A stretch of 64,000 nucleotides of DNA from Bolinopsis microptera (Eukaryota; Ctenophora; Tentaculata; Lobata; Bolinopsidae). The notes below the pieces were generated by a model. The model was not told the DNA's origin, searched no databases, and worked only from the letters and a program-made list of their open reading frames with translations. The stretch spans positions 14,854,983 through 14,918,982 of the forward strand of contig NC_087077.1 of NCBI RefSeq assembly GCF_026151205.1, written 5' to 3'. This document shows positions 1-64,000 of the stretch, piece after piece. Made by a program: the position numbers and the translations under genes. Each line of letters opens with the position of its first letter. Within the stretch, counting starts at the first letter, position 1.

Positions 1-1242
1 TTCATACTTGGTCTGCTCTGACACTTTTCTTAACTCATGCAGCTGAGATCGTAGGAATGTCTTTCTGACGCTAAACTGAGTTTTCCTTTGCAAGTTGTTT
101 CTTGGTTTTAACAGTCTTGCTCGACTCAGTTGCTTTTGTGCAGCTAAAGCTCTCCACTTTTCACTTGGTTTTAAATTCAACAAACTGAAAGCAGTTCTTA
201 TAACATCAAATTTAATATCTGCATCAACTTTGCTATCACAGCCAAAACTTGGACTCCTATTCACTTCTAAAAGCCAGGGTCTTAACTTTCGATCAATAAA
301 AATATCCATACCAAGAATTTCAAAGCACACACTGCTTGATGAACAAGATGTTGTTCCAGGACGTGCCATGCGATAAGTATGAAGCAAATATGGTTCAGCA
401 ACAATCAGTGTCTTGATTACAATATCTGTTATGCTGTTCCAAAGTATAGTAAAGCTGTAGTTATGACTTGCCATCCACATTTTTAAGTATTTGATACTTC
501 GCTTACTTCCCTTGTTTTCATCATCACAGTTGTCATACGTTTCACTTGACTTGTTTATACTGTAATTAGTCAGATGCATGTACATGTTATCTAAGTTTTT
601 CTCAGTGGGTGGCATATATTCATTAGTACTGAATCTCATAAGTCCATCATCATATAAGAATATCTTTAAAGGATCAGCTGACAGGACTAACACATAAATG
701 CGAAGATCAAACTTCATTCCATCTACAATCAAAGGTCTTTCTAGATATTCCTGTACCACCAAATTGTCATGCATATTTAATTTCTCCAAGTTTTGAAGGA
801 GATGTATTCCATTGCCCATGGCACCATTTGATGGCTTACATATAAATGTTTTACATTTTCTCCTTTTCTTCAAATCCAGATAATAATTCATGAGAGTGGT
901 GTAGTCTGCTGGCAAAGTCCAAGTCTTGGGAAAGAAATCATATTCATCTGATTGTGTCTTTTGCATCTTCTGAAGGTTTCTGGCAAGACAATCCTTCCTG
1001 GCAATCTCCCCCATACCAGGAAAATGATTGATTCTCTGATAAGGTTTTAATTCAGCACATCTCTCTGCATTTATTGTGTGGTCAGACCAAATGATGAAGG
1101 ATTCATCATTTTCGGTAGTGGTTTTGTACCCAAGAGCTTCTGCACATCGTCGAACTACATCGTATCTAGTTCCATTTATATTAACAGTTAATGCAGCTCG
1201 TTTCTTTTTCTTAGAAGTAGTTTTAGATCCATCCACAGACAT
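1..1242 (-). CDS. Tubulin polyglutamylase, TTLL6/TTLL13-like (partial, N-terminal 414 residues)
   Basis: Open minus-strand frame without interruption from ATG at 1242-1240 to the window edge; an in-frame TGA directly precedes the ATG, which fixes the start. The ORF carries the tubulin-tyrosine-ligase-like catalytic domain: VRRCAEALGYK and INHFPGMGEIARKDCLARN near the N-terminus, the ATP-grasp segment FICKPSNGAMGNGIHLL, QEYLERPLIVDGMKFDLRIY, MHLTNYSINKSSE, and the signature RPWLLEVNRSPSFGCDSKVD followed by a basic tail that would form the microtubule-binding region. Members of this group add glutamate chains to tubulin in cilia and other stable microtubules (family knowledge). No intron is visible over 1.24 kb although TTLL genes are usually multi-exon, so a retrocopy or intron loss is possible. 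The G-x-G-x-G nucleotide loop reads GAMGNG. Subfamily is by resemblance only; the C-terminus lies outside the window. Confidence 0.9.
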   Translation of the reverse strand, partial: MSVDGSKTTSKKKKRAALTVNINGTRYDVVRRCAEALGYKTTTENDESFIIWSDHTINAERCAELKPYQRINHFPGMGEIARKDCLARNLQKMQKTQSDEYDFFPKTWTLPADYTTLMNYYLDLKKRRKCKTFICKPSNGAMGNGIHLLQNLEKLNMHDNLVVQEYLERPLIVDGMKFDLRIYVLVLSADPLKIFLYDDGLMRFSTNEYMPPTEKNLDNMYMHLTNYSINKSSETYDNCDDENKGSKRSIKYLKMWMASHNYSFTILWNSITDIVIKTLIVAEPYLLHTYRMARPGTTSCSSSSVCFEILGMDIFIDRKLRPWLLEVNRSPSFGCDSKVDADIKFDVIRTAFSLLNLKPSEKWRALAAQKQLSRARLLKPRNNLQRKTQFSVRKTFLRSQLHELRKVSEQTKYE

Positions 1243-2166
1243 TCAATGGGTGCATCACCATCTGAATTTTAACATGGTTAAGTATTTCAAAGCAGCAATG
1301 AGCATAACATATGAATATTTCAGATAGATAGTATCACTGATTACAACTTTTTAAGTCATTAATATAAAGGTTCCAAACTTTACAACCAACCCTAGCGGAT
1401 CCTCATCATCAGTCTATAAAATTTGCATAGCTATGAGTCCATTACACATATTTTGAAGGAAAGCTCCTTTTTATACGAGAAGAGTTATGCAAGCAAGAAA
1501 GTTTAACAGTCTAAAACTGGGATATCTTATCAAGGAATGATTTTAATCTATAAATATAATAATCTAATATAAGTTGGGGTTGTCTAGGCCCAAAAAGATA
1601 TAATTTCAATGCGACCCTTCTAAACTACTGACATAGTTAATTTTTGAGCCCCGAATTCAGTTGAAGTAACCAAATATTATTTTTTGGATGGAAAACCTTG
1701 AAAATTATTTTGATCGGCAAACATTCGTTTTCCGTAAAATACAATTTTCGAGCCTTTCTACTGTTGTCCAAAGCTGCATGTGTATTGCATCCAGGCCTGA
1801 GGGGACAAGTGAACATGCTAAAAATTATGGCTGCTTTTAAAAGGAAGGTTAGAGAAGTGAAAGAATAGGATATGAGACAACGGTGTTCTCTTGTGATATT
1901 TTGCATATAATACTTGTGCATATTCTTGAGCAAGTCAAAGGAGTAATTTTTGTCTCATGTCGCGTGATCCTGGAGGATTTTGCCGCTGCGATGCGCCGCG
2001 CGAACTATCATTCTTACTTCGCTGACCACTAACGAGATATTACTGACGAGAGAGATTGCTTCGCTGACGAGATCGTTGACGCGAGCCAAAATATGGCCAC
2101 GTACTTTTGCACGGCATGCCTAGGCCTACCACGCGAACGTGAGGCAATTAGGCGGACCTTGCTCTA
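1243..2166. other. Intergenic, upstream of the TTLL gene
   Basis: AT-rich in the first 600 bases, then CG-rich. I see no convincing coding exon; short open frames lack family resemblance. The TTLL promoter should lie at its left end, but no clear TATA box was picked out. Confidence 0.4.
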
Positions 2167-3641
2167 TCCAGAGCCCTCTCGCTTGCAGTATAACTATATA
2201 GCGCGCGACCGCCGTGAAACAAGCGCGTCACGCAGTACGCGTAGACACATGTGACATGGGTATATGAGAGTCGGACCCATAATGTGGGGCGATAAATTTT
2301 GTATTTGAAAGTGTATTTTTCAGTACATAAATGATGAAATAACATTTTTTGGCGTCTAGAAAATTGTCTGTTGTTAATGGACTGTCTCTGTCTAGAGCCG
2401 GAGCCTTGCGCTTGCAGCCCGACTCCCGGCCGGCGGTAAAAAACATTTTCTTTACTTGTGAAATAAGCGCGCCCGCAGTGCATGGCGCAAAAGCACATGG
2501 TTAATTTAGGTGAATTAATGGACTAGCCCCGCGCGCGCTACTTCGTACATCGTAGCATGCATTTGCCTCGAGCCATTTACTTTCCGAAAAGAATGAAGAA
2601 AGCGGCGCGCGCTACTTCGAAGAAATTTAGACGATCACTGTACTAGTAACATCCTTCAACCAGAAAATTTGACGGATGTTACTCGTCTTAATTTCTTCGA
2701 AGTAGCGCGCGCCGCTTTCTTCTCCCGATGGCAAGTGCTACGAAGTAGCGCGCGCCGGGCCAAATCATTAACAACATGGTTAACCAGAAAATATGAAATA
2801 GCAATTATGAATTACTAATAAATTAAATTTGGAGCAAGTAAGTTTTGATGTGAACGTCAAATGTAATTTTACATGTTTGATGTTACAGCTGAAAAATTTA
2901 AAAATGCAAAACTAAATTCTGACTTCAACTATAAAAATTTTAGTTTTAGTCTAATATGTATATATTATAATTGTGCTGCACATCTGATTTTTTAGTAAAT
3001 AGTAAAATAAAAAGCGAAGCGAGTCGTGTTATACGTCCTCCAAAAATTATTTTCTGCAACAATTAATAAATTTGTTAAGCTACAATGCACAAGCTGCAAT
3101 AAATTAATGTTGCCAGTAATTGCGTTTAACGTTTATAGGTTTGTAACTTGATTCACGATGTCAATCCTTCGCATCTCGCCGATCTGCATACGTGTGGTTG
3201 CGAGAAGCATTATTGGATGCGCGCGCGCGACCCAGTAGTGCATCGCGCTACAACGATACAGGTGGAGCCGCGCACTCGTGCTCGGCGGGTCATACAACGT
3301 ATGACAACGTCAAGCTATTGCAAGGCGCAAGCGCGATGGCTCTAGTACATAGTAACTAGTTGCTAGTAATTAGATCAGCAACTATATACAATTACCTGAG
3401 GTCCCCAGGCTATAATGTTTATAAACATAAAATAGTCAATAGATTAATTGACGACGTCAATTCATCTCAGCTCGGCGCGGCACAGTAGCGCATCTCACCG
3501 ATCTCGCGCTACAATCAATAGAGTTCACCTAGCCATGAGTCTACGCGTACTGTGTACTGCGTTATAACGCGCTTGTTTCGCAAGTAATATAGAGCCGCCT
3601 TCGGCGGTCGCGCGCTACTTCAAGCGAAAGAGCTCTGATTG
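2167..3641. mobile_element. Foldback (long inverted repeat) element with nested hairpin
   Basis: The segment near 2167-2252 (tail of GAGCCCTCTCGC, then GCGCGCGACCGCCG, AAACAAGCGCG and TACGCGTAGAC) recurs as reverse complement near 3537-3641. A second inverted repeat sits inside: about 2592-2650 and 2668-2728 form arms around AAGAAAGCGGCGCGCGCTAC and ATTTCTTCGAAG. The outer part of that inner unit is flanked by ACATGGTTAA on both sides (about 2494 and 2774), possibly a target duplication. CG-rich arms in an AT-rich background and no coding capacity fit a non-autonomous DNA transposon. Boundaries are approximate. Confidence 0.55.
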
Positions 3642-3845
3642 GAGCAATCAATAGAGATTCGGTGGAATGACAGGCTGAGTGCCGTCAAGTAACTATATAT
3701 GAGCTGAAGAGGGTTGGCATCGTCAATTAACAATTTTATTTAGCTTGCACTTGCTAGTCTCTTACTCTTTTCTTTCCCATTTCCACATTTACCTAGCTTG
3801 CTAGTTTATTGCTTGCTCTTAGTCTTACTCAATGCGAGTAGCTCG

Positions 3846-4161
3846 ACGGGTGATACTCGTAAAATATCTGTAAAATCTCGTAAAATCTCGTAAAATATCT
3901 GTTCCAACTCGGCGCGCGTCCTGGTAGGTTGTAAACCTACAAAAGCGCTTGCTCGATCTGGCTGGTATTTTATATAATGAAGCATGAACATAACCATAAA
4001 AATAATTTATGAATTAACTCGTAACTGTATCATCTACTTTGTAGTTCAAATCTTTTAATAAGTTCGTCATTGTAGGTTTACAACCTACCAGGACGCGCGC
4101 CGAGTTGGACTCGTCGACAGTCCTGGATGTATGGAACAGATATTTTACGAGTATCACCCGT
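3846..4161. mobile_element. MITE-like inverted-repeat element (family also at 33.2 kb)
   Basis: Ends ACGGGTGATACTCG at 3846 and CGAGTATCACCCGT ending at 4161 are reverse complements. Further in, CAACTCGGCGCGCGTCCTGG with GTAGGTTGTAAACCTAC (about 3905-3940) matches the reverse complement at about 4072-4107. The left arm carries a short internal tandem of GTAAAATCTC-type units. No coding capacity. A related single end lies at 33177-33270, so this is a dispersed family. Confidence 0.65.
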
Positions 4162-4644
4162 TAAGTTCGTCACGGAGTAAAGTACGCGTAAATAAAATAC
4201 ATGCATGGGCCGGCTAAATGAACTTAGTTGTTACATGTTAATGTTATATAGTAAGCTTTTACTGATCATTTCAATGAAGTTACCTGATTGCTGATCATAA
4301 CCTCGACGCAAAACTGTTGGGGGAAAGTATACATGTGCTAGTCTATAGTCTAGGGCATGGGAAGATTGGATTAGTTAAAGTATAATTCAAAATGTACAAT
4401 TAAACGGAAAGAAAAGAGTAAGACTACAGACTACGCAGTTTGAATGTTAAAGTTCATAAGTTCAACTGAATGTACAATAGTACTTAGTATAACAGCCATA
4501 ACAAGCATGACATGTATAAAACTGTTGTATTGTACTCGACCTATTTCCTACTTGACTCTTTATCTTTCATTTTCAAGTTACTCACACATCCCTAACTAAG
4601 TATTCAGTTCGATCCATTTTGATTTGCATTTACAATACTCTATT
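4162..4644. other. Intergenic, upstream of the small secreted-protein gene
   Basis: AT-rich sequence with no open frame of note. The promoter of the gene starting at 4645 should be here; no motif stands out. Confidence 0.4.
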
Positions 4645-5327
4645 ATGATATCCTCGATATTGGTTTTTCTCATGGCTTTTAACAGCGTCATCAGCTTAAC
4701 TGATAATGAGTCTTCGGAAAAGTCAACGCAACAGCTTTATCACTTCAAAGAGGTCTAAAAGGTTTTAATTTCGTATTGATTTGATTTTGATTAATTCAAT
4801 TCAGTTTTGGAGACTTGGTTCGATCAGTACAATCTTTTGTGTAGGCAATTAAACCAAACGCAATTAGATTTTTAATTTAATCTGGTCAGGTGTTGCCTGT
4901 AGAACTGACCACAACACAAAAGGGCCCCACATGTCGTGGCAACACAAAACGGGGAGTATCAGACAAAAAAGATCTCACAAGGGAGGTAAAGTATGTAGCT
5001 GAGCTGGTAAAGGAGGACGGAGGAGGAGAGGGCGGAATGTTAGTCGCTAGCAGTGTCGTTACAGATAATCCGGGTCAGTGGTTACTTAATTAAATAATAA
5101 TTAAATACTAATGCTTGTTGGACAATTACTGTAGTGTAGTGTGTACTCTAGTTTCATGATGTACAATATATACGTGAAGTGAGTTTTTTGTACTTTGTTG
5201 ACCTTTCTGCTAGTGCTAATAACTATTTTGACGTTTTTTATTCACAGATTTTAAATACGAAGAAGACAACAGTTCAGGACAATGCTACGATACTGGGAGC
5301 TCTGGGGTCTGTACCATCGCCTGGTGA
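4645..5327 (+). CDS. Small secreted protein, three exons, 123 residues, family not recognised
   Basis: Exons 4645-4752, 4890-5073 and 5248-5327, with phases 0 and 1 matching across both introns; acceptors are ggtcag and tcacag, donors gtctaa (weak) and gtcagt. Exon 1 encodes MISSILVFLMAFNSVISLTD, a good signal peptide with likely cleavage after SVIS. The mature part has dibasic sites (NTKRG, SDKKD), a glycine-rich acidic stretch (EDGGGEGG) and a C-terminus with two cysteines, GQCYDTGSSGVCTIAW, which could close a small loop; a third cysteine is in PTCRG. AATAAA occurs at 5454-5459. The layout (signal, basic cleavage sites, short cysteine-bounded tail) suggests a secreted peptide precursor, but no family is recognised. 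The main doubt is the first donor. Confidence 0.6.
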
Positions 5328-5856
5328 CCGTCACCTGGTAACCGTCAACTGGTTAATAAATAAACTGGTTCATTGTTTTTGAGAAGGTACATTATAATTT
5401 GTATTGCCAACACACAACGAGATCGAATATTGTATTCCTCGACATTTATAATTAATAAAATATGTTAAATAAAGTGTGTTTATAATTATGATTTATGGTA
5501 CATTGTTATTTATTATATTTATATTTTAGGCTGTAACCTTATTAGTTCAATGAAATAAACCTAGCATGCCTTGGTTGCAGCATCGCTTCACTTATAGGTG
5601 CATTTAGGGCCCGATGTAATTGCTATGATCAGTTTACTGGTCAACTGGTGTTTCGGTGTCCCTTATTTTGTTTACACTCGGTCACTTGTCAAGGCATGTA
5701 AGGTCATTCGGCGATATTTTCTTTGAAATAAAATGATGTATTTGTGTACCAATTTGAAAGTTTATTGATTAAAAAAAAAACCTTCAAATAATTTCATTTT
5801 GATAAATTTAAACATATCTAATATGTTATAAAACAAAACATTTACAGATTAAAAAT
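5328..5856. other. Intergenic between convergent genes
   Basis: AT-rich; holds the 3' end of the upstream + gene with poly(A) signals (AATAAA at 5454-5459 and again near 5554) and, on the minus strand, the end of the tail-anchored gene, whose stop codon lies inside an AATAAA motif. Nothing else seen. Confidence 0.5.
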
Positions 5857-6819
5857 TTATTTCGACTTTGTCATTTCATAGATCAACACGGAGATTACAA
5901 CGAAAAGTAAAAAGACACAGAAAAGCACAAAAATTGTTTTGATATGTTTGGAGGTCAAATTTTCCCCAACTAAAATTCCCGATATCAAAAATCTCTCGTC
6001 CATTCCATCAACATTTTGTCCGGGGTCGCTTGATGAATTAGAATGATTTCTCTTAACATCTGGATTCAAGATACTGCGAATGTCCTTGCAGATGTTGACA
6101 TAAACTTCCCTAGATTGGTCATCAGCAAAATTATTCACAGCCCTGTCTGTTAGGAAAACGTCCCTTTGATTGTTCAGCCTTGAAAGCTTATGTCTTGCAT
6201 CCGAGTCTATGTTAATCGCGTGTCTGATTTTATCTGCAAAATCTGACAAATCCTTGTGTTTGGGCTTTAAGAACTGCTCAGTCAATATAACATCAAGCTC
6301 CTTACAAGACACCACTACTAGCTCCAGATCCCCAATACCATCATAATCTGGGTACGATGCTGCCACTTTATTCGACTTTGAGTCCCGCGGCTTGGGAAAC
6401 ATTATTGTATTCCCTGTCTCTCGCCCATCTAACCTTCCAGGATTCCCATCATCAGTACTCAGCTGACTTCTGATAGTGGTGACAACATCTTGGCGGAGTG
6501 CCAGGAATACTTCCCGCTCATTTTCTCTGAATTTGTGAACACAAGACTGGAACAGGAGGGGGTGTGCCATGTGGAGAATACTCCACATATCACACTTTGT
6601 ATTTACCGCCAAACAATCAACCCCTCTCACTCGCTCCTTCAACGATTTGATTCCCAACCCGGGAAACTTCCCAGAGCTTTGGCGCATTTCCCATTTTGAT
6701 ATGAGATAGCCTAGTTCCTTGGTGACCAAAACAGCTAGTTCTATGTCTGAGAGGAGACGAAACGAGGAGTTAGAAGTTAGGGGATCTGATAAATCGACAT
6801 CACGCAAGGCTTCCTCCAT
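5857..6819 (-). CDS. Tail-anchored membrane protein of unknown function (320 residues)
   Basis: Single intronless minus-strand frame. There is no signal peptide at the N-terminus. The C-terminus has one hydrophobic segment (IKTIFVLFCVFLLFVVISVL, about residues 294-313) followed by a short charged tail (EMTKSK), the pattern of a tail-anchored protein facing the cytosol. The soluble part is helical and charged. The stretch ELDVILTEQFLKPKHKDLSD ... DARHKLSRLNNQRDVFLTDR has the rhythm of HEPN/DUF4145-like helical bundles (long helix, then R-x-N-x-x-R), but the usual histidine after the arginine is absent, so this is only a hint. The stop codon overlaps an AATAAA. The upstream side is bordered by an 8-bp repeat array about 150 bases away. 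Function unknown. Confidence 0.6.
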   Translation of the reverse strand: MEEALRDVDLSDPLTSNSSFRLLSDIELAVLVTKELGYLISKWEMRQSSGKFPGLGIKSLKERVRGVDCLAVNTKCDMWSILHMAHPLLFQSCVHKFRENEREVFLALRQDVVTTIRSQLSTDDGNPGRLDGRETGNTIMFPKPRDSKSNKVAASYPDYDGIGDLELVVVSCKELDVILTEQFLKPKHKDLSDFADKIRHAINIDSDARHKLSRLNNQRDVFLTDRAVNNFADDQSREVYVNICKDIRSILNPDVKRNHSNSSSDPGQNVDGMDERFLISGILVGENLTSKHIKTIFVLFCVFLLFVVISVLIYEMTKSK

Positions 6820-6977
6820 GAAAGAAACTCACGCACTGATCAAGGGTTCTCTCACACGTTATGTCACACGCGTTAGACTTGACGCGTTAGGATTTGTAAC
6901 GGTGGATCTGCTAAACCTTTAAATACATCAAGATTATGATTGCGTTGTGATTTTTATGGTTGTGCGGTATTCGAACT

Positions 6978-7288
6978 CTGTTTGTCTGTTTGTCTGTTTG
7001 TCTGTTTGTCTGTTTGTCTGTTTGTCTGTTTGTCTGTTTGTCTGTTTGTCTGTTTGTCTGTTTGTCTGTTTGTCTGTTTGTCTGTTTGTCTGTTTGTCTG
7101 TTTGTCTGTTTGTCTGTTTGTCTGTTTGTCTGTTTGTCTGTTTGTCTGTTTGTCTGTTTGTCTGTTTGTCTGTTTGTCTGTTTGTCTGTTTGTATGTTTG
7201 TCTGTTTGTATGTTTGTCTGTTTGTCTGTTTGTCTGTTTGTCTGTTTGTCTGTTTGTCTGTTTGTCTGTTTGTCTGTTTGTCTGTTTT
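6978..7288. repeat. 8-bp tandem repeat, unit TGTCTGTT (about 39 copies)
   Basis: Nearly perfect (GTCTGTTT)n array with a few A substitutions near 7190-7210 and decay at the right end. Long open frames in all + frames and one minus frame are artefacts of a repeat without stop codons. It lies about 160 bases upstream of the ATG of the tail-anchored gene, so it may be in its promoter. Confidence 0.95.
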
Positions 7289-7299
7289 TCTGTGTTTCT

Positions 7300-8539
7300 G
7301 TTTGTCTCAGTTTTACTGCTGGATCATTAGGCCATATATTTCCTAAAGTGTGAAGATCTAAGTCAGTCATTGTCAGGACAATGATTTATAAATTGTTTAT
7401 TTATCTCACTTTATCACAGATTCAACGTTCATATCCTTGAAAGTTCAAGTGGATGTACAAAATAAGAAAATCCTTTGTTAGACAAATATGCCGATCGAAG
7501 TTAAAATACTACAGTCAATACACGAGATCGCGGTAAACTACAGAGATAAACACATTGAAAAATGGCATAATCTACCAGTCTATCACTAGGCACATTAGAA
7601 TGTACAAAGATAGCTGCGTTAGTACATTTAGTCCATGCAAGAGAAAATAAAGAGAGCCCATTACGGGAATAGTGTGCAAATAAATAATTTTCAAGTTAAA
7701 TAATTAATAAATATTCGAAGAAACTTAATCAATAAAGTTTGAATTCTGATCAAATTGAATGCAATAATTTCAATGAATAACGTTAAAATGTCATTCCCTT
7801 GAAAATAAATTAAACTGTTTGAATAGTTTCTGTTATAGAAAACACAATCTCCATGCCAAGCAAAAATCTGCCAATATCGAAAATTAAATAAGGGTTACGT
7901 GCGCAAAAAAACTTAACATTTTACCAAAATAAACATTGCACACGATATCATGAAACAAATCTGACATTGATAAAAATACGCAATATGTTTGATGTTGTAG
8001 CACCTGCTCTGACCTCGTCATTACTTCTGTCCTACTACAAAGATAACGTTCGAGTTTGCACCAGCTTTAAAATACTACAAAACTGGTCTTTCTACACCTA
8101 ATGCACAAACAAATCTGCAGCCCCGAAATTTCGAGCTCCTCTTTCAACAGGCGATTATTTTTCAGCAGGTACAAGCCTTTCCTAGTATTCTTAATCTTAG
8201 ACAGTATTGCTGACATAAAATAATACCAGCACAATTTACATGAACATCGGCCCGGATATGTGCTCGAAATTTAGGGTATCAGATTTTTGTGCGTGACACT
8301 AACAATTCCTAAATTTCTATTGAAAGTCCTACAGAGTTCAAAGGGAGTCTAGCAAAGAATCGCCACCCGGGCACTATCTAACTCTTCAAACATCGTTTCT
8401 TCAAACATCGTTTCTTCAACCTCAAGCAAATCTTACTTCAACAGAGCTGGTTCTCATTTGATGACGTCACGTGGGGTGTGATGAAGTCACGTGATTTTTG
8501 ATGACGTCATCAATGTTCACCAGAGGGTAATGAAGCGGT
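7300..8539. other. Intergenic, 3' of the MADF/BESS gene
   Basis: AT-rich, no coding exon recognised. At 8459-8512 two TGACGTCA palindromes (CRE/ATF type) and two CACGTG E-boxes occur within about 55 bases, just downstream of the MADF gene stop codon. Confidence 0.45.
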
Positions 8540-11500
8540 TTAGCTTTGAGTTTTAGTGGGTGGTGGGGTTGACTCCTTAGTCTCACTACTACCGTTGGAT
8601 ACTTCTTTCTTTTCTTTGTGGATGATATTGAAAATCAACTGGTCAATCTGAAGAGAGATTATGTTTAAATTAATTATTAATAATAATTAATTACTAAAGT
8701 TGTGGAAAAGTCTAAATACATGCTCAAGTTGAAAAGCCTTTTGATGATGTTTTTATGTATCATATTTCTCATAATTTTTATCTACATGGTCAACGCTTAA
8801 TTTTTTAAAGCCTGCGCTGTACAGCCCCAATATTTTCATTTTACACCACTCTTTCCCTATATTCTAAATATAAAATTTACTCAACGATTTAAAGTTAAAC
8901 ATCTTTCTTTCAGCTCAGACGTTTAATATCCAGACCGTAGTTTTAAAGATTTGTCACCGAATTTAACTTTGATCAAAAAATACAACTCCACCGAGTTGAA
9001 CGCTAGACATCTCGCGTTTTACTATATCGCACAAGACTAACCCACCAACTAGACGATGGTCAAGATAATTTAATTATAATTAAACACGAGCATGAAACCC
9101 AGCAACATAGTCTCCTCACAACCCGGACCACCCTGACCCAGGAAATTGCAACTTTTATTTGGAAGAAGTTCAACTTCTTTATTGGAGGCAGTTGTTGTTC
9201 TTTCAAATTTTACCAAAAATTTTACCAAAAAAACTAATGAATACTAAAAAATCGAATAAATAAATTACTTGCAAACTGAAGATATCGTTAGCAGAGTAAT
9301 ATCCCTGTCACTATTTACCTGTCATCTACACAGATCCCTATCACTATTTACCTGTAATCTACACAGATCCCTATCAGTAGTTACCTGTAATCTACATAGA
9401 TCCCTATCAATATTTACCTGTAATCTACACAGATCCCTATCAGTAGTTACCTGTAATCTACACAGATCCCTATCAATATTTACCTGTAATCGACACAGAT
9501 CCCTATCAGTGTTTACCTGTAATCTACACAGATCCCTATCAGTATTTACATGCAATCTACACAGATCCCTATCAGTATTTACCTGTAATCTACACAGATC
9601 CCTATCAATATTTACCTGTAATCTACACAGATCCCTATCAGTATTTACCTGTAATCTGCACAGATCCCTATCAGTATTTACCTGTAATCGACACAGATCC
9701 CTATCAGTATTTACCTGTAATCTACACAGATCCCTATCAGTATTTACCTGTAATCTGCACAGATCCCTATCAGTATTTACTTGTAATCTACACATATCCA
9801 TATCAGTATTTACCTGTAATCTACACAGATCCCTATCAATATTTATCTGTAATCTACACAGATCCCTATCAGTATTTACCTGTAATCTGCACAGAACCCT
9901 ATCAGTATTTACTTGTAATCTACACAGATCCCTATCAGTATTTACCTGTAATCTGCACAGATCCCTATCAGTATTTACCTGTCATCTACACAGATCCCTA
10001 TCACTATTTACCTGTAATCTACACAGATCCCTATCAGTATTTACCTGTAATCTACACAGATCCCTATCAATATTTATCTGCAATCTACACAGATCCCTAT
10101 CAGTATTTACCTGTAATCTACACAGATCCCTATCAGTATTTACCTGTAATCTGCACAGATCCCTATCAGTATTTACCTGTAATCGACACAGATCCCTATC
10201 AGTATTTACCTGTAATCTACACAGATCCCTATCAGTATTTACCTGTAATCTGCACAGATCCCTATCAGTATTTACTTGTAATCTGCACAGATCCCTATCA
10301 GTATTTACCTGTAATCGACACAGATCCCTATCAGTATTTACCTGTAATCTACACAGATCCCTATCAATATTTATCTGCAATCTACACAGATCCCTATCAG
10401 TATTTACCTGTAATCTACACAGATCCCTATCAGTATTTACCTGTAATCTGCACAGATCCCTATCAGTATTTACCTGTAATCGACACAGATCCCTATCAGT
10501 ATTTACCTGTAATCTACACAGATCCCTATCAGTATTTACCTGTAATCTGCACAGATCCCTATCAGTATTTACTTGTAATCTGCACAGATCCCTATCAGTA
10601 TTTACCTGTAATCGACACAGATCCCTATCAGTATTTACCTGTAATCTACACAGATCCCTATCAGTATTTACCTGTAATCTGCACAGATCCCTATCAGTAT
10701 TTACCTGTAATCTACTCAGATCCCTATCAATATCAATCTGTAATCTACACAGATCCCTATCAGTATTTACCTGTAATCTGCACAGATCCCTATCAGTATT
10801 TACCTGTAATCGACACAGATCCCTATCAGTATTTACCTGTAATCTGCACAGATCCCTATCAGTATTTACCTGTAATCTACACAGATCCCTATCAGTATTT
10901 ACCTGTAATCTACACAGATCCCTATCAATATTTACCTGTAATCTACACAGATCCCTATCAGTATTTACCTGTAATCTACACAGATCCTTATCAGTATTTA
11001 CCTGTAATCTACACAGATCCCTATCAGTATTTACCTGTAATCTACACAGATCCCTATCAGTATTTACCTGTAATCTACACAGATCCCTATCAATATTTTC
11101 TTGTCCTTTATAACGTATAACATATCCATGCTAGTAGTCAATATCTACATTCTGCACCGTGGTAAGACGCATTATAATCTACACAGATCCCTATCAGTAT
11201 TTACCTGTAATCTACACAGATCCCTATCAGTATTAATCTGTAATCTACACATATCCCTATCAGTATTTACCTGTAATCTACACAGATCCCTATCAGTATT
11301 TACCTGTAATCGACACAGATCCCTATCAGTATTTACCTGTAATCTACACAGATCCCTATCAGTATTTATCTGTAATCTACACAGATCCCTATCAGTATTT
11401 ACCTGTAATTTACACAGATCCCTATCAGTATTTACCTGTAATCTACACAGATCCCTATCAGTATTTACCTGTAATCTACACAGATCCCTATCAATATTTA

Positions 11501-14500
11501 CCTGTAATTTACACAGATCCCTATCAATATTTACCTGTAATCTACACAGATCCCTATCGTATGTGGGCATCTGTCTGAGCTGATAAGCGACAGTTCGTCC
11601 GTAGTCCCCGCAAAGGTCCGCCTCCTCAGTTGACCTGCTGGAGGACTGTCGTTCACACAGCTTCCTCTTCTTACACACATCTCCAGCTGAAACAACACGG
11701 TATTAATGTTGGGTCATTTTTTATTGTCATTGTTTCTTTTTTTGTGTGGTTTTCATGTCCTTTATAACGTATAACATATTCATGCTAGTAGTCAATATCT
11801 ACATTCTGCACCGTGGTAAGACGCATTAGAAAAGAAACTTAACAAAGGGAGACAGTCTATGAGGATTAGGACCCATATACTATTACACCCATATCATATA
11901 GTATATACTACAATCTACATATTCATATTTCATATATACTACTTAATACATATATACTACATAATACATATAATATATAATATATACTACATATATGTTA
12001 TATACTGCATATAAACTACATGTATATTGTATATTACATATATATATATATATATATATATATACTTCGTATTATATATTGCATATATTCTGTGAGGGAA
12101 AATATTGAATTTTCAAGCGTCATTTATCAGTTTTTGAATTCGGGAAAAGAATTTTTATAAATCCCTAAATATAAACGCCTTTCTAAATAGTTTCCTCTCT
12201 CTTGCGTGGTTTCACTGGTTATCTACAAGGTCCGTAACTCTACAACTACTTAAATGATGTTTGCAGGACTTACAATATTTCCTGACATTTGCATGATTTA
12301 TTGACGTTTGAAGGGTTATAGCTGACAGTGACAGTAGCACGTTTTAATACCTGTCTGGGAGTGACCAGACACGCCTCCCACGAACTACGTGACGTCCCTT
12401 ATTAAACGCCGCCCACCTATTTCTCTAATAAATCTGGCAGACAGCAAGCGAATAAGACTCTCTGATATCGAGAAAATTATATTTACTGCTGTCGCAATTT
12501 AACTCCAGCCAAGTTTCATGTAATCGTGGTATAAGGTGTGGCTGGTTACTTACGGCTGTCACAGTCGGATTTGCCGGGGATGGCCAAGTTTTGGGGCAAG
12601 AGAGGAGCCACTGGTGTTTCGGAGCGGCCTTGTTCACTGTTGTCACCCTGTGAGAGGTTACTTTATTAGTCAAGGTGCTTTTCTCTTAACATTAATATCT
12701 CAAATAATAATACCCTCCGGGACGTTATAATACCATATAGCTTTCTCAACAGTGATTGACAATATACAATTTCACTAGTTGTGAATAATAGCTAGGGTTC
12801 AGGGGAGCGCGATCAAATAAATAAAGAAAATGAGAAATCATTGCCTTCCCGCGCAGGAAGTGCCGATTATCAAACACAAGGAAATATTTCCGTACCCTAG
12901 GACTGGTAGTGTTGTTAGGACTACAGTGCGGAGAGGAGTGATTAACTCCGTTCATCTGGTGAACTAGTCCGTTAGCATTGCTGTTCTGATCGCTTATATC
13001 TGGTGTTATCCCAAAACAGGAGGCCGCGGTTTCTGCTAGGGGCCCCTGGAGAGAATGTTTATATCAGCGCTATTCATTATTTGCATTCGACTAGATTTCT
13101 TTTATAAAATTGTACAAGACAAATGGCATAATTGTTCGTCGTTGTCTCGAATGTTTTTTAACTTTTCAAAATTAATCCTAAATATTATACCTGAAGAGCC
13201 TTGAGAACTGCGACTAGGTCAGCGTTGTTAGCCAGATGGAAAGCACTAGCGTCCAGAGTTCCTGAAGTGCTACCCATGGGAACCTGAACGGCACACTCCT
13301 CGGTCACGTGCTCTCTCTTCATAGTGGGGAGGTGGTAGGAGGAGGAGTTTCTGGCAGACATGTTCTGCGGAGGAAACACAGATTAAAACTTTGCGAAGAA
13401 GGATTGTCCGGAGAAAAATAGTTTGTTAGTAGAAAAGTGCTCGGCAGATTTTTATGAAATGAAGAATGAAAGAGAACGTAACGAACCTTTGCGAACCCCA
13501 GCTCAGCACCACTCTCATTCTTAACACTCATGAACTCGTGGATGAACTGCAGACTCTCGTAATAAGGCCATCTCGACTGGAGCTTCTCGTTTGTTTTCCT
13601 CTCGTGGTCTTGCAACTTTTTTGTCTCTCTTCGGAAGTAGCTTCGTAAATTCTCCAGTTTTCTCTTCGTTTCGTTAACTGAGGGAATATAAGGTTGCAAT
13701 AAAAACAGGAACTCAGACTATATATTTGAAATTCGCGTTTAAAAACGAACAGGTATAATGATCGGACCTTTACCGATTGTTGAAATTCGACATCTAGCGT
13801 CATCTAGCGTCATCTAGCGTCATTTAACGCTAGATGACGCTAGATGTCGAATTTCAACAATCGGTAAAGGTCCAAATGATCTACCACCTAGTAATATCAT
13901 TCAATAGAAGACAGAAAGTTAATGAATGAATTGTTCATTAATGGACTAACCAATCAATTAATGATATCAATTTTAGACGTACCAGTGAGATCAGGAATGT
14001 TGAGTTCCCGGACCAGATCATCATACACCATGTTCCGGATATCCCTATGAAAATACTCCGGATTACTGGGATTCCAGAGGACGGATTTCTTCTCGTACAG
14101 CTTTATCAAGCCTATTATCCTCTCGTGAGTCCAGTCGATGGTTGGGGAGGGGTTGCTACTGTTGGTGGAGGTGGTAGATGTTGTGGAGTTAGGGGCTGGG
14201 GAGAATGGGGGTGTTAATGTTTAAATGTATATAAGTTTTAATGTAGATAAGCTTTAAAATGAATATAGACAAGTTCAATAGTTCTTCTGTGCTCAAGGGT
14301 GTAATAAAAGAGCACCGAAATTAAGTTAGGTAAGTTTTGCACATACATTAAGTAAAATTCCATCAGTCATAATGAAGCCTAATTCAGGATGAATCTATGT
14401 CTAAAACGAATACGTTAATATTGGCCGATGAATTATGCAATATAATAATAAGATTACAAATATGCAAAGTATGAATATATGACTCACAACTGTAAGATGT

Positions 14501-14626
14501 AGAAGATATCATAGTGGGCGTGGTCATGCTGCTGACTACGTGTTTCTGGAGCTTTATCGGCGTCGGCGCTAGAATAGCGTTTGGAGAACTCGTGCGAACG
14601 TTGCTCAGAATCAGTCCGTCGATCAT
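8540..14626 (-). CDS. MADF domain / BESS-like DNA-binding protein, eight exons, 406 residues
   Basis: Exons (5' to 3'): 14488-14626, 13983-14195, 13487-13677, 13191-13364, 12896-13045, 12554-12647, 11535-11686, 8540-8647. All donors are GT, all acceptors AG, and every phase matches, giving 406 codons plus TAA. Exons 2-3 encode a MADF domain: DWTHERIIGLIKLYEKKSVL ... FHRDIRNMVYDDLVREL, then KRKLENLRSYFRRETKKLQ ... RWPYYESLQFI. MADF is a Myb-related DNA-binding fold. Exons 7-8 join to give CGDYGRTVAYQLRQMPTYDR ... LCRLQIDQLIFNIIHK, which has the pattern of the C-terminal BESS/interaction helix of such regulators, and only forms when exon 7 is spliced at 11535 to exon 8. The basic stretch CKKRKLCERQ may be a nuclear signal. 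The last intron (8648-11534) starts with a huge array made of this same exon end. A sequence-specific transcriptional regulator is likely; targets unknown. Confidence 0.85.
9305..11098. repeat. 33-bp minisatellite made of exon end plus 5' splice site, main array (about 54 units)
   Basis: Period 33. On the minus (transcribed) strand each unit reads GATAGGGATCTGTGTAGA TTACAG followed by GTAAATACT: 24 bases identical to the last 24 coding bases of MADF exon 7 (D R D L C R L Q), then nine bases equal to the start of the following intron. Most units keep CAG/GTAAAT; some have lost it (CAG/ATAAAT or CAAG/TAAAT variants). The unit is a multiple of three, so it stays open in the sense frame for long runs and also in an antisense frame that encodes nothing recognisable. 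Confidence 0.95.
11102..11174. repeat. 73-bp interruption of the array, duplicated at 11756-11828
   Basis: The sequence from TGTCCTTTATAACG to GTAAGACGCATTA occurs at 11102-11174 and again at 11756-11828 with one mismatch. The second copy lies in intron 6, upstream (in sense) of MADF exon 7; the first separates the two blocks of the 33-bp array. Confidence 0.9.
11175..11558. repeat. 33-bp exon-end/splice-donor minisatellite, exon-proximal block (about 12 units)
   Basis: Continuous with the 3' end of MADF exon 7: the first unit in sense direction is the real exon end with donor at 11534/11535, followed by about eleven more copies with period 33. In sense frame the exon can be read on without a stop through this block until a TAA near 11172, so use of any of these donors would insert 11-residue units (VN[T/I]DRDLCRLQ) and stay in frame. 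At least two units have a destroyed donor. Confidence 0.9.
12031..12063. repeat. (AT)n microsatellite
   Basis: Alternating TA tract within a TATA-rich stretch of MADF intron 6. Confidence 0.8.
13764..13873. repeat. Hairpin/MITE-like palindrome in MADF intron 2
   Basis: Arms GGACCTTTACCGATTGTTGA... and its reverse complement ending in GGTAAAGGTCC, about 46 bases each, with a loop containing extra copies of CATCTAGCGT. Lies between MADF exons 2 and 3. Could be a small MITE; no clear target duplication. Confidence 0.8.
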
Positions 14627-15500
14627 TACTGGTAAATAATTAGGTTTATAATCAGTGTAATTAATTACTGGTGATTAATTAGTGTAATTAATTACTGGTG
14701 ATTAATAGGGTAATTTTTAATTGTTAGTGAATTGTTTCATCACTTCATTGTTTTATTAATTAATTGATTAATATTTCTTGTACTTTGTGCAGTCAAACCA
14801 AAATATTGTACATTCAACGTACAGTACAGATAAACACTTTGTGAAACTTTGATATGACTTAGTTTGCCACGCCGAAGGATTTTGGCAATTAGAAACAGTT
14901 TTAAATATTTATATGGAAAATACCTTAATCTTCTGATATTCAGTCTCTGAATCTGATAAATCCTATGTAACAAACTTAACAGTAAAATACGGAAGAACTA
15001 AAATAACTGAACAACTGCTAATTGCTCATTAACAAAGCGGACCCGAAATAACTGCCACATAACGTCACCCCTCATACCGCCCTGACATCATATATTTCGG
15101 TACATGCCCGCTGGCTGGCATCTGCCGGCTCTAAAATTAACCACCGTGAAAACCATGGTAGACAGGCTGAGCAGCCGGTGGTTGGTTACAGGATGTCACG
15201 TGACTGGTATTGGTGGCAGTGGGCTTGCATGGTAGTTGTAGACAACGTGCGAGCCTGGCCCTGGCTTGCAATCTCAATTCTGGGCTGCTAATCTTACCCT
15301 CTCTGGCAGGATACCAATTTTTAACCACACAACTGGATTCGATAGGGCGTTCAACTGCAATCATTTAGAATTGATGTTGGGAAATAATGTCTTAACACCT
15401 TGCTCATGAGAAATAGAGAATGTAAGTTAATGGAGTATACAAATATTGTGCAGGACTCAGAAGAGCGTCTTAAGAGCAACTAGAGGCAGGTGAGAATAAA
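14627..15500. other. Upstream region of the MADF/BESS gene
   Basis: AT-rich with a short local duplication of GTAATTAATTACTGGTGATT near 14655-14705. A GTCACGTGAC-type E-box occurs near 15195. No exon recognised. The start at 14626 is the best Met in the first exon, but an upstream non-coding exon is possible. Confidence 0.4.
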
Positions 15501-15830
15501 AGAAATGAGCGACAGGACCTTAAAGTACCTTTTATAATATTGGAACCTTGGTGTTCTGAGCTGGGTGGGAGACTGGTGGTGGTTGCGGGTGGTCTTATGA
15601 CACTCTACGATCCTACTATCTTCGTGGACACCCTCTGACCCTTCATTCGACGGGACTGACTCGTGTTCGAGCTGCAATAAATCCGTTTATCTTTATGACA
15701 CCCACATTAGAGCTAGCTGCTTTGTAACTCCATATTTGGTAAGAGAGTTCGTTAAAATTGTTACCCAACACGAAGTCAAACTCAGTATTCTTCAAACGCT
15801 AACGTTGCTGTGTCACAACCTCTATTTTCG
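15501..15830. repeat. Direct repeat, copy 1 (possible diverged LTR)
   Basis: 15501-15775 matches 17145-17427 at high identity (GAGCTGGGTGGGAGACTGGT and following), with weaker similarity continuing to about 15830/17486 (CGTTGCTGTGTCAC). A TATATAAA with E-box (GTCACGTGAGCCC) lies just after copy 1 near 15908-15935. The roughly 1.3 kb between copies has no intact gag or pol frame. Confidence 0.6.
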
Positions 15831-17144
15831 CGTTCGTTAACGTCTGTCGACCGGTTACCTTTGAGTTTGTTGGTGTCCTGTGCGGAGATGGATGTTGGAT
15901 CGCTGTGGTCACGTGAGCCCAATATATAAAGGAGCGTCGTGTGTGGTCCGTTTCAGATATTGCTAAAAACCATGTCATTTATTTTGAATCTATTTTGGGA
16001 TCTTCTTTAAGTCAGCGAGTTTTTAGGAATCTTATTTCACGATTGGCTTGTTATGGTGAGCTAGACTAAACCCGATCAGAGGCTCTTAAAAGTTGTCAAA
16101 ATCTTCTTGATTTCAAGACATATTATTCGCCTTTATCAAGAGACTGGTAAATGGTATAATCGTTCAGTCGCTTCTCGAATGCTCATTGTCCAGGTTTGCT
16201 GATCTTTGGATGTCTTCATAGAGGGTTCAACTTATTGAGTTGTTCATGAGCCGAGTGTTCTAGATCATAGAGTAGCAGTTCAGCTTTCTAGATAGAGTTT
16301 GTATGGGGTTAATAGTAAGTCCATTTCCAAGAACACTAATGAACAGGAAGGGGCCAATGTATCAACTTGTAACATTCTGATAAAGGCTTTGAAAGTCAGT
16401 AAGACCGGCCGAAGTTTGGATTCTGGTGCATGAGCAGGCCAAGTCACTAGTGACAGTGAGAATGGCAGGAGGGGTCCCATACAGACCAGCTATTTATGCG
16501 TGCTTTCCTAATGATGGTGAAGAAGGCTTTGGAAAAATCTATAAACAAGACAGCTGCAGATCTGTTCCTTTTTGCACTCTTCGATTATTCAACGAAGCGC
16601 TAGAATCCAGCGAACTTTGAACCTTCTACGAAACTATTTTGGTTTGATCGCAGAAGGGACTCTATATATATGGGTTGGTGATAACTATTTTTGGATGACT
16701 GTTTTTATTGTGGAGAAGTGACACAAGAACTGAGATTCATTATGGACCTTTAAATTAAAGCTAGAGGCAGCCACCGGACTAAATTCCTATAGATATGGAA
16801 AGGTGGCTGAAGGGCTGCACACCCGGCGACCTCATCACATTGAAGAACAACAATCATAACAGTGACTCTTTTTCTTCCTCTACCAATCAAAACACAGTTC
16901 ATTCGGAGAGACTTCCTAACTGACCGTTAGCAAGGAAGAAGTGTCACACGTCATGTGTATACTGTGTAAAACCGTGTAAAAAAAGCGTTTAGTTTGAGCA
17001 AATACTCAGTGTCTAAAAAGTAACAAACCTTGTGGTTGCTTCATTCTTAATTTGCGATGAGACATTTCTCTGTGCTCAGTTTACAAGCCAACAGCAAGAT
17101 CTGATGCACTCCCAGGCAAAACACCAATATGAGTATGACCAACA

Positions 17145-17486
17145 AGAAATGAGCGAAAGGACCTTGAAGTACCTTTAATAGTGCCTTAGTGGAACCTTGG
17201 TGTTCTGAGCTGGGTGGGAGACTGGTGGTTGTTGCGGGTGGTCTTATGACACTCTACGATCCTACTATCTTCGTGGACACTCGCATTCTGACCTTTCCTC
17301 CGACAGAACGGGTTTATGTTGGAGCAGCAAAAAATCTGTTTATCTTTATGACACCCACATTAGAGTTTGCTGCTTTGTAACTCCATATTTGGTATGAGAG
17401 TTCGTTAAAATCTTTACCCAACACGAAGTTTGGAAGTCAAGTATCGTCGTGATTCACGTTGCTGTGTCACTACCTCTAATTTGCTT
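17145..17486. repeat. Direct repeat, copy 2 (possible diverged LTR)
   Basis: Partner of the copy at 15501-15830, same orientation, start-to-start distance 1644 bases. It could be a remnant of a retroelement or a plain segmental duplication; no primer-binding site or coding region was recognised. Confidence 0.6.
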
Positions 17487-19655
17487 GCTGTCTGTGTTTG
17501 CGTTTGTCAGTGTTCTGTTCGAGGGTGGCTGTCGCCGTGTGGCATATAGCCAGTCGTGATTCGTTAGGGTGAAACCTTGCATCAGAAACGTGGACCCACG
17601 AATTTCACAGACGTAATGATAAAAATGATTATATCACTATCTTCATGCAAAAGAACTGGAGTCAAATTAAAATCGGGAAATAATTTGACTTCGGACCCAG
17701 GGAACTGGAAAACTTTTTCAGAGTCATTGAACATTGAACAATATGGTAAATACATTGTAGTGACGTTAGTGGTGCTATGGATCGCATATAAAACGAATGC
17801 GTTCTCCCGTGCAATGTATTTATCTTCCCTCGTGTTAATGAATAATGCAACCTTACCTCCAAGCAAAGAACACTGCCGTGAATACAGACAAGAATTAGAC
17901 ACGTTGGGGGGAGCTTTGTGAAATTTAGGAATATTAAATATGTGCTAATATGTTATTATTAACTACAAGTGCGATCATCAATAACTGCTCAGTAATAAGC
18001 TCGTTACTTATAATGACAAAGAAATGGTCTGATCCATTCTTTAAAATAACCAAACTTCCAAACCACAGCATGGAACTTGAATAGGCAGCCGTTGCCAAGT
18101 TTAGCTGATCTACGAGAGATAAACGATCCATCTCTGACCAATCGAGACAGACAACCCGTGCAACACAAAAGGGTATGAGAATCAACTTGCAACACGATTA
18201 TTCAATGGGACTCCTAATCAAATTTTAATTGTATCCGAACATAATCGCGGACGGAGGGTGCTATCACAAAACACAATGCGGTGATATCGACAAAATTACT
18301 AAATTATAGGACATCAATTTTGTGAATTGTGGAACATCGAGGAATTATAATCGTGTAAAACCTTGCGTTTAAAGTTAAACGTGCACGACCGATACCATTA
18401 CCAATTCAGGGGAGTATAGCTTTATCATAAAATACAATAACAGGACAACAAATCCGTTAAAGTAGTACCAAATAGTATTAGTACAGATTGATTGCTATGA
18501 TTGATTAAGAACCACTTATTGATGCCATGAAATTACTTAGAAATCAGTACCACAAATTACTGAGAAAGGAAATTAAATCGATAGCCACAAAACAGTATGT
18601 CGCCATGAATTAAGAGCACGGTTTTTGTGCAAACACACTCTGCAACTCTCGCCGGTATTTCAGAGCTTTAAAAATTTAATTAATTCCTGCCTGGATCTAA
18701 GAGTGGGACCACCCACTAAAAACCAGCGAGGACAGATATAATCCACGATAAGGACGATCCCAGCCAGGCAGATTAGCATAACTATTTGAATAAAACTGGG
18801 CTAAACTAAAACTAAAGGCAGGTCCCTCGCTCAGTACAGCAATAAGGACCATGGCACTCTGCACATCAAAAATTCAAGACGAGTCAGGTCATTATTTGGC
18901 CGAGTTGGAGCACCCGTGAACAAAGGGCAGCCCGAGTACTGCGATCAGGGGCAGGGTTAAAGCAGGACCGGGGAGAGAGATGTCCAGCTAAAGACAAAGC
19001 GGGCACAAGCTAGCTGACCCAGGACAATCAGGACAATGTAAACTAGGGCAGGGGAACGCTAGTGAGCTAGTGAGCGGTGGATAATGATACTCTCGTCCTG
19101 AGACAAAACAAAGCGGAGCTGGAGAGAGAAAGTGTACTGTATGATGCGGCCCACACTGGGGGACAGCGCTCTCTTACACACATGGTATAGCATTTGTCCT
19201 GCTTTAAAAAGGATAATTACGTACCCAACAGACTGACCTACCTCATTATACCTTATATGGGATAAGCGGTAGCCCACCTTCAGGCCCACGTGGCTGGACG
19301 GGGGGAGAGCTGAAGGTGCACAGCGTGGCGGGGGCCAGCACCGCTCCACCAACTCGTTTCTGCTCCACCGATCTTAGCTCAGAGTCCTACATGCACCTCT
19401 CCAAATCGTGTCAGTCCTGAAGAATGATGGGATCATGCAAGTGGATAATGTGATATAGTCCCACCCCACCCGCTCCCCCAACTGGGCCCTTGGTCCGGGG
19501 CTGACTAATTAGGTTCTGTCAAGGTACTCAGATCTATCAGGCTGTACTACGTGTGATTGTATAAAGAGTGCAGCAGGGCAATTATCTGCCGGTCTACAGT
19601 ACAAGATGGTGAGTACCTCTGCAGTCGTTTACACTATCTCACATCACCCAACCAG
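17487..19655. other. Intergenic, no recognised gene
   Basis: Small open frames on both strands around 17577-17921 and 19059-19352 show no domain, no consistent splice context and no family resemblance. Nothing else supported. Confidence 0.35.
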
Positions 19656-19659
19656 TGTC

Positions 19660-20060
19660 CTCTCCGGCGCCACGTGTGTTGCGGGGTAACCAACCACAGC
19701 TCTCCTTTCACACCACGTGACAACTTTTCAGAGCCACCAGATCATCGGGGTACAATTATCCAACTCGTGTTTAGCTAATACGACACTTTCGGAGTTGGCA
19801 CGTGCTAGAGTTCGTGTCACGTGATCGTGTTGACCGATCAGAGAGCGAGCACTTGGTCACGTGACTTGGTGTCCAGTGTTGAGGGCCCGGTCCGGCAAGT
19901 GAGCAGTGTACCGCCCAACCTGACACCTGCCGAGCACAACAGCAGCTCTGTTCTGCATCTCGGAAGGCATCTCGGCTCCTGATTGGTTGCTGTATTATTG
20001 GCGGCCCCTGATTGGTCGGTAAGGTCACGTGATAGGACCTGATTGGTTTGACAGGATCTG
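19660..20060. promoter_or_regulatory. E-box and CCAAT-rich patch (candidate promoter or enhancer)
   Basis: Six CACGTG sites in about 370 bases (near 19668, 19713, 19799, 19818, 19857, 20024), several in the extended form GTCACGTGAC/T, plus four ATTGG (reverse CCAAT) motifs between about 19980 and 20045. This resembles a USF/TFE-type promoter. No recognised gene starts next to it; the MAGUK gene ends at 20964 and reads toward it. Confidence 0.4.
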
Positions 20061-20963
20061 TACTAGGTGGTATTTCATGAGGTGGGATCTGAGAGGATGA
20101 CGTTTGTTGCGACTCTGAAAAGCCTGCTTCCAGACTTCCAGTCACTACAGACTAAGAACTGACTACACTCTCTCAGACGACTATAATTATACAGGTATAG
20201 ATGTTGCGTAGCAACTGTATTGCAGACTATAGTCTCACGAAATATCACATCAGCAAATAGGTCGTAATACGATGCACTAGTGATTTCAGTTTATCACAAG
20301 CTTGGAACTTTTCATTTTAGTCTTCTTGGACGACTAAATAAAAGAACGTTTGGTCTTTTTCTGGAATCAATTTCCATAATCTCGTAGTACATAGATTTAA
20401 TTGAATTTATGCGATTTAATTGCTAATTACGGAATTAACGAAGTAACAAGGCTCGTATCAGTCAAAAAATAAATGTAGAACATGACATTTCATTTTATTT
20501 TTAACTCAATATTGATCAACTTATGAATTAAAAAAGTAATTAAAATTGATTCAATTTTTGACATTATTTTCAATAAAGTAACTGCCATCAGAGATTTAAT
20601 GGGAATAAAATGAAGGACATGCAGTAAGTGTCATAAAATTAAATTTCTATAATATAATACGGTCTGATATACAATAACGTAAAAATATCTCAATATTCGT
20701 CGAGCAGTCTCAGTACATTCACAACAGAGTGTCGCGTGTTAATGATGCTCGAAATAACTAACATTCTTAGCCATATGGCGGATTAAACTTACAAGTTTCA
20801 CATTTCATTGTAGTCATTGAGAAAGTTTCAGTGATTTACTTTTAGCTCCGGGACATTTTTGAACGGACTTATTGTTCAAATAGCATGTAACTTATCACAT
20901 TTTCAGAAAGAGTTCCTAAACCGAAGTGAAACATTTCACCTCGTCACATGACATTCCACCTCG

Positions 20964-23900
20964 TCACGTGTTTTCTAACCATCTCCTAGGCATCCAGGCC
21001 GGATGATCAATGATCCTTTCCGCGACTTGGTCTATAAGATCCACGACTGAAGAAAGACTCTCAAGAGTTATGATTGTGTCCACAAACTCTGTGTACCTTC
21101 GTAAGAGTCGCTCTGAGTTGAACCTCAACTCTCTGATATCGCTACCCTGAGGGTTGTTAGAAGAGTTATTTTAGTGCTGAGGTCACACTTACATGAGTTC
21201 GCACTGAGCAAGGCTGACTAACAGTTTATTCATATAATTATACTTGACGTTAGGCCAAATTAGCTGAAAAGATCCAGTCGTTATACACATTTTGTTGGGA
21301 GGCGTTTTAAGACTTTCATGAAAAGTACAGACAAATTGAAAATATGAAACAAATTTAATCAATACGAAATTTGGATTGTGTTGATTTAGAAAATTGTAAT
21401 TAATTGAAGTGACGCACATGAAGTTTTCTTTGCGGGGCAGGTAGTTCCTCCATATCCGTTTGTTTGAGTTCCTTTATCCGCTCCTCGGTTGTCGCTTCAA
21501 CATATATCACGTGGGGACGCAGTGTTCCGTTACATAACACGGACAGGTACTGTGAAAGAGAAACAGAAACTCAGGAGGTAGAAGAGAAAGAGAAATACAG
21601 GGATCCAACGCAAGAATAAGACTATCAGGAAAGTAATATGTAAAAGCACGAGAATGATGCTGGGCTTTTGATTGGATAATCTCAAATGTTAGATAAGTTG
21701 TCATTTATAAATGTGATGGACTACAAATAGTGACCAGACTTGGCAAAACAAACTAAAGATGTGCAATGTTACGCAATTAATTTTGATATTAAATACCAAG
21801 AGTCTGATAACCTGGTCATTAAAATTGACTTTAAAATAAAAATCACACGATACAAAATTCCAAAGTACCTGAGGATGAACATCTAAGAGACAGATCTTCC
21901 CATTAATGATAAGGTCTCTAACACTCTCATATGAGGTACCGTAGTAGTGTCCCCCAGTTTTAGTGTACTCTATCATGTCTCTCTGTTTTATCAAGGCTGA
22001 GAACTCTTTCTTCGAGCAGTGTTTGTATCCCTCAGCGTCTGTCTTCGTGGTGTCTGGAAAAATGCCAGCTAAAACTTATAATTACCTATCATCTTGTTTT
22101 TTCAAGCGTGGTTGCCCTTTCCGTCGATCAAAAACGAGTTCAATTTATTGGAGAAAGTTCAATTGTGGTTCAGACTCACGTTTAATAGGGAGGAAGTACT
22201 TTTCGGGATATCTCTGCAACAGTTTATTTCTTATACAAGATCCACCAAAATACTTAGCACCTGCAAAATTATTGATGTTGACAAAAAAGTTACTTATACT
22301 GTATTCGGAAAAAAAGTAAGCAACAAAAGCACAGAAAGCAATCGAAGTTGTGATTCCAATGAAATGCGCATTTTAAGTAATTTAGCATCGCCTCCACGAC
22401 CTTAGTCAAGTATTATCCACATAACGATAAATTAAGCACATAACATGGGCGTCTCTGAGTCTCTCACTGACCTGTTATTATAATAGGACGCCGTTTGCTC
22501 TTACTCGGCCTCACATGGGTGACCTCGATGTATGTCAGAGGTTCCTTATGATCTTTAGTTCCGAATGTGAAAAGAAAGTCTTTCTTTTTCTTGCTTTTCT
22601 TACTCTTCTCCCGGGTGTAAAGCAAGTTGTCTGTGGACGCTTTAGTTGCTCGACTGTTCAGATATCGTAACCTGGCGAATGTCAAGGAGATCAGTACAAA
22701 AGTGGGGTTAAGGTTAAAATTCTGATTTCCTGGCGTTCAATCAGCGCTGTTTTACTATTTACTACTAACTTCATTATGGTATTAACATTTCAATATTATC
22801 AATTAAAACTTTAAAAGTCGGCGTATGAAAAATCAGATTTCTAGAATATAGCAAAAGTAGACACTATTTCTTCAAACCTCTGGTCGCTACTGGGGATAAG
22901 ACCAACGTGTACTGTCCCATATTTCTTAGCTTGCCACCACGACTCATCTTCTGTGTTCACAACCTAAAACATAATATTGTTAATTTGGCTCTAGCAAACA
23001 AAAATTAATCATTTCGGAATTTACCTCACTAAAGCAGGTATATCAGTATTCAGTATATTGTTAATTAAAATTTCGTGAGAGGTTGTAACTGTAACATGGA
23101 ATTGTAACCAGGTTTAGCTACACACTCTAGCTATACACAACATGGAGAATTTGTTTAATAGTTATAATTGCTAAATGAAAAGCTCTAATACATATATTCG
23201 GATATTGGTGGGAGGCCATGTGTCAAAACAAACATGTTACAGTTTCCCACTAGTACCCAGAAACATTTCTAACATTTCTAACAACCTACCTCCAGAATAT
23301 CTCCCAACTCGAAGGAGAAGCTAGCATCTTGACAGGGGTTCAGGGTGTCTTTCTTCGGGTCGTAGTTGAAAAAGGCCCGGAAATAACGCGACTATAGATG
23401 GAAAACGTTACATGTGTATTTTTAATGATATTTTTTAAAACTGATATGTTTCTCAGTTTCCCCCTCAACGTCTAAACTTTCACGAAAAAGTCCAAGAAAA
23501 AAGGAGTGCTTCCTAATTAATGATAATCAACGAACCTGTAACCCAAAGCCAGAAATAAGAACTAACCTTAGGAGCGGTATAAGACTCTCTGTCTTCAGGA
23601 AACGCTCCAAAGGAGGAAACAGTAATAGTACAATCCTGGGATAATCTACCTAACATTTCTCTTACTTCCTCAACAGTTTTACCCGCCACTGGAACGTTGT
23701 TTATCCTAGGAGGAGAGAGGTGGTATTTATGATTCAAACTAACACCAGATGTGGTGGTGGTGGCTTCGCTAGATAAGGGAGGTTGAAGGGTTCTAGCTGG
23801 AAGAGGGAGGTACAGAGAGTCGAGGAGGGTAAGAGAGGGTGCTGTGAGATAGCGCAAAGGGCATGAATGGGATTGAGGGGGGACTCAGACGAGTAGGTAA

Positions 23901-26900
23901 CAAGTGAAAATTATTAAAAACCAGCGAGCTACAACTTTCGTCGCACATAAAAGGATTACAAGTCGAATTTTTATTTCAAGATATAATCATCATAAGGACA
24001 GCAAATGTGAAACTAACATTTTGAGTTCGTCGCCTGGGTGGATCTTGTTGCAGGCAGCTATAGGGCTCTCTTCTAGGATCCTCTTTATCAGTATACCACC
24101 TGTTCTCTTATCTCCTACTATCGTAGCACCCTAGTTACAGACAAATTATACAGTTTAGACGGGCGACATTGAGGAGAAGTATGTAATAACGTAACCGGAC
24201 GCATAGGACAATGCTTGGTCCAGAGCATTCTATCGGCTATACAGGGCGAGTATCATAATTGACACACATCTAGATGAATGCTGGATAGAAAGTGGACGGT
24301 GGCAAGCGCCTGACCACTTTTTAACCAAACCAACACTCACTATCTGACATCTGCTAAGTTTACGAAAGTAATGTGACAAATTTAACTACTTTCACCAGCA
24401 CCTCCCTAAACCATCCTTCGGTGGAGGGGCTATTAATTTTACTGTTAGCGCTGTAAACAATGCTATTATTATTTATTAACACTGTTAACATTGTGGTTAT
24501 TAACACTGTTATTGGGCCACATTAGCAGCTACAGCGAACAAAGTAAAGAAACAAGGGCAAAACAATATGACAAGTCACGACAGATTTAACGTATATTTAC
24601 ATTTTACACACGTTACAATACAAACACTGGTAATCTGCCAGCACCACCATTTTCTAACTGTGATTCATTGTTTTAGACATTGCATTACAGCACATTGCAT
24701 TTACAGTTTATCACAATACGGTTAGAAATAATTGAGAACTTTGAAATGGAGTGTCAAGTTGACGGGCACAACAATTGAGCCACTTACCAAACGAGTAAGG
24801 GGAAATGCCTGGATAGGAAGATGTTTAGATTTGCTACCGTGAGATAAGAGATTACTTAACTGCGATTAATTAGCTATTTATGTCACGGTACACACGTTGC
24901 AGGATTAATCGTTTACATCAACTGGCAGTCGTGATTTTAGATCATTTTATCCGGGCTATGATCGAATGAACTATGAACATGACTAGCCGATGAAAGGCTG
25001 AAAACTAATAATCGACGGCTACTTGAAAGACTAATAGACTGTCTAAATATTTGACGGAGTAACTTCTCACCAGAGATTGCTCATGAGTCTTGGTGAATCT
25101 GATAGTGACGATGTCATCATCATCCTCCTCAGGTGCAGGTTGCTTTATTTGCTCCCAGTTGTACGATGAAGCTGCTAGTTTGCTACTTTGTCCACCTAAC
25201 TTGTTCTGATTGAGATATAGTGTTAGAGCTAAGTAATAAGTACTTTATTCCCAGATAACCGGTTACTTTTAACCGAGAATAACTTCAATCAAATTTTACA
25301 CTGGCTATACTGCAAGATAACCCCAGAAATCTAAAAAATGTCAATTCGCACCGAACATCCCCCTGATAAAACCCCTCTACATTTTGTGGTTGGTATGAAC
25401 GATACAAACCCTGATATTATGAGTATGTTCACTGAACATTGTTCAGCCTCTAATTTATTGCTTATAATCAGCTGTGGACAGCAAAAAACAAATCTAGAAC
25501 TGGAGAATGAGTTCAATCCGTAATAAAGCTGAAAAAATAAGCAGAAACTTTTGTTAGAAACGGTATTTACGTACCTCATTATTAACATTTTGAACATTTC
25601 CGAGATGAGGAGTACTTTGTGAGAAGGCCTTATCCCCAGTTGTTTTCAGAGCCTGAAACAAAGCACTTTAAAAGATACGAGAGAGTGTGAAAAAAGGCAA
25701 ATTTAAAATTGTAATTATGACAGAACTGAAAATTATTACGATGCTTTTTGTTAGTAAAACGTCGGTGAAAAGTCAGTGAAAATAACCTCATGTTTGCGGT
25801 ACTGTTGAAGTTGGATGTAGTCAAAGTCTTCTAATAAACTATCACACTTTTTCATCTGATGCTGCATAACAGCAATAGACTGAGTCCTCCGATGAATGTT
25901 AGTACCAGTTAGCCCGATAATGTAGTCATTAAATACAGCATCATAGGGTCTCTGGTGAGTATCCGAGAAGGACACATCATCAGGATCAGAGTCGTAATGG
26001 TGGAGGAAATCAGACTCCGCTCTGCTGAGTGGAGGAGTTGAGAAGAACACTGAGTCGCAGATCCCGGAAAGAGAGGACAGGACGAAGGAACTGTCGTCAG
26101 TGCTGTCTCTATCATACCCGTCATCATGATCATCAGTATTATCTTCTGGTTCCTTGATCTTATCAAGGGATGTATCTAAAGACTTGTTGATCCTGTCAGT
26201 TGATGTAGCCATTGAGGAGCTTACATGGTCGGGGACTGTTGGTGGAGGTCCAGATGGGAGTTCCGGGCGAGAGGGAGCTGAAGAAGATGGTAGTTTAGGC
26301 CTGCTGTAAGGGGGTGACGTTTTCTTTTGTGTAATGAACGGTGTGGAGTGTGGTCTCGAAGGAGGATGGGCAGGTGCTGACATTTGGGGAGTATCTCTGG
26401 TAGCTCTTTTCTTCACCTTTATTGGCTCATCACACATTGAATCGTATCCGCCCCCGTCTGTGTCTGCACCTTTTCTTCGGGACATGAGATCTGAGGACAT
26501 ACTGTCATATCCTCCACCGTCTTCAGCTGCTTTAGTACCTTTCTCCGCCGAATCAGGCATTGAATCGTAACCACCTCCGTCAGCATCCAAAGAAGCCTTT
26601 ATTCTGATGGGAATTATGGAAATCTTTTCATTGTCTGTTCCTAAGGAATCATATCCTCCCCCATCAGTTTCCAAAGAATTTTTCCTCAGCAACATCTTTT
26701 CATCGCAAGAAGGCATGGAATCATACCCACCCCCATCGGCATCAAGAGAATTCTTTCTTTCTACAGAAGCCTTGAGGATTTGTTCATCACCACTCGTTAA
26801 GGAATCATAACCACCCCCGTGGTCGTCCAACGACGTTTTCCTTGGAAAAAGATTCTCATCACAAGATGACATGGAATCATATCCACCCCTACCTGCATCA

Positions 26901-29900
26901 AGGAACGCATCTTTCTCAAGGCTTTTCTCTGATTTCAGCGAATCATACCCACCACCATTACCATCTAAAGATGCTCTTGTCTTACTGTTTTGAGGTTCGT
27001 TGTTAGCAGAATCGCCTGACTTCAATGAATCGTATCCGCCTCCTTCGCTATCAACTGCACGACAATTATTTTTTACAAGCTTAGATTCGACAGATTGAAC
27101 CGGAACATCTATTTCGGGTTTAGAATGTGTTTGCGTTCGGTCTTTTTCTCTTGTCCGTGCTGAGTCTGAATCAAATTTGCTCACCGGAAACGCATTCGCA
27201 ATCTCATCGACGAGAAGAGCAAGATCATTCTTCTCTGAATGTTGAGCATTCTTTTGAGATACATTTTTTGGTCTTTTTCCAATTTTACCCGGTTTCTTAG
27301 ATCTCCCTTGCCGCTTTTGAGTCATCATTTCTGATTTTAGTTTACCATACTCTAAAGCAGCAGCACTTTGATACGATTTGAGTTGAAATCTATCGAGCGA
27401 GTTATTCAAATTCTTAGCCTCGGCGACAATATTTTCCCTAAAAGCAAGATCTGGGCTGCTCTGATATAATATCTTGATAAAGTTCTTGTTGAAGGATCTG
27501 CGCTGATGTATCCTTGCAGCGTAGAGCGCCAAAAGTGCTGCATCTCGCTCTTCTTCAGTCAAACTCCCACTGCTCGCTCTTTCTCGAACTCTCTCCGGTT
27601 TACTCCTTGATCTGTGTTTTGACGTTCTCTTTTTACTCATAAGCTCCATCTCTGTCGCCCCATTTAGAGCACGCTCTCTCATCTCAATCAATTGTTCTAT
27701 GGCCAAAACTTCATCAGAATCTACCGGATCGTTACTGAAACTACCTTCAAGATCAGCGACAAAATCCCCAATCAGACTGTCCAGTGTTGTCATGTTTTTC
27801 AACGTTTCAATCTCTGCATCCAAATCAGCCAAACCTGCGTTCATGGCTTCGCGATCAAGACTTGTAAGACTCTGTTTGTCAGTAGCATTGCTCAATCCTC
27901 GACTGTGATCTCGTCTCAAGAATTCGGGCTTCTGCACGTGCTGTAGTTCTAAATCACTGTCAATTTTGTTGAGGCCTTCAAAAAATTCAATGTTTTCGTT
28001 TATTGATCGAGTGAATATATCATCTTCGGCTTCAACAAAGAGCTTTAAATCCTTGTCCTGTCCTTGCTGAGAGAACCTTATTGAACGCGAAATGAAATCC
28101 TCGACCTCACCCTCACTCAAATCATCATCTTCATCATTAACTTCAATTTCTGACAAATTACCCTCTCTCCCAGCAAGAGACTCAAAGAACAGTACGTTAT
28201 CTTGAATAGCGCTCACAGGACGTTCATCGACCGGCTCAGCATCCTCTGACACCTCCCCAATACTCCTTCCAACAAAACTGTCGACAGCTTCCTGGTTAAC
28301 ATAATCATCCTCAGTTTCACTTGATTGCTGTCCCATCATGTCGTTCAAACTGTTGATCAGCTCATCCAGCCCCTCCGACACTGACCCATATCTCTTCAAA
28401 TCCCCGCCCTCCGAACCAGACTCTTCCAGTTCCTCCTCCTGCTCCAAAGAGGACTGGTCCGAATCATAAGGGGACTCCTCCAAAATACCTTCATACGGAT
28501 CAGAGGGATTGTAGCGGACCACGTTGTGAAGAGAGTCAGTACTGGGCTGAGTTACAATTAGTCGGGGGTTTGGGACGGGGGCTTCATTAGCATGGGGTAC
28601 TGGAGCTGGTCCTCTGTGAGAGGATTCTGGGACATGAACAGTGCTGGAGACCACTTCAGTAGTTCTGATATTAGTTGTCGTCACAACGTGAGCTGATGTC
28701 GTCACAACGTGAGCAGGTGTCGTCACAACGTGAGCTGGTGTCGTCACAACGTGAGCTGGTGTCGTCACAACGTGAGCTAGTGTCGTCACAACGTGAGCTG
28801 GTGTCGTCATGTCGTCAGTGTGTTCTGTCATATATCTGTCATTGTCGTCATATATCTTACTCTGTGTAGAACAGATAATTGGTTGTTCTGCAGTATCTCC
28901 CGAAGAAAACGCAGATCCTCGTGTTTTTCAGGTCCTAGTTTTTCCTCGAGATCGTTTATCGATGAGATAATGTTGTGGAAACCTAAACATTAGACAAGTT
29001 TTATAATTACGGGGGATATAACTGAAACTCGGAATGAGCAGAGGCAAGAAACTTGCCAACAAAGTAAAAATCTAATTAAAACCATAAATATGAACCTAAA
29101 TGATTTTTAAAAGGCTATTTCAAAAACTAAAAATGGTTGGCACAAAGCTCACAAAGGTGTGTACTGTGTACTGAGAGTAGAGAAAGTTGCAATTTTAATT
29201 AACACGGATATTAATAGCTTACACAAATAAACAAAAACTACTGTCTTGACAGCTTTCTGTTGGGGCTAGCTGCTGAGGGTGCGTCAGACAGGGAAATTAT
29301 GATTAAAGTTGTAAAAATGTTTATAAATATACGCATATTAGATCCATTTATGAACATATTTATAAATATACACATATAACATACATTTATAAACATATTT
29401 ATAAATATACAAATATTACATAATCATACACTCATAAACAGTACACTAGTGTGAAGGGACGAATATTACGGACGGAGGAACCTTTTCAAATTCTAAACTG
29501 TCGCAATCAGTAGGTGGTATTCTGTTAATGTGATTAAATAAGACTCACTGCTGGTTGAAGGTACGGATCTAGTCCGGGTCCGGTCCGGCTCAGATCCGGA
29601 ATATGGGGTGTACACAGCTCCGTAGTTCAGCTGGTCCGGTGCTGAGATGTAATCTCCATCCGACTGAAATAAATATAAACTATTTTTGAAAACGATTTCT
29701 AGAAGCACGTCCTTGCATAACGATTTAGCAAGTTGTTTTCTGTGATTGAGACCAATCACCAAATTTATGTGCATAAGTTATCGCCAGTGAAAAATGGTAT
29801 ACAAATATTGAAAGGAAACATTGTAGCGTCGAGGAACAATGACGTCAGTCGTCACATCTCATTAATGATGACGTCACATCTCATCATTGATGACGTCACA

Positions 29901-30101
29901 TCTCATTAATGTTGACGTCACATCTCATCATTGATGACGTCACATCACGGGTAAATATACTCACATCACAACCGTCTGAGTCAGGAATATCATGGTAGAT
30001 ATGGTCGCTGCTAGTTGCCCTGGAAAAGTACTCTGAACTGATTGAGAACACTTCACTAACTGGTCTGCTGGAACTCGGGCTACCCTCGTATTGATCTGAG
30101 C
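20964..30101 (-). CDS. PALS1/MPP (Stardust)-type MAGUK scaffold with giant repeat-rich exon; at least 15 exons
   Basis: Exons 5' to 3': 29965-30101, 29549-29663, 28861-28982, 25787-28546, 25575-25652, 25071-25199, 24018-24130, 23567-23705, 23290-23391, 22878-22963, 22472-22671, 22180-22260, 21869-22053, 21418-21549, 20964-21146. Phases match at every junction; about 1520 codons, 5' end not found. Order: acidic/serine-rich N-terminus; L27 domain (FHNIISSINDLEEKLG ... EDLRFLREILQNNQLSVL); 920-codon low-complexity exon; PDZ (DIVTIRFTKTHEQSLGATIV ... PGDELKMINNVPVAGKTVEE); SH3 (YFRAFFNYDPKKDTLNPCQD ... ESWWQAKKYG, GLIPSS); lysine-rich HOOK (KSKKSKKKKDFLF); guanylate kinase-like domain (RPIIITGAKYFGG, HTTKTDAEGYKHCSKKEF, GHYYGTSYESVRDLI, GKICLLDVHPQ) ending HPAWMPRRWLENT. 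The ATP loop is degenerate, as usual in MAGUKs. Such proteins organise apical polarity and junction complexes under the membrane. PALS1 is about 675 residues, so this is more than twice as long. The acceptor of the large exon (28546) is inferred from phase. Confidence 0.88.
26435..27048 (-). repeat. Nine GGGYDS-type protein repeats inside the large MAGUK exon
   Basis: Nine copies of a short motif, usually DGGGYDS followed by M/L and serine/acidic residues, spaced about 17-30 residues; several are preceded by KxSLDAD or NSLETD. One copy reads GRGGYDS. The repeat is degenerate at the DNA level, so it is kept as protein rather than being a recent DNA expansion. Likely a disordered region with repeated Tyr/Ser sites for phosphorylation or short-motif binding (inference). 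Confidence 0.85.
28675..28812. repeat. 21-bp tandem repeat in MAGUK intron after the L27 exon
   Basis: Six to seven copies of GTCGTCACAACGTGAGCTGGT. On the sense strand it begins about 45 bases after the donor of the L27 exon. It is open in the frame of the following large exon (PAHVVTT units), but the phase-compatible acceptor lies after it, so I treat it as intronic. Confidence 0.85.
29836..29946. repeat. About 26-bp tandem repeat carrying TGACGTCA (CRE) sites
   Basis: Five TGACGTCA palindromes in about 110 bases, separated by CATCTCAT[T/C]A[A/T]TG[A/T]-type spacers, in the MAGUK intron between exons 29549-29663 and 29965-30101, starting about 20 bases after the upstream exon's donor. Confidence 0.85.
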
Positions 30102-32191
30102 CTGAGATGACAAATAACGTATTTTAGATACTATATCATTTCATAATATTCCGTAGCACACGAAACACCCATAATTTTTGTTTGTACGACGATGAATTTA
30201 AATAATCCCACATGACATACGCGTTCTACAGTGATACCAAGTTGCAAATGTACAATTTCTATCGCATTTTCCCCTGCTCTGAGCTCCCATTAATAAGCTG
30301 TAACCATCCGGCACGACGAGCTGCTAATATTTGGTTGAAACTTGAAACTTGAAAGTAAACTATGCGATTATCGGAAAACAGTCCTAACTTTGGTTGGTTC
30401 GAGTTATTTTATATTGTAGTATTGCCAATCAACTGTGTTATTAACCCCAAATTGTGTGAAACTGTCATCGCAGATTACACGAAGACAGGATACGATATCC
30501 CCTCATATATTCAGAGAGCTATTAAGAAGAATAGTTTAGTGATATTATTAAGGGACATTGATTGGGCAGATTAAGTTCTACAGAAAGCAGTAAGATCTGT
30601 CTCTGTGATCAGGCTCCTCAACTGAACAGTGAGTTGCAGGTCAAATAATTCTCATGCAAGTTGGGCTGCAGTTGCACTACTATACAGTACAGTTGCACTA
30701 CTAGACATGGGACAGTTTAGCTACTAAACAGAGTATTTGATGCAGCAAGCTTTCTCATAATTCGGAGGAACAATTACATTTATCTCCCTCCTAGGATATC
30801 TCTTCAGACTAACTAACTCAGTAAACACACTCCACATTGACACCACTCAATCATATTATATAATCTCCTCTTCACTCCACGATCCCCCAGCTGAAAATTA
30901 TTAAAACACGTTGTACTTGTTTGAAAGCTTCTGAATCAAACAACCTGTTGTGTCACTGATATGTTCCAGAACCCCCCCCCCCCCCCCCCCCCAGTTTACT
31001 AAGTACTGAGTAAGTCAGTAATGGTTAATTTCACCATCTTTTAAATAAAAGGGTTAAAAGCACTGCTCAACAAGCTAAGTCACCATTTTAATTTATTTCT
31101 GTCACTCCTTGACATACATTAATAAAAGCATTCATATGTTATTTAACTCTGTAGTTAAAGCTTTAAGTATTATTTGTGCTATACTACAGCTTCAAGTGAC
31201 CAAGTTTATTGGTAAGATCCCAAGTCCTGATTAGATCCGTCGCTAAATGTCTTGTCTGCTGTCGAAATACATTAACGTACAAATTATTAATCACAATTCT
31301 AATGCTGTAGTCAGCCTGATATATTGTAATGATTCCGAATGACTGCGTTCTCGTTTTATATTGTTGCTATGAAATGTACAAAAAAATTATGATTAAAAAA
31401 GGATCTAACCAAAACTTAGGGCCCATCATAGGTTCCTCTCCAGTGTCCCACGGATCCGGACCATGTGATTACAGTTTACACTACAGGTTATATGATTCCG
31501 CGAGCAGTTGAGTAATACTTAAAAAGGAAGTTGAGTAATTATTAAAAAGGAAGTTGATTAGACTTAAGCTTCCATCCCCTGATGGGAACTCTCGAGCGTG
31601 CTTGAATTAAAATAATTAAAATTACTTCTGCGGATGTGAGAGCTTATTAAATTAAAGGCAAAACTTGAGTTGAGTAGAGATGACATCATGCACACCCTCA
31701 TTGTGTCAATTTCACTGAATTTATTTATTATTGATTAACTTTACAATATTATGTGGATGATGAGAAATTGATCTGTTCAATCAGTGTTATAAGACCTCGC
31801 ATGAATAACATTTATGCTTATAAACATTAAACAATGAAATGATAATAAAATACAGCTTTGCCATGGCTTTGGGACTGTATGTCATTTAGTTCTCCGTATT
31901 CTCTAATCTCAAAATTGTACAGGAAGTCGATATTTTAACTCTCAGGGAAGCAGAGAGAGCGGAGGGGGCTTCCTTGGAAATAATATTGTTGGAATTATTC
32001 CAAGAAATGAGAAATTTAATTAAATTTTAACCAAAACACATGCTGAGTAGATATGATGTCACGTGCAACGTGTCTCATCCTGCTATCCCACCCAGAATTG
32101 AGTTTTTTTATTTGTTAATATTTTATTGATCATTATTTAATTTTAATTTAGATTTAGTTTACCTTTTGGTGCGGATGCTCATGCAGTGGTT
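30102..32191. other. Upstream of the found MAGUK exons; no exon recognised
   Basis: The 5' exon(s) of the MAGUK gene should lie here or beyond, because the first recognised exon starts in phase 1 without a Met. A run of 21 C occurs at 30972-30992. Small open frames at 30362-30574 and 31329-31511 have no recognised content. Confidence 0.35.
30972..30992. repeat. Poly-C tract (21 bases)
   Basis: Uninterrupted C homopolymer; a similar tract of 22 C is at 51586-51607. Possible G-quadruplex on the other strand, and a place where assembly length is uncertain. Confidence 0.9.
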
Positions 32192-32933
32192 CTTTTGCGA
32201 TAGTGTAAACGCGATAGCTATAGCGCTATATGGCACGATCAAACGCCGTCTAGCGCTTGTTTGTGCTATTTAACACTAGCTAGCGCAAACTATAAATTTT
32301 CGATAACTATAAAAACTAAAAAGGTAATAATTATTTTAGTCTCTTGAGTCTTGACACTATTTTAGGGTTAGACAGGTTCCTGCTAGTTGCTCTAAATCTC
32401 TAATACCAACAAGTGCGTCACGTGATACGACGGTACGCGAAAGCCCATCGTGGTTCGGTGGAAACATTAGCTTTAATGATAAACTAACGTTAAGTTGCCA
32501 CGAACTTGCCTTTAGCTCTTAAACATATTTCCATAACAGAAAAATTAAAAAAAGAAAAATTTACTTACACAGATGGCCCTGAGGGTATGAAAGTTATCTA
32601 TTTCGGTGTATTTTGGACGCTAATTCCGAATCACCCCCCATGACGTAGGGTAAAAATGCTTCCCTAGGGTCACGTGACAGGCTAGTATAATTATAAAAAC
32701 ACGAATTCGATTTTTTTTGTTGAAATCTTTCAAATCGATCAATTACATACAAATTTACACAATGAATGAACAACATTAAATATTCTCAAAAGTATAAGAC
32801 TCCGATAAAATCAGATTTTCTAGGACAAAATGTATGTTATCAAAGGACCTGAGGGTCACCAAAACACAGATGTTGAGAGCAAAAAGCACCTCCTGCACAA
32901 GTATGGGCCCACGAATACTTGTTTAGGGCTCGG

Positions 32934-33007
32934 GTTAGGGTTAGGGTTGTGGTTAGGGTTATGGATAGCTTCGGGGTTATGGTTAGGGTTAGGGTTGGGA
33001 TAAGGGT
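32934..33007. repeat. Interstitial telomere-like GGTTAG repeat
   Basis: Several imperfect GGTTAGGGTTAGGGTT runs mixed with GTGGTTAGGGTTATGG. Resembles the common animal telomere repeat TTAGGG but is short and degenerate. Confidence 0.7.
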
Positions 33008-33176
33008 TTATGTAAAAACCGTTTTGCTCGGCTGAAAAACCATAAAACCAAAGTCACGTGATAATTTTTGGGCGAGCGAATTAGTAAGAGCCCAAACACT
33101 TACACACATTTTTTTTGCGCAATCTGGGGCTGCACTAAAAGTGTGAAGTGCTATTTTGAAATATGATACATTAGTT

Positions 33177-33270
33177 CTTAACGGGTGATACTCGTAAAAT
33201 ATCTGTTCGTCGACGAGTCCAACTCGGCGCGCGTCCTGGTAGTGGGTAGGTTGTAAACCTACAAATTAGT
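33177..33270. mobile_element. Single end of the MITE family found at 3846-4161
   Basis: Starts CTTAACGGGTGATACTCG, continues with TAAAATATCTGTTCGTCGAC, AACTCGGCGCGCGTCCTGG and GTAGGTTGTAAACCTAC, as in the element at 3846-4161. It has the complete terminal TTAACGGG that the left end of that copy lacks. Confidence 0.7.
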
Positions 33271-33836
33271 TCGAGCAAGTAGCTAGCGCTATTTGATGCT
33301 GGATATACACCATGACCATAGACATATTAATTCATATCAAAATATTTACAATTTAGCGCTAGCTACAAGCTAGCGCTAGCTGACAAGGCCAAGGTTTATC
33401 GCAAATATTTGAAACCGATATTTTGCGATAGTTAGCGTTAGCTAGCGCTAGCTGACGAGTAATATCGCAAACATTTGATTTTGAAATATTGCTCTGGTTA
33501 GCGCTAGCGATAACTATCACGTTACGATTTTTAGCGATAGCTAGCGCTAACTAGCGCTAGTTAGCGATAGTTATCGAATGGCGATCATGGTTTGAGGCGA
33601 TGGTTTGAGGCGATGGTTTGACTTTGAGGTTATAAGTATAACTATCGCAAACTATCAGGTTCGACTATGTCGCATAGCTGACGGTAACTAGCGCTAGATA
33701 GCGCTGGATGGCGCGATCTAGCGCGATTCAGTGCGAACTCAACTAGCACTATAGTTATCGAAAATTTATAGTTTGCGCTAGCTAGTGTTAAATAGCAGCG
33801 CTATCTAGCGCGTTTACACTATCGGCATCGCAAAAG

Positions 33837-34315
33837 GACAGATGCGGCTACCGAAAGCTTAAGTTAACTTATAGTTATACATCCTTATTCACCATTGAAT
33901 AAAAATTCTTTATTGTTACTGAAATATTCACTCTTACTAATTATTTAAGATAAATGTAAAGTTTTTTTGTTTCTATTTTAGGACCAAAAGTCATGCGAAA
34001 TAAAGATGAAAATTCAAATTTTTCTCGTTCAACTGCCTGCAACAATGCAGTCAGCATGTAATAAAATAGCTTAGGGTTGCAGTATACTTATAGATTATAA
34101 ACACTTTATAATTATAATAAGTAAATCGAAAAGAACTCCTACTTTTTGCCGAAATATTCAACTATACTGTTATGTTGTTCTCGGATAAATTAATAATCAA
34201 TTCGAATTAGTGGAACAGTTGTAACGTTCTCCAAAGTAAATCGATAATCAAGGACAGCAAAATTATTCGATAATAATGTGGTCTAAGTATTAACAGATAT
34301 TTCATAAGTTTATAG
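33837..34315. other. Upstream of the first paralogue gene
   Basis: AT-rich with no coding content recognised; the promoter of the gene starting at 34316 is expected here. Confidence 0.4.
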
Positions 34316-35233
34316 ATGAATGAGAATCCGAAAGAAGAGCTGGCGAAGTCGCCTGTCAAGTTAAATGAGGAAGTAATCGAGAGAATGAAAACAATACTCC
34401 ATCGTGATGAGACATTTTTTGATGTTTGGACGGAAAATAGGAACCTTGGGATTTCCAACAACTTAATTAAAGACTTAGAAAAGCATGAAAAAGAAGTGTC
34501 TAGAAAAGTAATCACTGCTGCCCACAAGTTTAGCACCCTCAAGAAGGAAGCCAAATGCTTACTTATTAGCTTGAAGCGCATAGCTGACCTGGCATTAGTT
34601 GGCTTCAGATGTGGAGTAGATGACGACAAGGTCTATAAGACATTTGCAGAGGATTTAGAAGATGAGATAATGAAAGAAACATTGGATGAAGTAGATAGTA
34701 CAAACAAAGCAGTGAAGGAGGCATTGCTTGATGTGGAATACTCTCTTAAAAAGGTTACTGGATATTGTGAAGAAAGGTCCACCCAGCTACCACCAGAAGA
34801 AATAAAGGCAATAAGTGAAAAGCGAGCGGATTATCTATATAAAATCGGGGGAATACTAACTATGATGAACATCCCGGCAGCGTTCCATCCAGCTGCACGA
34901 ATTGGTGCTGGGCTGGCAGGTTTTGCTATAAGTGTGACACAGACCGAGTCAGACGTGTCAACAATCAGAGAGACATTCCGAACAGCGACCAACCATCTGC
35001 AAAGTGCGGAAGAGTACTGGCGTCAGTTTCAAGGAAAGGTGGTGAGTTTGAATGAGGACCTTACTAAGTTTTCTAAGCATTGGGATAGCTTGAGAAATAA
35101 GATCCAGTTATCGGGTGGTTACTTTGCTTATTTGCTCGGAACCCAGGTCAAAGAAGATAAGGTTGGGTTTATGAAAGCGCTGGAGGGCATTATTAAAACG
35201 TGCAAAAAAGCTATCAATTCCAATGTTAGATAA
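34316..35233 (+). CDS. Unrecognised helical protein with central hydrophobic segment, paralogue 1 (305 residues)
   Basis: Single intronless frame from ATG at 34316. There is no signal peptide. The N-terminal 170 residues are charged and predicted helical (KHEKEVSRKVITAAHKFSTL, then FAEDLEDEIMKETLDEV). A hydrophobic, glycine-rich stretch about residues 177-206 (IGGILTMMNIPAAFHPAARI, GAGLAGFAISV) is followed by a long heptad-like region (STIRETFRTATNHLQSAEEY ... LNEDLTKFSKHWDSL). The gene at 36483-37551 shares this layout and many positions (FAED.., CG[V/L].D, K.G..LT[M/L]V?NI..AF.PA..IGAG.AG.A). A helical bundle with one membrane-seeking hairpin is also found in ClyA/Hbl-type pore formers and in apolipoprotein L, but the resemblance is architectural only and I assign no function. 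Confidence 0.7.
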   Translation: MNENPKEELAKSPVKLNEEVIERMKTILHRDETFFDVWTENRNLGISNNLIKDLEKHEKEVSRKVITAAHKFSTLKKEAKCLLISLKRIADLALVGFRCGVDDDKVYKTFAEDLEDEIMKETLDEVDSTNKAVKEALLDVEYSLKKVTGYCEERSTQLPPEEIKAISEKRADYLYKIGGILTMMNIPAAFHPAARIGAGLAGFAISVTQTESDVSTIRETFRTATNHLQSAEEYWRQFQGKVVSLNEDLTKFSKHWDSLRNKIQLSGGYFAYLLGTQVKEDKVGFMKALEGIIKTCKKAINSNVR

Positions 35234-35751
35234 ATTGAATCATAAAAAATCTACCAACAGACCTGACCGGAAAAACCATAATCAAAGATACTGTTATCAA
35301 CACAGAACGTATAATTGGACAATCTTGGTTGCAGTAAATATTCCATTTCAACTGTGCTGTGTGCTTTTTGAGTTAAATATTTTTAAAGAATACAGTGATT
35401 TAGTATTTCTTGGCCTTTAAATTTATTTTATTTTAAAAAGGATCATTCCTTTTTGAACTATGGGCTATCGGACATCTTAAGATGTAGAGCAGATTCAGAT
35501 AAAATGTTACTGTATCAATATGCTATAGTTGACTTATATAATGATTCAACATTTGTATCTTATGTCACAATTCCCTTGTAAGGAACAAAAATAATCGTCC
35601 ATCGAGTATTATCAATCCTCATTCCTCTAAACGAAAATAAATCTCAAAATTTGCTAGAGGTTATCAGGCAATACGATAAAACCAACAGCTAGCAAGGAAA
35701 CAAGTAAAAAAATTTCGTTAATATGCTATTTGATTAAACGTATATAATATG

Positions 35752-36358
35752 TTAATGTAGGCAAGTTTCCATAAACGATATTTTATTATCGGCGCCAATA
35801 ATCGCTTATTGGGCGCTTTCTCGGCGCTTTTTTTTTAAAAACCGTTTACAATCGCTTTTTTTACGATTATAAACGGTTCAAAAAAAAATCGCTTATAATC
35901 GACTATAATTGGTGTCATAATTCAAAAAAGCGCTTTTTTTAATTTAAAAGCGCTTATAAGCGCTTTATTTACGCTTTACAAACAGCTAAATTGCACCCCA
36001 ATTATAAGCGCTTATAATCGCTTATAAATGGTTCAAAAAAGCGCCTACGAATCGCTTATCCGGCCAACCGCTAATCCACCCGTTTTTGGCGCCAATCCTA
36101 CTGGAAAACCGCTTTCAAATCGCTCAGCGACGCTAGTAAGCGCTTAAAAGTGCTTATAAGCGCTTTTAAATTAAAAAAGCGCTTTTTTGAATTATGACAC
36201 CAATTATAGTCGATTATAAGCGATTTTTTTTTGAACCGTTTATAATCGTAAAAAAAGCGATTGTAAACGGGTTTTTTTTAAAGCGCCGAGAAAGCGCCCA
36301 ATAAGCGATTATTGGCGCCGATAATAAAATATCGTTTATGGAAACTTGCCTTAATGTA
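35752..36358. mobile_element. Long-terminal-inverted-repeat element, 591 bp, with 8-bp target duplication
   Basis: The element runs 35760-36350. It starts GGCAAGTTTCCATAAACG and ends in the reverse complement CGTTTATGGAAACTTGCC; the arms stay nearly perfectly complementary for about 200 bases and the core is rich in GCGCTTATAAGCGC. TTAATGTA flanks it at 35752-35759 and 36351-36358, an 8-bp target duplication as made by hAT-type transposases. No open frame, so non-autonomous. It sits between the two paralogue genes. Confidence 0.88.
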
Positions 36359-36482
36359 GTAGTATAAATATTAAAATTATCTTTGGTTCGAGATGGACAT
36401 ATTCGGTAAAAATCTACCGAGCAACATCTTGTTTTATTCTTAAGGAGACTGTGATTATTATTTTTGTAAATCATAACTAATA

Positions 36483-37551
36483 TTGTTTATCGAAATATTT
36501 TGGGTAGCTATTTTAATTATGCTTTCTAAGAAGACTATTTATTCCCACAGGATGGTCGATCACAGAGAAGGAAAACCAAATGACCCAACAGCCGGGAAAG
36601 AAATTGGAGAAGAAATTGTCAGAACTATAAGCGATTTTATCGCTCAGTCGATCCCGCTGTTGACACCCTTTGATAGCATAAGTGGCGCGTTAAAGAAGAT
36701 AGATGAAGAATCATTTGAAGACCTTCGAGAGGAACAGAAGAACCTAAGGAACGAGATTATCAATGCTAATCGTAGTTGTAACGAACTCAAAGACAAAGCC
36801 AAATTCTTCATTCGGAGCTTAGAGACCTCTATCAACACCGCAATTACGAGTTTTCAATGCGGACTTTCCGACGAAAAGATCTTAAAGAAATTTGCAGAGG
36901 ATATAGACAAAAAGATTATGAAAAAGACGTTCAAGAAACTGAAGAAAAGCAATGGAGAAGCAAAGAGTGCAACAGCAGTGGCGAATAGCCCGCCTTTTGG
37001 AGATGGTCAAAAAATGCGGAGAAAAGATCAGCAACTTGCCTCAAGTAGAAGACGACACGGTAAGTAAAAAACGGTGGGATCAATATCTCAAACTTGGCGA
37101 AAAATTTGCAGGATGGGTTACTCTAGTGAATATCTTGGGAGCATTTCAACCAGCAGTCCAAATAGGCGCAGGAATCGCAGGGATCGCTTTGCATGTAGCA
37201 CACACTGAACGGAATGTGTCAGATTTAAGGAAAGAATTCAAGGAAGTGTACGCCAATCTCGAAAAACATCAAGAACATTGGAGCCAGATGCTGAACATTG
37301 TCGATAGCTTACTAGTTGACCTCGAAATGTTGTCAGACCATTGGATTAGTCTCAAGTCAGGATTTATGCCAGAAGCGCAGAATATCTGCGAACTTTTCTT
37401 AGGAACCTCTGAGTCTGAAGTAGAAACTCGTGACAAATTTAAGGTACAGTTTTATGAAGCGCTGCAAAAGATCAGGGAAACATGCAAACAGGCGCTCGAC
37501 ATGGACATGATGAAGAAAGAGATTAAGCTTGAGGACGAGACCAAAATTTAA
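36483..37551 (+). pseudogene. Paralogue 2 of the 34316-35233 gene, broken by one frameshift
   Basis: The first frame opens at 36483 (a likelier start is the Met at 36552, MVDHREGKP) and runs to 37067; the second frame is open to 37551. Homology to paralogue 1 passes from the first frame (FAEDIDKKIMKKTFKKL ... SNGEAKSATAV) to the second (RLLEMVKKCGEKISNLP ... LGEKFAGWVTLVNILGAFQP, AVQIGAGIAGIALHVAHTER), so a single-base indel lies between about 36970 and 37000. The rest keeps the hydrophobic core and the downstream helical region (HQEHWSQMLNIVDSLLVDLE), with no other lesion seen. A recent pseudogene, a sequencing error, or less likely a tiny intron would explain it. No splice pair was evident at the break. 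Confidence 0.7.
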
Positions 37552-37642
37552 AGAAATATCAAACTGATTTATAAAACTTATATGATTATAAGTTTTATGG
37601 ATAAACTATTTTATATCTTTAGCTTTTTCTAATTATTAATTA

Positions 37643-40600
37643 CTTACTTTTTTTTACTTTGGGCGATCCTCAATCGAAATCCCATTCACTGTCTGCCTCC
37701 ACACGTCTCGATCGCACATAACAGTTCGAAGGTCGTCTAACTGGAGCCCAGTGTCACGAGCTACTACGTCCAGGAAGGTGAGTGGTCTCCTTCCACGGCC
37801 GGATTGGGCAAGTCGCCAGGGGAGGATAGTGGAGATAACTTGGTCAGAAGCTCTCATGCAATGCCCAGCGAATCTGGAACGCCTCGACGCAACCACTGAG
37901 GCAATAGATGGAAGGTTGCCATAGATCTGCTTGAGGGTTGGATGTTTCTTCCACGAGATGTTCTTGGCCTTCATTAAAAGACGGGTGTAGCATCCGTTGA
38001 GGCGCTTCTCAAGCTGCTTGTTTATGGTCCATGTCTCTGATCCATAGAGCAATACTGGTTCGACACAGGCTCTAAAGAACTTGACTTTCAGTTGTTCGGA
38101 AATGCCAGAGGACCAGACTTTTTGCAGTTTAATACAGGCTGACCAGGCCATTCCTTTCCTTGTGTTGAAATCCTTTCTACTGTCCGCAATGAAAGAGCCG
38201 AGGTATTTAAAGTCATCAACCTGTTTAATCTGGCGGCCTGAGATGGAATGTAAGTCGACATTGTCAGGGATGTTGATGGTCATGAACTCGGTCTTAGAAG
38301 CATTCATAGCAAGACCAACTTGTGCGGCTGCATTTTCAAGGTCTGTCAGCAGAAGTTGGACTTGCTCTATGGTGTCTGACATTAAGGCCAAATCATCAGC
38401 AAAGTCAAGGTCTGTGATTTTGACCGCAGGCACTCTTCGACTTTTCCTAGGCACGATGGTAAGACCGAATTCTTCACCCATGCAGCTTCTGAGGACATAG
38501 TCAAGGACGATGATGAAGAGAAAGGGTGCTAGAGTAAGGCCGTCGATGGTCTGGACACGAGAGAACGATGAGTCATAAAGAAGCCTGATAGCATCTACAA
38601 GTGGAGCAGGGATACCGTAGAGGGAGAGGATGTGGAAAAGGGCATCCCGGTTAATGCTGTCGAACGCTTTCGAAAAATCGACAAACACAATTGCGGCTGA
38701 GCGATTTCCGATCTTGCATTCCTCGAGTATACGACGTAGGGCAAGGACCTGTGGGAGTGTGGATCTTCCTCTACGGAAACCATTTTGGTTTGGCCGCAAG
38801 AGGGGATCAATGAATGGGTAGATCCGGTTGAGGATGAGCTTGTTAAAAACTTTCGCTGCAACCGGTGCCAGTGAAATGCCACGGTAGTTTCCTGGATTAG
38901 TAAGATCACCCTTTTTGGGGATAGGAATGATTGAGGCCGTTTTCCAGGCTTGAGGGATCACACCATCCATGAGTGCTTTGTTACAGAATCCGAGGAGGTT
39001 TTCACGTAGCTGGGGAAGCTTCCAGACTGAGGGAGGGATGCTATCCAGACCGGGTGACTTGGAGGATTTGGCGGACTTCAGAACCGTGTCGAGTTCTGAC
39101 ATGCTGAAGGATGAGCAGCTGATGGGCAGGGTGTCAGAGACTCGCTGGTTGAAGAAGGGGAGGGTGAGGTCCGGCGGAGGCTGTTCTGTGCCTAGAAGGG
39201 ACTTGAAGTGCTCGAACCAGATGTTGAGCCGTTCTTCGGTAGTGCCTCCTGGCACTTTGCAGTATGGCACAGTGTCGGAAGATGTTAGTTGCCTGATGAT
39301 GTGCCAGGAACTGCGATGCCTGTGCTCAGGGTTAGTTTTCTCCAGCAGGTCAGTCTGTTGTCGAATGTGCTGTGAAGTAGCAGCATTATAGGCTTCGTCC
39401 AGTTGCTTCTTTGCGTCTTCAAGCTTTTCCTTGGACGAAAAAGAGGGGGAAATCCTGTGACTCAGGGACGCATCCTTTAGGATATTGCGATGGTGTGCAA
39501 TATTAGGATCGTTGTAAGGATTTTCCCGTTTCCTCTTCCTCTTTTTTGGCAACACCTTAAGTGCTGTGCTTGTAACGCTTTTAACGAGCAGGTCGTAGTC
39601 GGACTCGAGCTCTGCTTCCTCTAGGAGTACACTGTACCTGTTTTTCACTTCCACTGCATACTGGTGTTTCATGATGGAATCGTGGATCAGTGGAGTCCAG
39701 TCAATGCTCCTAAGAGGGTCCCGTGCTGGAGTTTTGTTGACTCTGTAGCTGGCTTGAACAAAACATGTTACAATCCGGTGATCTGAACCGACAGTTTGCA
39801 TGATGTTGTACGCTTGACAGTTCTTCACACTGTTTGCCCACTTCTTACGCCAGAGTACAAAGTCAATTTGATGCTTTGCTCTTTTGGGGTCTTCATAGGT
39901 CCAAATTTTATTAGCCGGTTTCTGGAAACAGCGGTTAGCAACTATCAGCTGGTGTTGGTCTACCAGATCCAGTAGTCGTTCGCCGTTGTCGTTGGTTGAC
40001 TGATGGTATGTGAAACCGTAGCTATTACTGAGCTTCGCGTTGAAATCACCGCACACTGCTAGCATGTTGTGAGGAGGCACCTTAGAGATGATCCTGGTTA
40101 GAGCGTTGTAGAATGCAGTTTTATCTTCAATATCACTGCAGTTAGTAGGAGCATAACAGGAGAGGACTGTGAGGCGAGGATTCCCGTTTACATGGAGCAA
40201 GATGATTCTGCTATTAACTTTCTCTACAGATAGGAGAGATTTCTGAATTCTAGGAGATAAAAGAAACCCAACACCACCAACTGACGCATTAACTGAATTC
40301 TTCGTAGCAGAAGCAGTGATGAGCTGATATGATAAGATGTTTTCAATTCTTAGGGATTCTTTGTGGTGTTGGCGATGCTCTTGCAAGGAGATAACATCAT
40401 TATGATGCATGAAGGCTGAGTGAGCTAACTCCTGTTTACGTGATACAGGGTTGAGAGTCCTACAGTTGAAGGTGCTAACCTGAAAAGGGGTTTTCCTACG
40501 AACTAAAAGGGTAGTAACAGGGTTGCTGCAACTATCAGGACCCACCCCTCCCGGGGGTTTTAGGGAGGGCCCGTCATACAGGGAGCTAGCTGCCACTGAG

Positions 40601-40824
40601 TAGTTAGGGGCTTGAACCCTAGTGCTGTTATCGTGTGTCATCATAAAAGTGAGGGGGGATTTTGTCTAATGGCTAGACATTGTTCCAGGCACGGCGCCAC
40701 TGCAACCTGGATGTGACACTATAATCCAATACCCTCATCAGTAGGTACAATCACGGGTGCAGGTCTTCATAAACCCGGCTTGTTTTTCGAGGTATGTGCT
40801 CCTCTAGATCCGCCGTGTTTAGTT
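37643..40824 (-). mobile_element. RTE-like non-LTR retrotransposon with 13-bp target duplication
   Basis: TAATTATTAATTA occurs immediately left (37630-37642) and right (40825-40837), giving element bounds 37643-40824. The minus-strand open frame 37654-40644 fills nearly all of it; the 3' end is an A-rich tail right after the stop codon (AAAAAAAGTAAGTAATT), and about 180 bases precede the ATG. The flanking duplication and intact frame suggest a fairly recent insertion. Confidence 0.88.
37654..40644 (-). CDS. LINE ORF: AP endonuclease-reverse transcriptase (996 residues)
   Basis: N-terminal apurinic endonuclease domain about residues 55-300: FNCRTL, VISLQEHRQHH, LSCYAPTN, VCGDFNAKLS, VGSDHRIVTCF. 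Reverse transcriptase domain about residues 570-800: WKTASIIPIPKKGDLTNPGN, YRGISL, NQNGFRRGRSTLPQVLALRR, VFVDFSKAFDSINRDALFHI, DFADDLALM. The C-terminal tail (ETWTINKQLEKRLNGCYTRL ... RSRFAGHCMRASDQVIST) is typical of RTE-type elements; there is no RNase H domain. Between RVQTIDG and LTLAPFLFIIVLDY the segment that usually ends in GVLQGD is missing, about 15 residues lost in frame, so this copy is probably inactive despite its open frame. Confidence 0.9.
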   Translation of the reverse strand: MMTHDNSTRVQAPNYSVAASSLYDGPSLKPPGGVGPDSCSNPVTTLLVRRKTPFQVSTFNCRTLNPVSRKQELAHSAFMHHNDVISLQEHRQHHKESLRIENILSYQLITASATKNSVNASVGGVGFLLSPRIQKSLLSVEKVNSRIILLHVNGNPRLTVLSCYAPTNCSDIEDKTAFYNALTRIISKVPPHNMLAVCGDFNAKLSNSYGFTYHQSTNDNGERLLDLVDQHQLIVANRCFQKPANKIWTYEDPKRAKHQIDFVLWRKKWANSVKNCQAYNIMQTVGSDHRIVTCFVQASYRVNKTPARDPLRSIDWTPLIHDSIMKHQYAVEVKNRYSVLLEEAELESDYDLLVKSVTSTALKVLPKKRKRKRENPYNDPNIAHHRNILKDASLSHRISPSFSSKEKLEDAKKQLDEAYNAATSQHIRQQTDLLEKTNPEHRHRSSWHIIRQLTSSDTVPYCKVPGGTTEERLNIWFEHFKSLLGTEQPPPDLTLPFFNQRVSDTLPISCSSFSMSELDTVLKSAKSSKSPGLDSIPPSVWKLPQLRENLLGFCNKALMDGVIPQAWKTASIIPIPKKGDLTNPGNYRGISLAPVAAKVFNKLILNRIYPFIDPLLRPNQNGFRRGRSTLPQVLALRRILEECKIGNRSAAIVFVDFSKAFDSINRDALFHILSLYGIPAPLVDAIRLLYDSSFSRVQTIDGLTLAPFLFIIVLDYVLRSCMGEEFGLTIVPRKSRRVPAVKITDLDFADDLALMSDTIEQVQLLLTDLENAAAQVGLAMNASKTEFMTINIPDNVDLHSISGRQIKQVDDFKYLGSFIADSRKDFNTRKGMAWSACIKLQKVWSSGISEQLKVKFFRACVEPVLLYGSETWTINKQLEKRLNGCYTRLLMKAKNISWKKHPTLKQIYGNLPSIASVVASRRSRFAGHCMRASDQVISTILPWRLAQSGRGRRPLTFLDVVARDTGLQLDDLRTVMCDRDVWRQTVNGISIEDRPK

Positions 40825-40837
40825 TAATTATTAATTA

Positions 40838-42735
40838 ATCGTGTCTATAGTATACTTTTTCTTTTTAATAGTAATATGATGCTGTCAAATTAAAACTACA
40901 CATTTTCAGTTTTGGAGCCTTTTTAATTACGGATTATACGAAAAGACATTACGGCTAGATTATGGATTTTTTCTTTTGACTTTAATTTTGATACTGTAAC
41001 TTAAATTTAAACAGATCATTGTAACGCACTGAGTTTTTATAATTATCGATATGTTGATTTTGTTGACGTTTGACCGAATTCTTAATATTATGAAAAATTT
41101 AAAAAATAACGATTTAACCGATTTCAAATTTCAATGATGAAAGGACACGAATGTTAAATAATTTGATTTTTCGAACGGTTTGATTTTTAAAGTGTACCAT
41201 ATTCATTGATTGTTGAATATTGATATAACGAATGAAATAATTTTGCATTTATTGATTATGATATATTTCATTAAATTTCATAAACTGTAAAAAACAAAAA
41301 AAATAACATAATTGAAAGGATTGAGCAGATTTTTCCATTAGACCAACGATTTAAGTTTTCAATTGCATTATTTCGTAATTATTGATCATTTATGTAATGA
41401 AGATATTATTACACATTTTGACTTGTTTTAAATGGACGACATGACAATTGACATGACTTGGTGATGATTTTAGCTATATAGGCGCAAAACATATTTATTT
41501 ATTTGGTATTAAAACTCTCTATCATTTGCTGGTTTAATAGAGAAATGAAATTTTTTTGAATGGTTTGGGGTTTTCAAAAATTGGCTGCGGATGGTCGTTA
41601 GAAAGTCTCTTTAAAATGATTATTAGCACTTAGCAGTAAGATTTGCCTGTAAAAATATTTCAGAATAATTATTTTCAATTTTTTCAAAATACATATTTGT
41701 TTTATTTTTGTTTCAGATTCCAGTCTCATATCTTAATTATCTTACTTCACATAATTTACGCTTCTTCGGAACATAATCACTAAGAATATATTCTGACACA
41801 ACCAATACCACAATATTTCGAAATATAGCCAGATATATAGCCAAATATATGCCCAAAAATAGCAATTCTAAACTAAATCCCCAAACAAATCTTTCCTTAA
41901 AACCATGTTCCCCATCATGCTCATCCTGATCCCCCACCATGCACGCCTCTAATAATTTGAATGTACCTGATGCATCCGGTTTTCACTCAGTATTGTACTC
42001 ACACACATTTTTTCTTGAATATGTTGTCCTCTTCAGGAAAGTTACAAAAGTTCGACCTGTAACTGCACAGAAATGGCCACGACAAAGATTACCGGACCAG
42101 AATTACCGAACACATAAAAATAGATAACACCTGGTCGCTGATAAGGGTCGCTGATGCAATATAATAATAAGATTTCACAGTTGGCCAGTGATTCAAAAAG
42201 AATAGATAATCGCTCCAGTGCGGCTTAAGCTGATCAGATAATCAATCTGATCCAAGCAAGACCAAATGGTAAAATGCGCGTCACCTGAATCTGCCTTGAT
42301 AACCAGTAACCATCATGTAACCAGTAACCAGTAACCAATAACCATTATGTGCTGCACTCAAAAGGTCAAAATCATGGCAACCCTTCTCCCCAGTCTGTAG
42401 GCCCTTTCTATTTTTCTCACCTGATGGTCTGTTTTTTCTTCTCTTCCCAGTTCCAATGTCAGATGGTCTTTCTGAGTAACTACTGCTCGTCTCTCTGGAC
42501 CTACTCCGCTCCCAGCCTGCAGATGGGAGGCAAATATTATAAAGCTACATATTATGAAAAATTGGGTGATGATACGATAATTTAAATTGGCTCTGCTACT
42601 CGCATCATCTTACGACACGTGACATTGATCCCCCAACGATAGCAATGAGTTAGAGGTAGACATTTTATGCAATGATAGTTTAACCTAAACTAATTAATTG
42701 TTGAAACTAAAACGAATTAGTCGATCCTGTGGTAT
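40838..42735. other. Intergenic, no recognised gene
   Basis: AT-rich. Short CCAGTAAC repeats near 42303-42345. Open frames at 41737-41940 and 42349-42585 have no recognisable content. Confidence 0.35.
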
Positions 42736-45700
42736 CTAACCTAGTTGATCAGGTTCGTTCTCTTTGCGAGGATGGCGACCTCTTTCTCTTTCTCCTGCTG
42801 CAGGTACTGCTGAACCGAGTTCTGTGGAAGTTTACAGATCTGTTAGACGTGTTAGTAATGATATTGGTGGATAAGCTCAAATATCATTAATTTGTCGTGG
42901 AGTGATCACTGGTGAGGATTAAAAATTGTACGACTATCACTATTAAGTGGTTGAAACTTTTTCATAATTTTAAACTAATTTCAACAACACAAATCCATAA
43001 CATATGTTGAAATGGATGCGTGTAGTGGGTTAAGAAGGTAGGTATGAGGAGTGTAGTGGGTTAAGAAGGTATGTATGAGGAGTGTAGTGGGTTAAGAAGG
43101 TAGGTATGATGAGTGTAGTGGGTTAAGAAGGTATGTATGAGGAGTGTAGTGGGTTAAGAAGGTATGTATGAGGAGTGTAGTGGGTTAAGAAGGTAGGTAT
43201 GAGGAGTGTAGTGGGTTAAGAAGGTAGGTATGAGGAGTGTAGTGGGTTAAGAAGGTAGGTATGAGGAGTGTAGTGGGTTAAGAAGGTAGGTATGGATGAG
43301 TGTAGTGGGTTAAGAAGGTAGGTATGAGGAGTGTAGTGGGTTAAGAAGGTAGGTATGAGGAGTGTAGTGGGTTAAGAAGGTAGGTATGAGGAGTGTAGTG
43401 GGTTAAGAAGGTAGGTATGAGGAGTGTAGTGGGTTAAGAAGGTAGGTATGAGGAGTGTAGTGGGTTAAGAAGGTAGGTATGAGGAGTGTAGTGGGTTAAG
43501 AAGGTAGGTATGAGGAGTGTAGTGGGTTAAGAAGGTATGTATGAGGAGTGTAGTGGGTTAAGAAGGTATGTATGAGGAGTGTAGTGGGTTAAGAAGGTAG
43601 GTATGAGGAGTGTAGTGGGTTAAGAAGGTAGGTATGAGGAGTGTAGTGGGTTAAGAAGGTAGGTATGAGGAGTGTAGTGGGTTAAGAAGGTAGGTATGAG
43701 GAGTGTAGTGGGTTAAGAAGGTAGGTATGAGGAGTGTAGTGGGTTAAGAAGGTAGGTATGAGGAGTGTAGTGGGTTAAGAAGGTAGGTATGAGGAGTGTA
43801 GTGGGTTAAGAAGGTAGGTATGAGGAGTGTAGTGGGTTAAGAAGGTAGGTATGAGGAGTGTAGTGGGTTAAGAAGGTAGGTATGAGGAGTGTAGTGGGTT
43901 AAGAAGGTAGGTATGAGGAGTGTAGTGGGTTAAGAAGGTAGGTATGAGGAGTGTAGTGGGTTAAGAAGGTAGGTATGAGGAGTGTAGTGGGTTAAGAAGG
44001 TAGGTATGAGGAGTGTAGTGGGTTAAGAAGGTAGGTATGAGGAGTGTAGTGGGTTAAGAAGGTAGGTATGAGGAGTGTAGTGGGTTAAGAAGGTAGGTAT
44101 GAGGAGTGTAGTGGGTTAAGAAGGTAGGTATGAGGAGTGTAGTGGGTTAAGAAGGTAGGTATGATGAGTGTAGTGGGTTAAGAAGGTAGGTATGAGGAGT
44201 GTAGTGGGTTAAGAAGGTAGGTATGAGGAGTGTAGTGGGTTAAGAAGGTAGGTATGAGGAGTGTAGTGGGTTAAGAAGGTAGGTATGAGGAGTGTAGTGG
44301 GTTAAGAAGGTATGTATGAGGAGTGTAGTGGGTTAAGAAGGTAGGTATGAGGAGTGTAGTGGGTTAAGAAGGTAGGTATGAGGAGTGTAGTGGGTTAAGA
44401 AGGTAGGTATGAGGAGTGTAGTGGGTTAAGAAGGTAGGTATGAGGAGTGTAGTGGGTTAAGAAGGTAGGTATGAGGAGTGTAGTGGGTTAAGAAGGTATG
44501 TATGAGGAGTGTAGTGGGTTAAGAAGGTAGGTATGAGGAGTGTAGTGGGTTAAGAAGGTAGGTATGAGGAGTGTAGTGGGTTAAGAAGGTAGGTATGAGG
44601 AGTGTAGTGGGTTAAGAAGGTAGGTATGAGGATAATAAAGTAAAAGTGGACTACTCACCTTGACAGAGCAGGGTCCCTAATTTGTGGATGTCTTCTGAGT
44701 GGACAACATTCTCTGAGCGAGCAATATCTGCTATCAGAGTCACTTCATCCTCGCTATCACTATCGGGTGCTAAACTCTGAAGGGCGGAATATGGAAGATG
44801 TTATCAAGACTTTAGTGCTCTTATACAAGACATTTAGAGAAAAGGATCGCATAGCATAACAAAAAAAAGTTATTTGAAACAATAAGGTTGTTAGCTCTGT
44901 AAAAAAGTGGTTTAACTTCCACCAATAAAACTTTAACAGTTTCAGAATATTTACCCCACACATTTGATATATTTCCATTCAATTGAGGGCACGGTTTGGT
45001 GTATGTGACCGTGTTTGGTTTCCAAACAATTTTTACAGACGGGGCAGTATTTTATTCCAATAACATTTTGCCGTACTTATTGCTGTGATATGTTACAATA
45101 AGGTACTCAATAACGGGATTGCGGGAGATTATGTTTTTATTTATTTTGTATTGTAACCAGCCAAATTACAGAAAGCCCAAAGTTTCCCGATAAGTTTTTG
45201 GAGTAGACCATGGGAGTCTTTATCTCACTCCGGGGAACTTCCATTATACCACCATCCCTCCTGAGCTTTCATCGAGTATTTAACCGAGGAGACCTCCAAT
45301 ATTAATTAGTAATGATAACTTTTTGCGATCTTTGTTCTACGAAATTACCTAATTGACGCAAATTTTACCACCATTAATAATGCTTGTAGTTTTGTACTGG
45401 ATATATTATTTGAAAGATCAAAGACCGGTAAAAATTAAAATTGCATTAGACTATAACTAGTGATCAGACAATAATCGCATTAAAATTGGAAGTAAGTAAG
45501 ATCATAAAGATACGACATAAATTTCTGTTATCAAGGATGAACTTTATTAGTTATCCTTTATTTTTAATAATTACATTACAAACAAATACAGTCATTATCG
45601 AATAGAGCGAATTAGTGAGTTCAATTAAGATTTGTTCTCATTTCAAAGTTTACCAGGTTACGTAGCTTGAGATCCTTTGATTTGAGATCACTTATAATCA

Positions 45701-48700
45701 ACTTTTAATAAGATCCTCTTTTTGACATGCCACTTTACTTTGTTATGAAATTGATCAAATGATTTCTCAAAATATCGACAATAGACACTAGACAGTTTAG
45801 GTTTTTTTAAAGCCATCCAGAATTTTGACAAAACTTGTTCTTCAAATTAATTATTTACACGAGTAATAGTCTTACAGTTCAACGCCATTGATCCCAAAGA
45901 TAATTTTCGTCTTTCAAGTCATTTTCTTCAAGAATAGTCAACAAAGTTGCTATTCAAAATGTATCTGTCTGTACCATTTCTTGTAATTCTATCGCTGTCG
46001 ATGTTTTCAATGAAAAACCAAAATTCCTTCACAGAAATATAAGAAATGGCTCCACTTAACCCAGAGGAGAACTTATCAGACCCAAAACTGCCAAAGTTCA
46101 AAGATCAAGTTTTTGACGATATCAAGAGATCCTGTCGGTCAGCAGACAAACTTTGGACGGATCCTGAATTCGGTCCAAATGAAAGGTCTCTGTGGGAGGA
46201 AACGCCCAAGATGGATAACATAGAATGGAAGCGTGTCCATGACATTAGCAAAGAAGCACGACTCTTCATCAAGGGTCACAGCGAGGATGACGTCCGGCAA
46301 GGATACATTGGTGACTGCTGGTTTGTGGCGTCCGTAGCTTGCTTCGCTCTGCAAGACTCTCTCGTCAAAAAGGTTATCCCGAGTTACGAGAAACAAGAGT
46401 TGAACTCGGAGGATTACTGTGGTGCCTTGTTGTTCCGATTCCACAGGTTTGGAGAATGGATGGAGGTGGTGGTGGACGACTATCTGCCCACAAGGAACGG
46501 TAAACTTGTCTTTATGTTCGGCAAGAATCCTAACGAATTCTGGGCTGCTTTTTTGGAGAAAGCCTATGCTAAGTTAGCAGGTTGCTACGGAGCATTATCT
46601 GGTGGAGCATCAGCTGACGCCCTTAATGACCTCACAGGTGGAATCAGTCAGAAGATAGACTTCTATGACGTGGGACGCAGTTTTAGTGCCCGTGTGAAAG
46701 TGTACAAGCAGCTCCAGAAGGCGCTGTCTCGTGGCGCACTAGTTGGTTTGGGTATCCAGATGATGGAGGGGGAAGGAGTGGAGGCAAGCAGAGACAACGG
46801 TTTGTTTGCTGGACATGCTTACAGCCTACTCAGGTGCTTTGACCTACCGTTAGAATCTCTTGGTATTGATGGTAAGCGCGAGCTGGTCAAGGTAAGGAAC
46901 CCATGGGGTGAGGCAGAGTGGAACGGCAGTTGGGGGGATGACTATGTATTATGGTCGGTCATCGCAAAAGCAGATAAGGATGCTTTGCAGTTTACAAACG
47001 AAGACGATGGAGAATTCTGGATGGAGCTTGATGATCTGATGGACAACTTCAACAACATGACCATCTGTAGGATGATAAACACAGATCCTAGCGGTGGAGA
47101 TGATTGTTGGCACCAAGCCCAAGTCAAATCAGCCTGGATACCAGGTTCTACGGCCGGGGGTTGCACCAATTATCTGGACACCTTCTTCACTAACCCGCAA
47201 GTACAGTTCAAGATAAATCACCAACACGACGAGACGGTGCAGATAGTCCTGGAACAGAAGGACATGAGAATATCGGAGAAGGATAACATGTCCATCGGTT
47301 ACATGATCTTTAAGGTGGCGGATGATAACACGGAAAAGGTGGATTCTGTGATGGATATTCTGGAGATCCCAGCTAGCACCAACTTAATTAATAAACGTCA
47401 GCTGTACAATAAGTTTGAGCTGGATGTTGGGACCTACGTTATCATACCCTCTACCTTTGATCCTAATGTGAAGGGAGAGTTTCTCCTCAAGATTTTCACT
47501 GAGAATGAAGCTTACGTTACTGAACTGCATTAGGGATATGAGAACTCATTGTTTATTTAAACTTGGAGTTAAAGACAATTGTTTCACAATTCTCTGTTAT
47601 GATCTATAATTTCTGAACTCGTTAAACTTGAAATATCTTTTGATTATAATCTATCTTATGATATTTATTCCGGGTTTACTTTTATTGACCGTTAAACTTT
47701 GTTTTTGAAATGGTGCTTATTGTGTAAAAAATAGGCAACAATTATTAATTATTAATATTACCTTTTGCCACTTGGGAGGAAGAAAATTACACACTTGATT
47801 TCTAGGATGTATAATTGTAATGAAAAATATATAAAAATACTTATCAAATATATAATTGTCTGATTTTTACGTTACAAATTAATAATATCAAAGCGCTTCT
47901 CTAGCTCTAGGGTTTGCGGCAGCAGCAGAACCTGTAGTACGTGATATCAATGCCTTTTCTGTTGATTTAACTTCATCAAACGCAACATTAGTGTTTCCCG
48001 GAGTGGCACAACCGTAGTTGTAGAAATAACCAATCGGTGCAGTGTAGGAGGTAGCTTTCCCGAAATTACCTTGTATTGCTACGTCAGCATCACATGCTGG
48101 AGTGGATGTATCAGCACATTGAGCAGTACAAGATCTAGTGTTCTCCTTCGCTAGGACGATATTAGCCCAGGGTCCCGTGCCTCCAGAAGCGGTGCTGCCT
48201 CTACAAGCTGCTGCTGATGCCACGTGCAGACTGTACCATGCCACCTCCTTCTTCATTTCCATCATCTCCTCGCGCACTGCATCCACCTCCTTCTTAGCCT
48301 CCAACTCACTCCTCATAGCTTCTCTTACTGAGATCCGAGTCATCTCTTCTTCTATAGAGCAGGAGTTTACTACGGACACTAGCACAGCCACAGTAATGAT
48401 AGCGGTCAGCATGATTTTATTCTTTGCTTTAATGTTGGAATGATGAAAGTTAGTTGGTAATAAAAACTGTCTATAACTTGTGATAGTTTAATATTAAAAT
48501 ATTCAGGATGATATTTGTCATGAATTCTGACATTTAATTGTGAAAATTGACTGACAAGGACCGGCTAGTCCGCTCACGCCTCTATAAAAAATTAGCAACA
48601 AATGATATAAAATTGTTACACGAAAACTGAACGTATTTAAAAGAAATAAACTCATATTCTGAGATCCCTAGATCTAGGATCAGGACCACTGGACTAGGTC

Positions 48701-51700
48701 CCGATAACGAGTTTCTCACAAGATAACAAACTGGGACCGTCAACACTTGAAGAAATAGTAACTTCGATCGATTTCGGTATAATGAGATGATGATATGTGA
48801 CTTTGAATGATATCCAATGTGGACAATGGCTCGGAGACTGAAGAAATAATAATTATTATAACAAAAGTCAAAACAGTTCCCTCAACAGCAACATGAACAG
48901 TATTGTGAGTAACTTACGTGACCACAAGTACTTTATCATAATAAAGTTTGACATACGAATCTGCACAAAACGTACCTCAACATTTGATGACAGGAACTGT
49001 GGGACCTCTAAAGTAACACCTCCACCTCCGTTCTCTATATCCACAACCACCAGACCAGAGGTCTCCTCTTCCTCATTCTCCTCCTCCTCACCACCTGGTA
49101 GTAGCACTACCGACCTGCTCTGTTTGAGGCCGTGTCGGGGCGGTTTGTGGCGTGGTAAACGATGTGATTTTGATCGTCGTACCACGTGACGCTTGCACGT
49201 GCACGCTTCTTTAAAACAGTCAGGGTTACCACATGTCTTCCTCCTGAAACAATAAGGAGCATTAGTAAATTAGCGTGACAGTTTATTTGGTTTTAACTTG
49301 GAACACACATTACCAAATTCTTCGCTAAACAGTAAAGATTCATTTTTGTTAACATAAAAATAAAAGAAAGTCTAAATGTGTGAGCACGATATGCTTTATT
49401 CAAGATATCAACTGACCTATCTTTTCTGTGTGTATTCTGATGAGGTGACTGCTGTGGGGTGTTGAGTGGGGTGTCGTCCCCTGGTTCCGTACTTCCTACA
49501 CTTTCTTCCTGCAGTAGTATAATTCGTCTTACATCGTGTTATTATTCCACTTATTAACAATCACTATGTATTATACTTAGAGTTCTCCAGTGACTATGTA
49601 ATATCCACTTAAAGTCAGGGAGGAGGAATGGAGCGGGTTAGGAGCCTGACTGCTATATGATCGGCATTCTTGGAAACAAGAACTCGAGTTCTTTGTAAAT
49701 GGAGTGATAATTTCTTGAATTATTAAGGGTTATCAATGAACGTAAAAATAGGGACGTATTTGAGTTTGGGATTTTGAACCTCCACATAATCCTGAATCAC
49801 ACACATTTACCCTTTTTGAATCCGCCCTAAAAGAAATCCTGGCTACGCGAGCTGAACTCAGGACTCTACAAGTTTCCCGGACACCTTCCCTCGAGAAGAT
49901 AGAGATAAAAGCGAGTAGAAAGATAAGAATAGTGTCGTGACAGCAGCAAACCCAGCACCAGCACCGAGAGATGCTAATCATTTTGTGATTATGAATTCCT
50001 AATACGTCTAGATCTAGCGACGTTGTGTGGGTTGCTGGTCAGTGGGTTAATAATTCTGCACTGTTGAGACTTCCGCTCGCAAGCACGCTTGTTCCTAGCT
50101 CGGTTTTCTTGAATGAAAGCAGCCACACATCATTAGAACGAGTACCATATCCCGGAACAGAAAAGAAGATAACGATGAAGTGGTAAATGAATAAGGATGC
50201 TTCAATACTTGGTAATACTGAGGTGATGTGATAAATATCATGTGCATGCGTTCAAACGCTAAAATTAAAAATTCTCTCAGACATATTATAAGTCAGTTAT
50301 TTAAATTCAGAAAGTTCACACTATTGAAATAACAACTTTCTCGAGACTATTTTGACTAGTAATTTTCAATTAGTTTATCTTCCCGTTAAAATGGTGTCAA
50401 AACGCCATTAACAATTACTAATTAATTGGTTATGTGAAATATGCATATTCCGCAGTTCGCACATTGCAGATAGTTCATGCACGTGACCCCGTTAAATAAC
50501 ATAGATCACACAAACGAACACAATTCGTCACACATTTTGTCACACATTTTGTCACACATTTTGTCACACATATTGTCACATATTTTTTCACACCTCAGTC
50601 CGTTCCTCAGTGCCCCAGTACCACACACTCGCCGCCTGAACTCCTGAGGGGGTAACGCTGTTACCGTGACAACATCTTTAGTCTTTACTCAGGAGAACAA
50701 ACATACTTCAAGGGGGTAACACGAGGCAAATTACTACTGATATTATATTGAAAAGATTTACGATTTCCGTTGATACTAAATGATCTCCAACCTAAGAGCA
50801 GCTGATGCTAAACGGATACAATGGTTTTATCAGGTTTTACAGCTTTACTGAGTTGCTTATGTGAAATTAATCAATAAATCGAATCAAGAAAGTTGTCATT
50901 AGCATAGTTAATTTGCATAGTTTAGATAGTGAAGAACATAATGTTGAACTGAGGCTGGAACAGCTGTGAGTGTGTGCACTGCAACCTTTATACACTCTAT
51001 AAACAGTGAGCACCATGTATAATATACAGTGCATAATATACAGTGTATAATATATATATAAGATAAACTGTGTGCACTGTATATTATACATGTATAATAT
51101 ACAGTGCACACAGTTTATCTTGCACTTAGTGACATCTGTGGCGCAGACGTGCAGCATTCTTGAAAAGATACCTGCAATACCTGCGAGAAACCCTGCACCA
51201 ATGCTCATCACGTCGCGTGTATTCATTCCACGTGCAATTCCCCACTTCTCAAACTTGCACGTGCAAATCTAGAGAAGCACCGGGTTAATCCTTGCTGTCA
51301 ACACTCATCACGACAAGTATGACGGGGAGGTCTTTGGTGGCAATATTGTATCACTATCAGCAACAAATTGAAACTTCTCAAAATATACAGACAGTTTTGA
51401 TACAGTAATACGACGAAATCAAATTAACACTCGTCTATAATCGAAAGGTAAATAGCCAATTACTGTGTAGTCAAGGAAGCAGGTGTTGTAATTGAATGGC
51501 TGTGTGTAAATGAGTTGTCATGGTTAATTGAAAATATGAGCATATATTATGTTAATAGTCATCCAATCTTCACATCAGATATTAACCCCCCCCCCCCCCC
51601 CCCCCCCAATATTTTCCATTTTATGTTCAATGAATGACTTGGGAGGTTGCATAATTACTATGAACACACTTGGCTGCAGTTCAAAAATTAATTATTTAAT

Positions 51701-53691
51701 ACATACAGCACTAATTTGGGACAATCAAATAATGAAATAATGTAAAAGGGTGTCACTTAAAATAAAGCCAAAGACAATTTACTCGACGGCGCGCGAGCCT
51801 TTCTCTTCCTCCACCGAAACTAAGCCGGAATTCGGTAGATAAAGGACAATGATAGCCATGCCAGACTGGAAGTTCATTGCTACAAGAACATTTTACGATG
51901 TCCGTAAATATTTGTTTCAAATATTACATTTACAGACTCAAACTCAAAGTTGAAGACTACGCAGTCCAGCGTGCGGGTCTGTAGGATATGAACCCACAAC
52001 ACAGTAGCGAAATTAAATATCTACTTTGTAGCTTTAAATATGTCCAAAAACAACAGTTGAAGCTAGTAACTCCATAAACAATGATTTTACAATTTCTTAC
52101 GACTTGAAAGACGACTTAAGAGACAATTATAAAGGTACCTGAATGTTAATGAGGTTGACAGTCTGTATCAGAGGAATCTGAAACTTCCTAGTGAGATGAT
52201 AGGAGTGAGGGAGATCAGGGTCTTCTTCTTCTGTTTCTTTTATATCACAAATTACGCTGGTGCTGTAAATTGAGAGAAGGTAACAGAATTTGGCGAGAAA
52301 GGTGCACCGCCTCGCTTATTATTTAGGAGTCTGGGGTGTAAAATCTATCACTTTCGCCTTGTATTACGTTCAATGGGACTAGACCTAATATAAATAAATA
52401 TATTGTAGCGACAGCCGACAAGGCCAAGTCGAACTTACTGTAAATCAGGAAAAGAGACAGTTATGTAAATGAACTTACTCTAAAACGGGAAAAGAGACGG
52501 TTATGTTTACTCTGAAAACACTGCTGAAGTTCATGAAGCCCTTAATAAACAAGTTCTCCATGCTACCATTAAATTCCTCCACTTTGGGGTCGTAGTCATG
52601 ACAATTCAGTGCGGAGTCAAGGTTACCAAGACTCTCCCGATTATCCTGACTAAGATTACAGTGGGAAACAATCTCTGCGTTTACTGTGAAGTAAGACGGC
52701 ATTGTTTGGCTCTGAAACTCAAACTTGTGCTTTTTGTTGTCAACTCTGAAACTTGATTTAGATTAAACTGACATTTAGATTTTTATCACCGGACAATTTT
52801 ATTTACTTTATGCTTATTTTTGCCACCGCAATGGGTAATTACAAATTATAAAAATAATCGATAAATGTGGGCTGATTTTACACTCTTTTTGTTTGTTTTC
52901 GTGAGAAGCGGTTCCCCTTTAGAGTTGTATTTATTACGTCTTATCCTGATTCCCTATCTGTAAATTATATGTCAATATATGTACTTAGATCACCAACGAT
53001 CATTCTTAAAATGAAATCGATGACTCCATAATAGTAATACCAACTAATTAATTAACTAATTAATTAATTGCAACCTCATACTTACCCTGACTGAGGGCAG
53101 ATTCCCGAAAACTCTTCACAGAAGTAGCTTTCGTTGATGTATCTCGTTTGGTGACAGACAAATTTAGCCTGAGATTGTTGGCAAGTGGGAAAAATTGACG
53201 TTACTTTAGGAAAAAGTTACTGATAGTCGGATTAATTTAAGGAATCTTTTAGCAACAGTGTGTGACGGTAACGGGTAAGCCAGGCTTGTTTTCCAACTGC
53301 AGTTTCGCCTGTTTGAAATTTGAATCATTTTTACCAATTGTGGTAAAAATGAATTTGGGGAGCAAGTACTATTTAGCACTAATTTCCAGCCCTCCAATAA
53401 ATCTTAACGTGCTGTTTAAAGTCGATTCAGCAAAATTATTCGTTAAACAACTTCGAATTTGTTGGATTCAATGAGCATTAATTTGTTTTATGGAAACAAG
53501 TTCTAACGATCTTATATCAGCTTGAATCAAGGTGGTTTCGCCCTTTTATTCCACAAAATATACAAATTGAACTTAACTACTTTGTAAGTGAAAATTTGTG
53601 TGAAATTAGAGGCCAAAGAGGGTACATGTACCTTTTGCATTCGTTCTTCCATTTTAGAAACAAAACTCCTTTTATAGTTTAAACGAGAAAT
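42736..53691 (-). CDS. Probable single-pass membrane protein, ten exons, about 414 residues, family not recognised
   Basis: Exons 5' to 3': 53632-53691 (Met at 53652), 53086-53168, 52479-52745, 52139-52262, 51172-51268, 49885-49973, 49417-49508, 48976-49243, 44659-44776, 42736-42821. Phases match throughout to a TAG stop. The N-terminal half is cysteine-bearing with N-glycosylation sequons (YINESYFCEEFSGICPQSG, SHCNLSQDN, FNGSM, MNFSS, VNITV), as in an ectodomain. Exons 5-6 join into a glycine-rich hydrophobic segment (SIGAGFLAGIA + ASLGAGAGFAAVTTLFLSFY), the likely membrane span. The tail is cytosolic-like: CGNPDCFKEACTCKRH, an Arg/Lys-rich stretch, an acidic run (EEEENEEEE) and DSDSEDEV. 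No signal peptide is seen at Met 53652, so a 5' exon may be missing, possibly beyond the MMP gene. Exons 1 and 6 are the least certain. Function unknown. Confidence 0.6.
43018..44633. repeat. 31-bp minisatellite (about 52 units) filling the last intron of the membrane-protein gene
   Basis: Unit GAGGAGTGTAGTGGGTTAAG plus AAGGTAGGTAT, highly homogeneous, with G/T variation in GGTA[G/T]GTAT. It fills nearly the whole intron 42822-44658, starting about 25 bases after the donor in sense direction. The sense strand of the unit is pyrimidine-rich and contains neither GT nor AG. Confidence 0.95.
46046..47533 (+). CDS. Calpain-type cysteine protease (495 residues), intronless, nested in an intron
   Basis: ATG at 46046 is preceded by in-frame TAA two codons upstream (TAA GAA ATG), fixing the start. 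The CysPc protease core carries the full triad: Cys91 in RQGYIGDCWFVASV, His257 in GLFAGHAYSLLRC, Asn285 in VKVRNPWGEAEWNGSW. The C-terminal third (about residues 350-495: CWHQAQVKSAWIPGSTAGGC ... VDSVMDILEIPASTNLINKR, YVIIPSTFDPNVKGEFLLKI) is the calpain C2-like (CBSW) domain. There is no penta-EF-hand domain, so it is a non-classical two-domain calpain. Calpains cleave cytosolic targets in a calcium-dependent way. The gene lies on the opposite strand within the 4.2-kb intron 44777-48975 of the membrane-protein gene. No intron seen. Confidence 0.95.
   Translation: MAPLNPEENLSDPKLPKFKDQVFDDIKRSCRSADKLWTDPEFGPNERSLWEETPKMDNIEWKRVHDISKEARLFIKGHSEDDVRQGYIGDCWFVASVACFALQDSLVKKVIPSYEKQELNSEDYCGALLFRFHRFGEWMEVVVDDYLPTRNGKLVFMFGKNPNEFWAAFLEKAYAKLAGCYGALSGGASADALNDLTGGISQKIDFYDVGRSFSARVKVYKQLQKALSRGALVGLGIQMMEGEGVEASRDNGLFAGHAYSLLRCFDLPLESLGIDGKRELVKVRNPWGEAEWNGSWGDDYVLWSVIAKADKDALQFTNEDDGEFWMELDDLMDNFNNMTICRMINTDPSGGDDCWHQAQVKSAWIPGSTAGGCTNYLDTFFTNPQVQFKINHQHDETVQIVLEQKDMRISEKDNMSIGYMIFKVADDNTEKVDSVMDILEIPASTNLINKRQLYNKFELDVGTYVIIPSTFDPNVKGEFLLKIFTENEAYVTELH
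47888..48412 (-). CDS. Small secreted cysteine-containing protein with coiled coil (174 residues)
   Basis: Starts MLTAIITVAVLVSVVNSCSI, a clear signal peptide (cleavage likely near VNS/CS). Residues about 20-60 are charged and heptad-like (EEEMTRISVREAMRSELEAK, KKEVDAVREEMMEMKKEVAW), a probable coiled coil. The C-terminal half is a glycine/threonine-rich domain with five or more cysteines (CRGSTASGGTGPW, CTAQCADTSTPACDADV, YFYNYGCATPGNTNVAFDEV), presumably disulfide bonded. This could be an oligomerising extracellular protein; I do not recognise the family. It lies within the same intron as the calpain, sense to the host gene and tail-to-tail with calpain (stop codons about 350 bases apart). 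No intron seen. Confidence 0.7.
   Translation of the reverse strand: MLTAIITVAVLVSVVNSCSIEEEMTRISVREAMRSELEAKKEVDAVREEMMEMKKEVAWYSLHVASAAACRGSTASGGTGPWANIVLAKENTRSCTAQCADTSTPACDADVAIQGNFGKATSYTAPIGYFYNYGCATPGNTNVAFDEVKSTEKALISRTTGSAAAANPRAREAL
51061..51120. repeat. Perfect 60-bp palindrome without spacer
   Basis: AGATAAACTGTGTGCACTGT ATATTATACA at 51061-51090 is followed directly by its exact reverse complement at 51091-51120. Neighbouring 51005-51060 contains further partial copies of TATAATATACAGTGCA. It lies in an intron about 50 bases beyond the donor of the exon ending at 51172. Confidence 0.97.
51586..51607. repeat. Poly-C tract (22 bases)
   Basis: Uninterrupted C homopolymer in an intron of the membrane-protein gene; companion of the tract at 30972-30992. 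Confidence 0.9.
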
Positions 53692-54366
53692 CTGAAAGCA
53701 GAAAGTATCACAAATTTAATGAACAACAAATATATAATAAACGCTCTGCAAGACTCAAATGTCTCCAATGTCTCCAATTCATTGCCCCTTGGCCTTACGA
53801 GCGATTATCAAACTAAGATGATAAATGTACAATGAACATACTCCATTGTACATTATGTATTTACCATTTCTGACGGCAGTATCAATTAATAAACAGAGGA
53901 GATAACAAATGATACGAAATGTTAAAGTGAGCGACTCTTGTTATCTTTACATATTATCACTTTTCCAACTATCCCTACATTATCACAAAATATTCACAGT
54001 CTATTATCATCATCACATACGGCTGATGATTCTAATTCTCAACATTGAAAATATTTTAACTCGGAAAGTGAAAATTATGCTTTAGAGTTTAGCCACTGTA
54101 ATCAATATTTAATCAGTTATTAGGATATATTCTTAAGAACAAGTCTCTTAAACAAGTCTGTGTTAAAGTATTGTATCAATTGTATTGCATGAATAATAAA
54201 TGTTTAAAATATGACCGGTAGTGACAATTTAAGCAGGAAATAGAAGTTTCTAGCCCCAAAGACCCTAAAATTAAATCACCGACCATCTTACTAATAGTTC
54301 AAACTTCTCCGCCAGTCTTCAAAGATCAGTTTTTGAACTTGTTCAGTCAATCAATCTCCAAAGTGA
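53692..54366. other. Between the membrane-protein gene and the MMP gene
   Basis: AT-rich; 3' flank of the MMP gene on the minus strand. No exon recognised, although a signal-peptide exon for the downstream gene is missing and could lie here or further up. Confidence 0.35.
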
Positions 54367-55977
54367 TCAACCAGCTTTCAAAGTCTTCACACTCCCTTTA
54401 CCTTCCCCATACTTCTTCCTTATCCCCAAAATATCGTCCTCAAACAACCTGTCCGACCCTGACCAGCCTTTAGTCTCCGCATCGTACACCGGAATCATGA
54501 CAGTGTCCGCAACATCCGAGTGCTCGAGCCCCAGAGCATGTCCAAACTCATGAACAACAAAGAACCTGAGGTTGATCCCTCGGTCCGAGTTCCAGGAGTA
54601 GGTCTCGTCGTTATCAAAGTGGATGTGACCACCCCGAGGAAAGTAAGCGTGTCCGACCACCCCGCCAGGGCCGTCAAATGGGTCATCGTTCTTTGGTGAG
54701 CTTATGTTCTTCTTAGGGTGCTCTCCACTCACAAAAAAGATTGTGAAATCCGCTGACTCTGCTTCAGCCGCTCCTACCTCCCTGAAGAATATTGGAGCTA
54801 CTTCCGTCCATCTTTTAATGCCTTCTTCGATTTCCCTCTTGCATACGTTAAGAGGCATGGTGTTCGTACAGTTCTTCACATGGTATGTTAGCTCTTTTTT
54901 TGGTGTTCCTGTTTTCCACGCGCGTTTTCTCAACACATATCGTTTAGAGCGGACATTCTTGATCTTCCTATTCCGACCAAATTTCTTTTTCCTTTTCTTT
55001 TTACTGGACGGTATATCACGCATACCACACCTATCTTTTTTCAACTTCTTGATCGTCGAATAATCAAGTTTATTGGTCACCGCTAAACCGTTAAATTTCT
55101 GAAACTCCCCAATAGCCTTCTCTATCTCACAGGGTGTAGCAAATTCATCCCACTTGTCCAAATCCTGCAGTCTACTCTCTGAAAGTTTCATGGCTTTTTG
55201 AAGGTACCCGAAGGCCAGCAGGTATCCCAGTACTGTGCTCGTTTCTCCAGCCACATTGTTCAGAGCTTTGATAAATCTAAGTGAGATAGGTCGCTTAGTA
55301 TCAAGATCTCCTTCCTCAACGTTTAAATCACCAGGATCCTGCCCAATATTCCCCAGAATCCTCCTCAAAATGGACAGTTTGTTTCTCAGTTGGTGTTTGA
55401 CTAACGGTTTGTGAGATCGCAGCCGCTGGTACCTAGCTGTCAGTTTGAAGATGCGTCTCTTCACCTCCAGCTCAAACGTTGAGTCGGAATCTTCAAACTT
55501 CCTCTCCCGAGCCAAACAATCCACTAAGTCAAGCTGACCTGCGTTTTCGCTGTCGATACTACTGACAATTTCCTCTATCTGACCAGGAGGCTCAGGAGAT
55601 AAAAGGGACTGGGTGGGACCAGTGATGAAGTCGCCGTAATCAAACTGAGTGATCACCTTGTTTTGTGAACCGTCAAACTTATCTTCTGTCTCCTGACGGT
55701 CAATATTTGAGCCATCTCTTACGGGTTCGTAACTCTTTCTGGAAAACACGCCGTTGTCTTCAATCTCACCCTCCTCTGGGTCAGGAGCAGTTGTTATCGG
55801 TAGCAGGCCATAACTAGAAGAACTGGAGAGGGTCTCTTTAACGCCAGTCCAAATACCTGGGGGTCCTCTCCAAATACCCCCAGCCTTGTCATGATAAACA
55901 TAAGCCGAAGATGTGTCGAAAAGGAGCAGGGCTGCAAAGCACAGAAACATGTTCCTAGCGCAACAAATCAACAACAC
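54367..55977 (-). CDS. Matrix metalloproteinase without hemopexin domain (536 residues), intronless
   Basis: Signal peptide in the first 26 residues (NMFLCFAALLLFDTSSAYVY). A long pro-region of about 320 residues ends in a peptidoglycan-binding-like fold (EKAIGEFQKFNGLAVTNKLD) and the cysteine switch, here KKDRCGMRDI with Cys317 where the usual motif is PRCGxPD. A basic stretch (KKKRKKKFGRNRKIKNVRSK, then RYVLRKRAW) offers furin-type cleavage sites. The catalytic domain has the zinc site VVHEFGHALGLEHSD (His476, Glu477, His480, His486) and Met-turn VMIPVYD, with the structural Ca/Zn segment DDPFDGPGGVVGHAYFPRGG HIHFDNDE. It ends soon after the catalytic domain with no hemopexin repeats, like matrilysin-type MMPs. 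Secreted, degrading extracellular matrix (family knowledge). The pro-region is far longer than the usual 80 residues. Confidence 0.93.
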   Translation of the reverse strand: MLLICCARNMFLCFAALLLFDTSSAYVYHDKAGGIWRGPPGIWTGVKETLSSSSSYGLLPITTAPDPEEGEIEDNGVFSRKSYEPVRDGSNIDRQETEDKFDGSQNKVITQFDYGDFITGPTQSLLSPEPPGQIEEIVSSIDSENAGQLDLVDCLARERKFEDSDSTFELEVKRRIFKLTARYQRLRSHKPLVKHQLRNKLSILRRILGNIGQDPGDLNVEEGDLDTKRPISLRFIKALNNVAGETSTVLGYLLAFGYLQKAMKLSESRLQDLDKWDEFATPCEIEKAIGEFQKFNGLAVTNKLDYSTIKKLKKDRCGMRDIPSSKKKRKKKFGRNRKIKNVRSKRYVLRKRAWKTGTPKKELTYHVKNCTNTMPLNVCKREIEEGIKRWTEVAPIFFREVGAAEAESADFTIFFVSGEHPKKNISSPKNDDPFDGPGGVVGHAYFPRGGHIHFDNDETYSWNSDRGINLRFFVVHEFGHALGLEHSDVADTVMIPVYDAETKGWSGSDRLFEDDILGIRKKYGEGKGSVKTLKAG

Positions 55978-58419
55978 AAACCTCCGTACAACAAATCGAA
56001 TTTGCGAGATGAATATAACGAAGGGTTATCAGGGACCGCCTTTATACTTTATTTGGACGAATGTATGAGTTACAGGAATATGGACTCTTATAACTGTAGT
56101 GATCTCAGGAGGTTAATAGATCACACCGCGGTACTCTGAACTATCCTTATAGTAGACTTTGAATAGGTTTTTACTGCAGCTTAGCTACCGGTACCACCCA
56201 ATTCAACGGATTACGTAATCATATCACTAGGAAATGGAATGGGGCAATGTAGTAGGAATTAGATCATGGTGGGAACCTTAATTCAGCAGTTCATCGCAAT
56301 GATCAGGTGACATTTTATTACTACAACAATTTAAAAATTTGGCCGAGCTCAAATTTCATGAGAGTAGATTTCTAATACCAGGTAAAGGAACGCCTCGCTT
56401 ATACAATGTAAGGGGAGGCCGGGGAAATAAGTTGGCAATTCCCCTCGTCACAAACCTCTGATTGAGTTTTTTCTGTAGTGACGCCATTGCGGAGGAGTAC
56501 ATCTCGTGGTCTCAATCCTGTAGTTGTATTGGTTCTAACAGTGCAGAAAACCGGTGATAGATTTAAATGTACTAACTGCTGATAGTGATAGGCATGATCT
56601 CACCACTAAGATCCTGAATTTAATGACATTGAAATTACGTAAGTGGTTAAAATAGCTGGCACAAATAGGAAATATAAAACGACAGAGTAAAACCAAATGA
56701 TTGCACTGACCTAATAAATCCAGATTCCTGACGTCCTTTATTCTTCATCTACATTCATCACTGATCCTAACATTTAACTGTGGCAGAATCCAGATAGCCC
56801 GAGTCCCGACAGTTGTCCACGGACAGTTGTCCACAAACATCTTATGACATCATGTGCAGTGTGCAGACTATGTTTACATCTACCAAGTCGACCAATTAGC
56901 GATAAATTGACACATAAATGATATTATAGTTCCTCAAAACTAACGAGGTTAGTGAATCAGTGATAGTTTTAGAGATTTTTATGTCGCACTTCGGAATCTA
57001 TTTCACATTCCTGCGGTTCATCATGGTCAATCTAACAACTAGATCAGCACTCAGAAACTCTAGAAACACTTCCCAGAAGAATATTGCAGAAATTTCCTCA
57101 GCTCAACCCATGACATTTGCCTCAAGGAAGATTAACGAATTCCTCGCCCGCATTGGAATTGCGCTTGTGACGTTATATTATTCTCCAAACTGCAGAACTC
57201 TTTTATGACTGAAGAGGAATGTGGCAGGTATGTAGGGAGTGAGTTGAACGAAGGGACATGACTCATCCCTTGAGGAAGACGGTAGTTCTTGACGCAACTA
57301 TCTAAGGTTGAGTAGCTTTATGCAACTTCATACAAAACCGCCGCCAACACGAAATATGAGTACAACCAAGCTAGCAGCATAAAATATAATACAGCCAAAT
57401 AAACAACGCGCGTATATATATATTATATATGTACGTACGTGCGCGTCCATACTGGGAGGTGAAATGTCATGATTTTATCATTCAATTTGCAATGCGCCTT
57501 ACGCAAAGTAACAAATTTAAAGTGATTGGATGTCTAACGGTCAACAATTTCGGAGGGTTAGACTTTAATCACACAGTTCAACAGATAAAATTTCAAAATG
57601 TTTTGTTTAATATCGCAGAAATATAAAATTACATCTTAAAGACGGATTCATAACTGACCGCAAGCAAACGATTATTTTAATTGTTTTAATTTATGATTAG
57701 AAAATAAACTTTACGTAAATCAGAAATTTAAATTAACCACGGTGAAATATCAATCTTGTCTGCAGCAAGCATAAAAAATCAAAGACGACAGCATGTAATT
57801 CACAAGACTGGTGCAGAATTCAACGCCACAATCTATCATTACGTCAAAATGAAATAACATAAATCTTGAAACAGCTAGAAACAAAATAAAAGAAAACTTG
57901 TTCTTTTCAAACTTGGCACCATCTGACATGACAAACTAGTTTCTATCTTGTTTTTAGCCGCCTTCATTTATCTAAATTTTTTTACCTAAGGGACCATCTC
58001 GAGCAAAGCTCTGGACTTCACTCAAAATACATGCAGACCATAAGTATCTTTTGACGGTCGTCATTCATCACTTATGAGTAAACATTTTCAATATCACATA
58101 ACTTGTAACATTTAACTACTTTGGCTACTTTTAAACATCTTTTAATTAAACTAAATCAAAATCAAGCACTATTTCATTGTGCTGCATTTGGATGTTTCGA
58201 GTCTTTTAACAACATCAATCAAAACGAGATCAGCACTTCAACGAGATCAGGAGGGTCAACAGATTCACGACCAATTTTAAGTGTTATTCAACTTGGTCTC
58301 ACTCAGTCTGACTAAATCAAGGACACAAAAATTATCACTCCAACAGAAAAAACCAGCTATTTTATCAACAATCAACACAGATTTTAAACCAGTCAATCCA
58401 CTCAATGACTAACAGCATG
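55978..58419. other. Intergenic, no recognised gene
   Basis: Promoter side of the MMP gene at its left end. Open frames at 56960-57208, 57429-57626 and 58121-58315 lack recognisable content or splice context. Nothing else supported. Confidence 0.4.
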
Positions 58420-58623
58420 TCACGTGGCATCGTTATTGCTAGGTCCTGACTTCTGATGGTCAGGTTTGGCAGACATTCTAAGTGCTTTACGCAGACCGTT
58501 CAGAAACACAACACTCTCTGGGCGGTTTGTCTTAGCGAGGATCACACTTCGCCCACCGAATGAGTCTATAGAGAGCATGTGGACTCCATCACTCCCCTCC
58601 TCGGTCACTCTGAAACTCGTTAC
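58420..58623 (-). CDS. Terminal exon of an unidentified gene (67 residues plus stop)
   Basis: A pyrimidine-rich acceptor (CTCTCCTTTCAG) precedes a phase-0 exon encoding VTSFRVTEEGSDGVHMLSID, SFGGRSVILAKTNRPESVVF, LNGLRKALRMSAKP and a short polar tail ending in TGA. The last part (a strand, then a helix of the type SVVFLNGLRKALR) has the look of the end of a PH-like domain, where a C-terminal helix closes the barrel, but one exon cannot prove it. Upstream exons must lie to the right; I could not identify them, partly because a LINE and its long target duplication interrupt the region. Confidence 0.5.
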   Translation of the reverse strand, partial: VTSFRVTEEGSDGVHMLSIDSFGGRSVILAKTNRPESVVFLNGLRKALRMSAKPDHQKSGPSNNDAT

Positions 58624-59774
58624 CTGAAAGGAGGAGAGTTTAGTCAAACACAAGGATATATCTTATGAATCTAAGTTCTACTGAAAAAGAGACAAAATAT
58701 AAGTGCAACATTTTTTTCCAAACAAGAAATGCGGCCGCTTTTCTTTTGTGGATGGCCGCTCAATTTCCCGATCCGTGATGGCGTATTTATCATATTCCAT
58801 ACAACCTGGGGACGGCCCAGTCTTTACTGTTTATATAAATTATAAAAATGCAAATATGGCGAAGTGACATGCCGACTGCCGAGCGCCGCCCAGTTATAAT
58901 TCTATATTGAATTTGAAAATCGTGTATACTTCTATGTAACCATATGTTTTTTGTTTATGCAACCTGACACGGATCTGTGCAAAATAGTAATACTAACTCA
59001 AAATAATAATAATATGCTATCAATTAGTGCCTAGTGGGATACGTACATGATGAAATTAATAATGTACTTGGTTGGTTCAGCGCCGCGCGCCAACAATTAT
59101 ATAATTTAGATTATCACGCAAAATAACTTTGCGCAGGTAGTCACGTGGGCGATAACAGTGCTCGCAGGCACGCACGGTCGCACAGTCGCAAAGCTACCAT
59201 ATTTTAAAAAAACCTCGATCGCTAACCCTTGTCCTTGACTCTTTTGTGCCTTCGGCACCTTTGAGTCATGGATCGGGAAAAAATAGCTTCGTGTGGAGCG
59301 GGAGTGCGGCGAACTTTCGCGCACTTTGGGGCTTGAGTGCGGAGTGTTCCTGATAAATTGAGGCGATGTGTGGTGAATCTTCTTTCATTTTATCTTTTTA
59401 TATAACGTTACATCACGTGATTGTTAAATGTTCAACATATTAACACAAATAATTCGAGGACAATGTACTACAAAGAGTTTCTGAAAATTCCAGAATTTTT
59501 GTTTTATAGAATTCTGAATAACACACATGTTTTGTCAACTGCCCCCTTTTTCTTGGGCAGGACGATCGGATCCATTTGAGCTGGTCAAGCAGGCTTAGTT
59601 TTGATAAATCATGAAATCAGTCCGATATTAGATTTTTTAAATTTGTGAGAAAGTTTTGAGTCAGTATGAATAAATGTTAACATGAGTCCTATTTGTAATT
59701 TGTTAGTAATAAACATGGGAGCATGTGATGGCTGCTTCTCTATTCCCCTATTATTCTTTATTTACCATTTTCTA
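58624..59774. other. No recognised gene; probable intron or intergenic
   Basis: AT-rich with CG-rich islands near 58880 and 59085-59340. The open frame at 59106-59324 has no recognised content. Confidence 0.35.
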
Positions 59775-59892
59775 AACACAAAAGCTAACACTATTATTAT
59801 GTTCTATTTTTAAATTATGTTCTATTTTAAATGTGGCGTTCGACAAGTCCTTAACCACATGAAGAACAAACTTGTCATGCGTAATACTCTAT
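59775..59892. repeat. Left copy of long target-site duplication
   Basis: The 118 bases from AACACAAAAGCTAACACTAT to GTAATACTCTAT recur at 60722-60846 with one substitution and a 7-base insertion (an extra CTTACTC-type step). They flank the truncated LINE on both sides. Confidence 0.9.
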
Positions 59893-60721
59893 TTTTTTTT
59901 TTTTTTAAAGAGAGGCTGGGCCAAGATAGCCCACGAGAGGATAGCATTGAGATGCTCTGCCTACCTCTAGGGTGTGGCAACCTTGGGGAAGGTTGCCGGT
60001 GAAATCAGAGTGATTGGTGGAGGATGGTGTAAGATGATATATGAGTCAAAATGATACGCTTAAATGCCAGCTGGGTTTGGAAAAGTAAAACGAGACGAGA
60101 CAGCATATGAGATAATACTTTAAGTCACCCCGGTCTGATCCAGCTCTTCCAGCACAATTAAGCGTTTGGTGCGGTTTGCGAAATTGACAATTGTGGTGAT
60201 GTGTTGGTTGTCGAATATGTCATTGACAGAGAGGTAGTAGTCCTGGAAATATTGACCTCTGATTTGGGTAATAGCTGGACACTGTCCAAGGAAGTGTGAG
60301 ACAGTTTCCTCTCCGTCGCCGCACATAGGACAAGCACTGGTGTTTGATTTGCAAATGGTGTGAAGGTGTTTGTTTAAGCCGCAGTGACCCGTGATGAGGT
60401 GAACTGCAGTTCTGTAATCTTGTCTGTTTTTGCTGAGTGTAGTGTTGAGGTTTTTGATGATTTTGGCATGCTTGTGGCCGAGTGTCAGTTTGGTGTGTCT
60501 GGGACCGTCAGTTAACCAAGTTTCCTGATTCAGTCTGTTGACTTTGTTGTCGATTTGACGCTTGATGTAGGATTGTGGAATTGGACACTTCAAAGTGGAT
60601 TCACTGGTTGTACCAAGCTTGGCCAGCTCATCTGCTTTTTCGTTCCCCCACAATCCGATGTGTGCTGCAATCCATCGTATCTCTAGCGTGTTGTTGGATC
60701 CGAGTGCATTAAGAGAGTCGT
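59892..60721 (-). mobile_element. 5'-truncated non-LTR retrotransposon (RNase H-bearing clade)
   Basis: The minus-strand element ends in a poly(A) (15 T on the + strand at 59892-59906) and is cut at its 5' end near 60721. It encodes only the last part of ORF2 (see the overlapping pseudogene). It is a different clade from the RTE-like element at 37643-40824, which has no RNase H. Confidence 0.88.
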
Positions 60722-60728
60722 AACACAA
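60120..60728 (-). pseudogene. Truncated LINE ORF2 fragment: RNase H end and zinc motif (202 residues)
   Basis: The frame starts inside an RNase H domain (LEIRWIAAHIGLWGNEKADE, with the conserved H-x-G-x-x-G-N-E-x-A-D-x-L-A pattern) and runs into the usual C-terminal zinc-finger-like motif CPMCGDGEETVSHFLGQCP. Endonuclease and reverse transcriptase are absent. The first two or three codons lie in the flanking duplication, so it is not a real gene start. Jockey/I-like elements carry RNase H here (family knowledge). Confidence 0.85.
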
Positions 60729-60846
60729 AAGCTAACACTATTATTATGGTCTATTTTTAAATTATGTTCTATTTTAAATGTGGCGTTCGACAAGTCCTTA
60801 CTCCTTAACCACATGAAGAACAAACTTGTCATGCGTAATACTCTAT
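60722..60846. repeat. Right copy of long target-site duplication
   Basis: 125-base partner of 59775-59892. The flanking sequence differs beyond GTAATACTCTAT (followed here by GTGTTACAGG). Confidence 0.9.
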
Positions 60847-62693
60847 GTGTTACAGGTAAGTTCAAATGGGTCAACGCAATTGTATTTTAAAATGTGGCAT
60901 CAACCTCTTTAAGCAATGGCATATACATTACATAACCTTAGATTATACATCAAATGACATGCCTAGTGCCTATACTATGCAATGCCCGGTTGATCAATTT
61001 TTCGCAGGAACAAACAATTTTACCTAGATCAGCCCCATTTTGTCCGCCAAGGTATAACATCATGAATGAACATAAGTTACTCTTATTACCAGGTTAAAAC
61101 ATGCTATAACAATAAATTTACCCGTTTTGTAAAACAAAGTTCAGGCTATAATAAGATAATACCCGGCCCCCGTATCAAATGACTCACAACATGACTGTTT
61201 TGTACTGTGTGATAATCGTACTGAACATGATATGCCTCCCACGGTCCCACTCTGATGTTAAAGTTTGTAATATTACAGCAGTGACCCTACTGTTACTTAG
61301 TTACCATACTGTTACTTAGTTACCATACTGTTACTTAGTTACCATACTGTTACTTAGTTACCATACTGTTACTTAGTTACCATACTGTTACTTAGTTACC
61401 ATACAGAAAACGTATCTACTAATTCACAAGCTACTCATCAAAGGTGGGAGTCCCAGTTTTTGACAGCCTCTTACAGCTTCACTAGTGAGCTCTATCTGAG
61501 CTATGTTTAAAGAGAATATGAGCATTCTTTGTGGTGCTAAATTATATTCTGAATATAAAGCAAGTATAGGTAGCATTCCGGTGGCTTATGGACACGGTTT
61601 ATATTCACTGGCAGTTTTGAGTTTGCAATGGATACTCAAGACGTACTGTGATATTATGTACTCGTGTACCTATAACCTAGTACCACAGAGTACACAAGTT
61701 AGTGAATTAGTAACGGTGCTATGATACCGCGCACTACTAAAATATGATCTACACAACTAGCACCATTCCGTTAATTTGAGACTCTGAAATTTGCAACGTG
61801 TTCAAAACTGTTTACTACAATAGATACTGGTGGGGAGGTGAAATTTTCCTGATCTACTTTGAGTTTTGACCAATCAAAACTTACATCATGTGTCTCATCA
61901 ATATACAGATATATAACAGAAATCATTCCAGATAAACATTATCTGCATTACCAGCTACAGAAGTGTAAGCAACTCAACAAGATACAGAGATGTGGTCAGA
62001 CGTGTAAGTATAGTTTTTACGGAATGTAGAAACAACTATTCGTAATCACGTGGAATGTAGACACAACTACTCTTAGAAACTGACATGGTGAGATGTTTTT
62101 ACTCAAGTAACAAATTATAGTTATAGATTGAAAACACAACTTTGGTTCATTTGGGCATTTATTGATTCCTCCTCACCCCACTTGCCACTTTACGGCCTTT
62201 ATCTTAACACAGTTTCCCCGGCATCCACTTCCTGGAGGGTTGCCAACAGAGGCAGCATTCCAGAGGCATCTTCAATATCATTTAGGCAGGGTATTCAATA
62301 TTGTAAATTTTATAACATTAGATTACTATGTGTGTACAAGCTAAAATGCCTGCAAACTGTATTATCCAAACGTAACCTAAGTTACTGAATTTTAATCTGT
62401 TGAGGAATTTGAGGGATTGAGACCCAGCTTACCAAGATTCACTCCATTTGTTTTTTTTATAAATATCAATGACGGCCATATATCGATCAGATCATTACTT
62501 TAACTTATAATGAGACAACTGTTTATAAATGGTTCCACGGCAGCTGCATTAAGACAACATGTCGAACTTAAATAGACACATTTTGGTTTGACAGCCGTAA
62601 GGACTAAAGAATATGAAAAAAAAATCGTGTCTGACATCCCTGTAGACAGGCCGGTGTACAGTGTACACTGTATAGTCTACTGGGTAGTGGCCA
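60847..62693. other. No recognised gene
   Basis: AT-rich. Contains a 19-bp repeat at 61288-61403 and a short TACAGTGTACACTGTA palindrome near 62655. Open frames at 61503-61724 and 62128-62388 have no recognised content. Confidence 0.35.
61288..61403. repeat. 19-bp tandem repeat, six copies
   Basis: Unit TACTGTTACTTAGTTACCA repeated six times without change. Confidence 0.95.
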
Positions 62694-63463
62694 TTATAAA
62701 CCCCTCCGGGATAGAATAAGATTCTGATAATCCCGGCTCCCGCTAAATAGATTTTGATAATCCCGGCTCCCGCTGTTAGTTTTTTCCCGCTGAATGAATA
62801 ACCCCGGCATAGTTTCTATAACCCCGCCCCGCTAATTTGGCTCAACAAGATTTGTTTTGTTTTGATATTCCATGAAAATTTCAACCGCGCACTGTCACGT
62901 GTTTTGATGATGTGTATCACGTGACTAACTACTACGACGCGCATTGGTAAAAAATGTCACGTGACCTATGGCTTAACGTAAGAACTATAAATACACTTGA
63001 TCTACGTATCGGTCTAATTGCAGGCGCTGGCAAAACTCCAGCACACTGCTTACATTACTTAAACTCTTACATTAATTGGACCAGTTCCAGAACTTGTCTC
63101 GACGGTTACATTTGATTTTGTCCGGTTAATTTTGTCGTGTTTGATATAAGCCATGTATTATAGTCGTCTACTTTGATGAACTTCATGACACGATATCATT
63201 ATTGGCTCCACCTTTTATCGCTTGCCAGGCTTAATTCGACACCCCTTATCGATATTCATTCAACGTTCTGACGCTTACTGAGGAATAATGTTTAGATATA
63301 ACGCCAATTTCAAATGTCATAGTACCTTAGTTGTACTTGTATTACTATTTATTTGGTAGTCCCCAATTCCATTCCATATTTTCCATACTGATCTCATATA
63401 GCTAGAATTAAGAGTAAAATGTCAAATTTGTTGGACCTAGCACTAACCCGGAGGGGTTTATAA
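62694..63463. mobile_element. Element bounded by 17-bp inverted repeats
   Basis: TTATAAACCCCTCCGGG at 62694-62710 and its reverse complement at 63447-63463. The left interior has two copies of GATAATCCCGGCTCCCGCT. No target duplication was clear and no coding frame is present, so the bounds are tentative. Confidence 0.45.
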
Positions 63464-63645
63464 CACATAACACCGGCACGCTTAAGTTATATTAAAATAA
63501 CCCCTCGTGCTAAAGCACGTCGGGGTTATTTTCATAATAATCCCTCGTGCTTCGCACTCGAAATTATTATAAATTTTTCCCGCGCGTCGCGGGAAAAATT
63601 GAAATATAATCCCTGCGCATGCCGGGGTTATGTGTGTTATATTAG
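63458..63645. mobile_element. Small MITE with a chain of hairpins
   Basis: The ends TATAACACATAACACCGGCA and (reverse complement) TGCCGGGGTTATGTGTGTTATA pair imperfectly. Inside are consecutive stem-loops: AATAACCCCTCGTGC / GCACGTCGGGGTTATT (about 63496-63531), ATAATCCCTCGTGC..., AATTTTTCCCGCG / CGCGGGAAAAATT (63572-63600). No coding capacity. Confidence 0.55.
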
Positions 63646-64000
63646 TGGCAAGTCCCCATACATCGTGGTCCGGTAGTTTCATTGTGTCCTAATATTAGCA
63701 TTTCGGCTACTGCTCGGTAAATATTATATACAATGTAACCTCTCTACTATACCGGGCCTCTCGGGGAAATGAAAAGTATATTATTACATACAGAAGTTAA
63801 CTAAGATCTAGTAAATATCACATGTTGTTGACCATAATGGTACCGTATCTCCTTATAACCCTCATGGAACACAGGTCAAATTGGCAGTTATAACAGATGT
63901 TGCTAGTTAGGAGTGACTAAAGTTACAACCTTACATAATGTACTGCAACACATCTTTCGACGTCAGACATGATGGTGATATCTACAAAAGTATAAATATA
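63646..64000. other. Right end of window, nothing recognised
   Basis: AT-rich sequence; no exon, repeat or RNA gene supported. Confidence 0.4.

Follow-up and report, generated by a model that had tools for sequence, protein, structure and literature searches.

The last intron of a MADF gene carries a minisatellite of 33-bp units, which probably arose from a tandem duplication that spanned the boundary of exon 7 and intron 7 and then grew longer inside the intron, with the exon-adjacent donor (D0) being used and the other copies being tolerated. The array shows how minisatellites can occupy exon edges without killing the gene, and its interest lies in the recurrence of such arrays over unrelated genes of one genome.

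The gene lies on the minus strand of the window, which is the whole stretch of 64,000 nucleotides that was analysed (G000:C6:14854983-14918982, in a genome of 264.65 Mb and 232 contigs). It has eight exons, a coding span of 6,087 bp, and a 406-aa product in which Pfam recognises a MADF domain (E=1.4e-18), in agreement with the first-pass annotation. Intron 7 separates exon 7 from exon 8 and measures 2,887 bp, about 2.2 kb of which is made of the tandem array. The features discussed here are the following.

8540..8647, minus strand: exon 8 (the last), 108 bp including the stop codon, reading IDQLIFNI...TQS and stop
8648..8670, minus strand: exon 8 acceptor, a pyrimidine-rich sequence that differs from the unit and lies about 650 bp from the end of the array
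9301..9318, minus strand: partial last unit, starting CAG/GTAAATAGTGACAGGG (from the sequence, TRF and the unit walk)
9319..11100, minus strand: array block 2, units 12-65 (from the unit walk)
11096..11174, minus strand: interruption of 79 bp, identical to intron 6 at 77 of 79 positions (sequence comparison)
11172..11174, minus strand: in-frame TAA that ends the read-through of block 1 (from the sequence)
11172..11534, minus strand: array block 1 (units 1-11), without a stop in the frame of exon 7 before the TAA
11529..11537, minus strand: true donor D0, CAG/GTAAAT (from the RLQ/IDQ join in five of five homologues)
11535..11686, minus strand: exon 7, 152 bp (from splice sites, frame, and frame continuity in spliced homologues)
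11750..11828, minus strand: stretch of intron 6 that matches the interruption (sequence comparison)

A protein search recovered five homologues of the 406-aa protein. The closest, P0002, is also 406 aa long and is 98% identical over its full length. Its source contig of 1,986 bp must be spliced, since the coding span of the gene here is about 6.1 kb. P0002 reads RDLCRLQ-IDQLIFNI, with zero repeat units between the parts encoded by exon 7 and exon 8; being 98% identical rather than identical to the protein here, it may come from a source that lacks the array. The more distant P0003-P0006 (56-69% identity) likewise read RLQ-IDQ without a repeat, and the motif RLQIDQLIFNI is invariant across the six aligned sequences. 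All five homologues thus indicate that the exon-proximal donor works. The proposal that exon 7 splices to position 8647 is borne out, as judged from these protein sequences, by a join at a conserved place in five of five homologues found.

TRF describes the array as 68.4 copies of 33 bp at 9301-11562, with 91% matches and a score of 3766. Followed unit by unit along the minus strand, the array comprises 65 complete units (11534-11172 and 11100-9319) and then the partial unit from 9318. Each unit, GTAAATACTGATAGGGATCTGTGTAGATTACAG, consists of 9 nt of intron start and 24 nt of exon end, as had been claimed. Most units also retain the donor: 55 of 65 start with GTAAAT, 59 of 65 end with CAG, and CAG/GTAAAT is found at 50 of 65 unit starts. 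The claim that the array begins exactly at the junction (11535) needs correction, since repeat homology extends 24-26 nt into exon 7, whose last bases form the initial repeat copy; the junction is a choice of register. The 79-bp interruption that resembles intron 6 contributes the in-frame TAA. Among units 12-65, identity is most frequent at a spacing of nine units (33%, against 2% for neighbours), as expected from repeated block exchange or slippage. Two plus-strand frames run open across the array, but the unit length is a multiple of three and an antisense gene, which has no other support, was rejected. Long arrays can be mis-sized in assembly, so that the number of units, or even the whole array, might be wrong; however, unit variants and the insert from intron 6 distinguish the array internally, and similar arrays of a few units are present at other loci, which makes an assembly artefact extremely unlikely.

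The frame of exon 7 stays open over 11702-11172. Exon 7 might therefore extend through the first 11 units to the TAA as a coding repeat, but the spliced homologues continue into the conserved exon 8. Modelled from its sequence alone, the read-through piece forms repeating strands with low confidence (mean pLDDT 68.9). A coding repeat is highly improbable as an account of the gene. No MADF protein with an extension was recovered when the tail encoded by read-through of 11 units (region 355-491) served as query, which is a weak negative because short-read assemblies break at or lose 33-bp repeats, and because the search covered 90% clusters and a limited length range. The query matched two proteins, P0007 and P0008, neither of which is MADF. 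They contain DRDLC within an 11-residue repeat, lie on contigs of 118 kb and 297 kb, have no Pfam domain listed, and were taken as unrelated.

The array had been described as about 66 in-frame donors. The repetition itself is confirmed: counting D0, 52 of the 66 unit starts share its predicted duplex energy with the 5' end of U1. In-frame use is far more restricted, since the TAA at 11174-11172 leaves only nine donors for extended proteins. These intact donors (D0-D4, D6-D8 and D10) could join exon 8 in frame, with predicted products of 406, 417, 428, 439, 450, 472, 483, 494 and 516 aa, so the idea that the first few donors would extend the protein in frame holds as a prediction. D5 and D9 are dead as donors. 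From D12-D15, the range computed, the predicted product is 491 aa long and its stop lies 104-203 nt ahead of the splice junction. Occasional use of D1-D4, adding 11-44 residues, is plausible from the sequence, while D0 is the only donor seen in use, in five of five homologues and with the extended-tail query as a weak test.

Arrays of this kind also occur elsewhere in the genome. The donor word CAGGTAAGT has 2,462 single occurrences against 1,212 for its reversal, only a twofold difference. Three such words spaced by 8-38 bases occur 431 times (overlapping within arrays), and the reversed pattern 0 times; this comparison concerns one word and its reversal. Among the matches listed for the triple pattern, on contigs up to C10, there are at least nine places. 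Ten places in 11 stretches were examined, nine from the triple word and one from a single-word match. Six arrays lie at donors of open exons, one lies at an acceptor, and three have no clear placement. Since these places were selected by the donor word, they demonstrate existence and not frequency.

One donor array is in a homeobox gene (L036, G000:C10:4506716-4507556), where the homeodomain reads on without a gap from exon to exon (E=3.8e-23, 57 of 57 positions) and 20 extra donors match the consensus. A second is in an importin-7-like gene (L030, C4:3730100, E=8e-15), and a third at a WD40-like exon (L031), a weak match under the Pfam cut-off. In the other three (L029, L035 and L037) the frame continues into the next exon and there is no Pfam domain; the L029 array starts with the first base of the intron and leaves the exon untouched. 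The acceptor array (L033, C8:7268823) is followed by TAF2 homology that begins directly after the last AG. Additional acceptor-side arrays are present at L030 (38 bp, four copies) and L037 (34 bp, three copies). L032, L034 and L038/L039 were not counted as junction arrays, since none has a demonstrable adjoining exon. Within the window, a 31-bp array at 43020-44632 was rejected as well, lying by eye about 30 bp inside the intron of a minus-strand exon.

A survey free of donor words was based on domains. For the homeodomain, 111 matches were listed, 23 of which break off between domain positions 37 and 48, as they would at an intron. Twenty of these were fetched; the others are L036 (already in the set), one second copy, and one with a stop. 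Of 21 exon ends within homeodomains, 3 carry junction arrays, representing two independent events, with L036 known beforehand. At L047 the junction GAGGCTAGAGTACAG/GTCAGTAGTGGTATTTACT is present five times in units of about 34 bp. At L046, whose flanks are nearly identical to those of L047, it is present three times, with a 7-bp array replacing the remainder. At L056 an 11-bp array starts at intron base 1, outside the exon, and at L063-L065 the exon end is not clear. The 20 acceptor-side homeodomain regions contain no clear junction array. L066 is ambiguous: the 48-bp repeat ahead of the homeodomain at L066/L086 is open in frame, may be coding, and was omitted.

Among kinases, none of 22 donor-side regions (about a dozen with the exon end visible by eye) and none of 18 acceptor-side regions has an array spanning the junction. 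Two kinase regions, L096 and L102, have arrays slightly inside the intron. Pooled, the survey gives 3 of 43 donor-side regions and 0 clear cases in 38 acceptor-side regions, a small sample picked by eye from partial domain matches.

Minisatellites are common in this genome, with 18 arrays (period 10-100, at least three copies) in 60 kb taken as six 10-kb pieces at preset places. A rough estimate based on 124 kb, which hold 11 arrays with periods of 17-47, gives 3.8 arrays with CAGGTAAGT expected against at least nine seen, and for the reversal 2.3 expected against 0 seen. The excess of donor-word arrays is mild at most. At least nine against 3.8 could also mean that junctions are favoured, which would count against mere tolerance. 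In 74 arrays that were not selected for the donor word, counts of word and reversed word were 5 and 2 for AGGTA, 6 and 3 for GGTAA, 0 and 1 for AGGTAA, 0 and 0 for AGGTRAG, 2 and 0 for GTAAGT, and 1 and 0 for GTAAAT. With such small counts and no clear excess, donor words were rejected as a general property of minisatellites.

The 65 units hold 9 distinct variants over the nine donor positions and 13 over the other 24; variant occurrences number 2.2 per donor base against 2.0 per remaining base, and GT is lost in 7 of 65 units. The donor positions are conserved no better than the rest of the unit, i.e., they are unprotected. With the exon's reading frame applied, 7 of the 22 distinct variants are synonymous, 13 non-synonymous and 2 stop changes, the possible numbers being 21, 73 and 5, so the coding signal is faint at most. 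This faint synonymous surplus (7 of 22 distinct against 21 of 99 possible) and the 11 open in-frame units allow a coding role, and to that extent speak against tolerance. Eight comparable donor arrays at junctions of this genome have units of 33, 35, 29, 20, 32, 27, 41 and 34 bp; only two lengths (33 and 27) are divisible by three, about the chance level, and six of eight would break the frame.

These results bear on the proposal that the array is a device for variable isoforms, in which exon-proximal donors would yield graded proteins by 11-residue steps in the conserved C-terminal motif. The nine intact in-frame donors equal D0 at positions -3 to +6, and in human IFI6 two downstream repeat units do serve as donors, giving three mRNAs, according to PMC4526556. 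However, five of five homologues use D0, D5 and D9 are dead, the weak tail query returned no extended protein, and an insertion would split the invariant motif. Because, in addition, the donor bases are unprotected and the units of six of eight arrays are not divisible by three, a selected isoform device is disfavoured and we consider it unlikely.

The surplus donors might instead act as a regulatory decoy that would bind U1, slow or reduce splicing, cause decay linked to the TAA, or mask the AATAAA words at 9183 and 9159. The duplex energy equal to that of D0 and the upstream stop predicted for D12-D15 would suit such a role. The lack of conservation at donor bases does not, and poly(A) words in the intron are not commoner than their reversals (4 against 6), so a decoy appears improbable. 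The units might also serve as ratchet points for recursive splicing, with an AG acceptor beside a GT donor. Most units do contain an AG/GT join, and the unit holds CTGAT, a branch-like word. Against this, the AG of the unit is preceded by TGTGTAGATTACAG, without a pyrimidine tract, and usual introns are longer than the 33-bp steps; recursive use of the units would be very unlikely.

The tolerated array, by contrast, is supported by the junction arrays in unrelated genes (the homeobox gene, the importin-7-like gene and the TAF2 acceptor). That a tandem duplication spanned the junction is shown by the exon-plus-intron unit itself. The exon sequence GATAGGGAT and the stretch past the last full unit, GACAGGGAT, may point to slippage at a short direct repeat; alternatively, the latter may be just the last unit, truncated. 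It follows from the sequence that the original end of the exon retains a whole donor after every duplication. Rows of donors can be tolerated because this intact donor remains and the gene keeps working. The adjoining donor would then be used, as the near-identical spliced homologue indicates for MADF and as is presumed for the other loci, probably because it is nearest to the exon. The surplus copies would be excised along with the intron, mostly silent and without a selected function.

Whether this extends to the genome as a whole is more doubtful. Junction arrays may possibly be a standing feature of gene architecture here, affecting some per cent of exon ends with a few to 66 donors (and some acceptors), and kept since duplication restores the splice site and the exon-adjacent copy is the one that the spliceosome dependably chooses. 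If so, the genome would offer a natural collection of cases from which the rules of splice-site competition could be read, and would continually supply changes in exon length. About 50 donors with identical bases from -3 to +6 cannot be ranked by strength, so the choice of the first must depend on position, timing or exon definition, and many rows, several of them frame-breaking, would make this choice testable.

Several known systems resemble the array in part. In intron gain by tandem genomic duplication of exon segments bearing AGGT, as reviewed in PMC3443670, tandem AG/GT copies likewise create extra potential splice sites. There, both splice sites come from the duplicated segment, whereas the MADF intron pre-existed and its acceptor at 8648, with a separate pyrimidine tract, lies outside the array and does not derive from it. 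De Grassi and Ciccarelli (2009; PMC2812944) describe minisatellites that vary exon-intron boundaries in human segmental duplications, with units of about 30 bp and an average of 4 copies; their concern is new introns and retained repeats. Similarly, copy number differs here between the recent paralogues L046 and L047, but arrays reach tens of copies and also affect unduplicated conserved genes, unlike in that study. In open-licence PubMed Central papers, no report was found of junction arrays recurring over unrelated conserved genes of one genome.

The closest precedent is a minisatellite in human IFI6 (6-16, G1P3), which Turri, Cuin and Porter reportedly found in 1995 to give multiple splice donors. 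Its unit is 12 bp in about 26 copies, compared with 33 bp and about 66 units in MADF. As in IFI6, the repeated donors beside the normal one come from a minisatellite where an exon ends; unlike IFI6, where two downstream units are reported to be used (PMC4526556), the first MADF donor alone is seen in use. With units in the range of 10-100 bp, a real junction overlapped, and donors that equal the true one in quality, the MADF array is a very large new case of the IFI6 kind.

The nearly identical homeobox duplicates L046 and L047, on the same contig as the window, have their copied exon-intron junction in common, and this pair represents a natural example of array turnover. In L046, a 7-bp GTACATT array directly follows the first donor.

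G000:C6:20607831-20608431, homeobox duplicate (L046), three copies of the exon-intron junction
G000:C6:20710198-20710798, homeobox duplicate (L047), five copies of the exon-intron junction

Within the MADF intron 7 array, window positions 11174-11096 are a 79-bp copy of the intron 6 stretch 11828-11750 (77/79 identical), as if it had arisen by template switching. This copy supplies the in-frame TAA of the array.

Acceptors are also encountered in repeats elsewhere in the genome. In the stretch L035 (6040-6530), an acceptor and exon start (TTGTTGCAGAAAGAAGTGTG) is repeated about four times, with an 11-bp array between the copies, and shares one intron with a 32-bp donor array. Another repeat, in which every unit holds TTCTTCAG and the frame is open, is either an acceptor array or a coding repeat.

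L066 1-210 and L086 620-721 (G000:C10, near 4499400), 48-bp repeat preceding a homeodomain

Further arrays were found in the window and on another contig, and the window also holds a long open frame.

G000:C1, about 6658000-6667200 (L038 and L039), 57-bp array, more than 118 copies
Window 43020-44632, 31-bp array, 52 copies, 98% matches
Window 6977-7307, 8-bp array (TCTGTTTG), 41 copies, several frames open
Window 37654-40665, minus strand, open frame of 1,003 codons

The 57-bp unit contains the word AGGTAAGC twice, and no adjoining exon was recognised in L038 or L039. The 31-bp array, whose plus strand is nearly free of C (GC skew 0.99), lies about 30 bp into the intron of a minus-strand exon. 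The open frame is probably a LINE element, judging by its resemblance by eye to endonuclease and reverse transcriptase.

Two proteins from long ENA contigs (P0007 and P0008), returned by a search with the read-through tail of MADF exon 7, carry an 11-residue repeat with TDRDLC, close to VNTDRDLCRLQ; this likeness is probably a coincidence.
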